Source of the DNA: Paenibacillus sp. 453mf
Lineage (GTDB): Bacteria; Bacillota; Bacilli; Paenibacillales; Paenibacillaceae
DNA length: 64,000 nt
Assembly (NCBI RefSeq): GCF_900116105.1
Contig: NZ_FPAC01000007.1
Coordinates: 93,669-157,668 of the forward strand
Reading direction: 5' to 3'
Shown here: piece after piece, positions 1 through 64,000 of the stretch
Layout of the letters: each line of letters begins with the position of its first letter
How positions within the stretch are numbered: position 1 is the stretch's first letter
Translations under genes and position numbers: made by a program
Notes under the pieces: model-generated
What the model saw: only the letters and a program-made list of their open reading frames with translations
The model's database searches: none
What the model was told of the DNA's origin: nothing

Positions 1-452
1 ACAATGCTGTAATTGTCGGACAGGTCAATGTAATCGAGCAGATTCGGTGTGACAAGCTGATGAGCAACCCGTTTGCCCATGTCTCTCTCCGGATAAATAA
101 TCCGGTCCACACCCAGCTTCTCCAGCGCCCTGCCATGCAGCAGCGAGATCGCTTTGGCAATGACCTTTTTCACACCAAGCTCCTTCAGCAGGATGGCGGA
201 AAGAATACTCATCTGAATATCATCTCCAATTGCCACGATACCGCAGTCAAAATTGCGGATTCCCAGTGAACGGAGCGTATCCTCATCCGAAGCATCCGCG
301 ACGACCGCATGTGTCAGAAACTCGCTCATGTCATTGACGATCTCCTCATTGCGGTCAATACCCAGGACTTCATAACCATTCTCTACGAGTTCCATTGCCA
401 GACTGGAACCGAAGCGGCCGAGTCCAACAACAACAAATTGCTGATTTTTCAT
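1..452 (-). CDS. ktrA: KtrA, RCK regulatory subunit of the K+ uptake system (3' part outside window)
   Basis: Cytosolic gating subunit of the KtrAB potassium transporter. Only the first 150 residues are in the window; the rest lies beyond the left edge. What is seen: the Rossmann nucleotide loop GLGRFG at residues 10-15, an acidic strand end IDRNEE at 32-37, and the RCK_N pattern continuing to the edge. In the family the N domain binds ATP/ADP and the missing C domain binds c-di-AMP. The ATG has an AGAGGAG ribosome site lying inside the end of ktrB, with 23 nt between the genes, so ktrB-ktrA is one transcript. Assignment is secure; completeness cannot be judged. Confidence 0.93.
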   Translation of the reverse strand, partial: MKNQQFVVVGLGRFGSSLAMELVENGYEVLGIDRNEEIVNDMSEFLTHAVVADASDEDTLRSLGIRNFDCGIVAIGDDIQMSILSAILLKELGVKKVIAKAISLLHGRALEKLGVDRIIYPERDMGKRVAHQLVTPNLLDYIDLSDNYSI

Positions 453-475
453 AACGTTAGTCTCAAATCTCCTCT

Positions 476-1822
476 TTAGCCAATAATAATCTTGCCTTCT
501 GGGTGTCTATACAATTCCTTGCTCTTTCTATTGAGCGCATAAGCGAGCGTCACCGGACCCAGACGGCCCGCAAACATCGTCAGGCAGATCAGCAGCTTCC
601 CAATGGTTGTCAGCTCGGGTGTAAGCCCCATAGACAGCCCTACCGTAGCAAATGCCGATGTCGTCTCAAATAAGATCATAAGGAACCTTGCATCTTCCGT
701 AGTGGATAGAATCATCGTTACCCCCACTACCGTAAGCAGCGATATCATCGTGATTGTCAGCGCCTTTGTAATTCGCTCCTGAGCCAAACGGTAGCGGAAC
801 ATCACCACATCGTCTTGGCCTCGTACCATGGATAACACTGCACCGACGAGGATGGCAAATGTCGTTGTCTTGATCCCGCCTCCAGTGGATCCCGGAGAAG
901 CCCCGATAAACATCAGCACGATGATGAAAAACTGGGTTGCCTGACGCAGGCCCGCGATATCAAGCGCATTTGCTCCGGCTGTCCTCGCCGTAACCGATTG
1001 GAAGAAGGAAGCGAGAATCTTCCCGCCTGCATCCAGTCCGCCCAAGGTCTTCGTGTTGCTAAATTCCAAGATAAATACAACTATTGCACCGAAGACGACC
1101 AGGAAGCCTGTTATCGACAGCACTACTTTTGAATGCAGTGACAGGGTTCGCTTCTTTCTTTTTCGCAGCTCAAGCACATCTGAGAGAACGACGAATCCAA
1201 GTCCACCCATAATGATCAGCGCCATCGCAGTTAAGTTGATAAACGGGTCATCTACATACATCGTCAGACTACGATAGTCGCCAAAGATATCAAAGCCCGC
1301 ATTATTAAACAATGATATCGAGTGGAATATGCCAAAATATACTGCCTTGCATATGCTCATATCGAAAGACCATCTGAGTGCAAACACAACAGCGCCTGCT
1401 GCTTCAATCGTCAGGGAATAGAGCAATACTTTACGAACCAGCTTAACAATGCCTTCAATAGAATTCTGGTTGAACGCTTCCTGCAGTATCAGCCTTTCCC
1501 TCAATGAAATCCTCCGCCTGAATACGATGGCAATCAAAGTGGTCATTGTCATGAATCCCAGACCGCCGATTTGGATCAGAAACATGATGACGACCTGACC
1601 AAATATTGAATAATCATATCCGGTGTCCAGTATGACGAGTCCGGTTACACATGTAGCAGATGTCGCTGTGAACAGCGCATCAACGAATCCTACGCTTTCT
1701 CCGTTCGCGCTCGAGACGGGCAGCATCAATAGAATGGTGCCAATCAGGATAATGCCGGCAAAGCCAAGCACCAAAATCTGCGGTGGATTCAATTTGAAAA
1801 TACGGTGCTGCTCGTTAAGCAC
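476..1822 (-). CDS. ktrB: KtrB, TrkH-family potassium channel/transporter subunit
   Basis: Membrane subunit that moves K+ (Na+-dependent in the family), gated by KtrA. The 448 residues show the four pseudo-repeated pore loops: TSATCVTG near 54-61, NNAGFD near 173-178, TARTAGAN near 278-285 and TSAFATVG near 388-395. The flexible gate loop GASPGSTGGG lies near 308-317. Length is normal for KtrB. The start is GTG with GAGGTG seven bases upstream. The gene is first in a ktrB-ktrA operon and is preceded by a short leader with a terminator-like hairpin (see 1853-1934) and a recognisable promoter, so expression is probably controlled at transcription elongation. Confidence 0.94.
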   Translation of the reverse strand: MLNEQHRIFKLNPPQILVLGFAGIILIGTILLMLPVSSANGESVGFVDALFTATSATCVTGLVILDTGYDYSIFGQVVIMFLIQIGGLGFMTMTTLIAIVFRRRISLRERLILQEAFNQNSIEGIVKLVRKVLLYSLTIEAAGAVVFALRWSFDMSICKAVYFGIFHSISLFNNAGFDIFGDYRSLTMYVDDPFINLTAMALIIMGGLGFVVLSDVLELRKRKKRTLSLHSKVVLSITGFLVVFGAIVVFILEFSNTKTLGGLDAGGKILASFFQSVTARTAGANALDIAGLRQATQFFIIVLMFIGASPGSTGGGIKTTTFAILVGAVLSMVRGQDDVVMFRYRLAQERITKALTITMISLLTVVGVTMILSTTEDARFLMILFETTSAFATVGLSMGLTPELTTIGKLLICLTMFAGRLGPVTLAYALNRKSKELYRHPEGKIIIG

Positions 1823-1852
1823 AGATTCACCTCGTTCTATGTTCCTTTCAAT

Positions 1853-1934
1853 AAAAAAGAACCAACAAGCACTTAAAGTCGAGGTCTATTGTATTGGTTC
1901 CCCTGTTTTCACTTTAGGATTCAGCTTATTGCTT
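1853..1934 (-). promoter_or_regulatory. ktrB leader with switch-like hairpins (possible compact ydaO/yuaA-type element)
   Basis: On the minus strand GAACCAA (1894-1900) can pair with TTGGTTC (1859-1865), followed by T6 (1853-1858): an intrinsic-terminator arrangement 31 bases before the ktrB start codon. The sequence around the left arm (GGGGAACCAAT, preceded by GCTGAATC) resembles the 5' half of the c-di-AMP ydaO/yuaA riboswitch, which precedes ktrAB in B. subtilis. The typical 3' half is not visible and the element is only about 80 nt. AAGCA (1930-1934) could pair with TGCTT (1867-1871), which lies inside the terminator loop. The riboswitch reading is inference. Confidence 0.4.
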
Positions 1935-1955
1935 CTCGTATGAAGTTCAACCACG

Positions 1956-1984
1956 ATTATAAGACTTTCAAGAAAGTGAGACAA
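1956..1984 (-). promoter_or_regulatory. Promoter of ktrBA (sigma-A type)
   Basis: On the minus strand TTGTCT (1979-1984) and TATAAT (1956-1961) are separated by 17 bases, close to the housekeeping consensus. Transcription would start near 1949, giving about 95 nt of leader up to the hairpin. Confidence 0.6.
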
Positions 1985-2192
1985 AATAAAAAACACCTTA
2001 ATTTCACTAAAAAAGTGCAAAAATGAATATACTTCTTTAAAGTCAACATATTATGAAACATTATTGGACATTTTCAAGCCAGTAAACCGCTTTCTCAAGG
2101 ATTTGCTCTATTCATTGGCTTTGAGACAGCGGCATATGCTATCTTTACTGTATGTAAGCTGAACTATCTCAAGTAAGAATGGAGGAATGACA

Positions 2193-3893
2193 TTGAATCG
2201 ACCAGGGCAGCCTTTAGTGCTCAAACCGAACTATAGCTTGCTCGGGGTGCTCGCGGCCATCGGCCTGATCTTGTTTTTCATATTTCAGATATTGCCGGGA
2301 ACGTCTATGCAGTCAACTGAACAACAGACAGCGAAGGTAATCAGCAAAAAAGAAGCATACCAATCCGCCTTTCAATATGCCGAGAGTGAACTCGGACTAA
2401 ACGATAAGATTTTGTTTGAGGATGTATTAGTTACATACCAGTCACGTTCCGAATTATACGGCTATCTGGTTAATCAGAAGCTGCTTGAGCAGTATGACAA
2501 AGAGTTTGAGGAACAATATCCGTATGATGTATATCGGGTAAGACTCCCCGATCAAGACTCAGGGGGATACCTAAACGTAGATGTTCACATGAATACCGCG
2601 AAGCCTGTATCCTATATCCGGGAATCACCTGATTCCGACTACCAGACGAACGAACTAGTTCCTGAATCAGAAGGAAGAGCCTCACTGCTTCGGTTATCCG
2701 AAGGCGGAATTTCACTGGAAGATAAGGTGAGTCTCGCGGTCCCCGTTCTATCTGAACTGGGCTATAACGTAAATGCACTAGAGCTTGAAACGACAGAAGC
2801 CGATCCGGGTCTCGTCTACGCAGATCACAGCAAGGAGCTGGGAGAAAGCACACTGAAGCTTCATTTCACTTACGAGAATGGCGATATTCGTTCATTTGAA
2901 CCCGAGTTCTCTGTACCTGCCGATCACACAGCGTATGTGGCTAAGGAAACGGCTAGAGCCAACCTGATGACGCTTGCAGGCTATGGTTTATTCACCTTGC
3001 TGCTCGGTGTGCTCGCCATCGTGTACAGTGTACTGACGAGAGCCTATACCTCCTTCAAAAGAGGAATCTGGTTATCCATTCTGTATTTCCTGTTCTCCAT
3101 GATCGGTACAATTAACTTGCTTCCAACATTCCAAGCGGAAGGTTATTCTACCCTTATGCTTGTCATCTTGTTTGGAATCCAAACCTTGTTTACGCTAGCT
3201 ATGACCGCTCTTGTATACTTCTCTCTGGTTGCAGGAAACGGGCTCTGGCGAAAAGACGGCTACAATCTATGGGGAAGGGCCAGGGAGCCTGGATATGGCC
3301 ATTATGTGCTTCACAGCATGTATTCGGGTTACTTATGGGCATTTATACTGCTTGGATTGCAGTCCGTCATCTTCTTCGTGCTTGAAAAGGGGCTCGGCGT
3401 ATGGTCTACCACAGATGCCAGCCAATCCCCTTATAACATGGTCTATCCGTGGCTTATGCCTATTCTTGCCTGGATGGCCGGAATTGGGGAAGAAGCCGTT
3501 TACCGTTTATTCGGTATCCGAATCTTCAAGAAGATGGTACGAAGCACCGTGCTGGCCGCGATGATTACGTCTCTCATCTGGGCGTTCGGTCATACGCTGT
3601 ATCCGATCTACCCTGTCATCACAAGACCGATCGAACTCACGATTATCGGCCTTGTATTCAGCTTCATTATGATCAAATATGGCTTCATCACTGCTGTATT
3701 CAGCCATGTCATCTTTAACAGCATTTTGATGGGCATCAGCTTGCTCGCCATGCAGGATGCAGTGAATATAGCTGCTGGAGTATTCTGGATGATACTTCCT
3801 GCCATCGTGGGTTATGTCATTTACCGTTATCATTCGGGAACCAAAAAAGAGAAGCCGATATTTACGGCTCCTCATCCTGAAGAGAGTCAATAA
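2193..3893 (+). CDS. CPBP-family intramembrane metalloprotease
   Basis: Multi-pass membrane protein with a C-terminal CPBP (Abi) glutamic-type/metallo protease domain. Seen: one N-terminal membrane span, a soluble extracytoplasmic region of about 220 residues, then several spans with the family motifs EEAVYR (about 435-440), WAFGH (about 465-469) and FSHVIFN (about 505-511). The long soluble N-terminal part is unusual for this family. An in-frame ATG at 2187 is only one base from GGAGG (2181-2185), whereas the TTG at 2193 has 7-nt spacing, so TTG is the likelier start. It converges with uvrC and overlaps its 3' end by 32 nt. Substrate is unknown. Confidence 0.85.
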
Positions 3894-5766
3894 TAGTTTG
3901 GGCGAGCTTATCGCCAATAGATAGAGGCCGGAAGTCTTCAATGCTGGCCTCTTTAATTTTGCGCAGAGATCCAAAATGCTTAAGCAGCATCTTGCGTCGT
4001 TTCTCGCCAATACCCGGTATGGCATCCAGACGGGAAACAACCATCGATTTGCCGCGCTGCTCACGGTGGAATGTGATGGCGAAGCGGTGAACCTCCTCCT
4101 GAATGCGCTGAAGCAGGTAGAACTCCTGACTGTCCCGCGGCAGTTGAATGACTTCGAACGTATCTCCGATCATAAGCTGCGATGTTTTATGCTTCGCATC
4201 CTTGACGAGCCCACATACTGGAATATATAACCCCAGTTCATTGTGAAGGACATCCAGCGCTGAGGATATCTGACCACGACCGCCATCGACAATGATCAGA
4301 TCAGGCTGGGTCAAATTCTCCTTGAGTACACGCTCATACCTGCGACGGATAACTTCACGCATCGTTTCATAATCATCCGGTCCTTTAACGGATCGAATCT
4401 TGTATTTGCGATATTCTTTTTTCTCTGCCTTGCCGTCAATAAAGACGACCATTGCAGATACCGGATTTGCTCCTTGAATATTGGAGTTATCAAACGCTTC
4501 AATACGGCTGAGAGTAGGTAATCCAAGCGCATCTCCCAAGCGCTGGGCGGCTTTTGAAGTGCGCTCCTCTGTCCGCTCGATCAAACGGAATTTCTCATCG
4601 AGAGATACCTTCGCATTCTCGGTGGCCATCGAGACCATTCGATGCTTCAATCCCCGCTTCGGGATGAGCACCTTGATATCCAGCCATTCTTGAAGTAGTC
4701 CGGCCGCACTGACGGGATCGTCGATTCCGCTCGTCTCTTGATTTCCTAAGGCAGCCTCGTCAGCAATTACAACGGCTTCCTCCTGTTCCTCCTCAGGCAG
4801 CAAGGGAAGGAGTATTTCCTTCGGCAATGCCGGATTGTCGCTGTAATACTGGGTCACAAAAGAAATGAAGTCCGCATACGCATCTCCGTAAAAAGGAAAA
4901 GAGGTGGAATGGCGCTCGATCATTTTGCCCTGGCGTATATAAAGAATCTGTACACTCATCCAGCCTTTGTCTACCGCAAAACCGAACACATCCCTGTCCT
5001 TGGTATCGGCCGTAGTGATCTTCTGCTTCTCCATCAGGGCATCAATCGCGATAATCTGATCGCGCAGTTCCTTTGCCCGTTCGAAGTATAGATCCTCTGC
5101 CGCTTCCTCCATTTTCTTCTGGAGATCCTTCTTGATCTCCTCGTGACCCCCGCTTAGGAAGGAAGCGATCTCTGTGTTAATACCTTCGTAGGTTTCTTTA
5201 TCAATCTCTTTGACACAAGGCGCAAGGCATTGTCCCATATGGTAGTACAAGCACACTTCCTTCGGCATGACTCCGCATTTACGCAGCGGATACATCCGGT
5301 CAAGCAGCTTCTTCGTCTGATGTGCTGCGTAGGAGTTCGGATATGGACCGAAATATTTTGCCTTGTCCTTCAGCACCCGGCGTGTGACTTCCAGCTTTGG
5401 ATGCCGCTCATTCGTTATTTTCAAATATGGAAATGTCTTGTCATCCTTAAGCAGCACATTGTAACGAGGCTGATGCTTCTTGATTAGATTCAGCTCCAGC
5501 AGAAGCGCCTCTTTGTTACTGCTTGTTACGATGTATTCAAAATCCCGAATATCCGCAACAAGCCGCTGCGTCTTCCCGTTATGGCTTCCTGTAAAATAAG
5601 AGCGCACCCGATTCTTCAGCACCTTGGCTTTCCCGACGTAGATGATCGTTCCCTGGTCATTCTTCATCAGATAACAGCCAGGCAGATCGGGCAGCAGCGC
5701 CAGCTTGTGCCTAATCTGCTCTAACGCCTTCTCCTGGTCTTGGATATGGCTCAGATGTGATTCCAT
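3862..5766 (-). CDS. uvrC: Excinuclease ABC subunit C
   Basis: Dual-incision nuclease of nucleotide excision repair, acting with UvrA and UvrB (neither is in the window). Domains in order: GIY-YIG nuclease (PGCYLM and [15 protein letters not shown], residues about 29-55), UVR/UvrB-binding helix (about 195-243), RNase H-like second nuclease (FDNSNIQG and IVDGGRGQ), and C-terminal helix-hairpin-helix ([10 protein letters not shown]). At 634 residues it is somewhat longer than the usual 590-610; part of the excess is an acidic Glu/Ala-rich insert around residues 325-356. It stands alone; a LexA-like box lies about 100 bp upstream. Function is certain. Confidence 0.97.
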
Positions 5767-5865
5767 CTTACTCAGCTCCCCCTCCCTGTAAAACTGTACA
5801 ATAAAATCTATATAATAAACGTTAAATTGGAATATTTAAGTGCATCTGCAAAAGGGACCAAATAA

Positions 5866-5879
5866 CGAATGCATGTTCC
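5866..5879. promoter_or_regulatory. Candidate LexA (SOS) box upstream of uvrC
   Basis: CGAATGCATGTTCC differs at one position from the Bacillus LexA/DinR consensus CGAACRNRYGTTYC. It lies 100 bp before the uvrC start codon, a DNA-repair gene, which makes it plausible. The single mismatch is in the conserved GAAC half-site, so binding is unproven. Confidence 0.35.
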
Positions 5880-5957
5880 CTATGTTATAGTATAACCTCT
5901 TTCCTCGTACGATCAAGTACTATCCAGTAGTCTTCATCTCAAACTGCAAGTTCCATG

Positions 5958-5991
5958 AAAAAACGCCCCAGGCTATCATGCCGGAGGCGTT
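5958..5991 (-). terminator. Intrinsic terminator of trxA
   Basis: AACGCC (5962-5967) and GGCGTT (5986-5991) form a stem; on the minus strand it is followed by a T6 run (5958-5963), shortly after the trxA stop. Confidence 0.85.
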
Positions 5992-6014
5992 ACCATCTAA
6001 ATTCCTTAAGCTAA

Positions 6015-6329
6015 TTAGTGCTTGGAAATCAGATTTTTCAGGTTTTCCTTAGAGTTCAGACCAACCACTTTGTCAACTGGTTGACCGTCTTTGAACAGGA
6101 TCAGCGTTGGAATGCTCATTACACCGAAACGGGAAGCCGATTCAGGGTTCTCATCTACATTCACTTTTGCGATCTTGACATCATCGCCTACTTCACCAGC
6201 AAGCTCTTCCAGAATAGGAGCAAGCATTTTACAAGGACCGCACCAAGGCGCCCAGAAATCTACAAGAACCGTACCTGTGCCTTCAACCTCAGTGTTAAAG
6301 GATTGATCGGATACATTAACAATAGCCAT
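6015..6329 (-). CDS. trxA: Thioredoxin
   Basis: General cytosolic disulfide reductase that passes electrons from thioredoxin reductase to ribonucleotide reductase and other targets. The 104-residue protein carries the active site WCGPC at 29-33 and the cis-proline SIPT segment, and has the classical thioredoxin length. An in-frame ATG further upstream would add 28 residues, but the ATG at 6329 has AAGGAGG nine bases upstream and gives the canonical N-terminus, so it is chosen. Monocistronic, with its own terminator, and divergent from the small gene at 6558. Confidence 0.96.
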   Translation of the reverse strand: MAIVNVSDQSFNTEVEGTGTVLVDFWAPWCGPCKMLAPILEELAGEVGDDVKIAKVNVDENPESASRFGVMSIPTLILFKDGQPVDKVVGLNSKENLKNLISKH

Positions 6330-6460
6330 GAATTGTGTCCTCCTTATATATACTGCGTAATTATCTTTGAACTTCATATCGTTCTGGTAAACGATGAGTT
6401 CATTATAGCACAACGACTTCCGTAAGGAAATACATGCATATGCATATATTTTGCGAATTG

Positions 6461-6519
6461 TTTACAAATGTTTCCGGTTTCACGAAATCTTTACAAGTGT
6501 TTCCTGTTGTGGTTATACT
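6461..6519 (+). promoter_or_regulatory. Promoter with a 15-bp direct repeat upstream of the 6558 gene
   Basis: TTTACA (6490-6495) and TATACT (6514-6519) are 18 bases apart and point to the small gene at 6558. TTTACAARTGTTTCC occurs twice, at 6461-6475 and 6490-6504, 29 bp apart; the second copy includes the -35 box. The repeat sits in the trxA divergent region and could be an operator; no regulator can be named. Confidence 0.45.
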
Positions 6520-6557
6520 TATATTGTTTTAGTACGTAAATGGAGGAGGGCAGCATC

Positions 6558-6716
6558 ATGGAACCAAACATTGTCAGACCGTACGATCCAAGGTCCCATG
6601 TGAACGAAGAACCTCGTAACGATCTCTTCGATCTCATTGGCGGATTCGTCGGCATGTTCGTGCTGATGACCGTTATCTTTTTCGGTATGGTTATCATTAA
6701 GTTCCTGATGACTTAG
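6558..6716 (+). CDS. YqzM-like single-span membrane peptide (52 aa)
   Basis: A 52-residue protein too short for many gene callers. It has a hydrophilic N-terminus of about 22 residues with Arg, Asp and Glu, then one hydrophobic span (LIGGFVGMFVLM through FGMVIIKFLM) reaching nearly to the C-terminus. GGAGGAGGG lies 7 bases before the ATG, a good promoter precedes it and a strong terminator follows at 6748, so it is a complete transcription unit. It resembles the YqzM family of short Bacillales membrane proteins of unknown function; that link is tentative. Confidence 0.75.
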   Translation: MEPNIVRPYDPRSHVNEEPRNDLFDLIGGFVGMFVLMTVIFFGMVIIKFLMT

Positions 6717-6747
6717 GCTTTCTATAGAAAGCTGCATGACCCAAGCC

Positions 6748-6791
6748 AAAGTCTGATTCGTCCGCTATTACGGGATGATCAGACTTTGTTT
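6748..6791 (+). terminator. Terminator after the 6558 gene
   Basis: AAAGTCTGAT (6748-6757) pairs with ATCAGACTTT (6778-6787), a 10-bp perfect stem extended by CCG/CGG inside, followed by a T-rich stretch. Confidence 0.8.
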
Positions 6792-6830
6792 ATTGTGCCC
6801 GCAAATTCTAATTTCATTAGCTGCCTTCAG

Positions 6831-7784
6831 CTACCGATGTTTACCACGCTGATTATCCCCACGTACAGGAACCACATCGACAAAAGGACGAATCCGGTCC
6901 ATTAATCGTTGTCCCTTATGCCGTTCTTCCCCGTCTTTGCTCGTAAAGCTCAGATGCTGCTCCAGGCTCTCCATATTATAGTTCGAAGTATAGAACGTCG
7001 GCTTGCGGTTCATACGATAGTTCAGAATCGAGCCCAGTACATGATCCCGTACCCAAGGGCTTAGGTTCTCTGCTCCGATGTCATCAAATATGAGCAGATC
7101 GCAATTCTTTAGCATTTCTGTCGTTTCCTTCAGCTTCTGTCCATCTTGGAACATGGATTTCAGATCCTCTACAAAGTCAGGCATATAAACAATCACGCCA
7201 GTGAACCCTTCAAGTGCCAGCTCATGCAGCAAATATCCCATAAGGAATGTCTTGCCTGTGCCAAAAGAGCCTTCCAGATACAGTCCATGCGGCGACAACC
7301 CGTTCTGCTTCGCTTCATTGACGTAGCGGAATACTTGATTTACGGCAGGCGCCCGCTGCAGATCTTTCCTCAAAATTTCGGCAACGTTATACCCTTCACT
7401 CAAAGCGCGTTCATCCACATAGAAGCTCTGAATGCGCTCCTTAACCTTTTTCTTGTGCATTGCTGCGAGCTGCAGGTTACAGGGTGTTTTTTTATCTATA
7501 ATTTCAGGCTCACCATTAAAATGCTCAACTGACAATTTCGAATAATGTCCTTCGAAATCATTCGGGCAATTCGCAAGACCTGGACAATTCGCACAATTAC
7601 TGCTGTCTTTGGCATACTGAAAAAACTTGGATAATGAGAGCATAAACCGGGTGTCATCAACCTCAGGGTTCTCTTCCAAGAACCGGCGAACGGAAGGATC
7701 GGCCTTCAGCTTGTCCGCAATGGCATGAGACTGTTGACGAAACGACGGATTCATCTGCTGTAATATTTGTCCTAGCGGTCCCAT
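6831..7784 (-). CDS. dnaI: Primosomal protein DnaI (helicase loader)
   Basis: AAA+ ATPase that loads the replicative helicase at oriC and at restarted forks in Firmicutes. The N-terminal domain has a Cys cluster, C64, C67 and C73 with H80 (zinc binding in the family); the ATPase domain shows Walker A GSFGTGKT (172-179) and Walker B LLIFDDIG (about 230-237), plus a sensor-like TSN. Length of 317 is normal. It follows dnaB by 59 nt in the same direction, as in B. subtilis, so the two are co-transcribed. The ribosome site GGAGGG is about 12 bases upstream, rather distant. Confidence 0.95.
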   Translation of the reverse strand: MGPLGQILQQMNPSFRQQSHAIADKLKADPSVRRFLEENPEVDDTRFMLSLSKFFQYAKDSSNCANCPGLANCPNDFEGHYSKLSVEHFNGEPEIIDKKTPCNLQLAAMHKKKVKERIQSFYVDERALSEGYNVAEILRKDLQRAPAVNQVFRYVNEAKQNGLSPHGLYLEGSFGTGKTFLMGYLLHELALEGFTGVIVYMPDFVEDLKSMFQDGQKLKETTEMLKNCDLLIFDDIGAENLSPWVRDHVLGSILNYRMNRKPTFYTSNYNMESLEQHLSFTSKDGEERHKGQRLMDRIRPFVDVVPVRGDNQRGKHR

Positions 7785-7843
7785 CCTTAGTTTGTGCCCT
7801 CCCTTCTTGTCTTGAAATATATATTGCTAGAATTCATTCTTCT

Positions 7844-9373
7844 TTAGCGGGTTGACTTCTTCGCCTGCATTTCCTCTGCATAGCGAATCATCTCTTCGAG
7901 TTCTTCTTCGGTAACCGAAGCACCGTCTCCCGTATCTTGAACAATAGGAATGTCCGGCTTAGACCTTGCCTGCTGAGAAGCATAGCCTCGCGCACGTCCC
8001 GGTCTTTGAGCCTTCTCATTCGGTTTATCCTTGCTGCCTTTGAACTTCGACTGGTCACGAATATACTGTACCGCTTTTTCATAAGTATTGACCTGCTTGA
8101 GCAGCATATTGGAAGCAATGGCTTCCACAAAATTACGATTGATACGCTGTTCACTTCCAGATACCAGCAAGGTCATCAGATAATGGATCAATACATTAAT
8201 GACTTCGCCCGGAAGCTTGTAGCTAAGGTCTACTTTTTCGAATATGTCAATGAGATTGTCGGGTACCGAACCTGGGAAAAAGGTTTGCAGCAAACGCAAA
8301 TAAGGTTCATTACGCAGCATCATGTTGTACTGGTGAATATCACATTTAGAAGAGAATTGAGGCGGCACTTCCAAATAATATTCCATCTCTACCACATGCT
8401 CGACTGGAGGCTCGTCTGCCTGCTTGCTGTCGAGCGCCTGCCGCATGCTGACCACTTTGGCTGCGTGGATGGACCGCTCTTCCTTCCGCTTCTTCCCTTG
8501 CCTGAACATGCTGCTAGCCAGCTCCTGCAGACGATCCAGTATAATCTCCCCACGGGTGTTAAATACTTCGTCCTCATCAAGTAATCTGCATACATCCTGA
8601 ATACCAAGGTCATATTTGTGTACAACATAATTCACGAGTCCAAGCTGATCCGGCTCGAATCTAAGCTGCTCAACATAACGCCGATTGGCAGCTTCTCGTG
8701 GAAAGCGCAAAATAATATCCGCATAGTTCAGCTGGTCATTCTCAGGCACAGCCGGCGTACTTGCCTCAGATCTAGCACTCGACATCTCGGATAATGCCTG
8801 CTCAAGCTCATAATCAATGACATGGGTATTCAGCTCAAATATATCGTAAAACGGGACAGAGATATTCTCCTTGTTCGCTGATGGTGTTCCTGCTTCCTCG
8901 GCATCTTCAGTCCAAATCTGCGATCTCAGTGCAAGGACTGCAAACTTGCCAATCTTATCTCTCAGCAGCAGCGTCAGATGCTGTGTCCGAAAAAATTCAC
9001 CGGGAGACAAGGGAGGAAACAGCTCATACTCATAGGTATATTCATCTGTCTCAGGTATATAAACTCGGGAAGTCTGAAGCAGCCCTACGGCTTCAAGCTT
9101 GGAGGTTTGCTCCATCAAATACTTGCGTCCTTTATCACTGGGCTCGAGTCCCAGTGCCAGGAACAGCTTGCGCTGCTGCTCCATCGTGGAGAAGCCGATT
9201 TGATCTGCTCTGACATGCTGAAATAACAGCCTGTACAAGCTAATAGCAAAGGCCCCCGCCATGGGCTGATATGCGGAGCTGAGCATCCGTTCGTCCAGGC
9301 TGCTAAGTCCAAACTCGCGGAAAACGCAGTATCGATGATTCTCGGTAAAGTGCAGCATGTTCTTCATGCGCAT
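7844..9373 (-). CDS. dnaB: Replication initiation and membrane attachment protein DnaB (Bacillus type)
   Basis: Firmicute primosome protein that acts with DnaD and DnaI to recruit helicase at oriC; not the helicase DnaB of E. coli. The N-terminal winged-helix region (RYCVFREFGLSSLDERMLS at about residue 14) and the C-terminal DnaB/DnaD YxxxIxxxW-like helical region match the family, and the dnaB-dnaI gene order is diagnostic. The C-terminus is Lys/Arg-rich then acidic, typical of the disordered tail. The ATG at 9373 has AAGGAG nine bases upstream; an ATG two codons later is an alternative. The length, 509, is near or slightly above the usual. Confidence 0.92.
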   Translation of the reverse strand: MRMKNMLHFTENHRYCVFREFGLSSLDERMLSSAYQPMAGAFAISLYRLLFQHVRADQIGFSTMEQQRKLFLALGLEPSDKGRKYLMEQTSKLEAVGLLQTSRVYIPETDEYTYEYELFPPLSPGEFFRTQHLTLLLRDKIGKFAVLALRSQIWTEDAEEAGTPSANKENISVPFYDIFELNTHVIDYELEQALSEMSSARSEASTPAVPENDQLNYADIILRFPREAANRRYVEQLRFEPDQLGLVNYVVHKYDLGIQDVCRLLDEDEVFNTRGEIILDRLQELASSMFRQGKKRKEERSIHAAKVVSMRQALDSKQADEPPVEHVVEMEYYLEVPPQFSSKCDIHQYNMMLRNEPYLRLLQTFFPGSVPDNLIDIFEKVDLSYKLPGEVINVLIHYLMTLLVSGSEQRINRNFVEAIASNMLLKQVNTYEKAVQYIRDQSKFKGSKDKPNEKAQRPGRARGYASQQARSKPDIPIVQDTGDGASVTEEELEEMIRYAEEMQAKKSTR

Positions 9374-9581
9374 CGCTCATTTCTCCTTCTTCCGAATAAT
9401 AATGTTTCTCTATTCTATCATAAAAGACGGCAGCTTAAATCTTCAAAAATAGCCAATTTCCCCGCTTAATCTTTCCGCTATTTCATCTTATACGACATTA
9501 ATCGACCATTCTTCTATTTTGAAAGCTACGGTTTACTATTGTACTCTATCATTCTATGAAAAGTGAACCCCTATATGACAA

Positions 9582-9611
9582 AAGAGCCTCTTTCTTCATC
9601 CAGAAAGAGGC
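9582..9611 (-). terminator. Terminator of the yuiB-like gene
   Basis: GCCTCTTTC (9586-9594) pairs with GAAAGAGGC (9603-9611), a 9-bp perfect stem; minus-strand reading continues into TCTTTTG. Confidence 0.75.
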
Positions 9612-9630
9612 GTCCTGCGATAATTATTGA

Positions 9631-9927
9631 TTAAAACATTCGATATCCACCAAGCCTTAGCTTCTTAATTGTCCACCCGCTCATAATTGCTCCAACAAGC
9701 CCAGCAATACCTGTTAAATAATCAACAAGCCGATATGTACCGAGATGTGCACCAAGGCTCATACTCTCCTGATCCCACATGGTAAAAATAACGACAGGAA
9801 TCAGCACAATGACAAACAAATAGGAAGGAAACCACGTTGTCTTCATCAGCATATTCAAAATGAAACCAATCCCAAACATCATGACAAAAAATAAAACCAT
9901 GAGAACAAGTACAGGTAAAATCTGCAT
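9631..9927 (-). CDS. YuiB-like three-span membrane protein
   Basis: A 98-residue protein with three predicted membrane spans (about 3-24, 31-49 and 68-86) and the conserved segment GIGFILNMLMKTTW, characteristic of B. subtilis YuiB. Function is unknown. In B. subtilis yuiB sits near yumC and yumB, and here an NDH-2 and a YumC-like reductase also lie within 4 kb, so the neighbourhood is partly conserved. A GTG/ATG further upstream would add 11 charged residues; the ATG at 9927 with AGGTG six bases upstream is preferred. Confidence 0.8.
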   Translation of the reverse strand: MQILPVLVLMVLFFVMMFGIGFILNMLMKTTWFPSYLFVIVLIPVVIFTMWDQESMSLGAHLGTYRLVDYLTGIAGLVGAIMSGWTIKKLRLGGYRMF

Positions 9928-10156
9928 CCGTTCACCTTCCCCCTCTTTCTGCCAATTCATGTATGCAAGCCCATAATAGATAATAATTAGTTTAACTCAA
10001 ATGCGAGGTACAGGCAATGCGCTCAACCTCAAAAAAAGCGCACTTAATGAGATCTTCATTTGCCCAGCCGCTTTACGCTTTGATACAATATAGCTGCATG
10101 CACCACTAAACGAAAACTCTTTTACAATAAATATTCCAATCAGGAGTGATGAACAG

Positions 10157-10900
10157 ATGAGCGAAGCAGCTTTAACTCTCGAGGGCTGGTATGCCCTTCA
10201 TGATTTCAGATCGATCAACTGGGCGGCATGGCGTGCGGCTGACGATGAGACCCGCGCGGTTGCCACCGATGAATTACAGGAATTTCTAAGCGCCTGGGCA
10301 GCGGATGAGGAATCCGGCAAGGGAAGCTCTACCGTATATACAGTAGTAGGCCAAAAAGCCGATTTCGTCATGATGCATCTGCGTGAAACGCTAGAAGATC
10401 TTAATGCCATCGAGAATGCCTTTAACAAAACAACATTTGCCCAATTTACGACGAAATCCTATTCTTATGTCAGCGTAGTTGAGCTTAGCAACTATCTAGG
10501 CAAAGATGAAGATCCAATGCAGAATCCACAGATTGTTGCCCGTCTGAAGCCTGTTCTTCCGAAGAATCAATACATTTGCTTCTATCCTATGAACAAAAAG
10601 CGGGATCTCGGTGACAACTGGTACATGCTGTCCATGGACGAGCGCAAGACAATGATGAGAAGTCACGGTATGATCGGCCGCAGCTATGCGGGCAAAGTGA
10701 AGCAAATCATTACTGGGTCTGTCGGCTTCGATGACTGGGAGTGGGGAGTAACGCTGTTCTCAGACGATGCTCTTCAATTCAAGAAGCTGATCTATGAAAT
10801 GCGTTTTGATGAAGTCAGCGCACGTTATGGTGAATTTGGTTCCTTCTATGTAGGAAGCCTGCTGACACCGGAGTCATTTGAAGCCATGCTTAAGCTGTAA
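10157..10900 (+). CDS. hemQ: Coproheme decarboxylase HemQ (ChdC)
   Basis: Converts coproheme III to heme b by two oxidative decarboxylations, the last step of the Gram-positive coproporphyrin-dependent heme pathway. Member of the chlorite dismutase fold family. Seen: the catalytic tyrosine segment YPMNKKRD (Tyr143) and the proximal heme ligand His170 in RSHGMIGR, at the positions expected for Geobacillus HemQ, and the C-terminal signature [12 protein letters not shown]. Length of 247 is typical. Transcribed alone with a strong terminator at 10909. Heme users ctaA, ctaB and a truncated hemoglobin are elsewhere in the window. Confidence 0.95.
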
Positions 10901-10908
10901 GCTTACAG

Positions 10909-10953
10909 AAAGAGGATGCACTGCATACTAACCTGCAGTACATCCTCTTTTTT
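10909..10953 (+). terminator. Terminator of hemQ
   Basis: AAAGAGGATG (10909-10918) pairs with CATCCTCTTT (10941-10950), with further pairing inside (CTGCA/TGCAG), followed by T6. Confidence 0.88.
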
Positions 10954-10968
10954 GGATAGCATCGCCCT

Positions 10969-11223
10969 TTAATCCTCATCTTCCTCTTCGAGCTTCTTCA
11001 GTGATTCCAGGAACTCCGCCGTTGCACGGTCCCGATCCCTGCTCTTCTCCTTTAATCGCTCGATGGCCGGCAGAATAAGAATGTCAACTTCCTTCTGAAC
11101 AATATAAGATAGATCATAACGGTCTTGTTCTTCCAAATAGCTGCCTACTTCCATTAGTGCATTATACCGATTGAGTTCCTCTCTTGTGAGCAGCCCGCGT
11201 ACTTGAACACTGCAATGTCTCAT
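10969..11223 (-). CDS. Unrecognised small charged protein co-transcribed with NDH-2
   Basis: An 84-residue protein, soluble and largely helical by composition, ending in a charged run rich in Lys, Arg, Glu and Asp. I do not recognise a family. It starts only 4 nt after the stop of the NDH-2 gene at 11228, so translation is probably coupled; a weak AAGGAAGG lies further upstream inside the end of that gene. It converges on hemQ across its terminator. A role linked to the dehydrogenase is only inferred from position. Confidence 0.75.
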   Translation of the reverse strand: MRHCSVQVRGLLTREELNRYNALMEVGSYLEEQDRYDLSYIVQKEVDILILPAIERLKEKSRDRDRATAEFLESLKKLEEEDED

Positions 11224-11227
11224 AATT

Positions 11228-12418
11228 TTAAAAGAACCTTCCTTTTTGAATGACGAGCGGGATTCCGCCGATTTTATATAAATACCTGATATCTACTGCT
11301 TTTTTGAGCTGGGCAGCCTTCCAGCCCTTCCACTTCTTCCCGTTCACTACAGCGATTGCTTCTCCCTTGCCAAGTGAAGCTACTGTCCCCTTATGATTAA
11401 ATCTGAATTTCTCTAGCGATTTGCCCCGGATCAGCAGAGAAATATTTTTCGCGCAATTGACCCCTTGCTGTATCGCCATCTGCGCCGTAGGCGGGTAGGG
11501 CCGTCCCTCTGCACTCATAATGAGAGAGCTGTCTCCAATAATGAAAATGTTATCGAAGCCAGGCGCTCGCAGGTATTCATCAACGGCTACGCGCCCACGT
11601 GTCACTTCAAAGCCTGCCTGTTCCACCAGCCTGTTGCCTCTGATTCCTCCGGTCCATACGACAGTCGAAGCTTCAATGTACTCTCCATCCCCGATAATAA
11701 CTCCCTCGGGCAGGCATTCTTTAATAGGAACACCTATACGCAGTGATACACCCTTGTTCTTCAGAACCTTCATCGCATAATCGACCAATTCCTTATCAAA
11801 GCCTGGAAGCGCCGTCGGAGCTGCCTCAATATTGTAAAGGTGTACAACCCCTGGATCGACGTCAAACTCCTTGCATAGGCGTGGAAGACGGTCAGCCAGC
11901 TCAGATACGAACTCTACGCCGCTGAAGCCCGCACCGCCAACAACAAAATTCATTCTGCTGGACTTGCTGTCATTTTTGTAGCATGCAAATTGATATTCGA
12001 TATGTTCCCGTATTAGCCTTACTGAATTAATGCTGCGAATCGTCAAAGCATGTTCTCTCATCCCGGGGATTCCGAATGTTTCCGGTTCACCTCCGAGACC
12101 AACAACGAGGACATCGTAAGACAAGGTACCATCTTCCAATATCACTTTCTTCTCATGCGGCCTAATATCCTTAACAGCGGACTTCACAAGATCAATCTTG
12201 AATTCATCAATCAATTTGGATATGGGTACTCTTGCGCGCTCAATCGAGTCGGTCCCAGCGGCCGGCATATGAAGATGCGTGGTTATATAATGGTAGTCAT
12301 GCCGATTTACGAGAGTAACATCTGCTTCGTTATAATTCAGTTCCTTTTGAAGTCGCTGCGCGGTTAATAGACCCCCGTAGCCTGCGCCAAGGATGACAAT
12401 CTTAGGAATGCTGCTCAT
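11228..12418 (-). CDS. Type II NADH dehydrogenase (NDH-2)
   Basis: Peripheral, non-proton-pumping FAD enzyme that transfers electrons from NADH to menaquinone. Seen: N-terminal FAD dinucleotide loop GAGYGG (residues about 10-15), second NAD(H)-binding loop GGAGFSG near 160, and the FAD-closing segment IIGDSS near 300, followed by AQMAIQQG. The 396 residues match B. subtilis Ndh/YumB proteins. An upstream ATG adds nine residues, but the ATG at 12418 has CGGAGGGG about 8 bases upstream and is chosen. It is followed 4 nt later by a small gene. A second NDH-like gene lies at 23973. Confidence 0.93.
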   Translation of the reverse strand: MSSIPKIVILGAGYGGLLTAQRLQKELNYNEADVTLVNRHDYHYITTHLHMPAAGTDSIERARVPISKLIDEFKIDLVKSAVKDIRPHEKKVILEDGTLSYDVLVVGLGGEPETFGIPGMREHALTIRSINSVRLIREHIEYQFACYKNDSKSSRMNFVVGGAGFSGVEFVSELADRLPRLCKEFDVDPGVVHLYNIEAAPTALPGFDKELVDYAMKVLKNKGVSLRIGVPIKECLPEGVIIGDGEYIEASTVVWTGGIRGNRLVEQAGFEVTRGRVAVDEYLRAPGFDNIFIIGDSSLIMSAEGRPYPPTAQMAIQQGVNCAKNISLLIRGKSLEKFRFNHKGTVASLGKGEAIAVVNGKKWKGWKAAQLKKAVDIRYLYKIGGIPLVIQKGRFF

Positions 12419-12557
12419 GCGCTTACCCCTCCGATATTGTTTCAACTTCTATAGAAGGAACCAAAGTCAGTATTATCAGGTTATAATTATGTAAATCTTC
12501 ATAACAACTGAATCGATTTCATCCTCAGCTTGATTGAGACAAGAAATGGATTCAACC

Positions 12558-12645
12558 AGATAGAATGAACAATAGAGCTCATTGGCCATGCCTAAGAACG
12601 ACGCCTTTCGAGCATTATTGTTCGTTTCTTTAGTTCAGTCTATCT
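12558..12645. repeat. Extended imperfect hairpin in a 700-bp gene-free stretch
   Basis: The region 12419-13022 has no convincing gene. It contains nested inverted arms: AGATAGA (12558-12564) with TCTATCT (12639-12645), and GAACAATAGAGCTC (12567-12580) with GAGCATTATTGTTC (12610-12623, two mismatches). No T-run follows on either strand, so it is not an ordinary terminator. It could be a small non-coding RNA, a degraded mobile hairpin, or chance. The rest of the stretch is AT-rich with nothing recognised before the Fur-box promoter. Confidence 0.4.
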
Positions 12646-13022
12646 ACCTTCAAAATTCTCCTTTAGTCCGCTCTATATCTATGGCCCATCCTTTCCCTGA
12701 AGTACAAGTTCACTATGGGCTCGGCTCCTTATCAATCCAGCTGTACACATCCACCTTCAAATACCATTCTAAAAGAGGGTGTAATTCAATTCCTATTCAT
12801 TAAAACGACAACTTATGTCATGTGGTTGCATCAATTTCATAATATAACGAAAGAGTGAATCCAATTGATGCGATTGCAAAACTATTAAAATAAGCCTAAA
12901 CCCTTTAAAAATCAAGTTATTTTTTCATGCAACAAAAATGATAGCGATACGAATCGAAAATAGCAAGTGAAAATATAATCGTTTTCTGGGTGAAAATTAT
13001 AGGGAAAGTTGTATATTGTTCT

Positions 13023-13066
13023 TTGCAACGAACAAGAGTAGTGTTTATAATTGATAATGACTATCA
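13023..13066 (+). promoter_or_regulatory. Fur-controlled promoter of the ferredoxin-NADP reductase gene
   Basis: TTGCAA (13023-13028) and TATAAT (13046-13051) are exactly 17 bases apart. TGATAATGACTATCA (13052-13066) matches the Bacillus Fur 7-1-7 consensus TGATAATNATTATCA at all but one half-site position and abuts the -10 box, the expected place for a repressor. Iron-dependent repression of the gene at 13116 is inferred. Confidence 0.7.
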
Positions 13067-13115
13067 AATAGACGATATTAATTCGTGAATATAATATGAA
13101 AGGTGTGTTTTACAG

Positions 13116-14117
13116 GTGACGACCCTAGAATCCACACAAGATATAACTGATTTGCTCATCATCGGCGGCGGTCCCACAGGGATGTTTGCTGCATTTTACG
13201 GAGGTATGCGCCAGGCTTCGGTAAAAATCGTAGAGAGCATGCCCCAGCTGGGCGGACAGCTTGCCGCCTTATATCCGGAGAAATACATCTATGATGTTGC
13301 CGGATTTCCAAAGATAACAGCTGGCGATTTAGTCAGCAATCTTCTGGAACAAATGAAACGGTTCGATACCGATATCCGTCTTGAGGAGAAGGTACTTTCT
13401 GTTGAGAAAAAAGAAGAGCGGCATTTTGTCGTAACGACAGATAAAGACGTTCATCATGCCAGAGCGGTTATTATTACCGCAGGTGTAGGCGCATTCGAAC
13501 CTCGTAGACTGGATCTTGAAGGTGCAAGCAAGTTCGAACAAACGAACCTTCACTATTTTGTAAGTGACCTGCAGCGTTTTGCCGGCAAGAAGGTGCTCAT
13601 CAGCGGAGGAGGAGATTCTGCAGTCGACTGGGCGCTTATGCTTGAGCCGATCGCGGAGCAAGTCACGCTGATTCACCGCCGCGATAAATTCCGTGCGCAT
13701 GAACACAGTGTAGAGAATCTAGTGGCATCCAAAGTCAATGTAGTGACTCCAGTAGAGATTACAGAGCTTCATGGTGAAGACCGCATTACGAAGGTAACGC
13801 TCTCTCATGTCAAGACAAAAGAAACACAAGAGATTGAAGTTGACGATGTGATTGTAAACTTTGGATTCATCTCTTCTTTAGGTCCGATTGCGGAGTGGGG
13901 AATTGAAATTAACAGCAATTCCATCGTGGTTGATACACGTATGGAGACAAGTATTCCGGGGATCTTTGCTGCCGGTGATATTACAACCTATGAAGGTAAA
14001 CTGAAGCTGATTGCTGTCGGATTCGGTGAAGCGCCAACCGCAGTTAATAACGCCAAAGTCTATGTGGACCCAAATGCGAAGCTGTCTCCTGGCCACAGCA
14101 GCAACATGAAGCTGTAA
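13116..14117 (+). CDS. Ferredoxin/flavodoxin--NADP reductase, YumC/YcgT type
   Basis: FAD- and NADPH-binding reductase of the thioredoxin-reductase-like class that lacks the CxxC active site; it reduces ferredoxin or flavodoxin with NADPH. Seen: FAD loop GGGPTGM (about 17-23), NADP loop [10 protein letters not shown] (about 160-169), and C-terminal FAD segment FAAGDI (about 285). No redox cysteine pair is present, which separates it from TrxB. Length of 333 is typical. GTG start with AAAGGTG ten bases upstream. The Fur-box promoter suggests the iron-limited paralog role that YcgT has in B. subtilis. Confidence 0.92.
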
Positions 14118-14141
14118 ACTATAAATGCATAATTTTGCAAC

Positions 14142-14190
14142 AAAAAAGGGTATCTTACTCCTGAAACTAATCTCAGGAGTGGATACCCTT
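14142..14190. terminator. Hairpin after the reductase gene, terminator on the minus strand and RBS-masking on the plus
   Basis: AAGGGTATC (14146-14154) pairs with GATACCCTT (14182-14190), and ACTCCTGA (14157-14164) with TCAGGAGT (14173-14180). On the minus strand the stem is followed by T6, a good terminator for sda-direction transcripts; on the plus strand only a short T3 follows. The 3' arm contains the AGGAG ribosome site and reaches the TTG start of the next gene. Confidence 0.65.
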
Positions 14191-14444
14191 TGTCATATGT
14201 GTGCCCAATATGTAACGGTCTAGATTCCGCACCATTGTTACTTTGTCCTAACTGCCATCAAGAAACCGTAGATTGCGGACTGCAGGAAGATTATGCCGGA
14301 CCTTACAGTCCCTATGTCGCATCTTCCCACGATCAAACGATACCAGCCGCCGCCAATCATTGTTTACACTTGATGCATTGTCCCCATTGTCTGACGGAAT
14401 TCTCTTATGCAGTTGATACCTGGTATGTGCCTGACAGGATCTGA
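14190..14444 (+). CDS. Small zinc-ribbon-like protein, function unknown
   Basis: An 84-residue protein with Cys pairs near the N-terminus (CPIC, then CPNC) and a second Cys/His cluster near the C-terminus (HCLHLMHCPHC), suggesting two zinc knuckles. I do not recognise the family. The only reasonable start is TTG at 14190, with AGGAGT nine bases upstream; both lie in the 3' arm of the hairpin at 14142-14190, so translation may be structure-sensitive. It is downstream of the Fur-regulated reductase on the same strand and may be read through from it. Confidence 0.72.
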   Translation: MSYVCPICNGLDSAPLLLCPNCHQETVDCGLQEDYAGPYSPYVASSHDQTIPAAANHCLHLMHCPHCLTEFSYAVDTWYVPDRI

Positions 14445-14465
14445 CCGTCCACAACTGAGAGGATT

Positions 14466-14609
14466 CTAATGCAGAACGGAAGATACGTCGGTATGCAAAC
14501 TACGCTTGTGGATTTCTTCTAACAATAATGCTATGAAATCGACATCAAGCTGAAGCTCGATTGCCATATGGTAAGAATCGAGCAGCGTCTCATCTGAGAG
14601 CATAGCCAT
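14466..14609 (-). CDS. sda: Sda, sporulation checkpoint inhibitor of histidine kinase KinA
   Basis: A 47-residue protein absent from ordinary ORF lists because of its size. In B. subtilis Sda binds KinA and blocks phosphorelay activation when replication is active or damaged. Seen: MLSDETLLDSYHMAIELQ, then DFIALLLEEIHKRSL, which match position by position the two antiparallel helices of B. subtilis Sda (LSDELLIESY, DFIELIENEIKRRSL). Start is the ATG at 14609 or, two codons on, at 14603; the ribosome site (AGGAAAGG) is rather distant. The upstream region carries a DnaA-box cluster, as for B. subtilis sda, supporting the identification. Confidence 0.93.
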   Translation of the reverse strand: MAMLSDETLLDSYHMAIELQLDVDFIALLLEEIHKRSLHTDVSSVLH

Positions 14610-14684
14610 GTGTTGGCACAACCTTTCCTATTTATTCCTCAAAACTATCATATCAGAGAATAAAAAGTAGAACAAGCGTTCCTG

Positions 14685-14785
14685 ATATCCACACCCACTT
14701 GTGGAAATCCTGTGTATAAATTGTTAATAATTATGATAAATCTATATTTTTGGCAAGTGGATTATGTGGATAATATTTATACACA
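14685..14785. promoter_or_regulatory. Cluster of DnaA boxes upstream of sda
   Basis: Within 101 bp there are one perfect DnaA box, TGTGGATAA (14765-14773, minus orientation of TTATCCACA), and three one-mismatch boxes: TTATACACA (14777-14785), TGTGTATAA (14711-14719) and ATATCCACA (14685-14693). A weaker TGTGGAAAT lies at 14700-14708. The stretch is AT-rich and ends 76 bp before the sda start. In B. subtilis DnaA directly controls sda through such boxes; the same is inferred here. Confidence 0.8.
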
Positions 14786-14846
14786 GGTCATTTAATCTGA
14801 AAACTTTCTCAAAAAAAATTTTTTTATCTAGATAGATTTGATAGAT

Positions 14847-15506
14847 TTACTGGGGTCTTGTGTTTACTTCCAGAATCCAGATTTTTCCTGATTGGTCAAG
14901 TCCATAATCAAAGCCCAATTGTCCAATTCCCGGGAACCTTTCTTCTAAAATGGTCGTACAGACACGTGTTAAATTTCGCATCTCCTGCTGTTTAGACCGA
15001 GCGCTGATGTGAGGAAGTGACTGTTGTAATGCCAGCCGCCCCTTAATTAGGGTTCCGCCCTTGCACACATTCGTTATGAGGAGACCGGGTCGTGCCAGCC
15101 TTCCGAGCATTGCTGTGACCTTCCATCCTGTCTCTTCTTTGACAAATTTGACCCGATAATCGATCGGTCTGCCTCCGATCTGAGCCAGCACAATTCCACG
15201 CTGGATAAGGTAGCTTCTCTTCTTCTTTGCTCTGAGGAGTGAGGCGTACATATGATCAAAATCGGAAAACGTTAGTCTTCGCGACAATTTAGTGAACGAA
15301 TAACCTGCTTCCTCGCGTTTGACACGGATCACACCAGCTCCTCCGCCTCCATGGACGGGCTTAACAAAGACCATTCCGTATTTTTGTAACATATTTTTCA
15401 GATGCTGCTTGGTAAACAAGCAGGTTTCTGGGATATGATTAGCAACAGAGGCATTGCTCAGGAGTACTTGTGTCTTTATCCACTTACTTCCGATCGTCAA
15501 GCTCAT
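14847..15506 (-). CDS. YheC/YheD-family ATP-grasp protein (spore-coat-associated type)
   Basis: A 219-residue ATP-grasp domain protein of the YheC/D group, which in Bacillus is linked to the spore coat; its ligase substrate is unknown. Seen: the phosphate/ATP segment FVKPVHGGGGAGVIRV (about 47-62), the IQRGI segment, the RVKFV strand, and the C-terminal metal-binding EVNTRP. The protein ends immediately after NTRPQ, earlier than usual in the family, where further residues follow; whether this is a true short end is unclear. The ATG at 15506 has GAGGGGAGAGGGAAG just upstream. It is transcribed toward sda but separated from it by the DnaA-box region. Confidence 0.82.
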   Translation of the reverse strand: MSLTIGSKWIKTQVLLSNASVANHIPETCLFTKQHLKNMLQKYGMVFVKPVHGGGGAGVIRVKREEAGYSFTKLSRRLTFSDFDHMYASLLRAKKKRSYLIQRGIVLAQIGGRPIDYRVKFVKEETGWKVTAMLGRLARPGLLITNVCKGGTLIKGRLALQQSLPHISARSKQQEMRNLTRVCTTILEERFPGIGQLGFDYGLDQSGKIWILEVNTRPQ

Positions 15507-15687
15507 TATCTTCCCTCTCCCCTCTATTCACGATTGCAGGATGAACTTAAGCGAGGTATATATTTATATAATATATTGGCGGAAGTCTTGCTTCTCTTGT
15601 ATGTATGCCTTTGTGGAGAGCCTGTTTTGATTAAACTTATAGAAACAAATAAAACAGAATAAACCCTGGAAGGGAGCACTAACTAAA

Positions 15688-15891
15688 GTGGCACAATTTA
15701 TTGAAAGTCTATACGGGGTCGCATATTTTGCCATCGTTCTCGTACTTGTTGCTGTAACGATTCTTACTTTCGTAACAGGCATTAAATTTATTCGCGATAA
15801 GAAACACATCGGTTTTGGCATCGGCTGTATCGTATTCTCACTCATCTTTACAGGCATTTTTATCAGTGTTATTGATTTCATTACTTCCTGA
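15688..15891 (+). CDS. Small two-span membrane protein
   Basis: A 67-residue protein with two hydrophobic spans (about 10-30 and 43-63) joined by a short basic loop (KFIRDKKH). The family is not recognised. The start is a GTG with AAGGGAG about 15 bases upstream; no better start exists. A terminator at 15918 closes the unit. It lies divergently from the ATP-grasp gene and upstream of ppx but is not in an operon with it. Confidence 0.75.
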   Translation: MAQFIESLYGVAYFAIVLVLVAVTILTFVTGIKFIRDKKHIGFGIGCIVFSLIFTGIFISVIDFITS

Positions 15892-15917
15892 TGCGTTACC
15901 GGTGATGTGCAAAATAT

Positions 15918-15949
15918 CCGCTTTCTCCTACCCGGAGAGGCGGTTTTTT
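15918..15949 (+). terminator. Terminator of the 15688 gene
   Basis: CCGCTTTCTCC pairs with GGAGAGGCGG (stem with one bulge, 15918-15943), followed by T6. Confidence 0.82.
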
Positions 15950-16130
15950 GTTTAAGCTCTCTGTTTAAGCTGTTACAATATAGTACATATATTTAAACAT
16001 GGAGATTTTACATAGCCTAGCACTGATTCCATTCGAGTATATATGCATCTGAGAAGCGATAGGATGGTAATATGCAATATCTAAATATGAAATCATCTGG
16101 GAGACTCACAAAAAGGAGTGGCTTGCTGAT

Positions 16131-17654
16131 ATGAATCATCGCATTGGCATCATTGATATTGGATCGAACTCGATCCGACTTGTTATATACGAAGTGCTTC
16201 ATTCGGGAGAACATAGAGTTCTCCATGAGAAAAAGTATGCCGCCAGACTCAGTCAAAAAGTGAGTCCTGACGGTATCATCACCAAAGAAAATATAGATAC
16301 GATCATTCCCGTTCTGCTGAGCTATCAAGATATTTGTTCAGAATACGGTGTCTTACATATTCGTGCAGCTGCAACAGCAGCCATTCGAAATGCCACAAAT
16401 AGCGAGGAAATTACAGGCTGGATCAGATCTGCAACTGGACTTACCGTTGAGCTTATTTCCGGAGAGGACGAAGGCCGTCTTGGATTTCTCGGTGTGCGTG
16501 AATCGATCCCTCTTCATGACGGATATATCATTGATATCGGAGGAGGAAGCACAGAGATTACGCTGTTCCTAAACCGCGAGTATAGAGCAAGCTTATCAAT
16601 CCCATATGGCGCAGTAAATTCTCATGCACGTTATGGGGCAGCCGATTACTGGCGCTCAGAAACAGTACAAGGATTCAAACACTCGATCCTTGCGGCTCTT
16701 AAAGATGCGGATTGGCTGCATGCGCATCCGAATCTTCCACTGGTCGGTCTTGGCGGGACCGTTCGCGCCTTGGCAAAAATGGTTCAGAAGAGACAAGCCT
16801 ATTCCCTACCGCTCATGCACGGCTACTGGATGGACAAGGACGACATTCAGTCCTTCTATGACACACTTCCGTATATTCCATATGATCAACGCAAGAAGAC
16901 GCCTGGCTTATCCAAGGATCGAACAGATCTGATTATACCTGGTGTTATCCTGCTGCAGACGATCTTCGAATTACTGAGGTCTACCCATTATGTTGTGAGC
17001 GGAGCTGGACTTCGCGACGGGCTGTTCTATGAACCGCTTCACCGGCAATTTCCTCAGTTTATGAATCAGGATGTCTTGTCCAAGAGTGTCCAAAATGTGC
17101 TTGCCTATGATTCGTTTACACCACAAGAGGATCTTGATTACATCTATAGTCTGATGAAGATGCTTCACAATACGCTTGCAGGCCAAGGACAGACACAGGA
17201 TCAACGATTGATTTATGCTGTATCCATGCTTCACAGAATAGGAGAGAGAGTGCATCATCACCGGGCAAGCTCCCATTCCCTATACTGGCTCATGAACAAG
17301 GGCATGTGGGGACTCAATCATAGAGAAACGGTCATCTCTGCTCTCATCATCGATTATCATAAGAACCGTACACCGAAGCAGATAGAAGATCATCCGGATA
17401 TTTTGGCACCAGGCGATGTGGAGAAAATACACCAAGTTGGCTCCCTCCTTAAGCTTGCCCGGGCTTTGCACAGTGGAGGAAAAGCGATTCTAAGTGTGGA
17501 TATGAAAAAAACAGACGACTCCCTTCATCTGCAGTTAAACTGCAGCAGGGAACCGTCTGTGGAGCTTTTTGAACTATCAGAAGCTAAGAAAGATGTTGAA
17601 AAGGCATGGAAGCTGAGCTTGAAATGGTCTCTTTCTCTTTCTTCCACGTTTTAA
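16131..17654 (+). CDS. ppx: Exopolyphosphatase (Ppx/GppA family)
   Basis: Removes terminal phosphates from inorganic polyphosphate (or pppGpp in the GppA branch). Seen: ASKHA phosphate-1 motif IIDIGSNSIRL (7-17), RAAATAAIRNA, and phosphate-2 motif IDIGGGSTEI (about 138-147), GLGGTVRAL, then a C-terminal HD-like region with HRIGERVHHH. The 507 residues match full-length Ppx. It converges on ppk and the two coding regions overlap by 71 bp at their 3' ends, pairing the polyphosphate-degrading and synthesising enzymes. Whether it is specific for polyP or pppGpp cannot be decided here; the neighbour favours polyP. Confidence 0.93.
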   Translation: MNHRIGIIDIGSNSIRLVIYEVLHSGEHRVLHEKKYAARLSQKVSPDGIITKENIDTIIPVLLSYQDICSEYGVLHIRAAATAAIRNATNSEEITGWIRSATGLTVELISGEDEGRLGFLGVRESIPLHDGYIIDIGGGSTEITLFLNREYRASLSIPYGAVNSHARYGAADYWRSETVQGFKHSILAALKDADWLHAHPNLPLVGLGGTVRALAKMVQKRQAYSLPLMHGYWMDKDDIQSFYDTLPYIPYDQRKKTPGLSKDRTDLIIPGVILLQTIFELLRSTHYVVSGAGLRDGLFYEPLHRQFPQFMNQDVLSKSVQNVLAYDSFTPQEDLDYIYSLMKMLHNTLAGQGQTQDQRLIYAVSMLHRIGERVHHHRASSHSLYWLMNKGMWGLNHRETVISALIIDYHKNRTPKQIEDHPDILAPGDVEKIHQVGSLLKLARALHSGGKAILSVDMKKTDDSLHLQLNCSREPSVELFELSEAKKDVEKAWKLSLKWSLSLSSTF

Positions 17655-19725
17655 TTTCTAGTGCTTCAAATTGACTTCTCAGGCTTGGCTCATCATTCGT
17701 AACAGGAATATAATTCCCGTTCGATAGAAGGAGCCGGGCCTTCACATTATCTTGTAACGACAAATCCAGTATATTTACAATCGTTTGCTTAAGCTGCGGA
17801 TCATGTACAGGACACATCAGCTCAATCCGGCGATTTAAATTCCGAGTCATCCAGTCAGCACTGGATAGGAAGACCTCTGGGTCTTTATGGTTCTGGAAAT
17901 AAAAGATACGTGAATGCTCAAGAAACCGGTCGACGATACTGATGACCCGAATATTCTCGCTGAGGCCTTCTATACCTGGACGAAGACAGCATACACCTCT
18001 AACGATAAGCTGAATCTTTACCCCTGCCTGTGAGGCAGCGTATAGCTCGTCAATCAGCTCCTGGTTGGACAGGGAATTGATCTTGGCGATGATATGAGCC
18101 GGTTTCCCCTGCTCAGCATTCTGAGCTTCTCTACGAATCATCTCAAACAGTCTCGATTTCAGTCCAGCCGGTGCGATATGAAGCTGCTGCAAGCCTTGAG
18201 CTGCCGAATACCCGGTAATTTCGTTAAATACCTCAGAAGCGTCTTCGCCTATCTGCGGATCTGAAGTGAGAAGCCCGATATCGGTATACACCCGTGCTGT
18301 GCTTGCATTATAGTTGCCTGTCCCTACATGAACATACCTTTTAAGCATATTTTGCTCTTTTCGAACGACGAGTATGATCTTGGCATGTGTCTTCAGGCCG
18401 ACAAGGCCGTATACAACATGGCATCCTGCCTTCTCGAGCTCCCTCGCCCAGGCGATATTTCTCTCTTCATCAAATCTTGCCTTCAGCTCGACAACAACGG
18501 TCACCTGCTTGCCCAGCTCAGCCGCATGAGCAAGTGCCGCAATCAGTCTAGAGTCTCCATTGACCCGATATAAGGTCATCTTGATAGCCATGACTTGTGG
18601 ATCTTCCGAAGCCTCTTCTACAAAATCCGTGACTGCATCAAATGACTCATAAGGATGGTACAGCAGTATGTCCTGTCTTCGTAAGATGCGGAACAGGCTT
18701 TCCTCTGTATTGAATACATCCGGATAGACAGGCTTGATACTGGGATACTTCAAATGGTTATATCCTTCGAGCTGATCCACAAAACCACTTAGAAATCCCA
18801 GATCCATGGGTCCTTCAATTTCGAAGATTTCATCAGATCCTAATGAGAATTCTTCCTGTAAATATTCAAGGGCATACGGATGAATTCCCTGTTCCACCTC
18901 GAGACGTACTGGCGCGCCTCTTCTGCGTCTTCTCAGCTCTTTTTCAATTTCTTCCATCAAATCCTCTGCTTCTTCCTCATTGATGTATAAGTCCGAATTT
19001 CGCGTCAGCCGAAAGCCATGAACCGCTTCTGGGATGTACCCGCTGAACAAAGATTGAATATGATGTTTTATCAGTTCTTCAATTCGTATAAATGATTTCT
19101 TCTTACTATTAGATCGCAGCGGAACTGAGATGACACGTGGAATATTGGAAGGAACCTGTACAATGGCGAAATAGTGATCATTTCCTTCCGGGTTCTCTTC
19201 CTTGCGCAAGATTACGGCCAAATACACATATTTATGGTGTACGAGCGGAAAGGGTCTGCTGGAGTCTACAGCCATGGGTGTCAGCACCGGAAATACAATA
19301 TCGTGAAAATATTGCTCCATCGCTTTTTGCTGCGTCGCATTCAGGTCCGTATATTCCATAAATACGATCCCCTTTTTGCTCAATTGTCTCAGCAAATCGC
19401 GGTATGAACGGTACTGTTCACTGACCATCTTCATCGTTCGTTTCATCAGTCTTCGATATAGACCTGTTGCTGTATACCCAGTAAAGTCCTTTTTCGTGAA
19501 GCCTGCCTTGATCTTCTCTCTGGTCTCTGCCACACGTACACTCATAAACTCATCCAGGTTGGTTGTTACTATGGATAGGAAGCGGACGCGTTCCAGCAGG
19601 GGTGTATCTGGGCTCTGCGCTTCTTCGAGCACTCTTCTGTTGAATTCCAGCCAGCTTAAATCCCGATTTAAATATGGGTTCATATCGCGTTTATAATTCT
19701 CCTTTTCTATACTTCCCTCACTCAT
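17584..19725 (-). CDS. ppk: Polyphosphate kinase PPK1
   Basis: Reversibly polymerises the gamma phosphate of ATP into polyphosphate. Seen: N-terminal YLNRDLSWLEFNRRVLEEA (about 18-36), the first HKD-like active-site segment GLKTHAKI with the expected phospho-histidine at His447, and the second, EHSRIFYF with His603. Length of 713 is typical. The upstream ATG at 19725 lacks a clear ribosome site; ATG at 19683 (14 codons in) follows AAGGAG at a long spacing and is a possible true start. The C-terminus overlaps the end of ppx by 71 bp. Confidence 0.95.
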   Translation of the reverse strand: MSEGSIEKENYKRDMNPYLNRDLSWLEFNRRVLEEAQSPDTPLLERVRFLSIVTTNLDEFMSVRVAETREKIKAGFTKKDFTGYTATGLYRRLMKRTMKMVSEQYRSYRDLLRQLSKKGIVFMEYTDLNATQQKAMEQYFHDIVFPVLTPMAVDSSRPFPLVHHKYVYLAVILRKEENPEGNDHYFAIVQVPSNIPRVISVPLRSNSKKKSFIRIEELIKHHIQSLFSGYIPEAVHGFRLTRNSDLYINEEEAEDLMEEIEKELRRRRRGAPVRLEVEQGIHPYALEYLQEEFSLGSDEIFEIEGPMDLGFLSGFVDQLEGYNHLKYPSIKPVYPDVFNTEESLFRILRRQDILLYHPYESFDAVTDFVEEASEDPQVMAIKMTLYRVNGDSRLIAALAHAAELGKQVTVVVELKARFDEERNIAWARELEKAGCHVVYGLVGLKTHAKIILVVRKEQNMLKRYVHVGTGNYNASTARVYTDIGLLTSDPQIGEDASEVFNEITGYSAAQGLQQLHIAPAGLKSRLFEMIRREAQNAEQGKPAHIIAKINSLSNQELIDELYAASQAGVKIQLIVRGVCCLRPGIEGLSENIRVISIVDRFLEHSRIFYFQNHKDPEVFLSSADWMTRNLNRRIELMCPVHDPQLKQTIVNILDLSLQDNVKARLLLSNGNYIPVTNDEPSLRSQFEALEIKTWKKEKETISSSASMPFQHLS

Positions 19726-19981
19726 GAAGCGTATTGTTCGAAGCTGGATTGACTCGTGTTGTCCATTTTTATTGTAATCTCATTGTGTAAACGCAATGTA
19801 AAATCTGCCGCAAGGTTGACGAATATTACGATTCTTGTATGTGAAGATATCAAAAATATGACATTGTTTCTACCAAATTTGACGGGATGCTTTACAATAG
19901 AGAATAGAGTAGGGTAAAGTGTTTACGTCAGTGCTATTATACGTGAACGTAGTTGTCACCTTACGAATGAAGGAGGATACG

Positions 19982-20209
19982 ATGAATTCCAATAAATCCA
20001 GAACGCTGCAAAAAAACATCGAGTTTTTTACTGCGGCCTTATCTCAAACCGTCGTTTCCGTTTGGCAGGAGGATTCTGCTGGTGTCTATTGTGAAATTGC
20101 CCGTGGTCATGTAGAAATGTTCTCCAATGATAAAGTACGATTAAGAAGTGAAGACGGCAGAGAGCATCATTATTCCCGTGACACGGTCATTTTTCAAACG
20201 GAAGTTTAA
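19982..20209 (+). CDS. Unrecognised 75-residue protein
   Basis: Small soluble protein, predicted mixed alpha/beta, with no motif I recognise; it contains a C-terminal beta-rich part (KVRLRSEDGREHHYSRD). The frame is open further upstream, but the ATG at 19982 has a textbook AAGGAGG six bases before it and is taken as the start. It is divergent from ppk and followed by the complex hairpin at 20211-20345, which ends in T6 and would terminate it. Conserved status is unknown. Confidence 0.78.
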   Translation: MNSNKSRTLQKNIEFFTAALSQTVVSVWQEDSAGVYCEIARGHVEMFSNDKVRLRSEDGREHHYSRDTVIFQTEV

Positions 20210-20210
20210 T

Positions 20211-20345
20211 ATACGAGGACGACTACGTGTTCGTTAGAATTCATCCACTTACTTTTACGTTAGAATCGGTACAACACATCAGTGTGTACGATTCTATAAG
20301 TAAAGGGGACGAATTCTAACGGATAAGCTGTAGTCGTTTTTTATA
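20211..20345 (+). repeat. Long nested inverted repeat ending in a terminator
   Basis: A 120-nt element with four collinear arm pairs: ACGACTAC/GTAGTCGT (20219-20226, 20330-20337), CGTTAGAATTC/GAATTCTAACG (20232-20242, 20311-20321), TAGAATCG/CGATTCTA (20261-20268, 20289-20296), and an apical GTACA..TGTAC. T6 follows at 20336-20343 region. CGTTAGAAT also occurs twice in direct orientation. It lies in the convergent gap between the 19982 gene and the VOC gene. It serves as a plus-strand terminator but is far larger than needed. Confidence 0.7.
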
Positions 20346-20389
20346 TAGATCGAAGAAAGCTTGCTGCTATAATGCTGGATGCCAGCATA

Positions 20390-20776
20390 TTACGAAGAAT
20401 ACGGGGCTCCAAATTCAATAATATTGTGGTCTGGATCCAGAATAAAAATTTGGGCAAATCCTGCAACACTGTCCGGTCTTGCTTCATACGGAATGTTTTG
20501 TGATTCCAGCCACTCAATCGTTGCCTTATGACTCTTCACCCATATGGCAAAATGACCGTCAGTCGTGTCAATTCCACGCTCTCTCAGTGTATCTCCTGCA
20601 GGATGCTCCAATAAATGCAGCTGCTGATGCTCCCCAATGGCATACCATACTCCGGTGGAGTTAAATGGCGGACGCTCTAGCTGCTTAAACTTCAATTTTT
20701 CCGAATAAAAGGCATGTGCGCGCTCGATATCCCGAACAGCAAGACTGACATGGTGAATCCGTTCCATTTCAAGCAT
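20390..20776 (-). CDS. Glyoxalase/bleomycin-resistance (VOC) family protein
   Basis: A 128-residue single VOC domain. Seen: two beta-alpha-beta-beta-beta halves with HHVSLAVRD at the N-terminus, QQLHLLEH mid-way, GHFAIWV starting the second half and HNIIEFG near the end, giving the usual His/Glu metal-binding positions. Specific substrate cannot be told; such proteins are glyoxalases, dioxygenases or thiol-transfer resistance enzymes. The track frame opens 7 codons earlier, but ATG at 20776 has GTGAGGT about 7 bases upstream. Single gene. Confidence 0.85.
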   Translation of the reverse strand: MLEMERIHHVSLAVRDIERAHAFYSEKLKFKQLERPPFNSTGVWYAIGEHQQLHLLEHPAGDTLRERGIDTTDGHFAIWVKSHKATIEWLESQNIPYEARPDSVAGFAQIFILDPDHNIIEFGAPYSS

Positions 20777-20881
20777 AATGTATACCTCACTCTTCATGAT
20801 CTAATTATGTAATGTCACCTGAGAATTCCATGTCTCTATGCTAACATATGCAAAGGCAGATTTATACAGTTATTGCATCGG

Positions 20882-21763
20882 CTAATCTGTACTGTGCTCA
20901 TAATTATCCCAGACCACTTGCTCTGTCCGTAGATCAATCAGTGCTGCATGATCAACCAAAGCCGCCAGCCGAAGCGCCTCCTCAAGCGTTGGATAACGGT
21001 CAAAATACACTTCATTGACATATAAGGCGACACCTTCATTACCTGCAACCGGGACCTTGCTGTCAGCTGTGACGTCAGTTGATTTCGAATCCGTAGGAGA
21101 ACTTCCGGAGCTTGAGCCTTGATCACTCTTCGTCACATCCCCTACTTCAACAACAGGAACCGAAGCTTCTGTTGTTATAAGTTTATCTTGTACGTTGTTC
21201 TCTTCCTTATGCACTTCATCCTTCAGTTCTTCCTCTTGCTTCCCCATGTCTGGCTCTTGCTGCACGTCCTTCATGCTAGCCTGCTGATCTGCACGGCTCA
21301 TAGCATATTGCTCGCCTTGTACGCCTGCACTCGGAGAGCTTGAAATCATGACATTTTCATCATAGATTGGACGATTTGAAATCTCGGCCAGCGATGAAGA
21401 CTCCATATCAATAAATCCAAGCAGTGTTTCCTTGTAAGCAGCCATCATGACACCCTTACTATCACCAGCTGCCTGCTCGTATCGCAGGGTCAGATCCGTA
21501 GAATATTGCACCGTTCCCTCTTGTGCCAGCTGCTGAGTATACTCGGTCAGTTCCTTCTGCGAAGGAGGAAGAGGCAGATCCTCCAGTGCATCTCGGGCTA
21601 TTTTATCGGTAATCGACTGTGTTATCAGCTCAGAGAAGACGGGCTCGGATACCTTCCTCACTACAATCACCAGCAGTGCCATCACAACAAGTAAAAATAA
21701 CGTGTTCCTTATCATTTTATGTATCAGTATGATTTCCCCTTTATACCGTTCAAAAAAGAACAT
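20882..21763 (-). CDS. Membrane-anchored protein with disordered acidic linker, function unknown
   Basis: Starts with a short basic region and one transmembrane span (about residues 18-36, TLFLLVVMALLVIVVRK), then a helical extracytoplasmic part, a low-complexity linker rich in Gln, Glu, Lys, Ser and Thr (about 150-235), and a compact C-terminal segment of about 45 residues (VALYVNEVYFDRYPTLEEAL). Topology suggests an N-in, surface-exposed protein. I do not recognise the family. The start is uncertain: the ATG at 21763 has no ribosome site, and the internal ATG at codon 17 is 20 bases after AAAGGGG. Confidence 0.72.
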   Translation of the reverse strand: MFFFERYKGEIILIHKMIRNTLFLLVVMALLVIVVRKVSEPVFSELITQSITDKIARDALEDLPLPPSQKELTEYTQQLAQEGTVQYSTDLTLRYEQAAGDSKGVMMAAYKETLLGFIDMESSSLAEISNRPIYDENVMISSSPSAGVQGEQYAMSRADQQASMKDVQQEPDMGKQEEELKDEVHKEENNVQDKLITTEASVPVVEVGDVTKSDQGSSSGSSPTDSKSTDVTADSKVPVAGNEGVALYVNEVYFDRYPTLEEALRLAALVDHAALIDLRTEQVVWDNYEHSTD

Positions 21764-21870
21764 TGATATAGAATTTCTATCGGAAGTTCGGCACGAAATA
21801 TGAAGTCATCTCAAAACTCCATAACGAAGTCACATCCTTGGTTATCAGCTTCAGCCAGCCCTCTGTCATA

Positions 21871-21921
21871 AAAAAAACCTCCCGACCCACGGTATGCATT
21901 ATACCAGAGGTCGAAAGGTTT
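21871..21921 (-). terminator. Terminator of the A-type Fe-S carrier gene
   Basis: On the minus strand AACCTTTCGACC and GGTCGGGAGGTT pair with an internal mismatch loop, with GGTAT/ATACC pairing inside (21891-21895, 21901-21905), followed by T8. Confidence 0.75.
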
Positions 21922-21948
21922 CGTTCTCCATGTTTCTCGATCATTCTC

Positions 21949-22308
21949 TTAGCATGGCTCTTCGTTCGGTTTACCCGCGTCCGTAGCCGTACGGAAGGAA
22001 GAACCGCAGCCACAAGTGGCAATCGCGTTCGGATTATGAATGGTAAACCCGCCCGTCATACCGGATTCTTCAAAGTCGATTTCGAGTCCGTCGAGGAAAC
22101 GCAGGTTGTCCTTCTCCACAACTACTTTCATATCTTGAATTGTCATATATACATCATCGTCAGTTTCCTTATCATCAAACCCCATAGCATAGGAGAAACC
22201 TGTGCAGCCTCCCGGTGTCACACCAAGACGGAGGAACATGTTCGGTGTTTCCTGCTGTTCGAGCATGTCTTTCAGATGCTCTGCCGCTGTCTCACTAATT
22301 GTAATCAT
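21949..22308 (-). CDS. A-type iron-sulfur carrier (HesB/IscA/ErpA family, YutM-like)
   Basis: Carries or inserts Fe-S clusters into apoproteins. Seen: the three conserved cysteines Cys35 (GGCTGF) and Cys99 and Cys101 (CGCGSSF), and the family core MITISETAAEHLK. 119 residues, close to B. subtilis YutM. The C-terminus has a short extra tail ending in Cys. Transcribed alone with a strong terminator; the NifU-like scaffold gene at 25388 lies 3 kb away. Ribosome site AAGGAGG lies a few bases before the ATG. Confidence 0.93.
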   Translation of the reverse strand: MITISETAAEHLKDMLEQQETPNMFLRLGVTPGGCTGFSYAMGFDDKETDDDVYMTIQDMKVVVEKDNLRFLDGLEIDFEESGMTGGFTIHNPNAIATCGCGSSFRTATDAGKPNEEPC

Positions 22309-22654
22309 AAGTCTTACCTCCTTCTTTCCTGATAACTAAATTATACTCCAGTCACTTTCGTACCTCAAGAGTTACCTATCCGCATTTTCAGTATGCTTTT
22401 TATTAAGATCATACTCTTTTTATTTCCAGATATTGAACCTATGAAATGTGAGGTTTATAATAGGTAGGGTATTTGAAGCCAAACTGTCGATATTACAGTG
22501 GTTCCAGTTGCTGTCATAAATGTAGTTGTAACTTTTTTCACAACCATTCAATATTGAAGTTTGATCTTGGGACTCCTACGGGTAAAATTATATGAGAGCA
22601 TGAATCAATGGTCACGGCACAAACAAAAAAAAGTACGGACTAGGAGGAATAAGC
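22309..22654. other. Divergent intergenic region, no gene seen
   Basis: 346 bp between the divergently transcribed Fe-S carrier and mqnE genes. It must hold both promoters. I see no ORF with a ribosome site, no hairpin with a T-run and no clear operator. Confidence 0.6.
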
Positions 22655-23761
22655 ATGTCCACCCTTATTACACCCCAAACGGACTCGAAGATGGCTGCCA
22701 TCATAGAGAAGGTACAGAATGGTCAGCGTCTTACACTTGAGGACGGTGTTTACTTGTATGAGAGCGACGATCTGCTAACGATTGGACAGCTTGCTAACGA
22801 AGTCAATCTTCGCAAGAACGGAAAGAAAGTTTATTTTATCGAAAATATGAGCCTTTATTTCACCAATGTGTGTGAAGCCCGCTGCGCCTTCTGCAACTTC
22901 CGCAAAGATCAGGGCGAGGAAGGCTCCTATACGCTGTCAGGGCAAGAAATGATTGATTATGTGGAGCAGCACATTCATCCGGGAGTCCGGGAATTCCACA
23001 TTGTCGGCGGACATAATCAGCATGTGCCTTTTCAATATTATGTCGATTCCCTTGCTGCTTTAAACGAGAAATACCCGAATGTAACACTGAAAGCCTATAC
23101 CGCTGCTGAGATTGATTTTTTCACCCGCATCAGCGGCCTTAGCATCAAGGAAGTACTGCAGGAGCTGATGAAGGCTGGACTCCAGTCCCTTACCGGGGGC
23201 GGGGCAGAAATCCTCTCCGATGAATATCGTAAAAAGATGAAGGTTACCAAAGCAAACGTTGATCGTTACCTAGAGGTTCACCGTACCGCCCATCAGCTCG
23301 GCATGAGGACACATACCACGATGCTGTACGGATCTGTGGAGTCCTATGAAGACCGGATTAACCATATGCTGCAAATTCGCGAGCTGCAGGATGAGACGAA
23401 GGGTTTCCAGGTATTCATCCCGCTGTCCATGCAGCCGAAGAGCAAGAACGCCGGCATCATGCGCCGCAATTCCGCTTATGAGGACTTGAAGACCATTGCG
23501 ATCTCCAGACTCATGTTAGATAATTTTGACCACATCAAAGCCTACTTTATTAATATTGGACCTCAGCTGACCCAGGTCTCCTTAAGCTTCGGCGCCTCTG
23601 ACGTTCATGGTACGATTGTCCGTGAACAAATTAGTCATGCAGCAGGTGCTCTGACTCCAGCGGGACTCACCCGCAAGGAGCTGATCTGGCTCGTTAAAGG
23701 AGCAGGACGCATTCCTGTCGAACGGGATACGTTCTATAACGAAATTGAAGTATTTGAATAA
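22655..23761 (+). CDS. mqnE: Aminofutalosine synthase MqnE (radical SAM)
   Basis: Radical SAM enzyme that joins chorismate-derived 3-(1-carboxyvinyloxy)benzoate to SAM, giving aminofutalosine in the futalosine route to menaquinone. Seen: the iron-sulfur motif CEARCAFC (Cys73, Cys77, Cys80), the GGHNQHVPFQYY segment, and the family C-terminus REQISHAAGA. 368 residues, normal. Start ATG with AGGAGGA about 7 bases upstream. Other mqn genes are not in the window. The route is known in Paenibacillus but not B. subtilis, which helps place the organism. CofH/MqnC paralogs are the main alternatives; the segment pattern favours MqnE. Confidence 0.92.
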   Translation: MSTLITPQTDSKMAAIIEKVQNGQRLTLEDGVYLYESDDLLTIGQLANEVNLRKNGKKVYFIENMSLYFTNVCEARCAFCNFRKDQGEEGSYTLSGQEMIDYVEQHIHPGVREFHIVGGHNQHVPFQYYVDSLAALNEKYPNVTLKAYTAAEIDFFTRISGLSIKEVLQELMKAGLQSLTGGGAEILSDEYRKKMKVTKANVDRYLEVHRTAHQLGMRTHTTMLYGSVESYEDRINHMLQIRELQDETKGFQVFIPLSMQPKSKNAGIMRRNSAYEDLKTIAISRLMLDNFDHIKAYFINIGPQLTQVSLSFGASDVHGTIVREQISHAAGALTPAGLTRKELIWLVKGAGRIPVERDTFYNEIEVFE

Positions 23762-23802
23762 GATCAGTTGACTCTCCCATTTCCACACTTCATATCATTA
23801 AC

Positions 23803-23829
23803 GGATCAGTTCCTCGCTGGGACTGATCC
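23803..23829 (+). terminator. Hairpin after mqnE
   Basis: GGATCAGT (23803-23810) pairs with ACTGATCC (23822-23829). Only a weak T stretch follows, so termination may be partial. Confidence 0.5.
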
Positions 23830-23972
23830 TTACTTATGCACTAATGCCAGCCCTTGCTATAACAACAAAGACGACGTTACCCATTATAATGGACTGTCGA
23901 TTTTATATTTTTTAATTTACCAGACAGCTTCTTTTTATGTGGGAACACAGAAGGAAAGGAAGTTATTTAGCT

Positions 23973-25034
23973 ATGAAGAATATTCTTGTACTTGGAGGCG
24001 GCTACGGCGGTCTCACTATCACTAAACATTTAATTGAAGGTCCATTGCCGAAGGATGTCAAAATCACGCTGGTCGACCGCATGCCTTATCAAGGTCTTAA
24101 GACAGAATACTATGCCCTTGCAGCGGGAACCGTGTCCGATTACGATCTTCGGGTACAGTATCCGGTTCATCATCAATTGGAATATCGATACGGTGAAGTG
24201 ACGAGCATTGATCTGGATGCAAAATCCATCTCTCTTCGAAATGAGGAAATGATTGAATATGATCAGCTCGTGATTGGCCTTGGCTGCACAGATCGATTCC
24301 ATGGCACTCCAGGTGCCGAGGAGTATAGCAATACTATTCAAAGCTTTAAGAGTACCCGCGATACTTATATGCGTCTAAGCGAGCTCAAGCCTTACGCCAA
24401 TGTTCATATTGTGGGCGGTGGCTTAAGCGGAGTTGAGGTGGCAGCAGAAATAAGGGAAAGCCGTGCTGATCTGAACGTGACGATACTCGATCGCGGTGAA
24501 CGAGTTCTCTCTGCGTTTCCACAACGTTTATCCGCTTACGTGGGTGAATGGTTCAGTGAACATCAGGTAGAGATCAAGAATCAAATTTCTGTGTCCCGCG
24601 TTGAACCTGGCTCCATTTATAACCGGGATGAGGAAATTAGGACAGATGCCATTGTGTGGACGGCAGGAATTCAGCCCGTACAGCTGGTGCAGGATCTTCC
24701 TGTTGAGAAAGACCCAAGCGGACGTGTGAAATTGAATGAATATTATCAAATCCCTGAATACAGAGAAGTCTATGTCGTCGGAGACTGTGCGAGCCTGCCC
24801 TTTGCCCCAAGTGCCCAAGCGGCTGAGGTGCAAGGCGAGCAAATTGCACATGTCATTTCTGCTCTTCTAAGAAACGAAGAGCCCAAAGTCGAGGTTCTTC
24901 GCCTGAGAGGCACACTGGGTGCTTTGGGCAAAAAAGCCGGATTTGGGCTCATGGGCAAGACCTCCATGATGGGGCGTGTGCCGCGTATTCTGAAGAGTGG
25001 TGTCCTCTGGATGTCCAAACGTCATCTTGGCTAG
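23973..25034 (+). CDS. NDH-2-like FAD-dependent oxidoreductase (YutJ type)
   Basis: Paralog of the enzyme at 11228. Seen: FAD loop LGGGYGG (about 6-12), NAD loop [13 protein letters not shown] (about 145-157), and [10 protein letters not shown] near 275, followed by [12 protein letters not shown]. 353 residues matches B. subtilis YutJ. Identity with the better known Ndh is low, so its electron acceptor is uncertain. An in-frame ATG 12 codons upstream has no good site; the ATG at 23973 follows AAGGAAAGGAAG at 10 bases. Clustering with YuzB and YutI types repeats the B. subtilis yut region. Confidence 0.9.
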
Positions 25035-25054
25035 TTGTCGACAAGCCGACTCAC

Positions 25055-25306
25055 TCATATATCCAAGTCATCCCATGCGTCAGCTTCAGCGATTTTGGAC
25101 AAAATGGCTTCATGCAGTTCTTTAGGGCTGGCTGCAGTGATGACCTCACCATTTACCAGTGCAAAAGGGGTAATACTGCATTGTCCGCAATTGCTGAGGC
25201 AGCCGTACTCGATGACGTCGTAGTCCATGTTCTCTTCAAGCTCTTCAAAGAGCTCATCCGTACCAAAGTGCATGTTGTTGGTACAAAATTCAATAATCGG
25301 TCTCAT
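25055..25306 (-). CDS. YuzB family protein (DUF1450)
   Basis: An 83-residue protein with the conserved core IEFCTNN near the N-terminus, then [13 protein letters not shown] and FALVNGE, as in B. subtilis YuzB. The Cys residues (one at residue 8, three in [10 protein letters not shown]) suggest a redox or metal-binding, thioredoxin-like ferredoxin fold. Function is unknown. The ATG at 25306 has AGGTG six bases upstream; an upstream GTG lies within that site and is rejected. It converges on the yutJ-type gene and is divergent from the NifU-like gene. Confidence 0.88.
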
Positions 25307-25387
25307 TTTATTCACCTGCTTTTGCTTTTACCATTTTATTTTGGCGTATTTTATACTATAATAAAGGGAAGGAAAGGAGTTGATAAC

Positions 25388-25636
25388 ATGAGCGAAAACG
25401 TACAAAGCAGCACCATGTATGATGAAGTCTCTGACGTGCTCGATAAACTTCGTCCGTTCCTTCAGCGCGATGGCGGTGACGTGGAATTGGTCGATGTCGA
25501 AGACGGCATTGTGAAACTGAAATTAATGGGTGCTTGCGGTAGTTGCCCAAGCTCCACCATCACACTAAAAGCAGGGATCGAGCGCGCGCTAGTCGAAGAA
25601 GTCGAAGGCGTAGAAGAAGTCGTTCAAGTATTCTAA
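25388..25636 (+). CDS. NifU-like Fe-S scaffold protein (YutI type)
   Basis: 82-residue protein consisting of the NifU C-terminal domain, a scaffold that assembles or delivers Fe-S clusters. Seen: [14 protein letters not shown] and the cluster-binding CGSCPSS (Cys at about 51 and 54). The frame is open far upstream, but the ATG at 25388 follows AAAGGAG by 8 bases and yields the family N-terminus. It is followed by a strong terminator. With the A-type carrier at 21949 it gives two Fe-S factors within 4 kb. Confidence 0.94.
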
Positions 25637-25655
25637 TATCCCATACTGTCATATA

Positions 25656-25706
25656 AGAGAGTCCCGAAGCTTCTGTCATGTGCAGAAGCCGGGACTCTTT
25701 TTTTTT
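25656..25706 (+). terminator. Terminator of the NifU-like gene
   Basis: AGAGTCCCG (25658-25666) pairs with CGGGACTCT (25690-25698), with GAAGC/GCTTC-like pairing inside, followed by T9. Confidence 0.9.
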
Positions 25707-25735
25707 GAGGTACTTCTGACTTCTGGCCTCTGTCT

Positions 25736-26506
25736 TCAATCCTTGATCGTTGGTCTTATCGGATCCAGCCCTCCGGAAATATCCATAATATTCCCTGTGA
25801 TAAAGTCCGATTGCTCCAGACATAAGAAATGAATGACACGTGCAACATCTTCTCCGCTGCCAGGTCTGCCTCGGGGAGTCTCTTCATCAACGAGCCCGCT
25901 GACCGCTTCAATCGTCATTTCCTTATGATCTCCTCTAATATCCCCCGGACAGATCATATTTACTGTAATCCCATATGGTGCTTCCTCAACGGCCAATGTC
26001 TTCGTGAAGGAAACAAGCCCTACCTTGGCAGCTGCATACACCGCTCGCTGCGGCCAGGATCTGGCCTCTCCTGCATGGCTGAATCCAAAGTGAATGATCC
26101 GGCCCCACTTCTTGCGCCGCATAGAAGGCAGCACCCGATGATCAAGAAGCATCGTACCTACTAAATTACCCTGCATCAGCATCATGATCTCTTCTTGCTT
26201 ATATTCAGCAAACAGCCTCCGCTCACGAATGAACGGTCCTGCATTGTTAATCAAAATGTCTACATCTCCAAGTTCCTGTTCAACCGTGGTGACGAGTCGC
26301 TCTGTATCATCCGCTATACAGACATCCGCTTGTACTGCAATACAACGCACACCAAGCTGCAAGATCTCTGCTTGAAGAGCTTCCGCTTCCTTTTTACTGT
26401 GCACATAGTTTAATGCTATATCGAAGCCTTCAGCAGCCAGCCGAAGAGCTGTCATCTTGCCAAGGCCCTTCGCACTTCCCGTAATAAGGGCGACTTTATT
26501 GTCCAA
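25736..26506 (-). CDS. SDR-family oxidoreductase
   Basis: Short-chain dehydrogenase/reductase of about 256 residues. Seen: NAD(P)-binding TGSAKGLGK near the N-terminus, NNAG (about 86-89), a Ser in FGFSHAG, the catalytic YAAAK, and the C-terminal ITGNIMDISGG. Substrate cannot be told; close in style to the FabG/YtkK group. The frame begins at 26527, but the TTG at 26506 is preferred, since AAGGAGGG lies directly upstream (short, about 4-nt, spacing). Single gene between two terminators. Confidence 0.88.
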   Translation of the reverse strand: MDNKVALITGSAKGLGKMTALRLAAEGFDIALNYVHSKKEAEALQAEILQLGVRCIAVQADVCIADDTERLVTTVEQELGDVDILINNAGPFIRERRLFAEYKQEEIMMLMQGNLVGTMLLDHRVLPSMRRKKWGRIIHFGFSHAGEARSWPQRAVYAAAKVGLVSFTKTLAVEEAPYGITVNMICPGDIRGDHKEMTIEAVSGLVDEETPRGRPGSGEDVARVIHFLCLEQSDFITGNIMDISGGLDPIRPTIKD

Positions 26507-26587
26507 ATCCCTTCCTCCTTCTAACAAGAGCGGTTACCTATTTCAGTATAATATAGGGAAGGACAGAAGGAAAGGAACGGCCATATG

Positions 26588-26640
26588 AAACAGTCCCGTC
26601 CGGCACTTTTTATTATCAAAGGACCGGACGGGACTGTTTA
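26588..26640 (-). terminator. Terminator of the metNPQ operon
   Basis: AAACAGTCCCGTCCGG (26588-26603) pairs perfectly with CCGGACGGGACTGTTT (26624-26639). The T-runs on both sides are short (T3), but the 16-bp stem just after metQ is very stable. Confidence 0.78.
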
Positions 26641-26658
26641 TCATTTTCAATTATTTAA

Positions 26659-27495
26659 TTAAAATGCAGGTACAATGGCTCCAGCATAATTATCTTCAAT
26701 GAATTGTTTAATCTCATCCGATTGAAGAGCATCGTTCAGTTTTTGAATCGCTTCATTGTCTTTGTTATCCTCACGAGATACGAGCAGGTTCGCATATGGT
26801 GAATTTGCATCTTCCAGGAAGAGTGCATCTTCCAGTGGGTTCAAGTCTGCTTCAAGTGCATAGTTGACGTTGATAACGGCAAGCTCTACTTCACCCAGCT
26901 GACGAGGAAGCATCGCTGCATCCATTTCGATAATTTCCAGGTTTTTTGGATTCTCTGCAATATCGCTGATCTTGGATTCAATGTTCGTGTTGTCTGTTAA
27001 TTTGATGATGCCGTTCTTGTCCAGAAGAATAAGGGCACGACCGCCGTTTGTTGCATCGTTCGGAATGGCAATCTTCGCACCGTCCTGCAGCTCATCTGCA
27101 GAAGTAATCGTATTCGAGTATGCACCAAGCGGCTCAACATGTACCGGATTCAGAGCAGTCAGCTTAAGACCACGAGTCTCAATTTCGTTATCCAGGTAAG
27201 GCTTGTGCTGGAAGAAGTTCGCGTCAAGCTGACCTTCATCAAGCTGTACGTTTGGCTGTACATAATCGTTGAAAGTGACAATTTCCAAGTTAACGCCCTG
27301 CTCTTCAAGGATCGGTTTAACTTGCTCCAGAATTTCAGCATGTGGAACCGGTGTTGCACCGACTTTCAAGGTTACTGTTTCTTCTGTGCTTCCCGCGCCT
27401 TCACTGCCTGTTGTATCGGGAGCGGAATCATTGCCGCAAGCTGCCAGTACCAGAACCAGAGTTAGAGTTAATGCAGATAAGAACCATTTTTTCAT
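26659..27495 (-). CDS. metQ: Methionine ABC transporter substrate-binding lipoprotein
   Basis: Captures methionine outside the membrane for MetNP. Seen: signal peptide with lipobox LAAC (Cys20), then NlpA/MetQ family segments KVGATPVPHAEIL, NFFQHKPYLDNE and AIPNDATNGGRAL. 278 residues, typical. The frame opens 26 codons earlier, but the ATG at 27495 has AGGAGGG about 8 bases upstream and starts the lipoprotein signal directly. Last gene of metN-metP-metQ, under the SAM riboswitch. Confidence 0.96.
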   Translation of the reverse strand: MKKWFLSALTLTLVLVLAACGNDSAPDTTGSEGAGSTEETVTLKVGATPVPHAEILEQVKPILEEQGVNLEIVTFNDYVQPNVQLDEGQLDANFFQHKPYLDNEIETRGLKLTALNPVHVEPLGAYSNTITSADELQDGAKIAIPNDATNGGRALILLDKNGIIKLTDNTNIESKISDIAENPKNLEIIEMDAAMLPRQLGEVELAVINVNYALEADLNPLEDALFLEDANSPYANLLVSREDNKDNEAIQKLNDALQSDEIKQFIEDNYAGAIVPAF

Positions 27496-27613
27496 TACAG
27501 ATGACCCTCCTATATATAATCTCGATATATGTGATAAAGGATGAACCATACAACGTCCATGCCCTAAATCCAATAGAACTCTTATTTCAAATAAATAACT
27601 TGCTATTTCCCTA

Positions 27614-28282
27614 TTATTTTCGAGTAAAGTGCTTCACCAAGCGATCCCCAATCATCTGCAGCGCTTGTACGAGCACGATCATGATAATAACGGCAACGAT
27701 CATAACTTCATTCTCATAGCGGAAATATCCATAGTTGACGGCAAGAGCGCCCAGTCCTCCACCACCGACCATACCCGACATGGCTGTATAGGATACAAGC
27801 GTTACGATGGTGATTGTCATCCCTGCAAGCAAGCCTGGCAGGGATTCCGGCATGAGCACCTTCCAGATAATCTGTCCGGTGGATGCCCCCATCGCCTGTG
27901 AAGCTTCAATGACACCTCGATCTACTTCACGAAGTGAAGTTTCAACAAGTCTGGCAAAGAACGGCGCTGCACCCACGACGAGTGGGGGAATGGTACCGAG
28001 CACACCTATCGCTGTTCCTACGATTTCTTTCGTAATCGGAATCATGGCCACGATCAGAATGATGAACGGAACGGAGCGCAGAATGTTCACGATCACAGAC
28101 AGCACACTGTAAACAGCTCGGCTGAATCCAGATGTGGAACGGGAAGTCATGAACAAAATAATGCCCAGCGGAAGACCAATAATGAAAGTGAATATTCCGG
28201 AGGCGCCCAGCATTTTGAGTGTATCCATCGTGGCCTTCTGGAATTCATCCCAGTTGATGACGGAAAAATCAAGCCCCATCAT
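27614..28282 (-). CDS. metP: Methionine ABC transporter permease
   Basis: Inner-membrane channel subunit of the methionine importer (MetI/MetP). 222 residues with about five spans; the ABC-contact EAA loop is visible as [20 protein letters not shown]. Its ATGA start overlaps the end of metN by 4 nt, giving coupled translation. metQ follows after about 118 nt. Confidence 0.95.
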
Positions 28283-29295
28283 GCCATCACCTCCACTTCA
28301 AGACCCTGTGACACAAGCTCATCTATTGTACTGCGAATCAGCTCAGGTGGCCCTTCAAGTCTCACCGTAAGCTGTCCATAAGGCACTTGCTTAATGGTTG
28401 AGATTGTACCTTGAAGGATCGCAAAATCGATACCAAGCCTTCTAGCCGTCTGCGACAGAATCGAGTCATAAGTCTTGCTCCCGAGGAACGTAATTTTGAC
28501 CGTTTGGGAATACTCCAAATGCGTCGCCATAATGGCTTCTCCGAGCAGGTCGCCCGAATCCGTTTCGCGTAAAATAAAGTCCTGGGTTACAGGATGCTGT
28601 GGCTTGAGGAATACTTCCGTTACCGGGCCCTCTTCCACGATACCGCCCTGATGAATGACGGCGACACGATCACAGATCGATTGAATAACATGCATTTCAT
28701 GCGTAATCAGTACAATCGTCAGATTAAAGCGTTTATTGATATCCAGCAGAAGCTTAAGTATGGAATTCGTTGTCTGCGGGTCCAGTGCTGAGGTTGCCTC
28801 ATCACATAGCAGCACTTCCGGGTCGCTAGCCAGCGCACGTGCGATGCCAACGCGCTGCTTCTGACCGCCCGACAGCTGGGAAGGATACTTTTTACTATGC
28901 TCGGTAAGGCCGACCAGCTCTAGCAGCTCCTTCACTTTACGATCGACTTCCGCCTGACTTGTCTTCGCCAGCCGTAGAGGAAACGCGATGTTATCAAATA
29001 CAGTAGCTGAACTAAGTAGATTGAAGTGCTGAAAGATCATTCCGATCTTGCGGCGCTTCGCCTGCAGCTGCTGTTTGCCAAGCCTCGTCATGTTCATACC
29101 ACCGACCCATACCTCACCGGCTGTAGGTCGCTCAAGCAGATTAATCAAGCGAATCAGCGTACTCTTTCCAGCACCGGAATGACCGATGACGCCGAAGATT
29201 TCACCTTTTTGGATGGACAGATTAAGCCCGGACAAGGCCGTAGTCACCTGTTTTCCTTTGCCGTAGTCCTTTTTAATATTTTTAAGTTCAATCAA
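28279..29295 (-). CDS. metN: Methionine ABC transporter ATP-binding protein
   Basis: ATPase of the methionine importer. Seen: Walker [11 protein letters not shown]-loop region, signature LSGGQKQR, Walker [12 protein letters not shown] and switch ITHEMH; the C-terminal NIL domain (about 260-338) senses methionine in the family. The frame begins at 29322, but a TTG at 29295 follows AAGGAGG by nine bases and gives the MetN-type N-terminus (IELKNIKK), so it is chosen; 338 residues then matches the family. First gene of the operon, behind a SAM-I riboswitch. Confidence 0.95.
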
Positions 29296-29422
29296 AACTA
29301 GGTACCTCCTTACTTGCTGCAATCCGTTCTTCTCTATGTCAGAGCTTCTATTTCTTTACACTTGTTTTACCCGTATGCCTTGCTTTCTACCCGAACCCAT
29401 CCGGAAGAATATCCGAAAAGAT

Positions 29423-29466
29423 AAAAAAGAAAAAGCCCCTTTTTGCTAGACAAAAAGGAGCTTTTT
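29423..29466 (-). terminator. Riboswitch-controlled terminator of metNPQ
   Basis: AAAAAGCTCCTTTTTG and CAAAAAGGGGCTTTTT pair on the minus strand (29430-29466), followed by a T-rich run. It lies between the SAM aptamer and metN, the expression platform of an S-box. Confidence 0.88.
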
Positions 29467-29482
29467 ATAATTAAGCGATTCC

Positions 29483-29628
29483 TTCTCATCTGCCAAGACC
29501 AGTAAGTAACCTTACGGTCTTGAAGGATTTAGCACCATGTCATTCTTGTACAGCAGTCTTATTGACTGCAATAAAGAATCGGTTGCCGGGCTTCATAGGG
29601 CCTGTCCCTCCGCCACTCTCGATAAGAA
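29483..29628 (-). promoter_or_regulatory. SAM-I riboswitch (S-box)
   Basis: Minus-strand sequence shows the invariant S-box pieces in order: CTTATCGAGAG, GGCGGAGGGAC, the CCTATGAAGCCCGGCAACC core, a GGTGCTAAATCC segment, and the closing GATGAGAAGG, whose P1 arms TTCTTATC (29621-29628) and GATGAGAA (29483-29490) pair. High SAM should favour the downstream terminator and shut off metNPQ. Confidence 0.96.
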
Positions 29629-29759
29629 CATATATGCAATTGTGTGTTTAACTTTTAACTCACTTATTCATTTCAGCGTTTTTCAGAAACTAAGTGAAAG
29701 TATAGAATAATTCACACCACTTGTCAAAGGAAAATATTACATTATTTTTATCGGATTTC

Positions 29760-30491
29760 TTATGATGAGGTTGGTATCTTGGATGTGCTCCTCTGCCAGT
29801 TGTTATTAATATAATCAAATGCAGCAATCACGCTCTTGGATACAAGCTCAAGTCCAAGCTCCAGGTCCTGTGTAAATGACCTCAGATCCTCCAGCTCAAT
29901 TTTACCGTGGAGGGTTTGATGCTTCTGCCACAGATCATCCACCATCTCAACATTCATATGATGAATTTCTGTATTTCTTCGTTTTTTGAGACGATTCATT
30001 GAGTCTGAATATTGATCTTTAAGATCGTTTAGCTCCTGAACGAGCGGCATATGCTGCTTCAAATATTCAAATTGACGAAGAACTGTAAAGTAGGAGAAAT
30101 GCACTTTCACTTTGGAAGTATGAAGATCATACCAGTCATCCAGCAAGTTCCCAAGCTTGTCCAGGATGGCAAACATGCGGATAAAGCCATCTTTGTAAAA
30201 ATAAACATAACGTGCGTAATCCGCCTTCTCATCAGGTGCCATATCTTCTGTAGAGGAGGAATGAACTTTACCGGCAAAGAAAGAGGCGGCAAAAGTGCTC
30301 TGCTCCAGTTCATCAAGCGAGGTCATCAGACCTCTGGTCCAAATATCGAGCTTGCGATAATCGTGCGAAGGGTCGTTGCCTCTATCTATGGCAGCTCCAA
30401 GCAGCTGCAGTGTCTTCGCCATGGTATCCATGGCTTCTTTTAGTTCTCCGGTGTTAACTCGGGCGGGCTCCCCTAATAAGGTTCGAAGCAT
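29760..30491 (-). CDS. HEPN-domain protein (Cthe_2314-like)
   Basis: A 243-residue all-helical protein. The segment RRNTEIHH (about 170-177) holds the R-x4-H motif typical of HEPN ribonuclease-fold domains, and the flanking helices fit the Cthe_2314-like HEPN group often seen in Paenibacillus. Function is unknown. No partner nucleotidyltransferase (MNT) gene is adjacent, so a toxin-antitoxin role is not supported. Ribosome site AGGAGG is 8 bases before the ATG. It lies downstream of ctaA on the same strand, separated by 204 bp with a hairpin lacking a T-run. Confidence 0.7.
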   Translation of the reverse strand: MLRTLLGEPARVNTGELKEAMDTMAKTLQLLGAAIDRGNDPSHDYRKLDIWTRGLMTSLDELEQSTFAASFFAGKVHSSSTEDMAPDEKADYARYVYFYKDGFIRMFAILDKLGNLLDDWYDLHTSKVKVHFSYFTVLRQFEYLKQHMPLVQELNDLKDQYSDSMNRLKKRRNTEIHHMNVEMVDDLWQKHQTLHGKIELEDLRSFTQDLELGLELVSKSVIAAFDYINNNWQRSTSKIPTSS

Positions 30492-30695
30492 ATGCGTGTC
30501 CTCCTGTGCATCCTGTAAAGCTTATGTTTCCCGAACTCTGCATCTCACAACCATAACTTTATCCTGACGGATGAAACGATGGATAGAAGTGAGTTCATGC
30601 AATATATGTACAAACGCCAAAGTTATGTATGCCGGGCAGCAGATGACTGCCCGAAATGATATGAAACGATGAACTTCTCTTCCGGCTTAGTTCTG

Positions 30696-31646
30696 TTACA
30701 GCTTATTACTGCCCGCTGGCTTCGCCAGTCTCCAAACGACATAGCTCATATAACACAGCATGCCGAACAAGACGGCAATAATGGTCATATGTGCCAGTAC
30801 GACGAACATGTAGATTTCAGGACGATTCATGGTAAGCATTAATCCAACACCAGAGAGTACCTGAAGAACAATTAGACCGATCGCAGATAGGCCAAGCACC
30901 TGCATTTCCCGATTATTCTTATGGTGACGATAAGCATAATGACTGAGCACGGCAACGACAGCAACAAGCAGAAACGCAGCAGCCCGGTGCATAAAGGCTA
31001 TGCCGACTCCGCCAGACAACTCAGGCACAACTTCTCCATTACATAGTGGGAAGCCGGAGCATCCGCCTGCAGAGCTCGTGTGACTTACAAAAGCGCCCGT
31101 ATACACAACAACGTAGGCATAGATAGCTGTAATCCATACGAGATTGCGGAACCCCTTGCTGACACGGGGCAGTCTGTCAAACCGCTCAAGACCACCGAAT
31201 TTCTCTTCCTGTCTGGCTCCAAGCGTTGTCATGAGTGCACCTGCTAGCGAGATAAAAGCAAACCCAAGATGCAGAGCCATCACGGGTGGAGATTGGGAGA
31301 AGACAACGGCGAGTGCGCCCATGGCTCCTTGAATAATGACAAATATTAACGTCAATAGCGCAAAAATCTGTAAATCGCGGCGTTTCTTGCTGTACAACCA
31401 GAATAGTACAAAGGTCGCAACCGCAAGCAGCCCAGCTGTTGAACTCACAATTCGATGGGAGTACTCAATGAGCGAAGCAATCGTGTGTGCCGGTACAAAT
31501 TTACCATGACATAGCGGCCACTCATTGCCGCAGCCAAGCCCGGATTCTGTCCGGGTAACGACACCGCCGCCGAACGTGGCAAAGAACATGAATACGGTCG
31601 TCACGAGACTGACCCATTTTAACAATTTGATATGTTTCAACTTCAT
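30696..31646 (-). CDS. ctaA: Heme A synthase
   Basis: Oxidises the methyl of heme O to formyl, making heme A for aa3 oxidase. 316 residues with eight predicted spans. Seen: the Gram-positive disulfide pair Cys39/Cys46 (GLGCGNEWPLCHG), Glu61-His64 in EYSHR, conserved His in HLGFAF, a second Cys pair in CSGFPLC, FMHR and LAHM. The substrate heme O comes from CtaB, at 51159. Not linked to ctaB here. Strongly supported. Confidence 0.96.
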   Translation of the reverse strand: MKLKHIKLLKWVSLVTTVFMFFATFGGGVVTRTESGLGCGNEWPLCHGKFVPAHTIASLIEYSHRIVSSTAGLLAVATFVLFWLYSKKRRDLQIFALLTLIFVIIQGAMGALAVVFSQSPPVMALHLGFAFISLAGALMTTLGARQEEKFGGLERFDRLPRVSKGFRNLVWITAIYAYVVVYTGAFVSHTSSAGGCSGFPLCNGEVVPELSGGVGIAFMHRAAAFLLVAVVAVLSHYAYRHHKNNREMQVLGLSAIGLIVLQVLSGVGLMLTMNRPEIYMFVVLAHMTIIAVLFGMLCYMSYVVWRLAKPAGSNKL

Positions 31647-31821
31647 TCACCTGCTGTTTTGAAATATGGCGAAGCTATCCATCAGCTCTTGTTCAATTAT
31701 AACGGATAAAAGAATCTCCGGCATAAACCGATTGTGACAAAATGTTAACGTCCTAACATTCATTTCATACCACCCTAAGTTTCTTAAGGCAGAGTATATC
31801 TCAGTATATCCATCAGGACAC

Positions 31822-31859
31822 AGCAAAACACCGTTCTCTTAGTTAGAAGGAGAACGGTG
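31822..31859 (-). terminator. Terminator of the thioredoxin-like gene
   Basis: ACACCGTTCTC (31827-31837) and GAGAACGGTGT (31849-31859), 11-bp perfect stem, with a T4 run in minus orientation. Confidence 0.85.
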
Positions 31860-31875
31860 TAATTTTTCGAGCCTC

Positions 31876-32220
31876 TTATTTATGAATGGACTTGTACACT
31901 TCGACCGCACGTTCCAGGAAGGTCTCAATCTCTTCGCGTGATTTGCGATTCTTATTAACAAAACGAATCAGTTCCCGGCCATCGGTGTAAGCAACAAAGC
32001 TGGGAATGCCCAGAATATTCTGCTCCTGGCTGACCTCCTCCACTTTATCGACATCGACTTGAATGAGCGATAAGGAATCGGCATATTTCTCCTCGACCTC
32101 AGGCATGAATGGATTGATATAGGTGCAGTCACCGCACCAATCCGCCTTAAATACAGCAACAGTCAGGTTAGAGGATTGGATAGACACATCAAACTCAGCT
32201 TTGGAATTCATTAGTTTCAT
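31876..32220 (-). CDS. Thioredoxin-family protein with CGDC active site
   Basis: 114-residue single thioredoxin fold. The redox motif is WCGDC (about 28-32) instead of WCGPC, and the cis-proline segment is IPSF. Cytosolic, since no signal peptide is present. The unusual Asp in the motif should raise or alter the redox potential compared with TrxA at 6015; its partner is unknown. The gene is single and divergent from the DUF2515 gene at 32345. Ribosome site AAGGAAG lies about 6 bases before the ATG. Confidence 0.88.
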   Translation of the reverse strand: MKLMNSKAEFDVSIQSSNLTVAVFKADWCGDCTYINPFMPEVEEKYADSLSLIQVDVDKVEEVSQEQNILGIPSFVAYTDGRELIRFVNKNRKSREEIETFLERAVEVYKSIHK

Positions 32221-32344
32221 CGTTTATCTTCCTTTCTGCTATGGATCTTTATATTACCCTTAGTGAAGCAAACAATGGAGTGGAAGTCAAATTTTGTGTG
32301 CATACTATAGCAAAGTGAGTCGATTCGACGAAAGGGAGATATTG

Positions 32345-33631
32345 ATGATGGACAATCAAGATTATAAAGCGCAGCCGAAGCCTTCCATTTGGCAGTTGAT
32401 GACAACGATTCCGGTCACAGTCAAAGAAATGATCACTGGGAAAAAATCAGCCTGGGAAGCATCCAAGAAGCTGCGTCATCCATTTCTCTCCCTGACGTGG
32501 CAGACGTCTTCTGCCGTGCAGGTTCAGCATCAGCTTGAGCATATGATGGCAAGTATGAGAACGTCTGGCGTTCAGACGGCCTCCCTTCGGAGCAGCCAGC
32601 TTGACCCATACAGTGTAGAGGAGCTTGAGCTCGTACAAGAGATTAAAGAGCTGACAAGATATCACAACCAAAGCAATGTCTCCAGAACAGCAGCCTACCT
32701 CGCCTGCTATAAGTCTTATCCGGAGCTGCACTGGGCACTGCTCGCCCACTTCGTATCCCGGAACGGTGGATACAATATGACAGATCTACGCAGCGGATTG
32801 CTGAAAACAATACTGAATGACCAAGAAAAAGAAAGGGTATACCTGCTGCTTGAACGGTGCAATGCCCTTATTTTTCAGGATGCCTACCCTCAGCTGCTGC
32901 TATATATGAAAAGTAAGGAAAAGGGCCGGAGCTACTTTCATTTGCTATCGGAATTTCACGTTTCATCCTTTATGGTACCCTTCTGGGAGCAATTCTGGCT
33001 AAATAGGGACAGTGCACTGCTGACGGTCGGACTCATCATTAATGAACAGAATTATATCGAGTACCGTGTCATTCGCAATCCGTTCTACCAGCACCATGTC
33101 ACTTCTACTCTGTCCTTCCGCTCTCATGAAATTGCCGGGCTCAACCATATGGTCATTCCGCTCGGCCTCAATCAGGAGCTCGTTGGATTGACCTTGTCAA
33201 ATTTCAGAAAGTTGCATGAGCGGATTCATTTTGGCAAGAATCTGTATGCTCTGCTATTCGGACACGAACAAGTGCTGGACCGGGCTGCGGCTTATGCCTC
33301 TGCCGTCCCTCATGAAGGCTCAAGAAGCGAATATTGGCCTAAATTCTTTACAAATCAAAAAGGACTCTCTACACATGAGACTCTCGTATCTCCTATGCTA
33401 AGTCGAAATGAAGAACTGCCTTCAGGGAACAAGCTGTACAGCCCTACGTTATTGAACGTTTGGCATGATCTGCCTTATGAGAAAATATCACGAGAAGACT
33501 GGCTGACTCAAACCGATAGTCTTGGTCATCTCACACTTCCAAGACGGCCCAAGCTGTTCGAGATCAGCCATGAGCATAGGAGCAGTCTATCCAAGCTGGC
33601 AATGATCCACGACCTGGATCGATTGATATAG
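32345..33631 (+). CDS. DUF2515 family protein (YppC-like)
   Basis: 428-residue soluble protein, mostly helical. The segment YHNQSNVSRTAAYLACYKSYPELHWALLAHFVSRNGGYNMTD-type core (around residue 100-140, quoted only in part: NVSRTAAYL, HWALLAHFVSRNGG) is characteristic of DUF2515, represented by YppC of B. subtilis. Function is unknown. The frame opens 17 codons upstream; the ATG at 32345 follows AAAGGGAG by 6 bases and is chosen, with a second ATG directly after it. Followed by a strong terminator. The family assignment is from memory. Confidence 0.78.
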   Translation: MMDNQDYKAQPKPSIWQLMTTIPVTVKEMITGKKSAWEASKKLRHPFLSLTWQTSSAVQVQHQLEHMMASMRTSGVQTASLRSSQLDPYSVEELELVQEIKELTRYHNQSNVSRTAAYLACYKSYPELHWALLAHFVSRNGGYNMTDLRSGLLKTILNDQEKERVYLLLERCNALIFQDAYPQLLLYMKSKEKGRSYFHLLSEFHVSSFMVPFWEQFWLNRDSALLTVGLIINEQNYIEYRVIRNPFYQHHVTSTLSFRSHEIAGLNHMVIPLGLNQELVGLTLSNFRKLHERIHFGKNLYALLFGHEQVLDRAAAYASAVPHEGSRSEYWPKFFTNQKGLSTHETLVSPMLSRNEELPSGNKLYSPTLLNVWHDLPYEKISREDWLTQTDSLGHLTLPRRPKLFEISHEHRSSLSKLAMIHDLDRLI

Positions 33632-33641
33632 ATAGCAAAAA

Positions 33642-33683
33642 GCATCGTTTCACTCACGTGGTGAGGAAACGATGCCTTTTTTT
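33642..33683 (+). terminator. Terminator of the DUF2515 gene
   Basis: GCATCGTTTC (33642-33651) pairs with GAAACGATGC (33666-33675); T7 follows. Confidence 0.92.
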
Positions 33684-33714
33684 CTATATAGTAAATGTTC
33701 AAATCCTCGCCCTG

Positions 33715-35346
33715 TTACCCTCTTGCTCCCTGATTACCAGAACGCTTCAATCTCATAAGCGGGCGGAGCACCTTCTGAACGATACGCGGATAACTCTTCA
33801 GCTCGTCCTCTCGCAATACGCCGAGAAGTATGAGCAGAGCAAAGTAGCTGATAAGAACAGCCAGCCCAACGATTCCGCAGTTAATCAAGTAAGCAAGTCT
33901 AGACGGCATCAGCTCAGCCATTGGCAGCCCTAATTGATGGAGCCCGTATCCTATTCCTGCCGAGAGCACGACCGTCGCAGCAAATCCTGCCCACCTCTTG
34001 CCAAGGATGGAGAAGCTGACTGTTTTCTTCAGAACACGAACATTTAGTACCGTTATGATGAGGAATGCGAGACCTGTAGAGGCGATGATACCATAGATGC
34101 CGAAGAACGGCGCAAGCGCAAAGCTTGCGGCAAGCTTCACCACAATCCCGATAAAGACGGTAACCATCGTCAGTTTGGGTTTGCCGATTCCAAGCAGGAT
34201 GGAATTCGATGTCATCATCGTAATCTGGAATATCGTTCCGAACGTCAGCATAGCAACCACACCGGCACCTTCCAAAGTACTGAACAGCAGTCCATTAATG
34301 GAATAGGCAGCAACGGTAAGTGCAATGACCATCGGCATGCCTGTCATGATAGCAATTCGCATCGCCAGGGTAACCTGTCCGCGCAGATGACTTTCATCTT
34401 TTCTGGCATACGCAGCCGCAATAATAGGGATTAGTGACTGACTAAGCGCAATGGCCAGAATCGGAGGAATCCCCGCCACCGGCTGGGCCCGATTCGTTAA
34501 GATCCCTAGCAGATTCGTAGCCGCATCTGATCCGACATCACCGCTGATGAGCGGTTTAATGATGGAGGAATCAATGAAATTCACTACAGGCACCGCAAGG
34601 GATGACAATACGATAGGAATCGATAGCGTAAAGATATCACGGTAGATGCGTGATAATGGAACCTGCGTATTGGCATGCAGTGCAAGTCCCATCGACTGGT
34701 CCTTGCGGGACTGCTTAAATGCAAAGTACATCATCACTGCAAAAGCCCCGATACTGCCAAGCACTCCTCCAAAGGAAGCACCTGCCGCTACCTCTTCATC
34801 TGCATATCCAAGCCGCAAGAGAATGAATGCAAGCAGAATCGCCGTTCCCACTCGGGCGAATTGCTCCACAATTTGCGAGATACCCCCAGCCGTCATATTG
34901 TTACGGCCCTGGAAGTATCCTCGCATCATGGCAATGGTCGGAAACAGCAGCAATGCAGGAGCCAGCGCTCGAATTGCTGTCGATGCCTCCGGGACCTGAG
35001 CAATATAGGTTGCGTAGAATGGAGCGAGCGACCATAAGAGAATGGTCATGACGATTCCGGCAAAAGCAGCGAAGATGAGCGCAGCTTGATATACTCTTTT
35101 GGCATCCTGCGGCTTATCTAGCGCATAGCGTTCAGATACCATTTTACTGAGCGTGCTCGGAATTCCTGCTGTGGCTACTGTAAGAAGCATAAGGTAGACG
35201 CTGTTAGCGACACCGAATGAAGCGTCCCCCACAGGTCCGAGCAGATGCTCAAGCGGAACTCGCTGAACAAGGCCCAGCAAGCGCGCGACTAGTGCCGCAG
35301 CAGCCAGAATCAGCGTCCCCTTAATAAATGATTCTTTCTTAGACAA
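33715..35346 (-). CDS. Lipid II flippase-type transporter (YtgP/MurJ of Bacillus, MOP superfamily)
   Basis: 543-residue membrane protein with about 14 spans. Seen: N-terminal RLLGLVQRVPLEHLLGP, GYFQGRNNM in the first half, and a second half with LLGIGKPKL. Length and these segments match B. subtilis YtgP (544 aa), shown in that species to act as a MurJ-type flippase for the peptidoglycan precursor lipid II; SpoVB and Wzx flippases are related alternatives. Ribosome site AAGGGAAAG is about 6 bases before the ATG. It faces the DUF2515 gene. The three class B PBPs upstream at 40-47 kb would use the translocated precursor. Confidence 0.85.
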   Translation of the reverse strand: MSKKESFIKGTLILAAAALVARLLGLVQRVPLEHLLGPVGDASFGVANSVYLMLLTVATAGIPSTLSKMVSERYALDKPQDAKRVYQAALIFAAFAGIVMTILLWSLAPFYATYIAQVPEASTAIRALAPALLLFPTIAMMRGYFQGRNNMTAGGISQIVEQFARVGTAILLAFILLRLGYADEEVAAGASFGGVLGSIGAFAVMMYFAFKQSRKDQSMGLALHANTQVPLSRIYRDIFTLSIPIVLSSLAVPVVNFIDSSIIKPLISGDVGSDAATNLLGILTNRAQPVAGIPPILAIALSQSLIPIIAAAYARKDESHLRGQVTLAMRIAIMTGMPMVIALTVAAYSINGLLFSTLEGAGVVAMLTFGTIFQITMMTSNSILLGIGKPKLTMVTVFIGIVVKLAASFALAPFFGIYGIIASTGLAFLIITVLNVRVLKKTVSFSILGKRWAGFAATVVLSAGIGYGLHQLGLPMAELMPSRLAYLINCGIVGLAVLISYFALLILLGVLREDELKSYPRIVQKVLRPLMRLKRSGNQGARG

Positions 35347-35382
35347 AACGTTCTTTCCCTTCTTCCTTCCCCGTGCGAAGCG

Positions 35383-36153
35383 TTAAGGCTGTATTTTAAT
35401 CGTATCTACCTTTAACATATGGTCACGAATGACCTCCACAATGCCATCTTCATTATTGGAAGCGACGATAAGATCCGCTGCTTCCTTCACGGTCTCCTGT
35501 GCATTGCCCATAGCCACACCAAGACCGACCGCCTGAATGACCGCTAGATCGTTCAAGCTGTCACCAACAGCCACAACCTCTTCCATTGTAATGCCTAGCA
35601 ATTTGCACACTTCACCAATACCACTCGCCTTCGATATTCCTGCCGGATTCACTTCCAGGTTGGTCGGAGAGGAATTGGTGATCTGAAGCCCGCCGAGATC
35701 CTGAAGCTCCATGAGAATCTCGTGACGCACCTGATCATCCTCTGTGGTGTAGCCAAATTTAAGCCACTCCTGATCCATAATGGAATCCACCCAGCGTTCA
35801 CGATTAAACAGCTGATCTACAGAATAGGCCCAGAACCAGCAGTCATGCTTCACAGCAATGTCATGCATCTTCTTGATTAATTCGGGGTCAAGCAGTGTAC
35901 GGATATGCAGCTCATTTGGCGATTTCCATACTTCGCTTCCGTTCACCGTAACCATCGGTGTCTCAAGGCCCAGCTCTTGGCCGTAAGGCAGCGCGTGATG
36001 CGCGGCACGTCCGGTGGACAGGCAGACATGAATACCGGCCTCCATCGCTTTATGAATCCAGGTGGATGTCTCATGGGATATCTCATGATTGTCAGTCAGC
36101 AGTGTACCATCCATATCCAAAGCAAGCAGTTTATATTGATAATGATTACTCAA
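35383..36153 (-). CDS. Cof-type HAD-IIB phosphatase
   Basis: 256-residue haloacid dehalogenase family hydrolase. Seen: motif I DMDGTLL with the nucleophilic Asp, motif II LSTGR, cap domain of type C2B, and motif IV GDSLNDLAV followed by GVAMGNAQE. Such enzymes dephosphorylate sugar phosphates or cofactors; substrate unknown. The frame extends 14 codons upstream, but a TTG at 36153 follows AAAGGAGG by about 10 bases and produces a typical start, so TTG is favoured. A perfect AT-rich palindrome lies about 70 bp upstream. Confidence 0.9.
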   Translation of the reverse strand: MSNHYQYKLLALDMDGTLLTDNHEISHETSTWIHKAMEAGIHVCLSTGRAAHHALPYGQELGLETPMVTVNGSEVWKSPNELHIRTLLDPELIKKMHDIAVKHDCWFWAYSVDQLFNRERWVDSIMDQEWLKFGYTTEDDQVRHEILMELQDLGGLQITNSSPTNLEVNPAGISKASGIGEVCKLLGITMEEVVAVGDSLNDLAVIQAVGLGVAMGNAQETVKEAADLIVASNNEDGIVEVIRDHMLKVDTIKIQP

Positions 36154-36219
36154 GCAGGTTTGACCTCCTTTGTATGATACATCTCTCTTATCCAATTCCC
36201 TTTTTCTCTATAAGGTAGC

Positions 36220-36250
36220 ATCAATTTCATAATACCGTTATGAAATTGAT
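36220..36250. promoter_or_regulatory. Perfect 13-bp AT-rich palindrome (operator candidate)
   Basis: ATCAATTTCATAA (36220-36232), 5-nt spacer, TTATGAAATTGAT (36238-36250). Lies between the mntD stop and the HAD phosphatase start, with no T-run, so it looks more like a protein-binding site than a terminator. Not a Fur, Zur, PerR or MntR consensus. Confidence 0.45.
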
Positions 36251-36383
36251 TCGGCATAGCGACATTTTAACATAAAACAGGATTGTTCAACAAAAATTAC
36301 AATACAAAATGACAGGCGAGTTCTATCTCGGCCTGCCATATCATCATAATCATTCTGTTTTCTCTCGCATACGCCCATTATAT

Positions 36384-37274
36384 TTATGCTTTCAGCGCAT
36401 CTTTTGTCACGCTGCCTCGTTTCTGTTTCCATTTTCGAACCACAACCCCATGGAGTGGAGAGAACAGGAAGGCAAGCACAAACAAAACACCTGCGGAAGC
36501 TACCATGCAACCGGCAATCGACGAATCCATGATCAAGGCGGAATAATACCCCGCAAATGAGCTGATTACACCAATAAGAACACTGATGAGCAGCATATGT
36601 GATAGCCGATCTGTGAGCAGATATGCCGTTGCTGCCGGTACAATCAGCATGCCGACAACGAGAATGGCGCCGACACTGTCAAACGAAGCTACCGAAGTCA
36701 TCGACACCATTCCCATTTGCAGATAGTGGAACAGCATTACCGGAATTCCTGTAGCCGCCGCCAGAGCCGGGTCAAAGGATACCAGCTTAAACTGCTTGTA
36801 AAACAGGGTTAGAAGCATAAGGATAATGGCCAGTGTAATTCCAAGCATCCATACCGCTCTAGGTCCGAGATCCGCCTCTCCAATGATCAGTCGGTCCCAT
36901 TGAACATACGTAATTTCACCATACAATACATGGTCCAGATCAAGGTCGACATTCTGTGCATTTAAACTGATCAGAATGACACCTAAGGCGAACAGAGCTG
37001 TAAAGACAATTCCGATGGAAGCATCGGATTGTACCCCGCTGGACTCCAGATGCTGCATCAGAAAGACAGCAAGCAGTCCAAAGGCGGTAGCGCCGACAAG
37101 TATCCACAGTGAATCACGACCACTGATCAAAAAGGCAACGGCGATGCCAGGGAGGACCGCGTGGCTAATCGCATCCCCAACCATTGCCATCTTTCTGAGC
37201 ACCAGAAACGTACCGAGCAGTGCACAGGCCGAGGAAACCAGTATCGCTGTTAGTAAGATCCAGAATGTTGACAT
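36384..37274 (-). CDS. mntD: Manganese ABC transporter permease MntD
   Basis: 296-residue integral membrane protein of the metal (ABC-3) permease family, about eight spans, ending in a basic cytosolic tail (RKWKQKRGS). Seen: VLRKMAMVGDAISHAVLPGIA at residues about 26-46, the ABC-3 signature, and SFDPALAAATGIPV. It is last in mntA-mntB-mntC-mntD and follows mntC by 17 nt. It resembles MntC (37292) and should form the heterodimeric channel. Zn or Fe uptake is an alternative; the MntR-like operator before mntA favours Mn. Confidence 0.93.
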   Translation of the reverse strand: MSTFWILLTAILVSSACALLGTFLVLRKMAMVGDAISHAVLPGIAVAFLISGRDSLWILVGATAFGLLAVFLMQHLESSGVQSDASIGIVFTALFALGVILISLNAQNVDLDLDHVLYGEITYVQWDRLIIGEADLGPRAVWMLGITLAIILMLLTLFYKQFKLVSFDPALAAATGIPVMLFHYLQMGMVSMTSVASFDSVGAILVVGMLIVPAATAYLLTDRLSHMLLISVLIGVISSFAGYYSALIMDSSIAGCMVASAGVLFVLAFLFSPLHGVVVRKWKQKRGSVTKDALKA

Positions 37275-37291
37275 TGTTGATTTCCCCCTTC

Positions 37292-38224
37292 CTATTTACT
37301 GACCTCAGCACGATTTACCGATTGCTGCTGATTGTTGTATTCCGTCTTGGTTCTCCACTTCCTAATTTCTCTGGCAAGTAAACCACGGCCGGGTGCGATC
37401 AAGACAGAAACACCGAAGATCAGTGTTATCACCAGCACTGTAACCGGTCCTGTAGGAAGATCCGGCGTTGTTGCACTGATCAGCGTGCCCAGTGCCCCGC
37501 TGATTGCGCCGAACAGCCCTGCCAGGCAGACCATTAGTCCAAGTGCATTCGTCCAATATCGTGCTGCGGCAGCAGGCGTAATCAACAGAGCAGCGACCAG
37601 CACAACCCCTATGACTTGAACACCTGCGACTACTGCAACAACCGTCAAGAACAATAACAGCTGCTCCAGAAAGGCTGATGGATAACCCATTCCTCTTGCA
37701 AAGCCGGCATCAAAACTAATCAGTTTAAACTCCTTAAATAACAGGAAGCATACGACAAGCAGAAGAACAGATACTCCCAGCAGCATATACACATCGCTTC
37801 TGACCATGGAAGCAGCCTGGCCGAACATATACTTATCCAGCCCGCTTGCACTTCCATAGTCCCCATGCTGGATCTGTGTCAGCAGTACAATTCCTATACC
37901 GAAAAATACAGACAATACGATGCCGAGTGCGGTATCCTGCTTGATTCGAGAATAGCGTGTGATAAGTGATATCCCAATCGTCGCCAGCCAGCCTGCAGCA
38001 AGGGCACCAATCATGAACAAGAAGGTGGACTTGACCCCGCTCAGCATGAACGCAATGCATATGCCCGGAAGTGCCGCATGAGCAAGGGTGTCCCCGATCA
38101 GACTTTGTTTGCGAAGGTAGGTGAAGGAACCGATCAGGCCGCTGCTGAAGCCGAGCAGCATTGAACCAAACAAAATCCATCTGACATTAGGATCGGTCAC
38201 TACAGAAGCTATCCATTCAAACAT
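37292..38224 (-). CDS. mntC: Manganese ABC transporter permease MntC
   Basis: 310-residue ABC-3 family permease, eight or nine spans. Seen: YLRKQSLIGDTLAHAALPGI near residue 30-50 (the permease signature) and SFDAGFARGMGYP, both parallel to MntD, showing old duplication. Start ATG at 38224, only 6 nt after the mntB stop. C-terminal cytosolic tail is Lys/Arg and Gln-rich. Confidence 0.93.
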   Translation of the reverse strand: MFEWIASVVTDPNVRWILFGSMLLGFSSGLIGSFTYLRKQSLIGDTLAHAALPGICIAFMLSGVKSTFLFMIGALAAGWLATIGISLITRYSRIKQDTALGIVLSVFFGIGIVLLTQIQHGDYGSASGLDKYMFGQAASMVRSDVYMLLGVSVLLLVVCFLLFKEFKLISFDAGFARGMGYPSAFLEQLLLFLTVVAVVAGVQVIGVVLVAALLITPAAAARYWTNALGLMVCLAGLFGAISGALGTLISATTPDLPTGPVTVLVITLIFGVSVLIAPGRGLLAREIRKWRTKTEYNNQQQSVNRAEVSK

Positions 38225-38230
38225 GCCAAC

Positions 38231-39031
38231 TCACCTTCCATCCTTCGGTGCGGAATGCCCGATCATGGCAATCCGGCCTCCATAAGTCTGCTCTAGCAGG
38301 TCGGGGGTGAACGTCTCTGCTGTCGGCCCTGCAGCAACCAGCCTGCCATTCAAGAGCAGTACATGATCAAAGTATTCTTCCACGGTAGCCAGATCATGGT
38401 GTACGACAAGAACGGTCTTGCCCTGCTTCTTAAGAGCCTCCAGCAGCCCAATAATCGCCTTCTCGGTTGTGGCATCGACTCCTGCAAACGGCTCATCCAT
38501 AAAATATATATCAGCATTCTGCGCAAGTGCTCTCGCCAAAAAGACACGCTGCTGCTGACCACCAGAGAGCTGGCTGATCTGACGATTGCTAAAATCAGCC
38601 ATACCCACCTTGCTCAAGCATTCCAATGCAAGCTCTTTTTCTTTTTTGCCCGGTCTTTTAAACCAGCCCAGCTGCCCGTACTGCCCCATTAAGACGACAT
38701 CCAGGGCGTTCGTCGGGAAATCCCAATCCACAGACTCCCGCTGAGGGACATATCCGATTCGTTTGCGCTGCTCCTTATACGGCTTGCCATAGATACGGAC
38801 ATCGCCGCTGATTGTAGGAACAAGCCCAAGTGCAGCCTTGATCAGCGTAGATTTACCGGCTCCGTTAGGACCGAGAATTCCGATCAGCTTGCCATCCGGC
38901 ACACTGAAGGTTACATCCCTCAGAACCGGTTTTTTATGATATGCAACGGCCAGGTTCCGTACCGAGAACGGAATTTGATCGCTGCCCTGAGAATGATCCC
39001 TCCCTGATTGTTCATACGATAGTGAGCTCAT
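38231..39031 (-). CDS. mntB: Manganese ABC transporter ATP-binding protein MntB
   Basis: Energises the metal importer. Seen: Walker [18 protein letters not shown] signature, Walker [13 protein letters not shown] and VVHHDL switch; [11 protein letters not shown] is typical of the metal-importer ATPases. The frame starts at 39037 with GTG, but ATG at 39031 follows AAGGGG by 10 bases. About 266 residues, with an N-terminal extension of some 25 hydrophilic residues before the first beta strand, slightly longer than usual. Confidence 0.94.
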
Positions 39032-39085
39032 CCCCACTCAACCCCTTCCTATAGCCTAAGGCCCATTGTTACTCTGCTTAAACGT

Positions 39086-40057
39086 TTATTTTAGTGCATC
39101 TACAATCGTCTTCGTATTGTGCTTCACCATACCGATATATGTTCCTTCTTCTGTGCCTTCAGGGCCCATGGCATCCGAGAACAGCTCCCCGCCGATCGAT
39201 ACGGTATGTCCCTTCTCTTCTGCTCCGGCTACGATCGCTTCCATTGCCTTAGGCGAAATACTGGACTCCACAAATACCGCTTTGATCTTGTGCTCCACTA
39301 GAAAATCCCTTAGCTCGCTGACATCGCTGGCACCCGCTTCGGCCGATGTGCTGATACCCTGAAGTCCCGCTACTTCGATGTCATATGCTTCGCCATAATA
39401 TCCAAATGCATCATGAGCGGTAACAAGCACTCTGGATTGCTGTGGAATGGTAGCAATCTGAGTCTTTACCTCTTCATGCAATGCTTTTAACTCTTCAATA
39501 TATGCATCCGCCTGTGTGTTGTACGTATCTGTATTGTCCGGATCTTCTTCAATCAGTGCATTACGGATCGTATCTGTAACCTGAATCCATTTCTCAACAT
39601 CAAACCAGATATGCGGATCTGCTTCCTCGCTGTCACCATAAGGCACCATCAACAGCTCACTTTCCGGAATATCCTTGGTTACCTGCACCACTGGCTTTGA
39701 CTTGCCAATATTAATCAAGATATCTGACATTTTCCCTTCAAGATGCAGACCGTTGTACAGAATAACGTCGGCAGATTCCAGCTTCTGAATATCTCCCTGT
39801 GAAGCTTTGTACAGATGCGGGTCAACCCCTGGCCCCATCAGTCCTGTTACTTCTACGAGCTCACCGCCAACCTCGCGGGCTGCATCAGCAATCATCCCAG
39901 TCGTTGTTGTAATCTGGAGCTTATCCTCAGCAGAGGCCGAGCTTCCATCATCCGAGGCATTTCCGCATGCGGCCAATACGAGCATCGAGCTCACAACAGC
40001 CACGCTGATCATCATTTTGTGCAACTTACTTCCGGTTCTACTTGTACATCTTCTCAT
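39086..40057 (-). CDS. mntA: Manganese ABC transporter substrate-binding lipoprotein MntA
   Basis: Extracytoplasmic metal-binding lipoprotein of cluster A-I. Seen: signal peptide with lipobox LAAC (Cys31), then metal-ligand segments DPHLYK (His near 80), PHIWFD (His near 150), TAHDAFGYYG and a C-terminal Asp/Glu region (LFSDAMG). First gene of mntABCD. An MntR-like operator lies about 145 bp upstream. Start at 40057 follows AAGGGGG by about 11 bases; ATGs at codon 15 and 16 would shorten the signal. Confidence 0.93.
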   Translation of the reverse strand: MRRCTSRTGSKLHKMMISVAVVSSMLVLAACGNASDDGSSASAEDKLQITTTTGMIADAAREVGGELVEVTGLMGPGVDPHLYKASQGDIQKLESADVILYNGLHLEGKMSDILINIGKSKPVVQVTKDIPESELLMVPYGDSEEADPHIWFDVEKWIQVTDTIRNALIEEDPDNTDTYNTQADAYIEELKALHEEVKTQIATIPQQSRVLVTAHDAFGYYGEAYDIEVAGLQGISTSAEAGASDVSELRDFLVEHKIKAVFVESSISPKAMEAIVAGAEEKGHTVSIGGELFSDAMGPEGTEEGTYIGMVKHNTKTIVDALK

Positions 40058-40182
40058 TCTTCAATTTCCCCCTTACCCATTTTTTTGTGGTTAAACAGCG
40101 GTCAGACAATAGTTAGACAAGTAACTTAGCATTAGGCCAAGTTATTTACGTAAGTAAAATAATTTTGTACATGCACTTTTTT

Positions 40183-40222
40183 ATTATACAAGCACAATAA
40201 TGTTTCCTTAGTGCAAATTTTA
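40183..40222 (-). promoter_or_regulatory. MntR-like operator and promoter of mntABCD
   Basis: Minus-strand AAATTTGCACTAAGGAAAC (40202-40220) closely resembles the Bacillus MntR site (TTTGCCTTAAGGAAAC). A TATAAT box (40183-40188) lies just downstream. Manganese-dependent repression is inferred; no clear -35 box is placed at 17 bases, which could mean activator dependence or another register. Confidence 0.62.
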
Positions 40223-40233
40223 TTGAATTCCAC

Positions 40234-40265
40234 AAAAAAAAGCAAGAGAAAATTTTCTCCTGCTT
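40234..40265 (-). terminator. Terminator of the PBP block
   Basis: AAGCAGGAGAAAA pairs with TTTTCTCTTGCTT on the minus strand (one mismatch), followed by T7, some 55 bp after the stop at 40320. Confidence 0.85.
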
Positions 40266-40319
40266 GAACATATCTACCTTATGTGATTAAATCTTGGACA
40301 CGAATATGGCTAGCAAAGC

Positions 40320-42365
40320 TCAGTCCGAATTGCGATTGCTGTCTGGTCGATCTGATGCTGGAGTGCCGTCGAGTCCATAGTATTTGTCATAAGCGTCAAA
40401 TATTTTACGTGCTACAGGGGCAGCACTGCTCGCTCCAAATCCTCCTTGTGGAATGACGACTGCAACCGCAAGCTTGGGATTCTCACGAGGGGCAAAAGCG
40501 ATAAACACCCCGTTATCCACGTTGATTGGCGCCTGCCCATTGCCGGGATATATCATCTGCTGTGAGGTACCCGTTTTTCTCGCGTAATCGTATGCAAAAC
40601 CGTTAAAGGCAGCACCCACATTCGTATCCATACCCCGATGAATAATGCTCCAATAGCTGTTGTCAAATTGAACTTCATTCAGCACCTTGGGCTTGATACT
40701 CTTCACGACATTGCCTTGTGAATCTCGTATTTCCTTAACGAGATGAGGCTCCATGCGTTTTCCCTTATTAGCAAGCATCGCCGCATATTGTGCAAGCTGC
40801 AATGTGGTATATTTGCCCTGCTGACCGAAGGAGGCAAACGCCAGTGATGCAAGTGCCGTCTGTCCCTCCTGTCTGTATTCAATCCGCCCCCTGAATTCAT
40901 TCGGCAAGTCCACGCCGGTCGCCACTCCGAGCCCAAACTCCTTCATATATTCATCCCAGATGTCAACTCCCTGACTGCCATATCTCCGGTACAGCCCTTC
41001 ACCGATCAAATCGACCATAAACGCGTTCGAGGAACGACGTATGGCATCTTGTACCGTCAGTCTTCCCATGACAGCACCGCCTGAGTTCGAGACGCTCGAT
41101 CCGTCCCGGCCAAATTCAGCAGAACCGAGGTCATTATACGTTGTGGAAGGGCTGATCAGCCCTTCTTTTAGACCAATTAGAACGCTGAGCGGCTTAACAG
41201 TGGAACCGAGAAGAACGACCGATTCCGGCGTGTTTGTTTTGTCCGAAGGGAAGAAGGATCGAATGGTACCATTCTGATAAATATGGCGAATTTGGTCATA
41301 TACCTCTGGAGATACACCGCCCTGTTCCCACACATTTGTATCGTAATCCGGCATACTGGCCATGGCGATTACATGACCTGTGTCCACTTCCATCGCGACC
41401 GCATACCCGGTTGATGCATTCTTCGACTCACTCTTCCCGCTCGAACGAAGGGCCTGTATCTGATCCAAAATGGCCTGCTCCGTTGCCTTCTGTACGTCCT
41501 TATGCAGTGTAGTGTACAGATGATGACCCTTTTGCGGGGGTATAAGCTCTGCCGGCCCGATCGGCATGTTACGAGGATCCACCGGAATGAGCCAATATCC
41601 CGATTCACCTCGAAGCTCTTCCTGATATTGAAGCTCCAAACCACCGAACCCGACATTTTCATTCTCCTGATAAAATAGCCCAGGCTGCTTAACAGCCATC
41701 TCTGCATTTCGCTGATCCATCTGCTCGTACAGCGGCTCTATCTTAGCTCCCTTGAACTTATACAAGTAACCTACCGTCTGCACCGCGAGCGAATCCTTAT
41801 GATATCTGCGCACCGTTTCTTCAACGATGTCGATTCCCTTAAATCGTTCTTTATGCTGGAGAAAATAAGCCACTTCTTCCGCAGACAAGTTGCTCTTAAT
41901 CAAACGCGGTACATATCCTCCAGCTTTGGAGTAATTCAAATCCAGCTTACCGACAATGTCCCCGGCGGTTATCTCCTCCGCATCCGCATGACCATGCTGC
42001 TTGAATACAGCTGCAATCTCCTCAGCCAGCAGGTTCATCTCAATCCGGCTTGCTGATGGTATGCCGTCTGCATTCGCGTAATTTTTGTAGAGGGTTATAT
42101 ATAACGAGTGCGAAGGCTCTGAATAAGCAAGCGGCGTATGGGTTGCATCATAAATCGTACCTCGTACAGGCATCATCGGCACCGCCTTCCGATTCTCTCC
42201 ATGCTCTAGAGCAGTCAATTCAGCACCTTCGACAAACTGTAAAAAGGCCAGGCGTACGATCAGTACACAAAACAGCAGAAAGGCAGAGAAAAAGGTGAGA
42301 TTAAGACGGAAATTTCTTCTATTCGCCTTAAGCAGCTTTTCTTGCTCCTGCTCGTAACGGTTCAT
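40320..42365 (-). CDS. Class B penicillin-binding protein (transpeptidase), copy 1
   Basis: Peptidoglycan DD-transpeptidase, membrane-anchored. 681 residues: short cytosolic head, one span (about 22-43), dimerisation domain with RGTIYDAT (69-76), then transpeptidase domain. Active-site motifs: STVK (Ser388, Lys391), SSN (445-447) and KTGT (597-600). The serine motif is LGSTVK instead of the usual PGSTFK, and RGTIYDAT replaces the usual RGxIxDRNG, so this is a divergent PBP2-like group. Third of three tandem paralogs transcribed in the same direction. It is separated from copy 2 by a terminator at 42492, so has its own promoter or read-through. Confidence 0.92.
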   Translation of the reverse strand: MNRYEQEQEKLLKANRRNFRLNLTFFSAFLLFCVLIVRLAFLQFVEGAELTALEHGENRKAVPMMPVRGTIYDATHTPLAYSEPSHSLYITLYKNYANADGIPSASRIEMNLLAEEIAAVFKQHGHADAEEITAGDIVGKLDLNYSKAGGYVPRLIKSNLSAEEVAYFLQHKERFKGIDIVEETVRRYHKDSLAVQTVGYLYKFKGAKIEPLYEQMDQRNAEMAVKQPGLFYQENENVGFGGLELQYQEELRGESGYWLIPVDPRNMPIGPAELIPPQKGHHLYTTLHKDVQKATEQAILDQIQALRSSGKSESKNASTGYAVAMEVDTGHVIAMASMPDYDTNVWEQGGVSPEVYDQIRHIYQNGTIRSFFPSDKTNTPESVVLLGSTVKPLSVLIGLKEGLISPSTTYNDLGSAEFGRDGSSVSNSGGAVMGRLTVQDAIRRSSNAFMVDLIGEGLYRRYGSQGVDIWDEYMKEFGLGVATGVDLPNEFRGRIEYRQEGQTALASLAFASFGQQGKYTTLQLAQYAAMLANKGKRMEPHLVKEIRDSQGNVVKSIKPKVLNEVQFDNSYWSIIHRGMDTNVGAAFNGFAYDYARKTGTSQQMIYPGNGQAPINVDNGVFIAFAPRENPKLAVAVVIPQGGFGASSAAPVARKIFDAYDKYYGLDGTPASDRPDSNRNSD

Positions 42366-42491
42366 TGGATGAATCCTCCCCCATCGTCATACAAACTGTA
42401 TTTTTTGCTGCTCATTACTAAGGCCATATGTGATTCGCACGGTTATATGGATTATCAACTCTAATTATACTAATTTATTCCATTCACAGGC

Positions 42492-42532
42492 AAAAAAAAG
42501 CTGCCGAGAAAAAGAAAATATCTCGGCAGCTT
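42492..42532 (-). terminator. Terminator between PBP copies 1 and 2
   Basis: AAGCTGCCGAGA (42498-42509) pairs perfectly with TCTCGGCAGCTT (42521-42532); T8 follows on the minus strand. Confidence 0.93.
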
Positions 42533-42541
42533 TGGTCGGGC

Positions 42542-44578
42542 TTATTGTTCTGTTGTATCGCCTTCCGTATTCTCTGGCTTTCCTTTCGGAACACCATCGA
42601 GACCGTATACCTCATCATATGCATCAAAGATTTTACGGGCAATTGGAGCAGCACTGCTTGAGCCGTATCCACCTTCCGGTACGACGACCGCAACAGCCAG
42701 CTTCGGATTCTCACGCGGGGCAAACGCGATAAATACCCCGTTCTCGACCCGATTACGTGTTCCATTAAAATAAATATCCTGCTCGGATGTACCTGTCTTA
42801 CGAGCAAAGTCATAAGGGAATCCGGAGAAGGCCATACTTACATCCGTATTCATCCCACGATGAATCGTTTCCCAATAGGTGTTATTAAAGTCGACTTCAT
42901 TGAGCACCTTAGGCTCAATCTTCTCTACGATATTGCCTTCCGCATCACGAATTTCCTTCACCAAATGCGGTTCCATTCGCTTTCCTTTGTTAGCTAGCAT
43001 CGTGGCATACTGAGCCAGCTGCATCGTCGTATATTTGCCCTGCTGACCAAATGAAGCAAACGCAAGTCTTGCTAGTGCCGTTTCCCCTTCATTGGTGTAC
43101 TCAAGGAAGCCTTCGTATTCTTTGGGCAGATCCACACCTGTCTCTACTCCAAGACCAAACTCCTTCATGTAATCATCCCAGATGTTAATTCCTTCACTGC
43201 CGTACTTTTTCCATAGCTCCTCTCCAATCAAATCAACCATAAAGGCATTGGAGGAATGCTGGATTGCGGTCGCAGCCGATAAAGATCCGTATACATGACC
43301 CTGGGAGTTCCTTACACTTGAATCATCCCGTCCAAAATAGGCGATCCCTCTATCCTGATAAACGGTTCCATTAGGGGAGAAGAAGCCTTCCTTCAATCCA
43401 ATTAACACACTTAGCGGCTTCACCGTTGAACCCAACAACACCGTCGACTCGGGATGTCTTCCCGTATCATCCGGCGGGAAGGACTCTACCGTACCATTCC
43501 GATAAATGTATTTGACCTTGTCATAATCCCAAGGCTCATTCGGATCATAGTCCGGCATACTGGCCATCGCGACTATATTCCCTGTGTCGACTTCCATGGC
43601 GACAGCAAAGCCTGTCTTGGCGTTGGGATGGAGCTTACCGGAGACTGGGTTACTGTGCAGCCAATCCAGTTGATCCATAATTGCCTGTTCGGTCGCAACC
43701 TGAACGTCCTTATTAATGGACGAGATCAGATTATGACCCTTCTGTGGAGGCTGAATCACCGTTCCCTCCTCTGGAAGGTTCAGCGGGTTAATTGGAATCT
43801 GGCTGTATCCGGCCTTCCCGCGCAGTTCATCCTGATACTGTCTTTCCAGACCATCTACACCCACATACTCAAGCTCAGAATATACGAGCCCTGGATCAGT
43901 TTGGCTGGCATTTTCCTTATCGATTGCATCATACTCTGCCAGTGTCTTGGACGTCTTAAACGTCTTAAGATAACCAATCGCTTGTACAGCTACAGAATCC
44001 TCATCATATTTGCGAACCGTTTCCTCAATAACACTCACACCAGGAAAATCCTTCTTATGCTGCATGAAGTAGGCAATCTCTTCTTCCGATAGATCGCTCT
44101 TGATCAGCCTCGGCGTATAGCCATGAGTTTGACGATACTCCAGATCCATAGCATTAATGATATCCTCGGTGGTCATCGGCTCCCGGTCTGTATCCCCATA
44201 TTCAGCAAATACTTCTGCCAGCTTCTCCGCCATGGCCTCTGCTTCTGGACGATTCGGATTCTCAGGACCGCCTTCCTGCTGGCTGTAGTTTTTGTACAAC
44301 GTAATATACAGGGATTGAATCGGCTCGGAATACGCTAGTTTGGTTTCACCGGTTGCATCATAGATTGTTCCACGGACAGGGAGCAATGGGATGCTCTTCG
44401 TTACACTGCTGCTCTCCTGCTGAGCTAGCACGGGTCCCTCTACAAACTGCAGCACGGCCAATCTTATAATAATAATAGAGAAGATAAGAAAAGAGCTAAA
44501 AAAGAAAAAGTTCAATCGAAAACTGAAACGGCGTTTGTTCGAAAGTTCTTCCTTTTCATGATTTTGCTGCTGTGCCAT
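42542..44578 (-). CDS. Class B penicillin-binding protein (transpeptidase), copy 2
   Basis: 678 residues, same layout as copy 1: one N-terminal span, RGTIYDATGE, extended dimerisation region with RKYDEDSVAVQAIGY, then transpeptidase motifs LGSTVK, HSSNAF and RKTGTSEQ. Closer in sequence to copy 1 than to copy 3 by eye. Ends in an acidic Glu/Thr tail. It shares AxFASFGQQGKYT with both. Not inactivated: all catalytic residues are present. Middle gene of the triplet; a terminator follows immediately. Confidence 0.92.
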   Translation of the reverse strand: MAQQQNHEKEELSNKRRFSFRLNFFFFSSFLIFSIIIIRLAVLQFVEGPVLAQQESSSVTKSIPLLPVRGTIYDATGETKLAYSEPIQSLYITLYKNYSQQEGGPENPNRPEAEAMAEKLAEVFAEYGDTDREPMTTEDIINAMDLEYRQTHGYTPRLIKSDLSEEEIAYFMQHKKDFPGVSVIEETVRKYDEDSVAVQAIGYLKTFKTSKTLAEYDAIDKENASQTDPGLVYSELEYVGVDGLERQYQDELRGKAGYSQIPINPLNLPEEGTVIQPPQKGHNLISSINKDVQVATEQAIMDQLDWLHSNPVSGKLHPNAKTGFAVAMEVDTGNIVAMASMPDYDPNEPWDYDKVKYIYRNGTVESFPPDDTGRHPESTVLLGSTVKPLSVLIGLKEGFFSPNGTVYQDRGIAYFGRDDSSVRNSQGHVYGSLSAATAIQHSSNAFMVDLIGEELWKKYGSEGINIWDDYMKEFGLGVETGVDLPKEYEGFLEYTNEGETALARLAFASFGQQGKYTTMQLAQYATMLANKGKRMEPHLVKEIRDAEGNIVEKIEPKVLNEVDFNNTYWETIHRGMNTDVSMAFSGFPYDFARKTGTSEQDIYFNGTRNRVENGVFIAFAPRENPKLAVAVVVPEGGYGSSSAAPIARKIFDAYDEVYGLDGVPKGKPENTEGDTTEQ

Positions 44579-44745
44579 ACGATACCTCGCTTTGTGTTTC
44601 TTTTGCTGTATTTCATTCTACCATATCCGGACAATAAATTTCCTCTCTGCCGGTTACAGTTTCGTCATCAAACGACAAGAAACAGCATGCCTTATATGAA
44701 CCTATACAAGACACACTGTTCCATCATAAATATGAATCCGAACCT

Positions 44746-46791
44746 TTACTCTTCAGAATCTGTGGTTACCCCATTCTCTCCCTTAGGCGTACCGTCCAGA
44801 CCGATGTACTGATCGTAGGCGTCATAAATCTTCCTTGCTACCGGTGCCGCACTGTTGGAGCCGTATTTCCCTTCCGGAATAACGACAGCAATCGCGAGCT
44901 TCGGATTGTCACGCGGCGCGAAGGTGATGAACACCCCATTCTCCACTTCTGCCCCACCTACACTCTGCTGGGATGTTCCTGTTTTGCGGGCATAATCATA
45001 AGGAAAATTCTCAAAGCCCTGCACACTGCTGTTCATCCCTTGCTTGATTTCATCCCAGTAGGCATCATCCATATCGACCGTATTCAAGATTTCCGCTCCG
45101 AATTCCTTGACGACATTTCCGTCCTCATCGGTAATCTTGCTGGCGATTTGGGGCTTCAGCCTTTTCCCTTCATTCGCAAGCATAGCCGTGTATTGTGCCA
45201 GCTGCAGCGTTGTATACTTGCCCTGCTGACCAAATGAAGCGTAAGCCAGAGCCGATTGAGTCCCCGTACTTTCCTGCTCATGGATATACTCGCGTAATCC
45301 ATCCTGCTCACCAGGCAAACCACTTTCTGTGCTCACACCAAGCCCAAACTGCTTCATGTAGCTGTCCCATACTTCCACACCACCGGTGTTGTATTTATCA
45401 AACAGCTTATTGGCTACCATCTCTACCATAAAGGCATTGGACGAATGTTCGATTGCGGATGCCGGATCGATCAAACCGTATACGTGACTGCTTGAGTTTC
45501 TGACCGTTGTTTCGTACCCCTTCTTCCCGAACTTGCCTGCTCCCGTGTCATTATATACTGTCGAGGTTGTAAACAACCCTTCATTCAGTCCAATCAATAC
45601 CGACAGCGGTTTAATGACGGAACCGAGCAGCACGGTAGAAGAAGGATGCTTATAGCTTTCTTCCTGGCTTCCGTATGATTGATATACCTCACGAATGGCT
45701 CCATTAGAGGAGAATGGTGAGATCTGATTAATTTCATCCTGAGTTTTGCTGCCCTCGGACCACACATTCGAGTCATAGTCAGGCATACTCGCCATCGCCA
45801 CAATCTGACCCGTATCCACTTCCATGGCAACGGCAAAGCCGGTTTTGGCATTCGGGGCATTGACTGCCGAATTGCTAGTAGTCCGCAGATATTCCAGCTG
45901 ATCCATAATGGCCTGCTCGGTTGCCAGCTGCACATCTTTATTGATCGACAACCAGACATTGTTGCCCTTGTCGGGAGAAGTCAATGTCGATTCGCCCGAG
46001 ATCCGATTCTGCGAGTCCACCGGGAAGGTCTTGAGCCCTTTTGTACCGCGAAGCTCCTCCTGGAACATCAGCTCCACTCCGTCATATCCGACCTCTTCAT
46101 TATCGAGATATTGGAGCGCCGGGTCCTCCTCTTCCTTGGCTTGAATGTAAAATTCAATACCATACTCCGGATCAATAACGGAACGGAAAGGCTTCATGTA
46201 CCCAACGGTCTGCACAGCAACCGTATCCTTGTCATAATGGCGAATATTCTCCTCTACCACTTCAACACCGGGGAAATCCTCTTTATGAGACAAGAAATAG
46301 GCAATTTCCTCATTGGTCAGATCTGTTTTAATCCGCCGAGGGGTATATCCATAATTTTGTCGATACGTAATATCGAGCGCATCTTCAATCTCCTGCTCAG
46401 TCATGGTTGTTTCTGGATCGCCATACTCATCCAAAACAGCTTTAAGCTCCGAAATGATGCTCTCCAGTTCAGCCTTGTTCTCTTCAAGACTGTAGTTCTT
46501 ATCCAAGCTCATGTACAAGGATTGAGTGGATGAAGAATATGCAATTTTGTTCTCGCCTGTCGAATCGAAGATTGTTCCACGAATGGGCGCAATAGATACG
46601 CTTTTGGTTGCAATACTTGCTTCTTCCTTCTGCATCGTCGGTCCCTGCACCAGTTGCAAATAAGCTAATCTTACAATCAGTACAGTAAAAATAAGAAATG
46701 TCGCAAGAAAAAAAACATTTAAGCGAAAGGCAAAGCCCTTCTCATTGTTTGTTTGCTTACCTAGATACGAAGCCATCTCCTCTTTGTTCAT
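44746..46791 (-). CDS. Class B penicillin-binding protein (transpeptidase), copy 3
   Basis: 681 residues, same architecture. One span at about 23-45, RGTIFDSTGE in the dimerisation domain, transpeptidase motifs LGSVIK, HSSNAFMVEM and RKTGTSQQ. It is the most diverged of the three (SVIK instead of STVK; acidic longer tail). First in transcription order. No terminator is visible between it and copy 2 (167 bp), so those two may share a transcript. Separated by 48 bp from the upstream transglutaminase gene on the same strand. Confidence 0.92.
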   Translation of the reverse strand: MNKEEMASYLGKQTNNEKGFAFRLNVFFLATFLIFTVLIVRLAYLQLVQGPTMQKEEASIATKSVSIAPIRGTIFDSTGENKIAYSSSTQSLYMSLDKNYSLEENKAELESIISELKAVLDEYGDPETTMTEQEIEDALDITYRQNYGYTPRRIKTDLTNEEIAYFLSHKEDFPGVEVVEENIRHYDKDTVAVQTVGYMKPFRSVIDPEYGIEFYIQAKEEEDPALQYLDNEEVGYDGVELMFQEELRGTKGLKTFPVDSQNRISGESTLTSPDKGNNVWLSINKDVQLATEQAIMDQLEYLRTTSNSAVNAPNAKTGFAVAMEVDTGQIVAMASMPDYDSNVWSEGSKTQDEINQISPFSSNGAIREVYQSYGSQEESYKHPSSTVLLGSVIKPLSVLIGLNEGLFTTSTVYNDTGAGKFGKKGYETTVRNSSSHVYGLIDPASAIEHSSNAFMVEMVANKLFDKYNTGGVEVWDSYMKQFGLGVSTESGLPGEQDGLREYIHEQESTGTQSALAYASFGQQGKYTTLQLAQYTAMLANEGKRLKPQIASKITDEDGNVVKEFGAEILNTVDMDDAYWDEIKQGMNSSVQGFENFPYDYARKTGTSQQSVGGAEVENGVFITFAPRDNPKLAIAVVIPEGKYGSNSAAPVARKIYDAYDQYIGLDGTPKGENGVTTDSEE

Positions 46792-46839
46792 TATGCTACT
46801 ACCCTTTCTTGCTACTCCGAAATATACCAGAGAGCCTGT

Positions 46840-47979
46840 TTAGACGGTCTGATCTTTGATATGGGTGTCATAAAAATGAGGCGGATTGAACCAATCGCCG
46901 CTATTTGCCCATGTCGGATCAAGTGGGACCCAAGTATCCTGCTCACTCAGGTATACTTCATTCCAGGCATGAGCACCATAGCCGCCTTGACCATTGTACC
47001 CAAGACCCGTAACCACTCTCACTTCGAGATCCTGTGAACGAGCCATCACCGCATATAACCTGGCATAGTCAATGCATACACCCATCATGGTATCGAATGT
47101 ATCCTGCGGCGTCTGCTCATTCCATATTCCGCGCTGCTCGTAATCCTCGACCTTTCCATAATCATACTCAACCCGGGTTCCTACCCATTCATAGAGCTCT
47201 CTTGCCTTCTGTTCGTCTGTAGCGGCACCTTCCACAATCTTAGCTGCAGCTCCTTCAATATCCTCAGGAATATTACGATCAATAACCTCGTATCTCCGCT
47301 GCATCATGCCGTTAAATTCCTTCTGAGCCGCTTGGCTGATAACCGGAAGCTTGTCCTTAATAAGGTTTCCAGATATCGGTTCAATTACGGATTTGGCACC
47401 TTGCTGATACATCGGTGACGACTCTACATAATTGCTGAAAGAACTGCCAGGATACAGACTCACTACAATAAATAGCAGTGCTATAACCAATACGCATCTA
47501 GCCGCCCCAACAACAGCACCGAAGCAAGCTCCCATTAGTCGGCTGAGAAAGCCTGGATTATTGCGGGCTTCACCGGTTGAGGTTCCTCTAAAGAATCCGC
47601 CAATCAAGCTTAGAATGAAACGAATAATGCTATAACTTATAACAAACAGCACGGCAAACCGTAACAGCGGGAAATCAGCCAGTGCCGTAAGGACCGTGTA
47701 ATATATTTGCTCCCATGTGTTCAAGTCCCGGCTCGGCATCGCTTCACTATAACCCGAGAGCCATGCCTGTACGGTAGGAGACAGCTTCAAGGATAGCAAG
47801 AATGCACCTGCGATCCCGACGATCGTGAACACACCTTCGGTAATCAGGTTCACCAGTGTTCCTGCCGAACGCGATGCTCCTCGGACAAAGCCCTGCAACA
47901 ACGATATGAGGATGATCACCATTAGTATGAGCGTAATGAGGTTCCCCTCCTTCACACTCCCTATCCAAGCTTCAATCAT
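46840..47979 (-). CDS. CvpA-like membrane protein with transglutaminase domain
   Basis: 379 residues. The first 180 hold about four membrane spans with a layout like CvpA; the rest is a transglutaminase-like domain outside the membrane. Catalytic triad visible: Cys302 in GVCIDYAR, His337 in GAHAWNEV, Asp354 in PLDPTW. Such domains act as proteases or amide-forming enzymes; substrate unknown. It is 48 bp upstream of PBP copy 3 and 34 bp after a small membrane gene, so it may work on the cell wall or on envelope proteins. The fusion reading is from pattern alone. Confidence 0.82.
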   Translation of the reverse strand: MIEAWIGSVKEGNLITLILMVIILISLLQGFVRGASRSAGTLVNLITEGVFTIVGIAGAFLLSLKLSPTVQAWLSGYSEAMPSRDLNTWEQIYYTVLTALADFPLLRFAVLFVISYSIIRFILSLIGGFFRGTSTGEARNNPGFLSRLMGACFGAVVGAARCVLVIALLFIVVSLYPGSSFSNYVESSPMYQQGAKSVIEPISGNLIKDKLPVISQAAQKEFNGMMQRRYEVIDRNIPEDIEGAAAKIVEGAATDEQKARELYEWVGTRVEYDYGKVEDYEQRGIWNEQTPQDTFDTMMGVCIDYARLYAVMARSQDLEVRVVTGLGYNGQGGYGAHAWNEVYLSEQDTWVPLDPTWANSGDWFNPPHFYDTHIKDQTV

Positions 47980-48013
47980 AATTCACCTGCTTTCTTGCAT
48001 CACTACAACGTGC

Positions 48014-48448
48014 CTATTTATTCTGAGCTGTTTCCATAAACAATTTAACCGTATCGTTTACACTCCACTCTCCGAGTGATATGCCGCGGACAGACACTTT
48101 AACCTTATCTTCACCCTGCTTGCCATTCACTTCAACATTTGGACTCGTGATGGTAAAGGTACCATCCGGATTCACTACATACTCCGCTTTCTCCGCTTCC
48201 TTTTGCATGAGCTCAGCGGCCTCTGTTCCCAATGTATCCATCGTGCTTGTACCGACATCACTGACAACGGTCTTAATCTGTTCAAATGAAACACCACTAT
48301 AGATGATGAGCGCCGCAACAATAACGACGACAATTACCCATTTGAGCACGGTTCTCAGCACATTAATTACGACGAATAACAGAATAAGCGCGATTACGAT
48401 AACAAGCCAATTTTGCGAAATAAACTCTTTCCAAACTTCTATATCCAT
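48014..48448 (-). CDS. Small membrane protein upstream of the transglutaminase gene
   Basis: 144 residues. Two adjacent hydrophobic spans near the N-terminus (about 13-31 and 35-52), then a soluble C-terminal domain of about 90 residues with beta-rich TFTITSPNVEVNGKQG. No family recognised. ATG at 48448 has AAGGTGG eight bases upstream; the frame opens 19 codons earlier without support. Only 34 bp from the transglutaminase-type gene, so probably in one operon and possibly its partner. Confidence 0.78.
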   Translation of the reverse strand: MDIEVWKEFISQNWLVIVIALILLFVVINVLRTVLKWVIVVVIVAALIIYSGVSFEQIKTVVSDVGTSTMDTLGTEAAELMQKEAEKAEYVVNPDGTFTITSPNVEVNGKQGEDKVKVSVRGISLGEWSVNDTVKLFMETAQNK

Positions 48449-48711
48449 CCATTTGACCACCTTTTCAAAACTTTTAGTTCTAAACCACTTTATCGGTCCA
48501 TTCAAGATTGTGTCATCATCGAGGTTAATCTTTAACGGTTACTCGCCTTGCTCTTGGTTCAATCTCCCGAATATTATACATGATTACCGATGTCCCTGTC
48601 ATATAAGCACCATCCTGTGGAAAAAAACGGTATAAGACACGTTTGTCCAGCGTACAAGTATATCATGTGTGCTTATGCTTGTTCGACTCGAAAAAAGGAG
48701 GTGCAGTTCGC

Positions 48712-49872
48712 TTGAAAACAGCCGTATGGCTCTATCTTTTTCTATTTCTCGCCTTTTTTGATTTGCATGCTCAATATCCGATACTCACTCCCTTTGCGCT
48801 TTCGCTTGGAGCCGTCCCTACATTTATAGGCTGGATGATGGGGATCTACTCGCTTACCCACCTTCCTGGCAATCTCATTGCAGGCACTCAGATTGATAAG
48901 CATGGGAGCCGGCGGTATATCATCTTCAGCTTGACTGCTGCTGGGATCGTACTGCTCCTGCAATCCCAAGTCGAAACTCCTTGGCAACTGCTTCTGCTTC
49001 GGGCCATTAGCGGCTTTGTGCTTGCTTTTCTGTCTCCAGCCTGTATGACCCTTCTTGCCCAGCTATCATCAGATCCCATTACCCAAGGCAAATATATGTC
49101 TGGGCATGGCGTGGTTCACACCCTCGCTTCCGTTGTCTCTCCGGCTGCAGGAGCATTTATCGTTGCAGGCATTGGATTCTCGGGAACTTTCCAGAGTCTT
49201 GGCATCCTGCTGATCATTACTGGAATTATGGCATACTTCACACTGCCAGCCGTAAAAATGAGTGCAGCTAATGCACCACCCCCACAGACAGAGGACAGCC
49301 CGACTCGCAGCTTCTTTCCAATTTCATGGCGCTTTTTCGTGCTTCCACTGGTTATCGCATGTGCACAAGGCATTCTTTTCTTCGAACTGCCCCTTAGAGG
49401 CAGTGGGTCGGCCTCGATCCTATCTACAGGACTGTTATTCTCCATCATCAGTCTGGGTGCCCTCGGTACGCTGAGCATGCTCTTTCTCAATCTCTATTCG
49501 CCCACTCTGAGGCTGGCAAGCGGTGTTTTGCTCATGGCGTTTAGTTTTTTTCTTATGGCCGCTGCACCCCAAATTCCGTTGTGGCTGATTCTGTTTATTC
49601 TCGGTAGCTCCAAAGGGATTATCTTCCCTGCACTGGCTTCCCTGCTTGTTCAGCTCAGTCAAGGAGTACGGCTTGGAAGAGTGTTCTCGATCCAGTCAAT
49701 TGCCACTTCACTGGGCTCCTTCGTAGGGCCAATCGCAGCAGGACAAATCCGTTTGGATGTCTCGCCATATTTCCTTGCATTTATAGTATTAATGCTTGGT
49801 CTGCTTCTCCTTCCTTTCCCTAACAAGTTCAAAGCATCTACCTTGTCCAAGCCGGAAGCCAAGCATGTTTAA
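48712..49872 (+). CDS. Major facilitator superfamily transporter
   Basis: 386-residue protein with about 12 spans. Seen: after span 2, the MFS loop AGTQIDKHGSRRYI (variant of G-x-x-x-D-R/K-x-G-R-R/K), and IQSIATSLGSFVGPIAAG near the second half end. Likely an efflux carrier; substrate cannot be told. TTG start at 48712 follows AAAAAAGGAGG by about 10 bases; an ATG-type frame start further upstream gives a non-hydrophobic extension without RBS. Divergent from the PBP-side genes. Confidence 0.88.
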   Translation: MKTAVWLYLFLFLAFFDLHAQYPILTPFALSLGAVPTFIGWMMGIYSLTHLPGNLIAGTQIDKHGSRRYIIFSLTAAGIVLLLQSQVETPWQLLLLRAISGFVLAFLSPACMTLLAQLSSDPITQGKYMSGHGVVHTLASVVSPAAGAFIVAGIGFSGTFQSLGILLIITGIMAYFTLPAVKMSAANAPPPQTEDSPTRSFFPISWRFFVLPLVIACAQGILFFELPLRGSGSASILSTGLLFSIISLGALGTLSMLFLNLYSPTLRLASGVLLMAFSFFLMAAAPQIPLWLILFILGSSKGIIFPALASLLVQLSQGVRLGRVFSIQSIATSLGSFVGPIAAGQIRLDVSPYFLAFIVLMLGLLLLPFPNKFKASTLSKPEAKHV

Positions 49873-49893
49873 CAATAGATGACACCCATACAT

Positions 49894-49927
49894 AAAAGGC
49901 CTGCCTTCTTCATGGCAGACCTTTTTT
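49894..49927 (+). terminator. Terminator of the MFS gene
   Basis: AAGGCCTGCC pairs with GGCAGACCTT (one mismatch), followed by T6. Confidence 0.85.
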
Positions 49928-50013
49928 GCATCAAATTCCAAAATTGCGCTAAAATATAAACAAACATTTCCCGGGGAATTTCGATACTTAATATACTAGA
50001 GGTGAAGCCTACG

Positions 50014-50355
50014 ATGCCGATTCATGTCATTGTTGAAGGTAAAAACGACCGCAGCAAGCTCCGAAGGCTGCTTGATCCTGAAATATCCATACTATGCACC
50101 TTTGGTACGCTCAACAGCGAGAAGCTGGAGACGCTTCGCAAGCGTGTCCAGGATGATGAAGTCTATCTGTTCATGGACAATGATAGCTCAGGCAAACGAA
50201 TAAGGGCCATGCTGCGCGACACCTTTCCCGATGCAGAACAAATATACACAAGAAAAGGCTACGCGGGCGTCGAAGGTACACCTGATGAGTATCTGGTTGC
50301 GCAGCTGGAGAAGGCCGGTCTTGAAGCTTTTATCATTTATCCGGAGGTGTTCTAG
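50014..50355 (+). CDS. Small Toprim-domain protein
   Basis: 113 residues, essentially a single Toprim fold. Seen: first catalytic Glu in VIVEGKND (about 8-14) and the DxD motif in FMDNDSSGKR. This layout resembles RNase M5 or the short Toprim proteins of Firmicutes; whether it cuts nucleic acid is unknown. ATG at 50014 follows AGAGGTG by nine bases; a GTG at 50002 sits inside that ribosome site. It converges on the Sco gene 12 bp later without a visible terminator. Confidence 0.85.
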   Translation: MPIHVIVEGKNDRSKLRRLLDPEISILCTFGTLNSEKLETLRKRVQDDEVYLFMDNDSSGKRIRAMLRDTFPDAEQIYTRKGYAGVEGTPDEYLVAQLEKAGLEAFIIYPEVF

Positions 50356-50367
50356 CAGAACGAAGTG

Positions 50368-50985
50368 CTACTCGTTTACCAGTGTCCTAACATCTCTTGC
50401 GATGACATCCGGAGCTGAGGCTTCCATATCCGATGCGTTATACACCTTCCGAAGATTATTGTCCTTATCTACAAGACCAATATAATTGGCATGGACGAAG
50501 TTATCCGCCTTGTCTCCTTCAATAATAATCTTGAAAGAGTCTCTCGCCAGCTGCTTCGTCTCTTCCGCATCCCCTCTCAAGAAGTACCAGCCTGAATAAT
50601 CTGCCTTGAAACGATCAGCGAACTCTTTGATCTTCTCTCTCGTGTCCACCTCTGGATCAAAGGAGATGGATACAAAGGAAGCATCTCTGCCGAAAGTGCC
50701 GTCTTCCTTCAATAATTCCTGCACTTGAGACATCGAGAACGTCGTTACCGGACATACGTCTGGACAGCTTGTAAAATAGAAATAAAACAGCCTTACCTTC
50801 CCCTCCGTATCCGATAGTGAAACGGTGCTTCCATCTACATTTTCCATACTAAAGTCAGTTACTTCCCCTGCTACCGGAAACGCTTCTTCCCCTAGATCAA
50901 GAGCATTATAAATGAGATAACCAGCCATCGCTGCTGCAATCAGCAGCAATATCCAGGTCCATATGTATTTTCTGAACAGCGCCAT
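50368..50985 (-). CDS. Sco-family copper chaperone for cytochrome oxidase
   Basis: Thioredoxin-fold, membrane-anchored protein that delivers copper to the CuA site of aa3 oxidase (B. subtilis YpmQ/ScoA). Seen: one N-terminal span (about 8-26), copper ligands Cys74 and Cys78 in SCPDVCP, and His165 in VHANY. 205 residues, normal. Downstream of ctaB on the same strand after a 173-bp gap, fitting an oxidase-assembly role. Confidence 0.95.
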   Translation of the reverse strand: MALFRKYIWTWILLLIAAAMAGYLIYNALDLGEEAFPVAGEVTDFSMENVDGSTVSLSDTEGKVRLFYFYFTSCPDVCPVTTFSMSQVQELLKEDGTFGRDASFVSISFDPEVDTREKIKEFADRFKADYSGWYFLRGDAEETKQLARDSFKIIIEGDKADNFVHANYIGLVDKDNNLRKVYNASDMEASAPDVIARDVRTLVNE

Positions 50986-51158
50986 GATATCCCCTCTCCC
51001 CTTCTTACATTATCCCCAAAGTATGTAACAAATTTAAAATCGGATCTAGAAAAGGATGATCCTTTCAACTGTACGCCTGACAGGGACTCCTGTATGTTCA
51101 TTGATTGAATTCTTCATTGAAAGTGTAATTACTGTTCATACCGGGCTTAGAGATAAAT

Positions 51159-52091
51159 CTAATAGCGCACGGTATCCAGGATCATTAAAATAAAACTAAT
51201 GGTTAAATAATTGATGGAGAAGAAAAACATCTTTTTGGCCCAGGCATCGTTGTCTCTGGCCCTGAAGCCCTGAAAGCCGAGGAACAGCCATATTAATGAC
51301 AGCAGTAAGGATACGCCCATAAAAATGATACCTGTGTATCCGTAGACATACATTAATATGGGTACGGGAACCAGAAGGATCAAATAAGGAATCATTTGAA
51401 TTTTGGTACGATGGATTCCCTTTACTACCGGAAGCAGCGGATAACCGGCATTCTTGTAATCATCCAAACGGCGAATGGCGAGTGACCAGAAATGTGGCGG
51501 CTGCCACAAAAACAGCAAAGCACCTAGCAGGATCGCTCCCATATCCAGTGTCCCGGTCACAGAAACATATCCGATGACAGGAGGTACCGCTCCGGAGAAG
51601 CCTCCCATGGAAGTACTCCATGTTGAGGAGCGCTTAAGCCATAACGTATACACAATAACGTATACAAACATTCCAAATATGCCGAGTACTCCTGCCAGCC
51701 AGCCGGAGAAAGCAAACAATAGGGCAAGTCCAACAATGCCCAGTATGAATGCATAAGTGAGCACTAGCTGTGGGCTAAGCTTTCCCGTAGGAAGTGCGCG
51801 ATCCCTTGTACGTTCCATTTTTTTATCCAATTCACGATCAAAGTAGTTATTGAACACACAGGCTGAAGCCATAACGAGAACCGTTCCGAGCAAGGTTATT
51901 ATCATTTTGAGGTAATTTATGTCCCATTGAGAAGCAAGCCAATATCCGCCAAAAGCGGCGATAAGATTGCTCCGGAGGATGCCGGGTTTAGCCAATGTAA
52001 CGAAGTCTCTCCAGGTGACAGACTCTTGCGGCGGTGTTTGCCGAGATGAGAGCGCTGCCGCATCGGAGGAGGCTCGATATCGATTACTCAC
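51159..52091 (-). CDS. ctaB: Protoheme IX farnesyltransferase (heme O synthase)
   Basis: Adds a farnesyl group to heme B to give heme O, the substrate of CtaA (30696). UbiA-family membrane enzyme with about eight spans. Seen: NNYFDRELDKKMERTRDR, with the Mg/diphosphate Asp pair at 85 and 89, and the second Asp-rich loop near RRLDDYKNAG. 310 residues, normal. The N-terminus has a 25-residue hydrophilic extension. Confidence 0.95.
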   Translation of the reverse strand: MSNRYRASSDAAALSSRQTPPQESVTWRDFVTLAKPGILRSNLIAAFGGYWLASQWDINYLKMIITLLGTVLVMASACVFNNYFDRELDKKMERTRDRALPTGKLSPQLVLTYAFILGIVGLALLFAFSGWLAGVLGIFGMFVYVIVYTLWLKRSSTWSTSMGGFSGAVPPVIGYVSVTGTLDMGAILLGALLFLWQPPHFWSLAIRRLDDYKNAGYPLLPVVKGIHRTKIQMIPYLILLVPVPILMYVYGYTGIIFMGVSLLLSLIWLFLGFQGFRARDNDAWAKKMFFFSINYLTISFILMILDTVRY

Positions 52092-52358
52092 GATTCTATA
52101 ATCCTCCTTGCTTTGCGTCGTGTGGAGGGAGTATATATTGCCTCCGCACTAAATTTTAACATAACAAAATAAGAAAGTCTTTGACATCAAACTTGAAAAT
52201 ATGAATAGGATATGACAAATTCATCTATATTTAGGGCTGATCTCAATTCATGGAATACAGGATGTGCGAATAGGGCATCTACTAATTGAACAGATCATTA
52301 TCAGGAAAATAAGTGTTACTGCTATCATTTATATCAAAAACAAAGGAGAATATCTTAG

Positions 52359-53345
52359 ATGGATACCGCTACACATTTTGTTATGGGCATAGGACTTGCC
52401 GGACTCAGCTACGTCGATCCGGTAGTTGCGGCTAATCCTGAACTAGCCTTCGCCGTCATGATCGGAACCGTCGTCGGTTCACAAGCACCTGATATCGACA
52501 CAGCGCTTCGTATGAAAAACAATGCTACTTATATACGTAACCATCGTGGCATTACTCACTCGCTTCCGTTTCTTGCGATATGGACTGTACTGATTACTGC
52601 CGTCATTGCTCTTCTATTCAGGGACGTTCCCATCGGGCATCTCGCTCTCTGGACCGGTATCGCCGTATGCATCCATGTATTCACAGATGTCTTCAACACC
52701 TACGGCACACAAGCTCTGCGGCCGATTACGGAGAAGTGGATCTCATGGAATATCATTCACATCTTCGATCCGGTTTTATTCGGCACCCATATCGCAGCTA
52801 TCCTGCTGTGGGCCTTCGGTATATTTCACCCTGCTGGAATTTTTACCGTGCTGTATATATTTTTAGCGTTTTATTACGTTTGGCGCACATGGGTTCACTT
52901 CGCCAGAACAGCTCATGTCAGACGGATGGACCCTGCTTCTAAAGCCAGCGACAAATATTATGTCATTCCGACAATCCATTTGAACCGCTGGCATGTCGTT
53001 AAAGCCCATGAAGATGGAAGCTACGAGATCGGCAAGCTGGACGGAAATGAGCTTACCTGGAAAAAGCATGCCGTATCTTCAAGCCATCCGGCGGTTGCTA
53101 AATCCAAAGAACATCCCGACATCCAAGCATTTCTCTACTTCACATCCTTTGCAGTCGCAGAGGTAGAAGAGCTGAGCTTCGGATACTTTGTCCGCTGGGG
53201 TGATGTTAGATACCGGCATCGCAAGCAATATCCTTTTGTCGCCTGTGTTGTCATGGATAAGAACTACGAGCCGATCAGCACCTACGTCGGCTGGCTTAGT
53301 GAAGATAAGATGGAGAAGAAGCTCTCCATCAGCTCGAATATATAG
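52359..53345 (+). CDS. YfhP-like membrane metal-dependent hydrolase (YdjM/LexA-binding family)
   Basis: 328 residues, N-terminal membrane hydrolase domain and a C-terminal soluble domain. Seen: MDTATHFVMGIGL, SQAPDIDTALR, RNHRGITHSLP and HVFTDVFNTYGTQAL, the His/Asp-rich motifs of the YdjM/PF04307 group; length equals B. subtilis YfhP. Biochemical activity is not established in the family. Ribosome site AAAGGAG is about 11 bases before the ATG. Followed by a terminator at 53360. Confidence 0.88.
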   Translation: MDTATHFVMGIGLAGLSYVDPVVAANPELAFAVMIGTVVGSQAPDIDTALRMKNNATYIRNHRGITHSLPFLAIWTVLITAVIALLFRDVPIGHLALWTGIAVCIHVFTDVFNTYGTQALRPITEKWISWNIIHIFDPVLFGTHIAAILLWAFGIFHPAGIFTVLYIFLAFYYVWRTWVHFARTAHVRRMDPASKASDKYYVIPTIHLNRWHVVKAHEDGSYEIGKLDGNELTWKKHAVSSSHPAVAKSKEHPDIQAFLYFTSFAVAEVEELSFGYFVRWGDVRYRHRKQYPFVACVVMDKNYEPISTYVGWLSEDKMEKKLSISSNI

Positions 53346-53359
53346 TACGATCTACTTGA

Positions 53360-53383
53360 AACGGCCCATCAAGGCCGTTTTTT
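53360..53383 (+). terminator. Terminator of the yfhP-like gene
   Basis: AACGGCC (53360-53366) pairs with GGCCGTT (53373-53379), followed by T6. Confidence 0.88.
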
Positions 53384-53440
53384 GTTCTTGACGGAAAGCG
53401 GTTTATTCAGGCAAAATCAGCACAAAGGGATTAACGCACA

Positions 53441-53475
53441 AAAAGCCTAAATCGGCTTTATGCCGCTCTAGGCTT
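53441..53475 (-). terminator. Terminator of the first SASP gene
   Basis: AAGCCTA (53443-53449) pairs with TAGGCTT (53469-53475), with a GCCG/CGGC inner stem, and a T run on the minus strand. Confidence 0.82.
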
Positions 53476-53502
53476 ATGACTTCGAATTATATACTGTCTA
53501 AG

Positions 53503-53718
53503 TTACATGCCGCTGCGGCCAGACAGTTGTTGTTCAGCTAATTGCACAAGACGTTTTGTGATGTATCCACCGAGTGAACCTGTTTCACGGGAAGTGTAGT
53601 TACCGTAGTAGCCGTCAGCTGGAATAGTTACACCCAATTCTTGAGCCGCTTCCATTTTAAGCTGTTGAAGAGCTGCCGTTGCTTGTGGAACTACCAGATT
53701 GTTAGAACGAGATGCCAT
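53503..53718 (-). CDS. Alpha/beta-type small acid-soluble spore protein, copy 1
   Basis: 71-residue DNA-binding protein that coats spore DNA and protects it from UV and chemical damage; made late in the forespore. Seen: [21 protein letters not shown] and the C-terminal [21 protein letters not shown], both SASP hallmarks. The germination-protease region reads MEAAQELGV rather than the common EIASEFGV. ATG at 53718 follows AAAGGAG by about 11 bases; the frame opens 19 codons earlier but without sense. A near-identical gene lies at 56733 in opposite orientation. Confidence 0.96.
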
Positions 53719-53848
53719 AATGTGTAATCTCCTTTCGCTTCTCATGCTGTTAATATGTGCTGTGCAAGCTTGCAAGATTATTATGTCTCTTACTATTTGA
53801 AGCTATTCTCTTTTTCAAAAAAACATTTACCTGGAGGTATTTTACAAA

Positions 53849-54019
53849 ATGATGAGTAAAGGTCTGTCCGCTTGGTTTGCGATCTCTTCGATGCTTCTGC
53901 TTATGGCAACTGCCGTATCCCTTAGTTATTCCTTGTGGTATGCTCTGCTATTCGCTGTCTTGTCCGTAGCCAATATCGGCTGGGGCTTTGTTATAAAGGC
54001 CAAAAAAAGAAGAGCTTGA
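53849..54019 (+). CDS. Small two-span membrane peptide (56 aa)
   Basis: 56 residues, shorter than typical ORF cutoffs. It has two hydrophobic segments (about 8-27 and 30-48) and a basic C-terminus KAKKRRA. CTGGAGG lies about 11 bases before the first of two ATGs. The stop is within the stem of the terminator shared with trpS, a compact arrangement. Unknown function. It is supported by ribosome site, good composition and the terminator; conservation is untested. Confidence 0.6.
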   Translation: MMSKGLSAWFAISSMLLLMATAVSLSYSLWYALLFAVLSVANIGWGFVIKAKKRRA

Positions 54020-54035
54020 TCAAGATCAAGCTCTT
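54003..54035 (-). terminator. Terminator of trpS (shared with the 53849 gene)
   Basis: AAGAGCTTGATC (54010-54021) pairs perfectly with GATCAAGCTCTT (54024-54035). T7 follows in the minus direction; a weaker T stretch follows in the plus direction. Confidence 0.9.
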
Positions 54036-54050
54036 CTTTGCTCTTTTATC

Positions 54051-55031
54051 TTAAAGTACGAATCCCATTCTTTTTTTGACTTCATCAAGCGTATTGGAGG
54101 CTTCTTCGCGAGCACGTTCAGCAGACGTATTCAGAATGTTCATCAGCTCATCAGATTCCCGAATTTCCCGGAATCTCTCTTGCATCGGTTCGATAACGGA
54201 CAGGACTACTTCGGCCAATTCTTTCTTGAAGCCGCCGTACATTTGTCCTTCAAACCTTTTCTCTACATCCTGCAAAGAGAGGCCTGAGCATTCGCTGTAA
54301 ATGCTCATTAAGTTGCTGACTTCCGGTTTGTTCTCAGGATCAAACCGGACAATACTATCGGAGTCCGTTGTCGCACGGCTGATTTTCTTGCGAATTTCTG
54401 CCGGTGTATCCAAGAGGGAAATATAACTGCCTGGGTTCGGATTGCTTTTGCTCATCTTCTTAGAAGCATCATCCAGTGACATGATGCGCGCTCCTACTTT
54501 TGGTGTGTAGACCTCAGGAATGGTGAAAAATTCACCGTAACGATGATTAAAGCGCTGTGCCAGATCTCTTGTCAGTTCAAGATGCTGCTTCTGATCCTCA
54601 CCTACAGGAACCAGATCCGCATTGTACAGCAAGATATCTGCAGCCATAAGTGACGGATATACAAACAGCCCTGCGCCAACGGATTCTTTACCTTGAGACT
54701 TATCCTTGAATTGTGTCATACGCTCAAGCTCACCCATTGCGGTCAGCGTGGTTAACATCCATCCAAGCTCCGCATGCTGTGGTACATGGGATTGAAGAAA
54801 CACATTCGCTTTCTTCGGGTCTATGCCTGCTGCAAGGTAGAGAGCCGCAACATCCTTCGATTGCTCCCGCAATGCCGCTGGGTCTTGGGCAACCGTAATT
54901 GCATGCAGGTCAACGACTACAAAATGGCAACGATATTCGTCCTGCAATTTCACAAAATTTTTCATTGCGCCGATGTAGTTGCCTAGTGTCAATTTGCCGC
55001 TGGGTTGAATACCAGAAAAAACAGTTTTCAT
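54051..55031 (-). CDS. trpS: Tryptophanyl-tRNA synthetase
   Basis: Charges tRNA-Trp, class Ic synthetase. Seen: the HIGH-equivalent PSGKLTLGNYIGA (about 11-23), with the KMSKS loop as KKMSKSN (about 193-199). 326 residues, typical. ATG preceded by AGGAGG about 8 bases upstream. It is controlled by a T-box leader with a TGG specifier directly upstream, consistent with the enzyme's specificity. Confidence 0.97.
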   Translation of the reverse strand: MKTVFSGIQPSGKLTLGNYIGAMKNFVKLQDEYRCHFVVVDLHAITVAQDPAALREQSKDVAALYLAAGIDPKKANVFLQSHVPQHAELGWMLTTLTAMGELERMTQFKDKSQGKESVGAGLFVYPSLMAADILLYNADLVPVGEDQKQHLELTRDLAQRFNHRYGEFFTIPEVYTPKVGARIMSLDDASKKMSKSNPNPGSYISLLDTPAEIRKKISRATTDSDSIVRFDPENKPEVSNLMSIYSECSGLSLQDVEKRFEGQMYGGFKKELAEVVLSVIEPMQERFREIRESDELMNILNTSAERAREEASNTLDEVKKRMGFVL

Positions 55032-55075
55032 TTTTTTGTCCTCCTAAACAAATCCTAATATGATTCACGAGAAAT

Positions 55076-55312
55076 ACAAAAAAGCCCCACATCCCGTAGA
55101 AGGGACGTGAGACCGTGGTGCCACCCTAATTCACTGAAATTCATCAGCCTTTCATTTTCCTTAACGCGGAAATCTTCGTCCGGCATACTGAAGAAGAATA
55201 TACCTTCTCGTTGTGCCTGGGAGCTCTGAGGTCCATTCAGACAAAGCATGCAACACCGATTCGCATCCACCACCGGCTTTCTGTACTTGCTAATGCTAAG
55301 CTTACTTATCCC
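55076..55312 (-). promoter_or_regulatory. T-box leader of trpS (tryptophan specifier)
   Basis: Minus-strand T-box sequence AGGGTGGCACCACGG (55113-55127) and specifier TGG (55233-55235, in the context CTGAATGGACCTC) lie in the right order and spacing. A terminator CACGTCCC/GGGATGTG with CCCC-side pairing, followed by T6 (55078-55083), ends it. Uncharged tRNA-Trp should pair with TGG and stabilise the antiterminator. An apparent short ORF running through it is not a gene. Confidence 0.96.
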
Positions 55313-55558
55313 CATCAACGCTTTAAATTGTATTATTCGCCGCTCGTCATATTACATTTGAGCTTTGCTATATCATAAGCATCTATTGCTCTAATTGTCA
55401 AACGTAAATATTACATTTACCAAAGATTACATTATTTTCATTGGGAAATGACAGATCCTTCTTTACAGCCAGACTCGATTATCTGATATGATAGTCTTAA
55501 GTTTGTTCTTTGTGGTTATCATAGCATTATGATTTTTGTGGGAAAAGGAGTAAATAAG
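55313..55558. other. Divergent promoter region of trpS and the aldose-epimerase gene
   Basis: About 245 bp, AT-rich. Must contain both promoters. No other element recognised. Confidence 0.5.
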
Positions 55559-56536
55559 ATGAAACAAGTGACCAAAGGACTTTGGAACGGCTACGATACA
55601 TATACCTTGAACAGCCGTGATCTTGAAGTCACCCTGCTGCCCCGCCTCGGTAACAATATTATATCCATCTATGATCGAGCTCAGAATCGAGAAGTTGTTC
55701 GAAGACCGGATGAACAGGATCTCGCTTTCTATCTTCAGAAACCTTACCATTTTGGCGTTCCGATGCTGATTCCTCCAGGGCGTATCTGCCGAGGTCACTT
55801 TGAGTATGCGGGCCAGGAATACCAATTCGCTCAAAACTCCAACAATTCCAATCATATTCATGGATTACACCGCACACAGGCGTGGTGCGTCAGTGATATT
55901 GAAGAAGACGAAGAAGGATGCATCGTCACGACTGAATTCAGGACTCAGGAAGATGAATTATGGATGAAGCATTTTCCTGTTCCGCTCAAGCTTGAGATGA
56001 CATTTCGTTTACAGGGGTCACTCCTGACACAGCAGCTTCGTGTAACTCATCTTGGCAGTCATGCTGTTCCCTTTGGAATGGGGTACCATACCTGGCTCCT
56101 GCTTGATGGTGAACCGGAACGATGGAATATTAGTTTACCTGTTACCGGCATTTACACATTGAATGAAGAACAGCTGCCAACAGGTGAATTAGCCAGTTTA
56201 GATGAACAAGCTGATCTTCCTGCAGGAATCAATCTTTCTGGTCAAAATCTTGACACGATATACAGATCAAATATGGAGCAGGATACTGCTGTTCTGCGGC
56301 GAAATGACGGGTATACTATCAAGTATACAGCGAACAAGGACTCCTTTAAGCATTGGGTGTTGTTTACCAAAGGCGAGGCCAGCGATTATCTATGTATTGA
56401 GCCTTATACCTGGCTTCCAGACGCCCCTAATCTTAACAAAGATAATGAATTTACAGGCTTGATTCATATGGAGCCTGGAGAGTCAATCTTGCTTCATACA
56501 GCTATAGAAATAATACAGCCTGAACACAAAGAATAG
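55559..56536 (+). CDS. Aldose 1-epimerase-family protein (galactose mutarotase fold)
   Basis: 325-residue beta-sandwich. Seen: NHIHGLHR (catalytic-type His pair about residue 93-96), GYHTWL (second His) and IEPYTW (Glu), the residues that do ring opening in galactose mutarotase. Sugar substrate not known; the family also includes YihR-like and phosphosugar epimerases. ATG at 55559 follows AAAGGAG by 8 bases; the frame opens 10 codons earlier. Not in a sugar operon, so its pathway cannot be inferred. Confidence 0.9.
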   Translation: MKQVTKGLWNGYDTYTLNSRDLEVTLLPRLGNNIISIYDRAQNREVVRRPDEQDLAFYLQKPYHFGVPMLIPPGRICRGHFEYAGQEYQFAQNSNNSNHIHGLHRTQAWCVSDIEEDEEGCIVTTEFRTQEDELWMKHFPVPLKLEMTFRLQGSLLTQQLRVTHLGSHAVPFGMGYHTWLLLDGEPERWNISLPVTGIYTLNEEQLPTGELASLDEQADLPAGINLSGQNLDTIYRSNMEQDTAVLRRNDGYTIKYTANKDSFKHWVLFTKGEASDYLCIEPYTWLPDAPNLNKDNEFTGLIHMEPGESILLHTAIEIIQPEHKE

Positions 56537-56556
56537 ATTCATTTGAATATGAATCA

Positions 56557-56586
56557 GCAGCTGACACTGTCCTCAGCTGCTTTTTT
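56557..56586 (+). terminator. Terminator of the epimerase-family gene
   Basis: GCAGCTGA (56557-56564) pairs with TCAGCTGC (56573-56580), followed by T6. Confidence 0.9.
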
Positions 56587-56732
56587 GTTATGTAATTCTT
56601 AGATCCAAATAACTCTGTTGTCTGTTGTTGTGAGCCTCACATTTTTCCACTTGTTACCTTCCCCTTTTTTAAGTATATTTTGTCTCTTTGAAACCATACT
56701 AAACTCACAAAGCACAAAGGAGGTGACAACAC

Positions 56733-56948
56733 ATGGCAAATGGAAGATCTTCTAACAACCTTGTCGTTCCTCAAGCAACTGCAGCTCTTCAACAATTGAA
56801 GATGGAGGCTGCACAAGAGCTTGGTGTAACTATTCCACAAGATGGTTATTACGGTAACTATACTTCCCGTGAGACTGGTTCTCTTGGAGGTTACATCACG
56901 AAACGTCTTGTTCAATTGGCTGAGCAGCAATTGTCTGGTCGTCAATAA
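56733..56948 (+). CDS. Alpha/beta-type small acid-soluble spore protein, copy 2
   Basis: 71-residue spore DNA-binding protein, nearly identical to copy 1 at 53503: differences are confined to the first few residues (MANGRSSNN versus MASRSNN), one Ala/Gln position in the middle and the very end. GGAGG lies about 9 bases before the ATG. It is in opposite orientation 3 kb from copy 1, with trpS between. Presumably forespore (sigma G) specific, although no promoter was confirmed. Confidence 0.96.
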
Positions 56949-57035
56949 TGATGCAATTTTCCTCATAAATCTAGCCTAACTGTTCTGTGAACGAACATTC
57001 ACTCGTTTCGTATCAGAAGAGGCCTGCGGCAGATG

Positions 57036-57073
57036 ACAAAGCGGTCTTCTATCCAGAGGGCCGCTTTGTTTCA
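57036..57073 (+). terminator. Terminator after the second SASP gene
   Basis: ACAAAGCGG (57036-57044) pairs with CCGCTTTGT (57061-57069), followed by TTTC. Confidence 0.75.
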
Positions 57074-57120
57074 TTCTAACTCAAGCTCTATATATTCGTG
57101 CTGCCGACTCTCTTGCTATA

Positions 57121-57516
57121 TTAACCAGAAGTCTTCTCTTGATATGTATTTCGCGGATAGCGAATCATCAGGCTTGCTAAATTGTAATTGGACTCAAGCG
57201 TGGCGTCCACTACAATCATTCCTTGTCGAACTCCAAAATCATAGGTGATTTCTCCATGTGTCCAGTGTCTCTTCAGCTTCAAGGTTTCTAAAGCCATCTG
57301 TCGAAAAGAAAGCCGCTGCATCTCCGTCAATCCGGTAGTGGCATGGATCTCGCTGTGCAACTGAACCGGATAATGCTTAATACCGAATTTACCAATAACA
57401 TTATTCCGTATTTGCACAAATACAATTCCAGAGTCCATTCCTTTTAGCTCTTCATCAAGCTCCTTAAACACAATATCCAGCTGTCTAGGCAATGATAGTT
57501 GATCTAGTGAGACCAT
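57121..57516 (-). CDS. Unrecognised 131-residue protein
   Basis: Soluble mixed alpha/beta protein. Segments: GIVFVQIRNNVIGKFGIKHYP, KLKRHWTHGEITYDFG and VVDATLESNYNLA. It looks like a real, well composed protein with an AAGGAGG 7 bases before the ATG, but I do not recognise a family. Isolated gene between the SASP terminator and pepF. No functional claim. Confidence 0.78.
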   Translation of the reverse strand: MVSLDQLSLPRQLDIVFKELDEELKGMDSGIVFVQIRNNVIGKFGIKHYPVQLHSEIHATTGLTEMQRLSFRQMALETLKLKRHWTHGEITYDFGVRQGMIVVDATLESNYNLASLMIRYPRNTYQEKTSG

Positions 57517-57719
57517 ATGTTAACCTCCTTAGCATATTAGACCTATTTTATATAGGGCTTGTGACTCAGTATATGACAATATTTTCCTTAATACAACAAA
57601 CTTATATTAAATTAGGAGTAATATACTAATTTTTGCGTTTATGTCAATTGAATCGGGTAGTATCCAGTCGAATATCTTCATTATTCGACACGTAAATTGT
57701 ATTTTTCCATCAAAATAAG

Positions 57720-57752
57720 AAAAAAAGACCTCAACGCAAAACTGTCGAGGTC
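57720..57752 (-). terminator. Terminator of the oligoendopeptidase gene
   Basis: GACCTC (57727-57732) pairs with GAGGTC (57747-57752), T7 on the minus strand, 35 bp after the stop. Confidence 0.87.
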
Positions 57753-57786
57753 CTACTTATAGGTTATCACTAGAATTTCTTCACAC

Positions 57787-59589
57787 TTAGATTACTCGAT
57801 GCTGTGTCATACTCAAAAATTGTTCAATATCTGAAATACAGAGATCGGCTGCTCCTTGCCAGAAAGCAGGTTTAGTCACATCTGTACCCAGATGCTTCTC
57901 AGCAAGCTCCTCAACCGTCATGCGACCCGTATCACGAAGCAATGCATCGTACTTCTCTGCAAAATCACTGCCTTCTTTTTGCGCTTGTGCGTAAATCCCC
58001 ATACTGAACATATATCCAAAAGTATATGGGAAGTTATAAAATGGAACATCGGTAATATAGAAATGCAATTTTGATGCCCAAAAAGTAGGATGATACGTTC
58101 CGAGTGCGTCACAATACGCTTCGCGCTGAGCTTCCTCCATCAGTTCGGACAACTCGCTGCTGCTAAGAAGTCCTTCCTTACGTTTTTCGTAGAAGCGAGT
58201 TTCGAACAAGAAACGGGCATGGATGTTCATGAAGAAAGCAATTGAATTCTGTATCTTCTCTTCAAGCAATGCAATTTGAGCCTCTTCATCCTTCGCCTCT
58301 TTGATCAATGCATCGGATACGATGAGCTCCGCAAAGGTTGAAGCCGTCTCTGCAACGTTCATGGCATAATTTTGATTCAACAATTCCATATCATCCATCA
58401 CATGCTGATGGTATCCGTGCCCCAGCTCATGTGCCAGTGTGGACACATTGGAGGCTGTGCCTGCATACGTCATAAAAATACGAGTTTCCTTGCTCACAGG
58501 AAGGCCTGTACAGAACCCGCCTGGCCGCTTGCCTGGACGATCTTCTGCCTCAATCCACTGATGATCAAAGGCATGCTGAGCGAACTCTGCCATTCTTGGG
58601 CTGAATTTGCGGAACTGATTCACGATGTTCACTGCAGCATCATCATACGATATCTTCTCAGAGGCGGAAGTTATCGGAGCATCAACATCTGCCCATGACA
58701 GCTGCTCGACTCCTAAGAGCTGTGCCTTACGCTCCAGAAACTTTACGAGCGTCGGTTTGGCCCGTGTAATCACATTCCACATCGCATCAAGCGTATCCTG
58801 GGACATGCGGTTAATGCTCAGAGGCTCTTTCAGAACAGAATCCCAGCCGCGTCTTTCATACAGCTTCAGACGGAATCCAGCCAGATGATTCAGCGTATCC
58901 GCACAGTAATCAGCGGCATCACTCCATGCCTTCTCCCAGTCTTGTAGAAGCTTCTCCCGTACATTCCGGTCTGGATCCTGCAATTTATTAGCCGCTTGGC
59001 CAGCGGATAGATATACGGTTTCTCCATTCACCTCAAATGGGACACGAACCTTGCTCACGATCGTATCATAGAATTCTCCCCAGCCATGGTAACCATCAAC
59101 GGCAAGATCCAGTGCAAGATTCTCCAGCTCAGGAGACATCTTTTCTTTGGCTTTTAATCTGCTCTCATTTAATACAAATGAGATTGGCTTAATTTCAGGC
59201 CGTTCCATCCATGCGGACCACACTGCATCCGACGTTCTTTCAAAAAGGCTGTCAAACATCGTCTGAACAGCTGCGAGTCTTGCTGATAAGGCGGCGATTC
59301 TGCCGCTTAACTGTACAGCCTTCTTGTCATCCTGATTCTGGGCTCCAAGACAAGCTGTAAAAGAAGATCCTTCATACAACCTCGCTGCTGCATCTTGAAG
59401 CTGGTCAAGCAAAGAATCCAAAGCATATGTATCCTCTATAGCCTTCGGTACTTGATATTCATTAATTGCCTTGTCCAGTACAGCGACATCCTGTTCCAGC
59501 TGCTTCAAGTATTCTGCAAATGATGCTGAGGATGAACCGCCGCTAAAAACGGATTCCAAATCCCAGGTTTGCTTCAGTGTTGTACTCAT
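57787..59589 (-). CDS. pepF: M3-family oligoendopeptidase F
   Basis: Cytosolic zinc metallopeptidase that trims oligopeptides of about 7-17 residues. Seen: N-terminal helical oligoendopeptidase domain, zinc site HELGHGYH (HExxH), and downstream Glu in the NVAETAS region (third zinc ligand in the family). 600 residues, normal. ATG at 59589 has GAGGTGGAG a few bases upstream. The frame opens 7 codons earlier. Divergent from the YycC gene. Confidence 0.94.
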   Translation of the reverse strand: MSTTLKQTWDLESVFSGGSSSASFAEYLKQLEQDVAVLDKAINEYQVPKAIEDTYALDSLLDQLQDAAARLYEGSSFTACLGAQNQDDKKAVQLSGRIAALSARLAAVQTMFDSLFERTSDAVWSAWMERPEIKPISFVLNESRLKAKEKMSPELENLALDLAVDGYHGWGEFYDTIVSKVRVPFEVNGETVYLSAGQAANKLQDPDRNVREKLLQDWEKAWSDAADYCADTLNHLAGFRLKLYERRGWDSVLKEPLSINRMSQDTLDAMWNVITRAKPTLVKFLERKAQLLGVEQLSWADVDAPITSASEKISYDDAAVNIVNQFRKFSPRMAEFAQHAFDHQWIEAEDRPGKRPGGFCTGLPVSKETRIFMTYAGTASNVSTLAHELGHGYHQHVMDDMELLNQNYAMNVAETASTFAELIVSDALIKEAKDEEAQIALLEEKIQNSIAFFMNIHARFLFETRFYEKRKEGLLSSSELSELMEEAQREAYCDALGTYHPTFWASKLHFYITDVPFYNFPYTFGYMFSMGIYAQAQKEGSDFAEKYDALLRDTGRMTVEELAEKHLGTDVTKPAFWQGAADLCISDIEQFLSMTQHRVI

Positions 59590-59732
59590 TTTTCTCCACC
59601 TCAATCTCAAAAATTATAATAAAATACACAAAACATGTTTGAAGTACGCTTATTCAAGGTGTATAACTAATACTATATCAGAATTTAGCCAAGCCCACTT
59701 TGATTAAATTGTTTATTACCGGAGGAAACTTA

Positions 59733-59927
59733 ATGAGACCTTTACAAATATCTGCGGATACCGCAGTCACACTGTCCAAGAAGTTAGGAATTCCCATTGA
59801 GCAGCTGATGCATATGCCACAGCACATTCTTATGCAAAAGCTGGCCGAGCTTTCCAAGGAGGACATCAAGCAAGAGCAGAATCAAGCTGAGTCTCCTGAC
59901 GACAACGAGAAGGATTCCACTTCATGA
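59733..59927 (+). CDS. YycC-like small protein
   Basis: 64 residues. RPLQISADTAV, LGIPIEQLMHMPQHILMQKL match the small Bacillus protein YycC. Acidic disordered tail. Function unknown. ATG at 59733 preceded by GGAGG at 7 bases; the 11 residues encoded upstream in the frame are rejected. Its stop overlaps the ATG of the next gene (ATGA), so the two are translationally coupled. Confidence 0.87.
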   Translation: MRPLQISADTAVTLSKKLGIPIEQLMHMPQHILMQKLAELSKEDIKQEQNQAESPDDNEKDSTS

Positions 59928-60157
59928 TTCCATTTGAGAACACCTGGCCTTATGATATCGTGATGGGGGATATTTATGTCCAGTACTGTCCTTTCTGTGA
60001 TCAAGAAAATGTGCTGCTGCCGCTGAAGCCTAAAGAACTGATTCGCATTCGCGAAGGCAAAAAGAGGCTGCTCGTATTTCCATGCTGCAACAACCGGGTC
60101 ACACTGCTCGATAATGACCAGGATTATTTTCTGGCAGATCAGCGGCTACGTAAATAA
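59924..60157 (+). CDS. Cys-rich small protein coupled to YycC
   Basis: 77 residues. YCPFCDQEN and FPCCNNR give a possible zinc site (CxxC ... CC). No family recognised. It starts within the last codons of the YycC-like gene (4-nt overlap) and ends 15 bp before a terminator, so both form a two-gene operon. Shared expression suggests linked roles, but none is known. Confidence 0.8.
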   Translation: MIPFENTWPYDIVMGDIYVQYCPFCDQENVLLPLKPKELIRIREGKKRLLVFPCCNNRVTLLDNDQDYFLADQRLRK

Positions 60158-60164
60158 AATAGTG

Positions 60165-60194
60165 CAAAAAAAACGCCGAATGGCGTTTTTTTGT
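60165..60194. terminator. Bidirectional terminator between the Cys-rich gene and the globin gene
   Basis: AACGCC (60172-60177) pairs with GGCGTT (60182-60187), flanked by A8 and T7, so works for both converging genes. Confidence 0.88.
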
Positions 60195-60201
60195 TTTCTG
60201 T

Positions 60202-60585
60202 TTATTCTGACGGGGTATTAATGAAATGATAAGCCGGACCTGAGAGACGTTTCAGCGTAAATTCTCTTACAGAATCGGGCAAATCCTGCTCCTGCAGAGC
60301 TGCTGCCATACAGGATAGCCAAGCCTGAGCCCGTTCCTCCGTGACAGGGAAAGGTAGATGCCTTGCCCTCATCATAGGATGACCAAAGGCGTCCGAATAA
60401 AGGGGGGGTCCTCCAAAGAATTGACTTAGGAACATATATTGTTTATCCATAACAGGCTGGATATCTTCAGGGAATAGAGGGGACAACAGTTCATTCTGTT
60501 GAACCTTGGGATAAAATGCTTCCACCAATGCCCGAACTCCCTTGTCTCCGCCCAGATTTTCATATAGCGTTTTGTTAGGATCCAT
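60202..60585 (-). CDS. Group II truncated hemoglobin (YjbI-like)
   Basis: 127-residue heme protein with 2-over-2 globin fold. Seen: YENLGGDKGVRALVEAFY (B helix with Tyr25), FGHPMMRARHLPF containing proximal His76, and Trp89 at the G8 position, all typical of trHbO. Role in O2 or peroxide chemistry; in Bacillus, YjbI is linked to adaptation to nitrosative stress and Spx. Heme supply is through HemQ. Single gene. Confidence 0.93.
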   Translation of the reverse strand: MDPNKTLYENLGGDKGVRALVEAFYPKVQQNELLSPLFPEDIQPVMDKQYMFLSQFFGGPPLYSDAFGHPMMRARHLPFPVTEERAQAWLSCMAAALQEQDLPDSVREFTLKRLSGPAYHFINTPSE

Positions 60586-60682
60586 TACTACTGCGCCTTC
60601 TTTCTATAATCAACTTGAAGCTATTTTATCATGTCGCTCAGCATAACTAAATACAATACCTAATTTACATGGCTCTACAGAC

Positions 60683-60724
60683 AAAAAAAGACAAGAGCCT
60701 CTCTATCTATAGGTCTCTTGTCTT
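60683..60724 (-). terminator. Terminator of the small membrane peptide gene
   Basis: AAGACAAGAG (60688-60697) pairs with CTCTTGTCTT (60715-60724), T7 on the minus strand, 55 bp after the peptide stop. Confidence 0.86.
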
Positions 60725-60779
60725 ATAAATATTACATCTCAAGTAACGCTTAGCAGCGTTGTTTGACGCATCCAGCCAT

Positions 60780-60878
60780 TTAATAACTGCGCCAATCTTC
60801 TTCACCCGGATGGGTGTGAGCTTCACGCATCACATACACGATAGCGCAGACGAGTATACCGGCTATAATTCCCATCAT
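60780..60878 (-). CDS. Putative 32-residue membrane peptide
   Basis: A very short frame on the minus strand: one hydrophobic span (about 3-17), then RExHTHPGEEDWRS-like charged tail (REAHTHPGEEDW). GGAG is about 7 bases upstream of the paired ATGs, and a strong terminator follows. These make it plausible as a short transmembrane peptide, but size alone means a false positive is possible. The remaining sequence up to 61095 shows no other gene. Confidence 0.5.
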   Translation of the reverse strand: MMGIIAGILVCAIVYVMREAHTHPGEEDWRSY

Positions 60879-61095
60879 GACATCACTCCATCCTCAAAAA
60901 TTTGAAAATCCGACATTTGAAAAAAGGACTTTAGTCTTATTTTTTATATTAAATATATATTATCATAGAATACTTTAAATTACAGCTAATTTGGAAACGC
61001 TTACTTTATTTTTTTGTCCTGTTTGTCCAAAAAAGATCATATATTAACTAGACTCAGTTGATGAGAAATGTAAGTTACGGGAGGAACTACTGCTC

Positions 61096-62319
61096 ATGAA
61101 ACGTCTAGTTATTCCGCTAAGCATAGTGTTTGGCCTTCTCATTATATGCATATTCATGATGTTTTATCCGGCAGCGGTGTGGAATGCGGGAGTGCGCGGT
61201 CTGTCCATCTGGTGGGATGTTCTCTTTCCTTCTTTATTCCCGTTCTTTGTCATATCCGAGCTGCTGCTCGGTCTTGGCATCGTCCATTTTACAGGCACAC
61301 TCCTTCATCCACTTATGAGACCTGTATTTCGTATACCTGGCACAGGCGGCTTTGTTGCTGCGATCAGCTATGCTTCAGGTTATCCGATTGGAGCCAAATT
61401 GACGGCCAAGCTGTGGGAGAAGAAACAAATTACCCGTGATGAGGGCGAGCGTCTGGTCGCCTTTACGACAACATCCGATCCCATCTTCCTGATCGGGGCC
61501 GTATCCGTCGGTTTTTTTCAGCTCCCTGCCGTTGCGGTTATGCTGGCTATCGCTCATTATGGAGCAGGACTGATCGTGGGCCTGCTTATGCGATTTCACG
61601 GAAAAAAAGATTCTACAGCTGAGTCAGAACAGCCTGTTGATAAGCCCCATCGTCTCCGAGGTGCGCTTGAAGCCATGCACAAGGCACGTATTGAGGACGG
61701 TAGAACCATGGGGGAATTACTTAGGCAGGCTATACAGTCATCTCTTCAGCTTATTACCGTCGTCGGGGGCCTTGTTGTCTTTTTTTGCGTTATATTGGAA
61801 GTCTTCACCCAAGCAGGACTGATGACCGGCATGTATCATACAGTGGAGCTGATGCTTAAGACTCTCGGGCTGCCGCCGGAGATTTCCCAATCCCTAGTAG
61901 GAGGGCTATTTGAAGTTACACTCGGTGCTCGTTATGCCGGAACGCTTGCAGAAATTCCGTTAATGTATAAAGTGGCTGCTGCTGCTTGTGTTTTATCTTG
62001 GGGAGGACTTTCAGTCCACGCCCAAGTCGTCAGTATCCTTAACCCCACTCCATTACGATATGCGCCTTTCTTAATAGCACGACTTGTCCATGCATTGCTA
62101 TCCGGAATGATTGTATTTCTGTGCTGGGACTTGGTCATGTTCGATCAGAATACATCCATCATGCCGTGGCCTAATAAATTTGACTCGTTATCATTTCCAT
62201 CGGCCATCTTCCAAGCTGTACCTTATCAAATAGCACTCACCTTAGTGATCATCTCCTTTTTATTCATGCTGACCTTAATCCGTATCCTCATCCAGCATCT
62301 CAGTTCCAGATTCAGGTAA
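61096..62319 (+). CDS. ylbJ: YlbJ-type sporulation integral membrane protein
   Basis: 407 residues, about eight to ten spans. Seen: LFPSLFPFFVISELL, GYPIGAKLTAKLW and TTTSDPIFLIGAVSVG, hallmarks of the nucleoside recognition/YlbJ group; B. subtilis YlbJ is made in the mother cell under sigma E and is needed for spore formation. Proposed transport role in the spore envelope. Good ATG with GGGAGG at about 8 bases. A sigma E promoter was looked for upstream and not confirmed. NAD kinase follows 85 bp later on the same strand. Confidence 0.87.
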   Translation: MKRLVIPLSIVFGLLIICIFMMFYPAAVWNAGVRGLSIWWDVLFPSLFPFFVISELLLGLGIVHFTGTLLHPLMRPVFRIPGTGGFVAAISYASGYPIGAKLTAKLWEKKQITRDEGERLVAFTTTSDPIFLIGAVSVGFFQLPAVAVMLAIAHYGAGLIVGLLMRFHGKKDSTAESEQPVDKPHRLRGALEAMHKARIEDGRTMGELLRQAIQSSLQLITVVGGLVVFFCVILEVFTQAGLMTGMYHTVELMLKTLGLPPEISQSLVGGLFEVTLGARYAGTLAEIPLMYKVAAAACVLSWGGLSVHAQVVSILNPTPLRYAPFLIARLVHALLSGMIVFLCWDLVMFDQNTSIMPWPNKFDSLSFPSAIFQAVPYQIALTLVIISFLFMLTLIRILIQHLSSRFR

Positions 62320-62404
62320 TGTCTAGAACTTTACGTATATTGATTGTTTTCTCTCCTGAAATTGGATATCATCGAGTTATACTGATGACAAAGGAGCTTT
62401 CATC

Positions 62405-63208
62405 TTGAGATATTATGTTCAGGACAGAGGAGACTCTTTATCCATTGAATTAGCTGGGCAGTTTCATAAGCTGGCCAAGGAGCATGGATTTGTTCTCGAT
62501 GCCAAATCACCGGAGATTGTGATATCGATCGGTGGAGATGGAACCATGCTGCAAGCATTTCACACCTTCACAGACCGGATTCCCGATATCGCATTCGTCG
62601 GAGTTCATACCGGCCATCTGGGCTTTTACGCAGATTGGAAGGCAGACGAGCTCGAAGATCTGATACAGCTTATGGCTGAAGGGAATAAGGATACTGCCCA
62701 TTCCCCTCGTATCGTTGAGTATCCGTTAATTGAACTGGAGATTCGTCGCAAATCTGGTGTCAGTTCCATGATCGCCCTTAATGAATTCACGTTAAAAGGT
62801 GTAGATGGCACCGTGGTTGCCCAGGTCGATATTAACGATGTCACGTTTGAAATGTTCCGCGGTGACGGAATTTGTGTATCCACTCCTTCTGGAAGCACGG
62901 CGTACAACAAAGCGCTCGGCGGCGCTATGGTTCATCCCACCATTGAAGCGATGCAGATTGCAGAGATTGCATCCATTAATAATCGGGTCTACCGGACATT
63001 AGGTTCGCCGGTTGTTTTACCGAAGCACCATCATTGCGATATCTTCTCTCGCAAATCTCAACGACTGCTGCTGACCATTGACCATGTAAACCTGACAGTA
63101 GATGATCTGATATCTGTAAAATGCCAGGTTTCCACCCAGAAGGTCAGCTTTGCCAGATATCGCCCGTATCCTTTCTGGGATCGGGTGCGAACTGCATTTT
63201 TGGACTAA
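62405..63208 (+). CDS. nadK: NAD kinase
   Basis: Phosphorylates NAD to NADP. 267 residues. Seen: GGDGTML (43-49), the main NAD/ATP motif, then LNEFTLKG and TPSGSTAYNKALGG, all NadK signatures. TTG start at 62405 follows AAAGGAG by about 8 bases. Ends at a shared terminator with YutD. Confidence 0.96.
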   Translation: MRYYVQDRGDSLSIELAGQFHKLAKEHGFVLDAKSPEIVISIGGDGTMLQAFHTFTDRIPDIAFVGVHTGHLGFYADWKADELEDLIQLMAEGNKDTAHSPRIVEYPLIELEIRRKSGVSSMIALNEFTLKGVDGTVVAQVDINDVTFEMFRGDGICVSTPSGSTAYNKALGGAMVHPTIEAMQIAEIASINNRVYRTLGSPVVLPKHHHCDIFSRKSQRLLLTIDHVNLTVDDLISVKCQVSTQKVSFARYRPYPFWDRVRTAFLD

Positions 63209-63248
63209 AATAAAAAGCAGCTCCTTATGAGGAGCTGCTTTTTATTTT
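63207..63248. terminator. Bidirectional terminator between nadK and yutD
   Basis: AAAATAAAAAGCAGCTCC (63207-63224) pairs with GGAGCTGCTTTTTATTTT (63231-63248), an 18-bp perfect stem. It serves nadK; in the minus direction the stem coincides with the last codons of yutD. Confidence 0.93.
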
Positions 63249-63722
63249 GTCCATCTTCTCTTTATCCTTGGATTCTTTGGAATCTTTGGGTTCCTTTGGT
63301 TCCTTTGGTTCCTTTGGTTCCTTTGGTTCCTTTGGTTCCTTTGGTTCCTTAGGCTCCATAGGCTCCTTGGACTCCTTAGCTTCCTTCGCAGTCTTGGATT
63401 CCTTATGCTCCTTGCTGCTGTTATCTTTGTGTTCTTTGTTCTCTTTAGGTTCCTTATGTTTCTGTAGCACAAAATAAGCACATCCAAAGTTGCAGTACTC
63501 GTTAATATAATCAACCATTCCCGCTATCGATGTATCCTTGCTCGCTTTTGGATGGTTATCGCGGTAGAAGCCTTTGAGTCGGAGTTGATTGTAGCCCCAA
63601 TCCCCAATGATGTAATCATAGCGTTCCAGGACTTCACTATACCGGTCACGAAAGGCTTCCGGATTCCAACCATTTCGATAGTCCTGTAATACTTCGTAAG
63701 TTTTGCCGCTAATCTGAATCAA
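63225..63722 (-). CDS. yutD: YutD family protein (DUF1027) with Lys-Glu-Pro repeat tail
   Basis: 165 residues. First 90 residues match YutD: YEVLQDYRNGWNPEAFRDRYSE, YDYIIGDWGYNQLRLKGF and INEYCNFGCAYFVLQK. In Bacillales yutD is next to lipA, as here (63778). The rest is a disordered, highly charged tail: KEPKE-type runs, including seven exact KEP units from a 9-bp DNA repeat (63291-63350), ending KMDKIKSSSS. Typical YutD has about 100 residues, so the tail is an addition. YutD function is not established. Confidence 0.9.
   Translation of the reverse strand: MIQISGKTYEVLQDYRNGWNPEAFRDRYSEVLERYDYIIGDWGYNQLRLKGFYRDNHPKASKDTSIAGMVDYINEYCNFGCAYFVLQKHKEPKENKEHKDNSSKEHKESKTAKEAKESKEPMEPKEPKEPKEPKEPKEPKEPKEPKDSKESKDKEKMDKIKSSSS
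63291..63350 (-). repeat. 9-bp tandem repeat (KEP codons) in yutD
   Basis: On the plus strand TTCCTTTGG is repeated about 6.7 times with perfect units, encoding (Lys-Glu-Pro)7 on the minus strand. The tract is intact and in frame; slippage would change tail length by whole KEP units. Confidence 0.92.
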
Positions 63723-63777
63723 AACCGTCTTCCTTCCTTTCTATCCAAACCGCCCATGAAGTTCAGGCCTGCTCTTA

Positions 63778-64000
63778 TCATACTACATTATTAGCATTCG
63801 CGGCAGACTTAACTTGTTCATGTGCATGGTAAGAACTTCTGACCATTGGCCCTGATTCAACATGGCTGAAGCCACGAGCAAGGCCTTCATCTTTGAGCTT
63901 AGAAAATTCTTCAGGTGTTACATATCTTTCAACAAACAAATGCTTATCCGAAGGCTGCAAATACTGACCGATCGTCATAATATCACAGTCTACGCTTCTC
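63778..64000 (-). CDS. lipA: Lipoyl synthase LipA (5' part outside window)
   Basis: Only the last ~74 residues are in the window; upstream part lies beyond the right edge. Seen on the minus strand: [44 protein letters not shown], which is the conserved C-terminus of LipA. Radical SAM enzyme that inserts two sulfurs into the octanoyl group of lipoyl domains. It lies upstream of yutD on the same strand with 55 bp spacing, as in other Bacillales. Confidence 0.94.

Follow-up and report, generated by a model that had tools for sequence, protein, structure and literature searches.

A ktrB leader in Paenibacillus is probably a truncated c-di-AMP riboswitch kept as an attenuator

A short leader upstream of the K+ uptake genes ktrB and ktrA of Paenibacillus raises the question of what a riboswitch-like sequence is when only its front half can be seen. 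A first-pass annotation of the window – the whole 64,000-nucleotide stretch of DNA analysed here – noted a string in this leader, GCTGAATCC...GGGGAACCAAT (1925-1893, minus strand), that resembles the first half of the c-di-AMP (ydaO/yuaA) riboswitch, and offered three options: a minimal c-di-AMP riboswitch, a remnant, or a different sensor. The full aptamer is described in excerpts of two articles as having pseudo-twofold symmetry with two ligands bound, and the title of a paper cited in both terms it internally pseudo-dimeric (PMC5575661, PMC5393176). We found no report of a halved c-di-AMP riboswitch among PubMed Central titles and the beginnings of abstracts, and a search of PubMed Central for a c-di-AMP riboswitch in Paenibacillus in connection with potassium returned nothing; a P. 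riograndensis transcriptome study, in the part consulted, places one ydaO-yuaA leader among those it saw before a cell wall hydrolase (PMC5670726). Here, we compare ktrB leaders across the genus and family, and favour with some confidence the reading that this one is a truncated descendant of a full c-di-AMP riboswitch, working as an attenuator whose signal is likely non-canonical.

The gene is readily recognised. ktrB (476..1822, minus strand, with a GTG start at 1822) encodes a K+ uptake subunit of 448 aa matching Pfam TrkH (7.1e-65) and solved KtrB chains (2.1e-113), and the start of ktrA lies downstream of it (1..452, minus), cut by the window edge and assigned by comparison with the 221-aa ktrA of the congener leader locus L017. 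The sigma-70-like promoter that had been annotated is present, read from the sequence and by promoter scan, with a -35 box TTGTCT (1979..1984, minus) and a -10 box TATAAT (1956..1961, minus) separated by 17 nt, and the spacing to the -10 box would place the transcription start at about 1949. The -10 box and the ktrB ribosome-binding site GAGGTGA (1827..1833, minus) are invariant across the aligned relatives. Between them runs a leader of about 100 nt, also on the minus strand, that begins with conserved first bases, CGTGGTTGAACTTCAT (1940..1955, by class B pair comparison, see below), continues into the retained first half of the riboswitch, GCTGAATCCTAAAGTGAAAACAGGGGAACCAATAC (1891..1925), and finishes in a terminator whose end is 30 nt upstream of the ktrB GTG. 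The terminator 5′ arm, GGGGAACCAA (1894..1903), is common with the riboswitch-derived core; the 3′ arm is TTGGTTC (1865-1859, or 1857..1865 with the first T's), and a T6 tract follows (1853..1858), read from the sequence and T-rich in the class B alignment. The annotated leader of some 95 nt with a GAACCAA/TTGGTTC terminator and T6 is thus as described.

An orthologous ktrB is present in all 75 congeneric genomes examined, every one of which also has one or more remoter matches, and reading the ortholog's leader in all 75 gave four sets. A full c-di-AMP riboswitch precedes ktrB in 17 (L024, L038, L044, L049, L051, L054, L060, L062, L063, L067, L070, L073, L077, L078, L084, L087 and L076, the last cut by the end of its stretch). 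Eight (L016-L023) have a leader of the window's kind with the first half only, which we call class B; 48 have a further reduced leader, class C; and two, L089 and L090, have neither form. A ninth class B leader, L004, which is near L021-L023, is outside all counts of eight. The sequence GGGAAC(G/C)A(A/T)T lies upstream of ktrB in 56 of the 58 congeners that are without a full riboswitch; since class C was defined by this motif, its presence in 48/48 class C leaders is by construction. In a record titled Neobacillus mesonae (L002, JAMBOW010000007.1), which looks like a Paenibacillus, a class B leader likewise precedes a ktrB that shares 88% identity with that of the window.

The full form extends beyond the genus. 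As an outgroup we took 40 leaders from six further genera of the family, drawn from the top of the listed ktrB matches and not at random. The second-half motif GTCAGCTAACC was found by script in 27, and L160 and L164 have a variant of it and are Rfam-positive, so that 29/40 have a full riboswitch; Rfam itself recognised one in 14 of the 20 leaders scanned. The full form is lacking in the remaining 11 (6 by Rfam, 5 by motif only), among which are the three leaders that genera g4 and g12 contributed. Because the full form occurs in 17/75 congeners and in 29/40 of these outgroup leaders drawn from the best matches, the ancestral state at the ktrB locus was, most simply, a full c-di-AMP riboswitch. 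A tree built by maximum likelihood from KtrB+KtrA, with 35 of 50 rows and L199 as root, gives ultrafast bootstrap values of 100 for class B, 100 for class C and 88 for the two together, and nests B+C among full-riboswitch lineages. Most simply, the common ancestor of B and C underwent a single reduction and the two then diverged, though there may have been two separate reductions. For the link between B and C we rely on the tree (88), on position and on a short string common to both, because the covariance models R2 (class C) and R3 (first half of the riboswitch only) do not join them: R2 matches a single class B leader of the eight, no better than chance (22.8 bits, E 0.95), and R3 has no leader match in the 14 class C sequences tried.

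The resemblance of the window's leader to the first half of the riboswitch is best explained by homology, the same locus carrying the full form in 17/75 congeners. The full ktrB leaders share GCCGAATTTC-nnnn-GAAAACGGGGGAACCATT, with 38 distinct first halves found by a pattern fixing part of the core, 26 of which were aligned; the class B leader L017 reads GCCGAATTCTAAAGTGAAAACAGGGGAACCAAT and is identical at 29/33 positions to the full riboswitch of L177. R3 scores are 29.2 bits for L017 (E 2.2e-4), 24.7 for L019 and 19.6 for L018. The window leader gives the best R3 match in the 64 kb (1931-1889, 16.7 bits, E 0.093, the next match scoring 13.6), and genome-wide the same 16.7 bits correspond to E 7.65, at chance level and below some non-riboswitch matches, so it is by way of L017-L019 that the window's eroded copy can be connected to the core. 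L021 scores 11.0 bits (E 1.4) and L020, L022 and L023 have no R3 match in the leader, hence the homology of L020-L023 rests on alignment with L016-L019. The core GCCGAAU-hairpin-GAAAACGGGGGAACC is accordingly clear in L017 and L019, weak in the window, and weak or absent in L020-L023. R3 is specific at high scores: in seven whole genomes its 11 matches of at least 24 bits are nine full RF00379 loci and two class B ktrB leaders, and the whole-genome matches listed do not include the class B leaders of G044 and G009.

The first-pass annotation had seen no second half, and the second-half core (GGGGUGAAU ... CCCGAACCCGUCAGCUAACCUCG) is indeed absent, by reading and by Rfam, from the window and the other class B leaders, eight in all; nothing recognisable of the aptamer lies downstream of GGGGAACCAATA in the window's clade. 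L021-L023 have lost the P1 strand GCCG, which is altered in the window, and P2 is broken, by reading, in 6/8 class B leaders, the window's included. A search with the Rfam ydaO covariance model, suggested as a check, gave no score in the window leader even at E<=10, and thus none at gathering (RF00379, cut-off 38 bits); no Rfam family matched the leader at E<=10 when positions 1600-2200 were scanned, the two weak matches both being outside it. RF00379 likewise has no match at E<=10 in 8/8 class B leaders or in the 12 of 48 class C leaders scanned, and the full ktrB riboswitches of the genus score 50.8-97.4 bits with the same library (17 leaders). A match of L047 to the Na+ riboswitch (23.2 bits against a cut-off of 40.5, E 0.37) was taken as chance. 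The minimal c-di-AMP riboswitch thus finds no support, there being neither an RF00379 score nor a second half.

The retained half has acquired a place in the terminator. Its GGGGAACC doubles as the terminator 5′ arm in 8/8 class B leaders, the eight pairs of GGGGAACC/GGTTCYYT (G-U allowed) are unbroken in all eight, and the terminator is the predicted minimum-energy fold in seven, the window being the exception; it is on these grounds that we consider the leader a probable attenuator. A stable hairpin with a U tract, as in intrinsic-terminator attenuators, lies between promoter and gene in 8/8. A simple terminator scan misses this one because it permits loops of 3-8 and the loop here is 28.

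Which pairing would oppose the terminator is less clear. The annotated competitor AAGCA/TGCTT does exist, and in enlarged form makes up the window's best fold (-19.2 kcal/mol), in which GAGAA.CAAUAAGC pairs with GCUUGUUG.UUCUU: the 5′ strand, 1924..1937 (minus), with 1870-1857, by folding only. Forcing the terminator costs 1.3 kcal/mol (-17.9). However, the competitor is unconserved and unsupported beyond chance, and we rejected it as a conserved switch, because the TGCTT strand is not retained in the nearest relatives L017-L019, the other seven class B leaders favour the terminator, and the whole window leader folded alone is no more stable than its shuffles (z -0.14). Folding the eight class B leaders yielded no conserved antiterminator. 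A UYCU/AGGG hairpin that would exclude the terminator can be drawn by reading in 8/8; it is weak and lacks covariation. Several single folds pair a GGnU at the start with AACC or AAUCC, in differing registers, and this pairing is unsupported across the eight. Covariation among related ktrB leaders had been set beforehand as a check, and no two-sided (compensatory) change was found in any helix of class B or class C, those in the class B terminator arms being one-sided.

A leader peptide was also considered and rejected by hand reading: the short frames in class B have 4 to 13 codons and differ, and those in class C shift between species. Probably by chance, short frames start from an [A/T]TG AAC TT(C/T) where the RNA is predicted to begin, in the window (1950-1921, minus) and at the same place in L017-L023; those of L020-L023 hold Trp-Ser-Trp. 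Elsewhere, the window has an ordinary T-box leader (55098-55327, minus, 96.1 bits) and an ordinary SAM riboswitch (29483-29628, minus, 77.6 bits).

Whether these remains are maintained can be judged against ktrB itself, whose fourfold-degenerate sites are saturated between the window and L020 (54/177 identical). Over the same distance the leader's GAAT..ACA block is identical at 20/20 positions, GGGGAACCAATAC at 12/13, the first bases at 15/16 and the terminator 3′ arm at 10/11, with 7/16 for the linker and 9/28 for the terminator loop. The first bases are identical at 12-16/16 positions across 28 class B pairs, and GGGGAACCAATAC stays at 12/13 between the window and L021-L023; the GAAT..ACA block is less kept there (15-16/23-24, and 13-16/23-24 between L021-L023 and L016-L019). 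The identities of the block and of GGGGAACCAATAC where fourfold sites are saturated show that the retained half is under strong purifying selection.

Class C leaders (e.g. L046, L080 and L082, within L025-L088) have the form CGCATGTC, a variable spacer and AAGGGAACGAATA, with the GAA and CC of the riboswitch core altered. By reading, their GGGAAC(G/C)A(A/T)T is not a terminator arm, and a separate terminator-like hairpin lies near the gene. In the 33 of 36 pairs with fourfold identity below 0.55 (0.32-0.54), CGCATGTC is identical at 7-8/8 positions, CAAGGGAACGAATAgA at 12-16/16 and the spacer at 1-6/9. These comparisons show that pieces are held by selection in both clades. A AATCATAC string recurs further downstream in many class C leaders. 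A class C hairpin AUGUGC/GCAUGU was rejected: 92.6% of cells pair, with no two-sided change, and 500/500 shuffles reach every measure.

Our preferred explanation is as follows. A full riboswitch would have stood ancestrally before ktrB in the family, its back half being lost in the window's clade. By default, transcription would stop at the terminator before ktrBA, and the conserved upstream block GAATCCTAAAGTGAAAACA and the first RNA bases would control whether GGGGAACC enters that terminator, possibly through UYCU pairing with AGGG or through binding of a factor. Because the second half, the P1 partner and the long-range helix are lost, the two c-di-AMP pockets should not form; the signal is therefore probably no longer canonical c-di-AMP, and another K+- or osmolarity-linked input may have taken its place. 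Among the three options first offered, the remnant fits best, as a truncated yet conserved descendant.

The strongest challenge comes from a simpler relic, in which deletion left a stub of the riboswitch that senses nothing and persists only as promoter-proximal sequence and one half of a terminator, either constitutive or weak. Loss of the riboswitch does recur (2/75 congeners with neither form, and 11/40 of the outgroup leaders taken from the best matches); one of the latter, L175, resembles by reading a deleted c-di-AMP riboswitch with just its 3′ end and old terminator; and the missing conserved antiterminator suits a stub. Against this, the window and L020 agree in all 20 bases of the block that precedes the terminator arm, at a distance where their synonymous sites are saturated; neither a terminator nor a promoter requires this block, and class C keeps CAAGGGAACGAATA at 12-16/16 block positions though its terminator sits elsewhere. 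We therefore think it unlikely that the leader is a mere relic.

Somewhat less probable still is that the conserved blocks are a protein-binding site, in DNA just past the promoter or in RNA, that replaced the riboswitch's sensor. Conservation of CGCATGTC, spacer and AAGGGAACGAATA as sequence without covariation is what protein sites show, but the regulator would have to have one target: no convincing second copy of the element was found, the strong matches of R2 in 75 genomes and of R1 in 394 being ktrB leaders only. Three further R1 matches (E 0.074-0.085) and nine of R2 (E 0.095-0.96, one being the class B ktrB leader of G047, all nine weak) were not accepted as other copies. We are similarly doubtful of a bolder idea, that the freed protomer became a small regulator of K+ uptake in its own right, which either responds to a new ligand or ion, with K+ the natural guess, or restores a pocket when two leader RNAs pair, and has since diverged into the conserved classes B and C. 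That the half is still a reduced c-di-AMP riboswitch, one protomer that finds its partner in another copy or in a degenerate second half, would suit the pseudo-twofold, two-ligand aptamer (in the same excerpts of PMC5575661 and PMC5393176), the retained first-half core and the place of ktrB among c-di-AMP riboswitch genes elsewhere, but is very improbable given the lack of any RF00379 match at E<=10 in 8/8 class B leaders, the mere 28 nt between core and terminator 3′ arm in the window, and the eroded P1 and decayed P2.

As a truncated descendant, the leader belongs by descent to the c-di-AMP riboswitch family and by membership test falls outside it, with no score and no second half. It shares with RF00379 the gene context, the locus in relatives, the first-half core GCCGAAUUUC-N-GAAAACGGGGGAACC and a terminator before the gene; it differs in being without the second half, the P1 partner and the long-range helix, in reusing GGGGAACC as a terminator arm, and in its lack of an RF00379 score. 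In the Bacillus thuringiensis kdpFABC riboswitch a K+ transporter gene is likewise under a leader terminator, but there, according to the portion of the report consulted, the aptamer is complete and c-di-AMP promotes termination (PMC6488665). Singlet glycine riboswitches with a ghost aptamer are, to our knowledge, the nearest known precedent for partial loss. In them, as excerpts of two reports describe, a two-part riboswitch lost one part and the rest is conserved; they differ in keeping one complete pocket, where the ktrB leader, judged from the fold, should have neither (PMC6944388, PMC7357161).

The window's genome has seven c-di-AMP riboswitches over the cut-off, one of them (L010) before kdpA (Pfam KdpA), and c-di-AMP control of K+ uptake thus probably persists elsewhere in the genome while ktrB has left it. 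Two others, L009 and L011, are in tandem about 140 nt apart (G000:C9:355451-355676 and 355816-355975). Upstream of the second KtrB paralogue (L091-L101), the 11 stretches scanned have no Rfam match at gathering.

At the ktrB locus one could thus follow how a riboswitch lost half its aptamer without changing place while the rest came under new and strong selection: one genus and its family offer, for comparison, full forms like the ancestor's, two derived forms and complete losses. Whether a fragment of an aptamer can live on as a different kind of regulator could be tested directly here. It also advises caution elsewhere, since Rfam-negative leaders before c-di-AMP-regulated genes may still derive from riboswitches.
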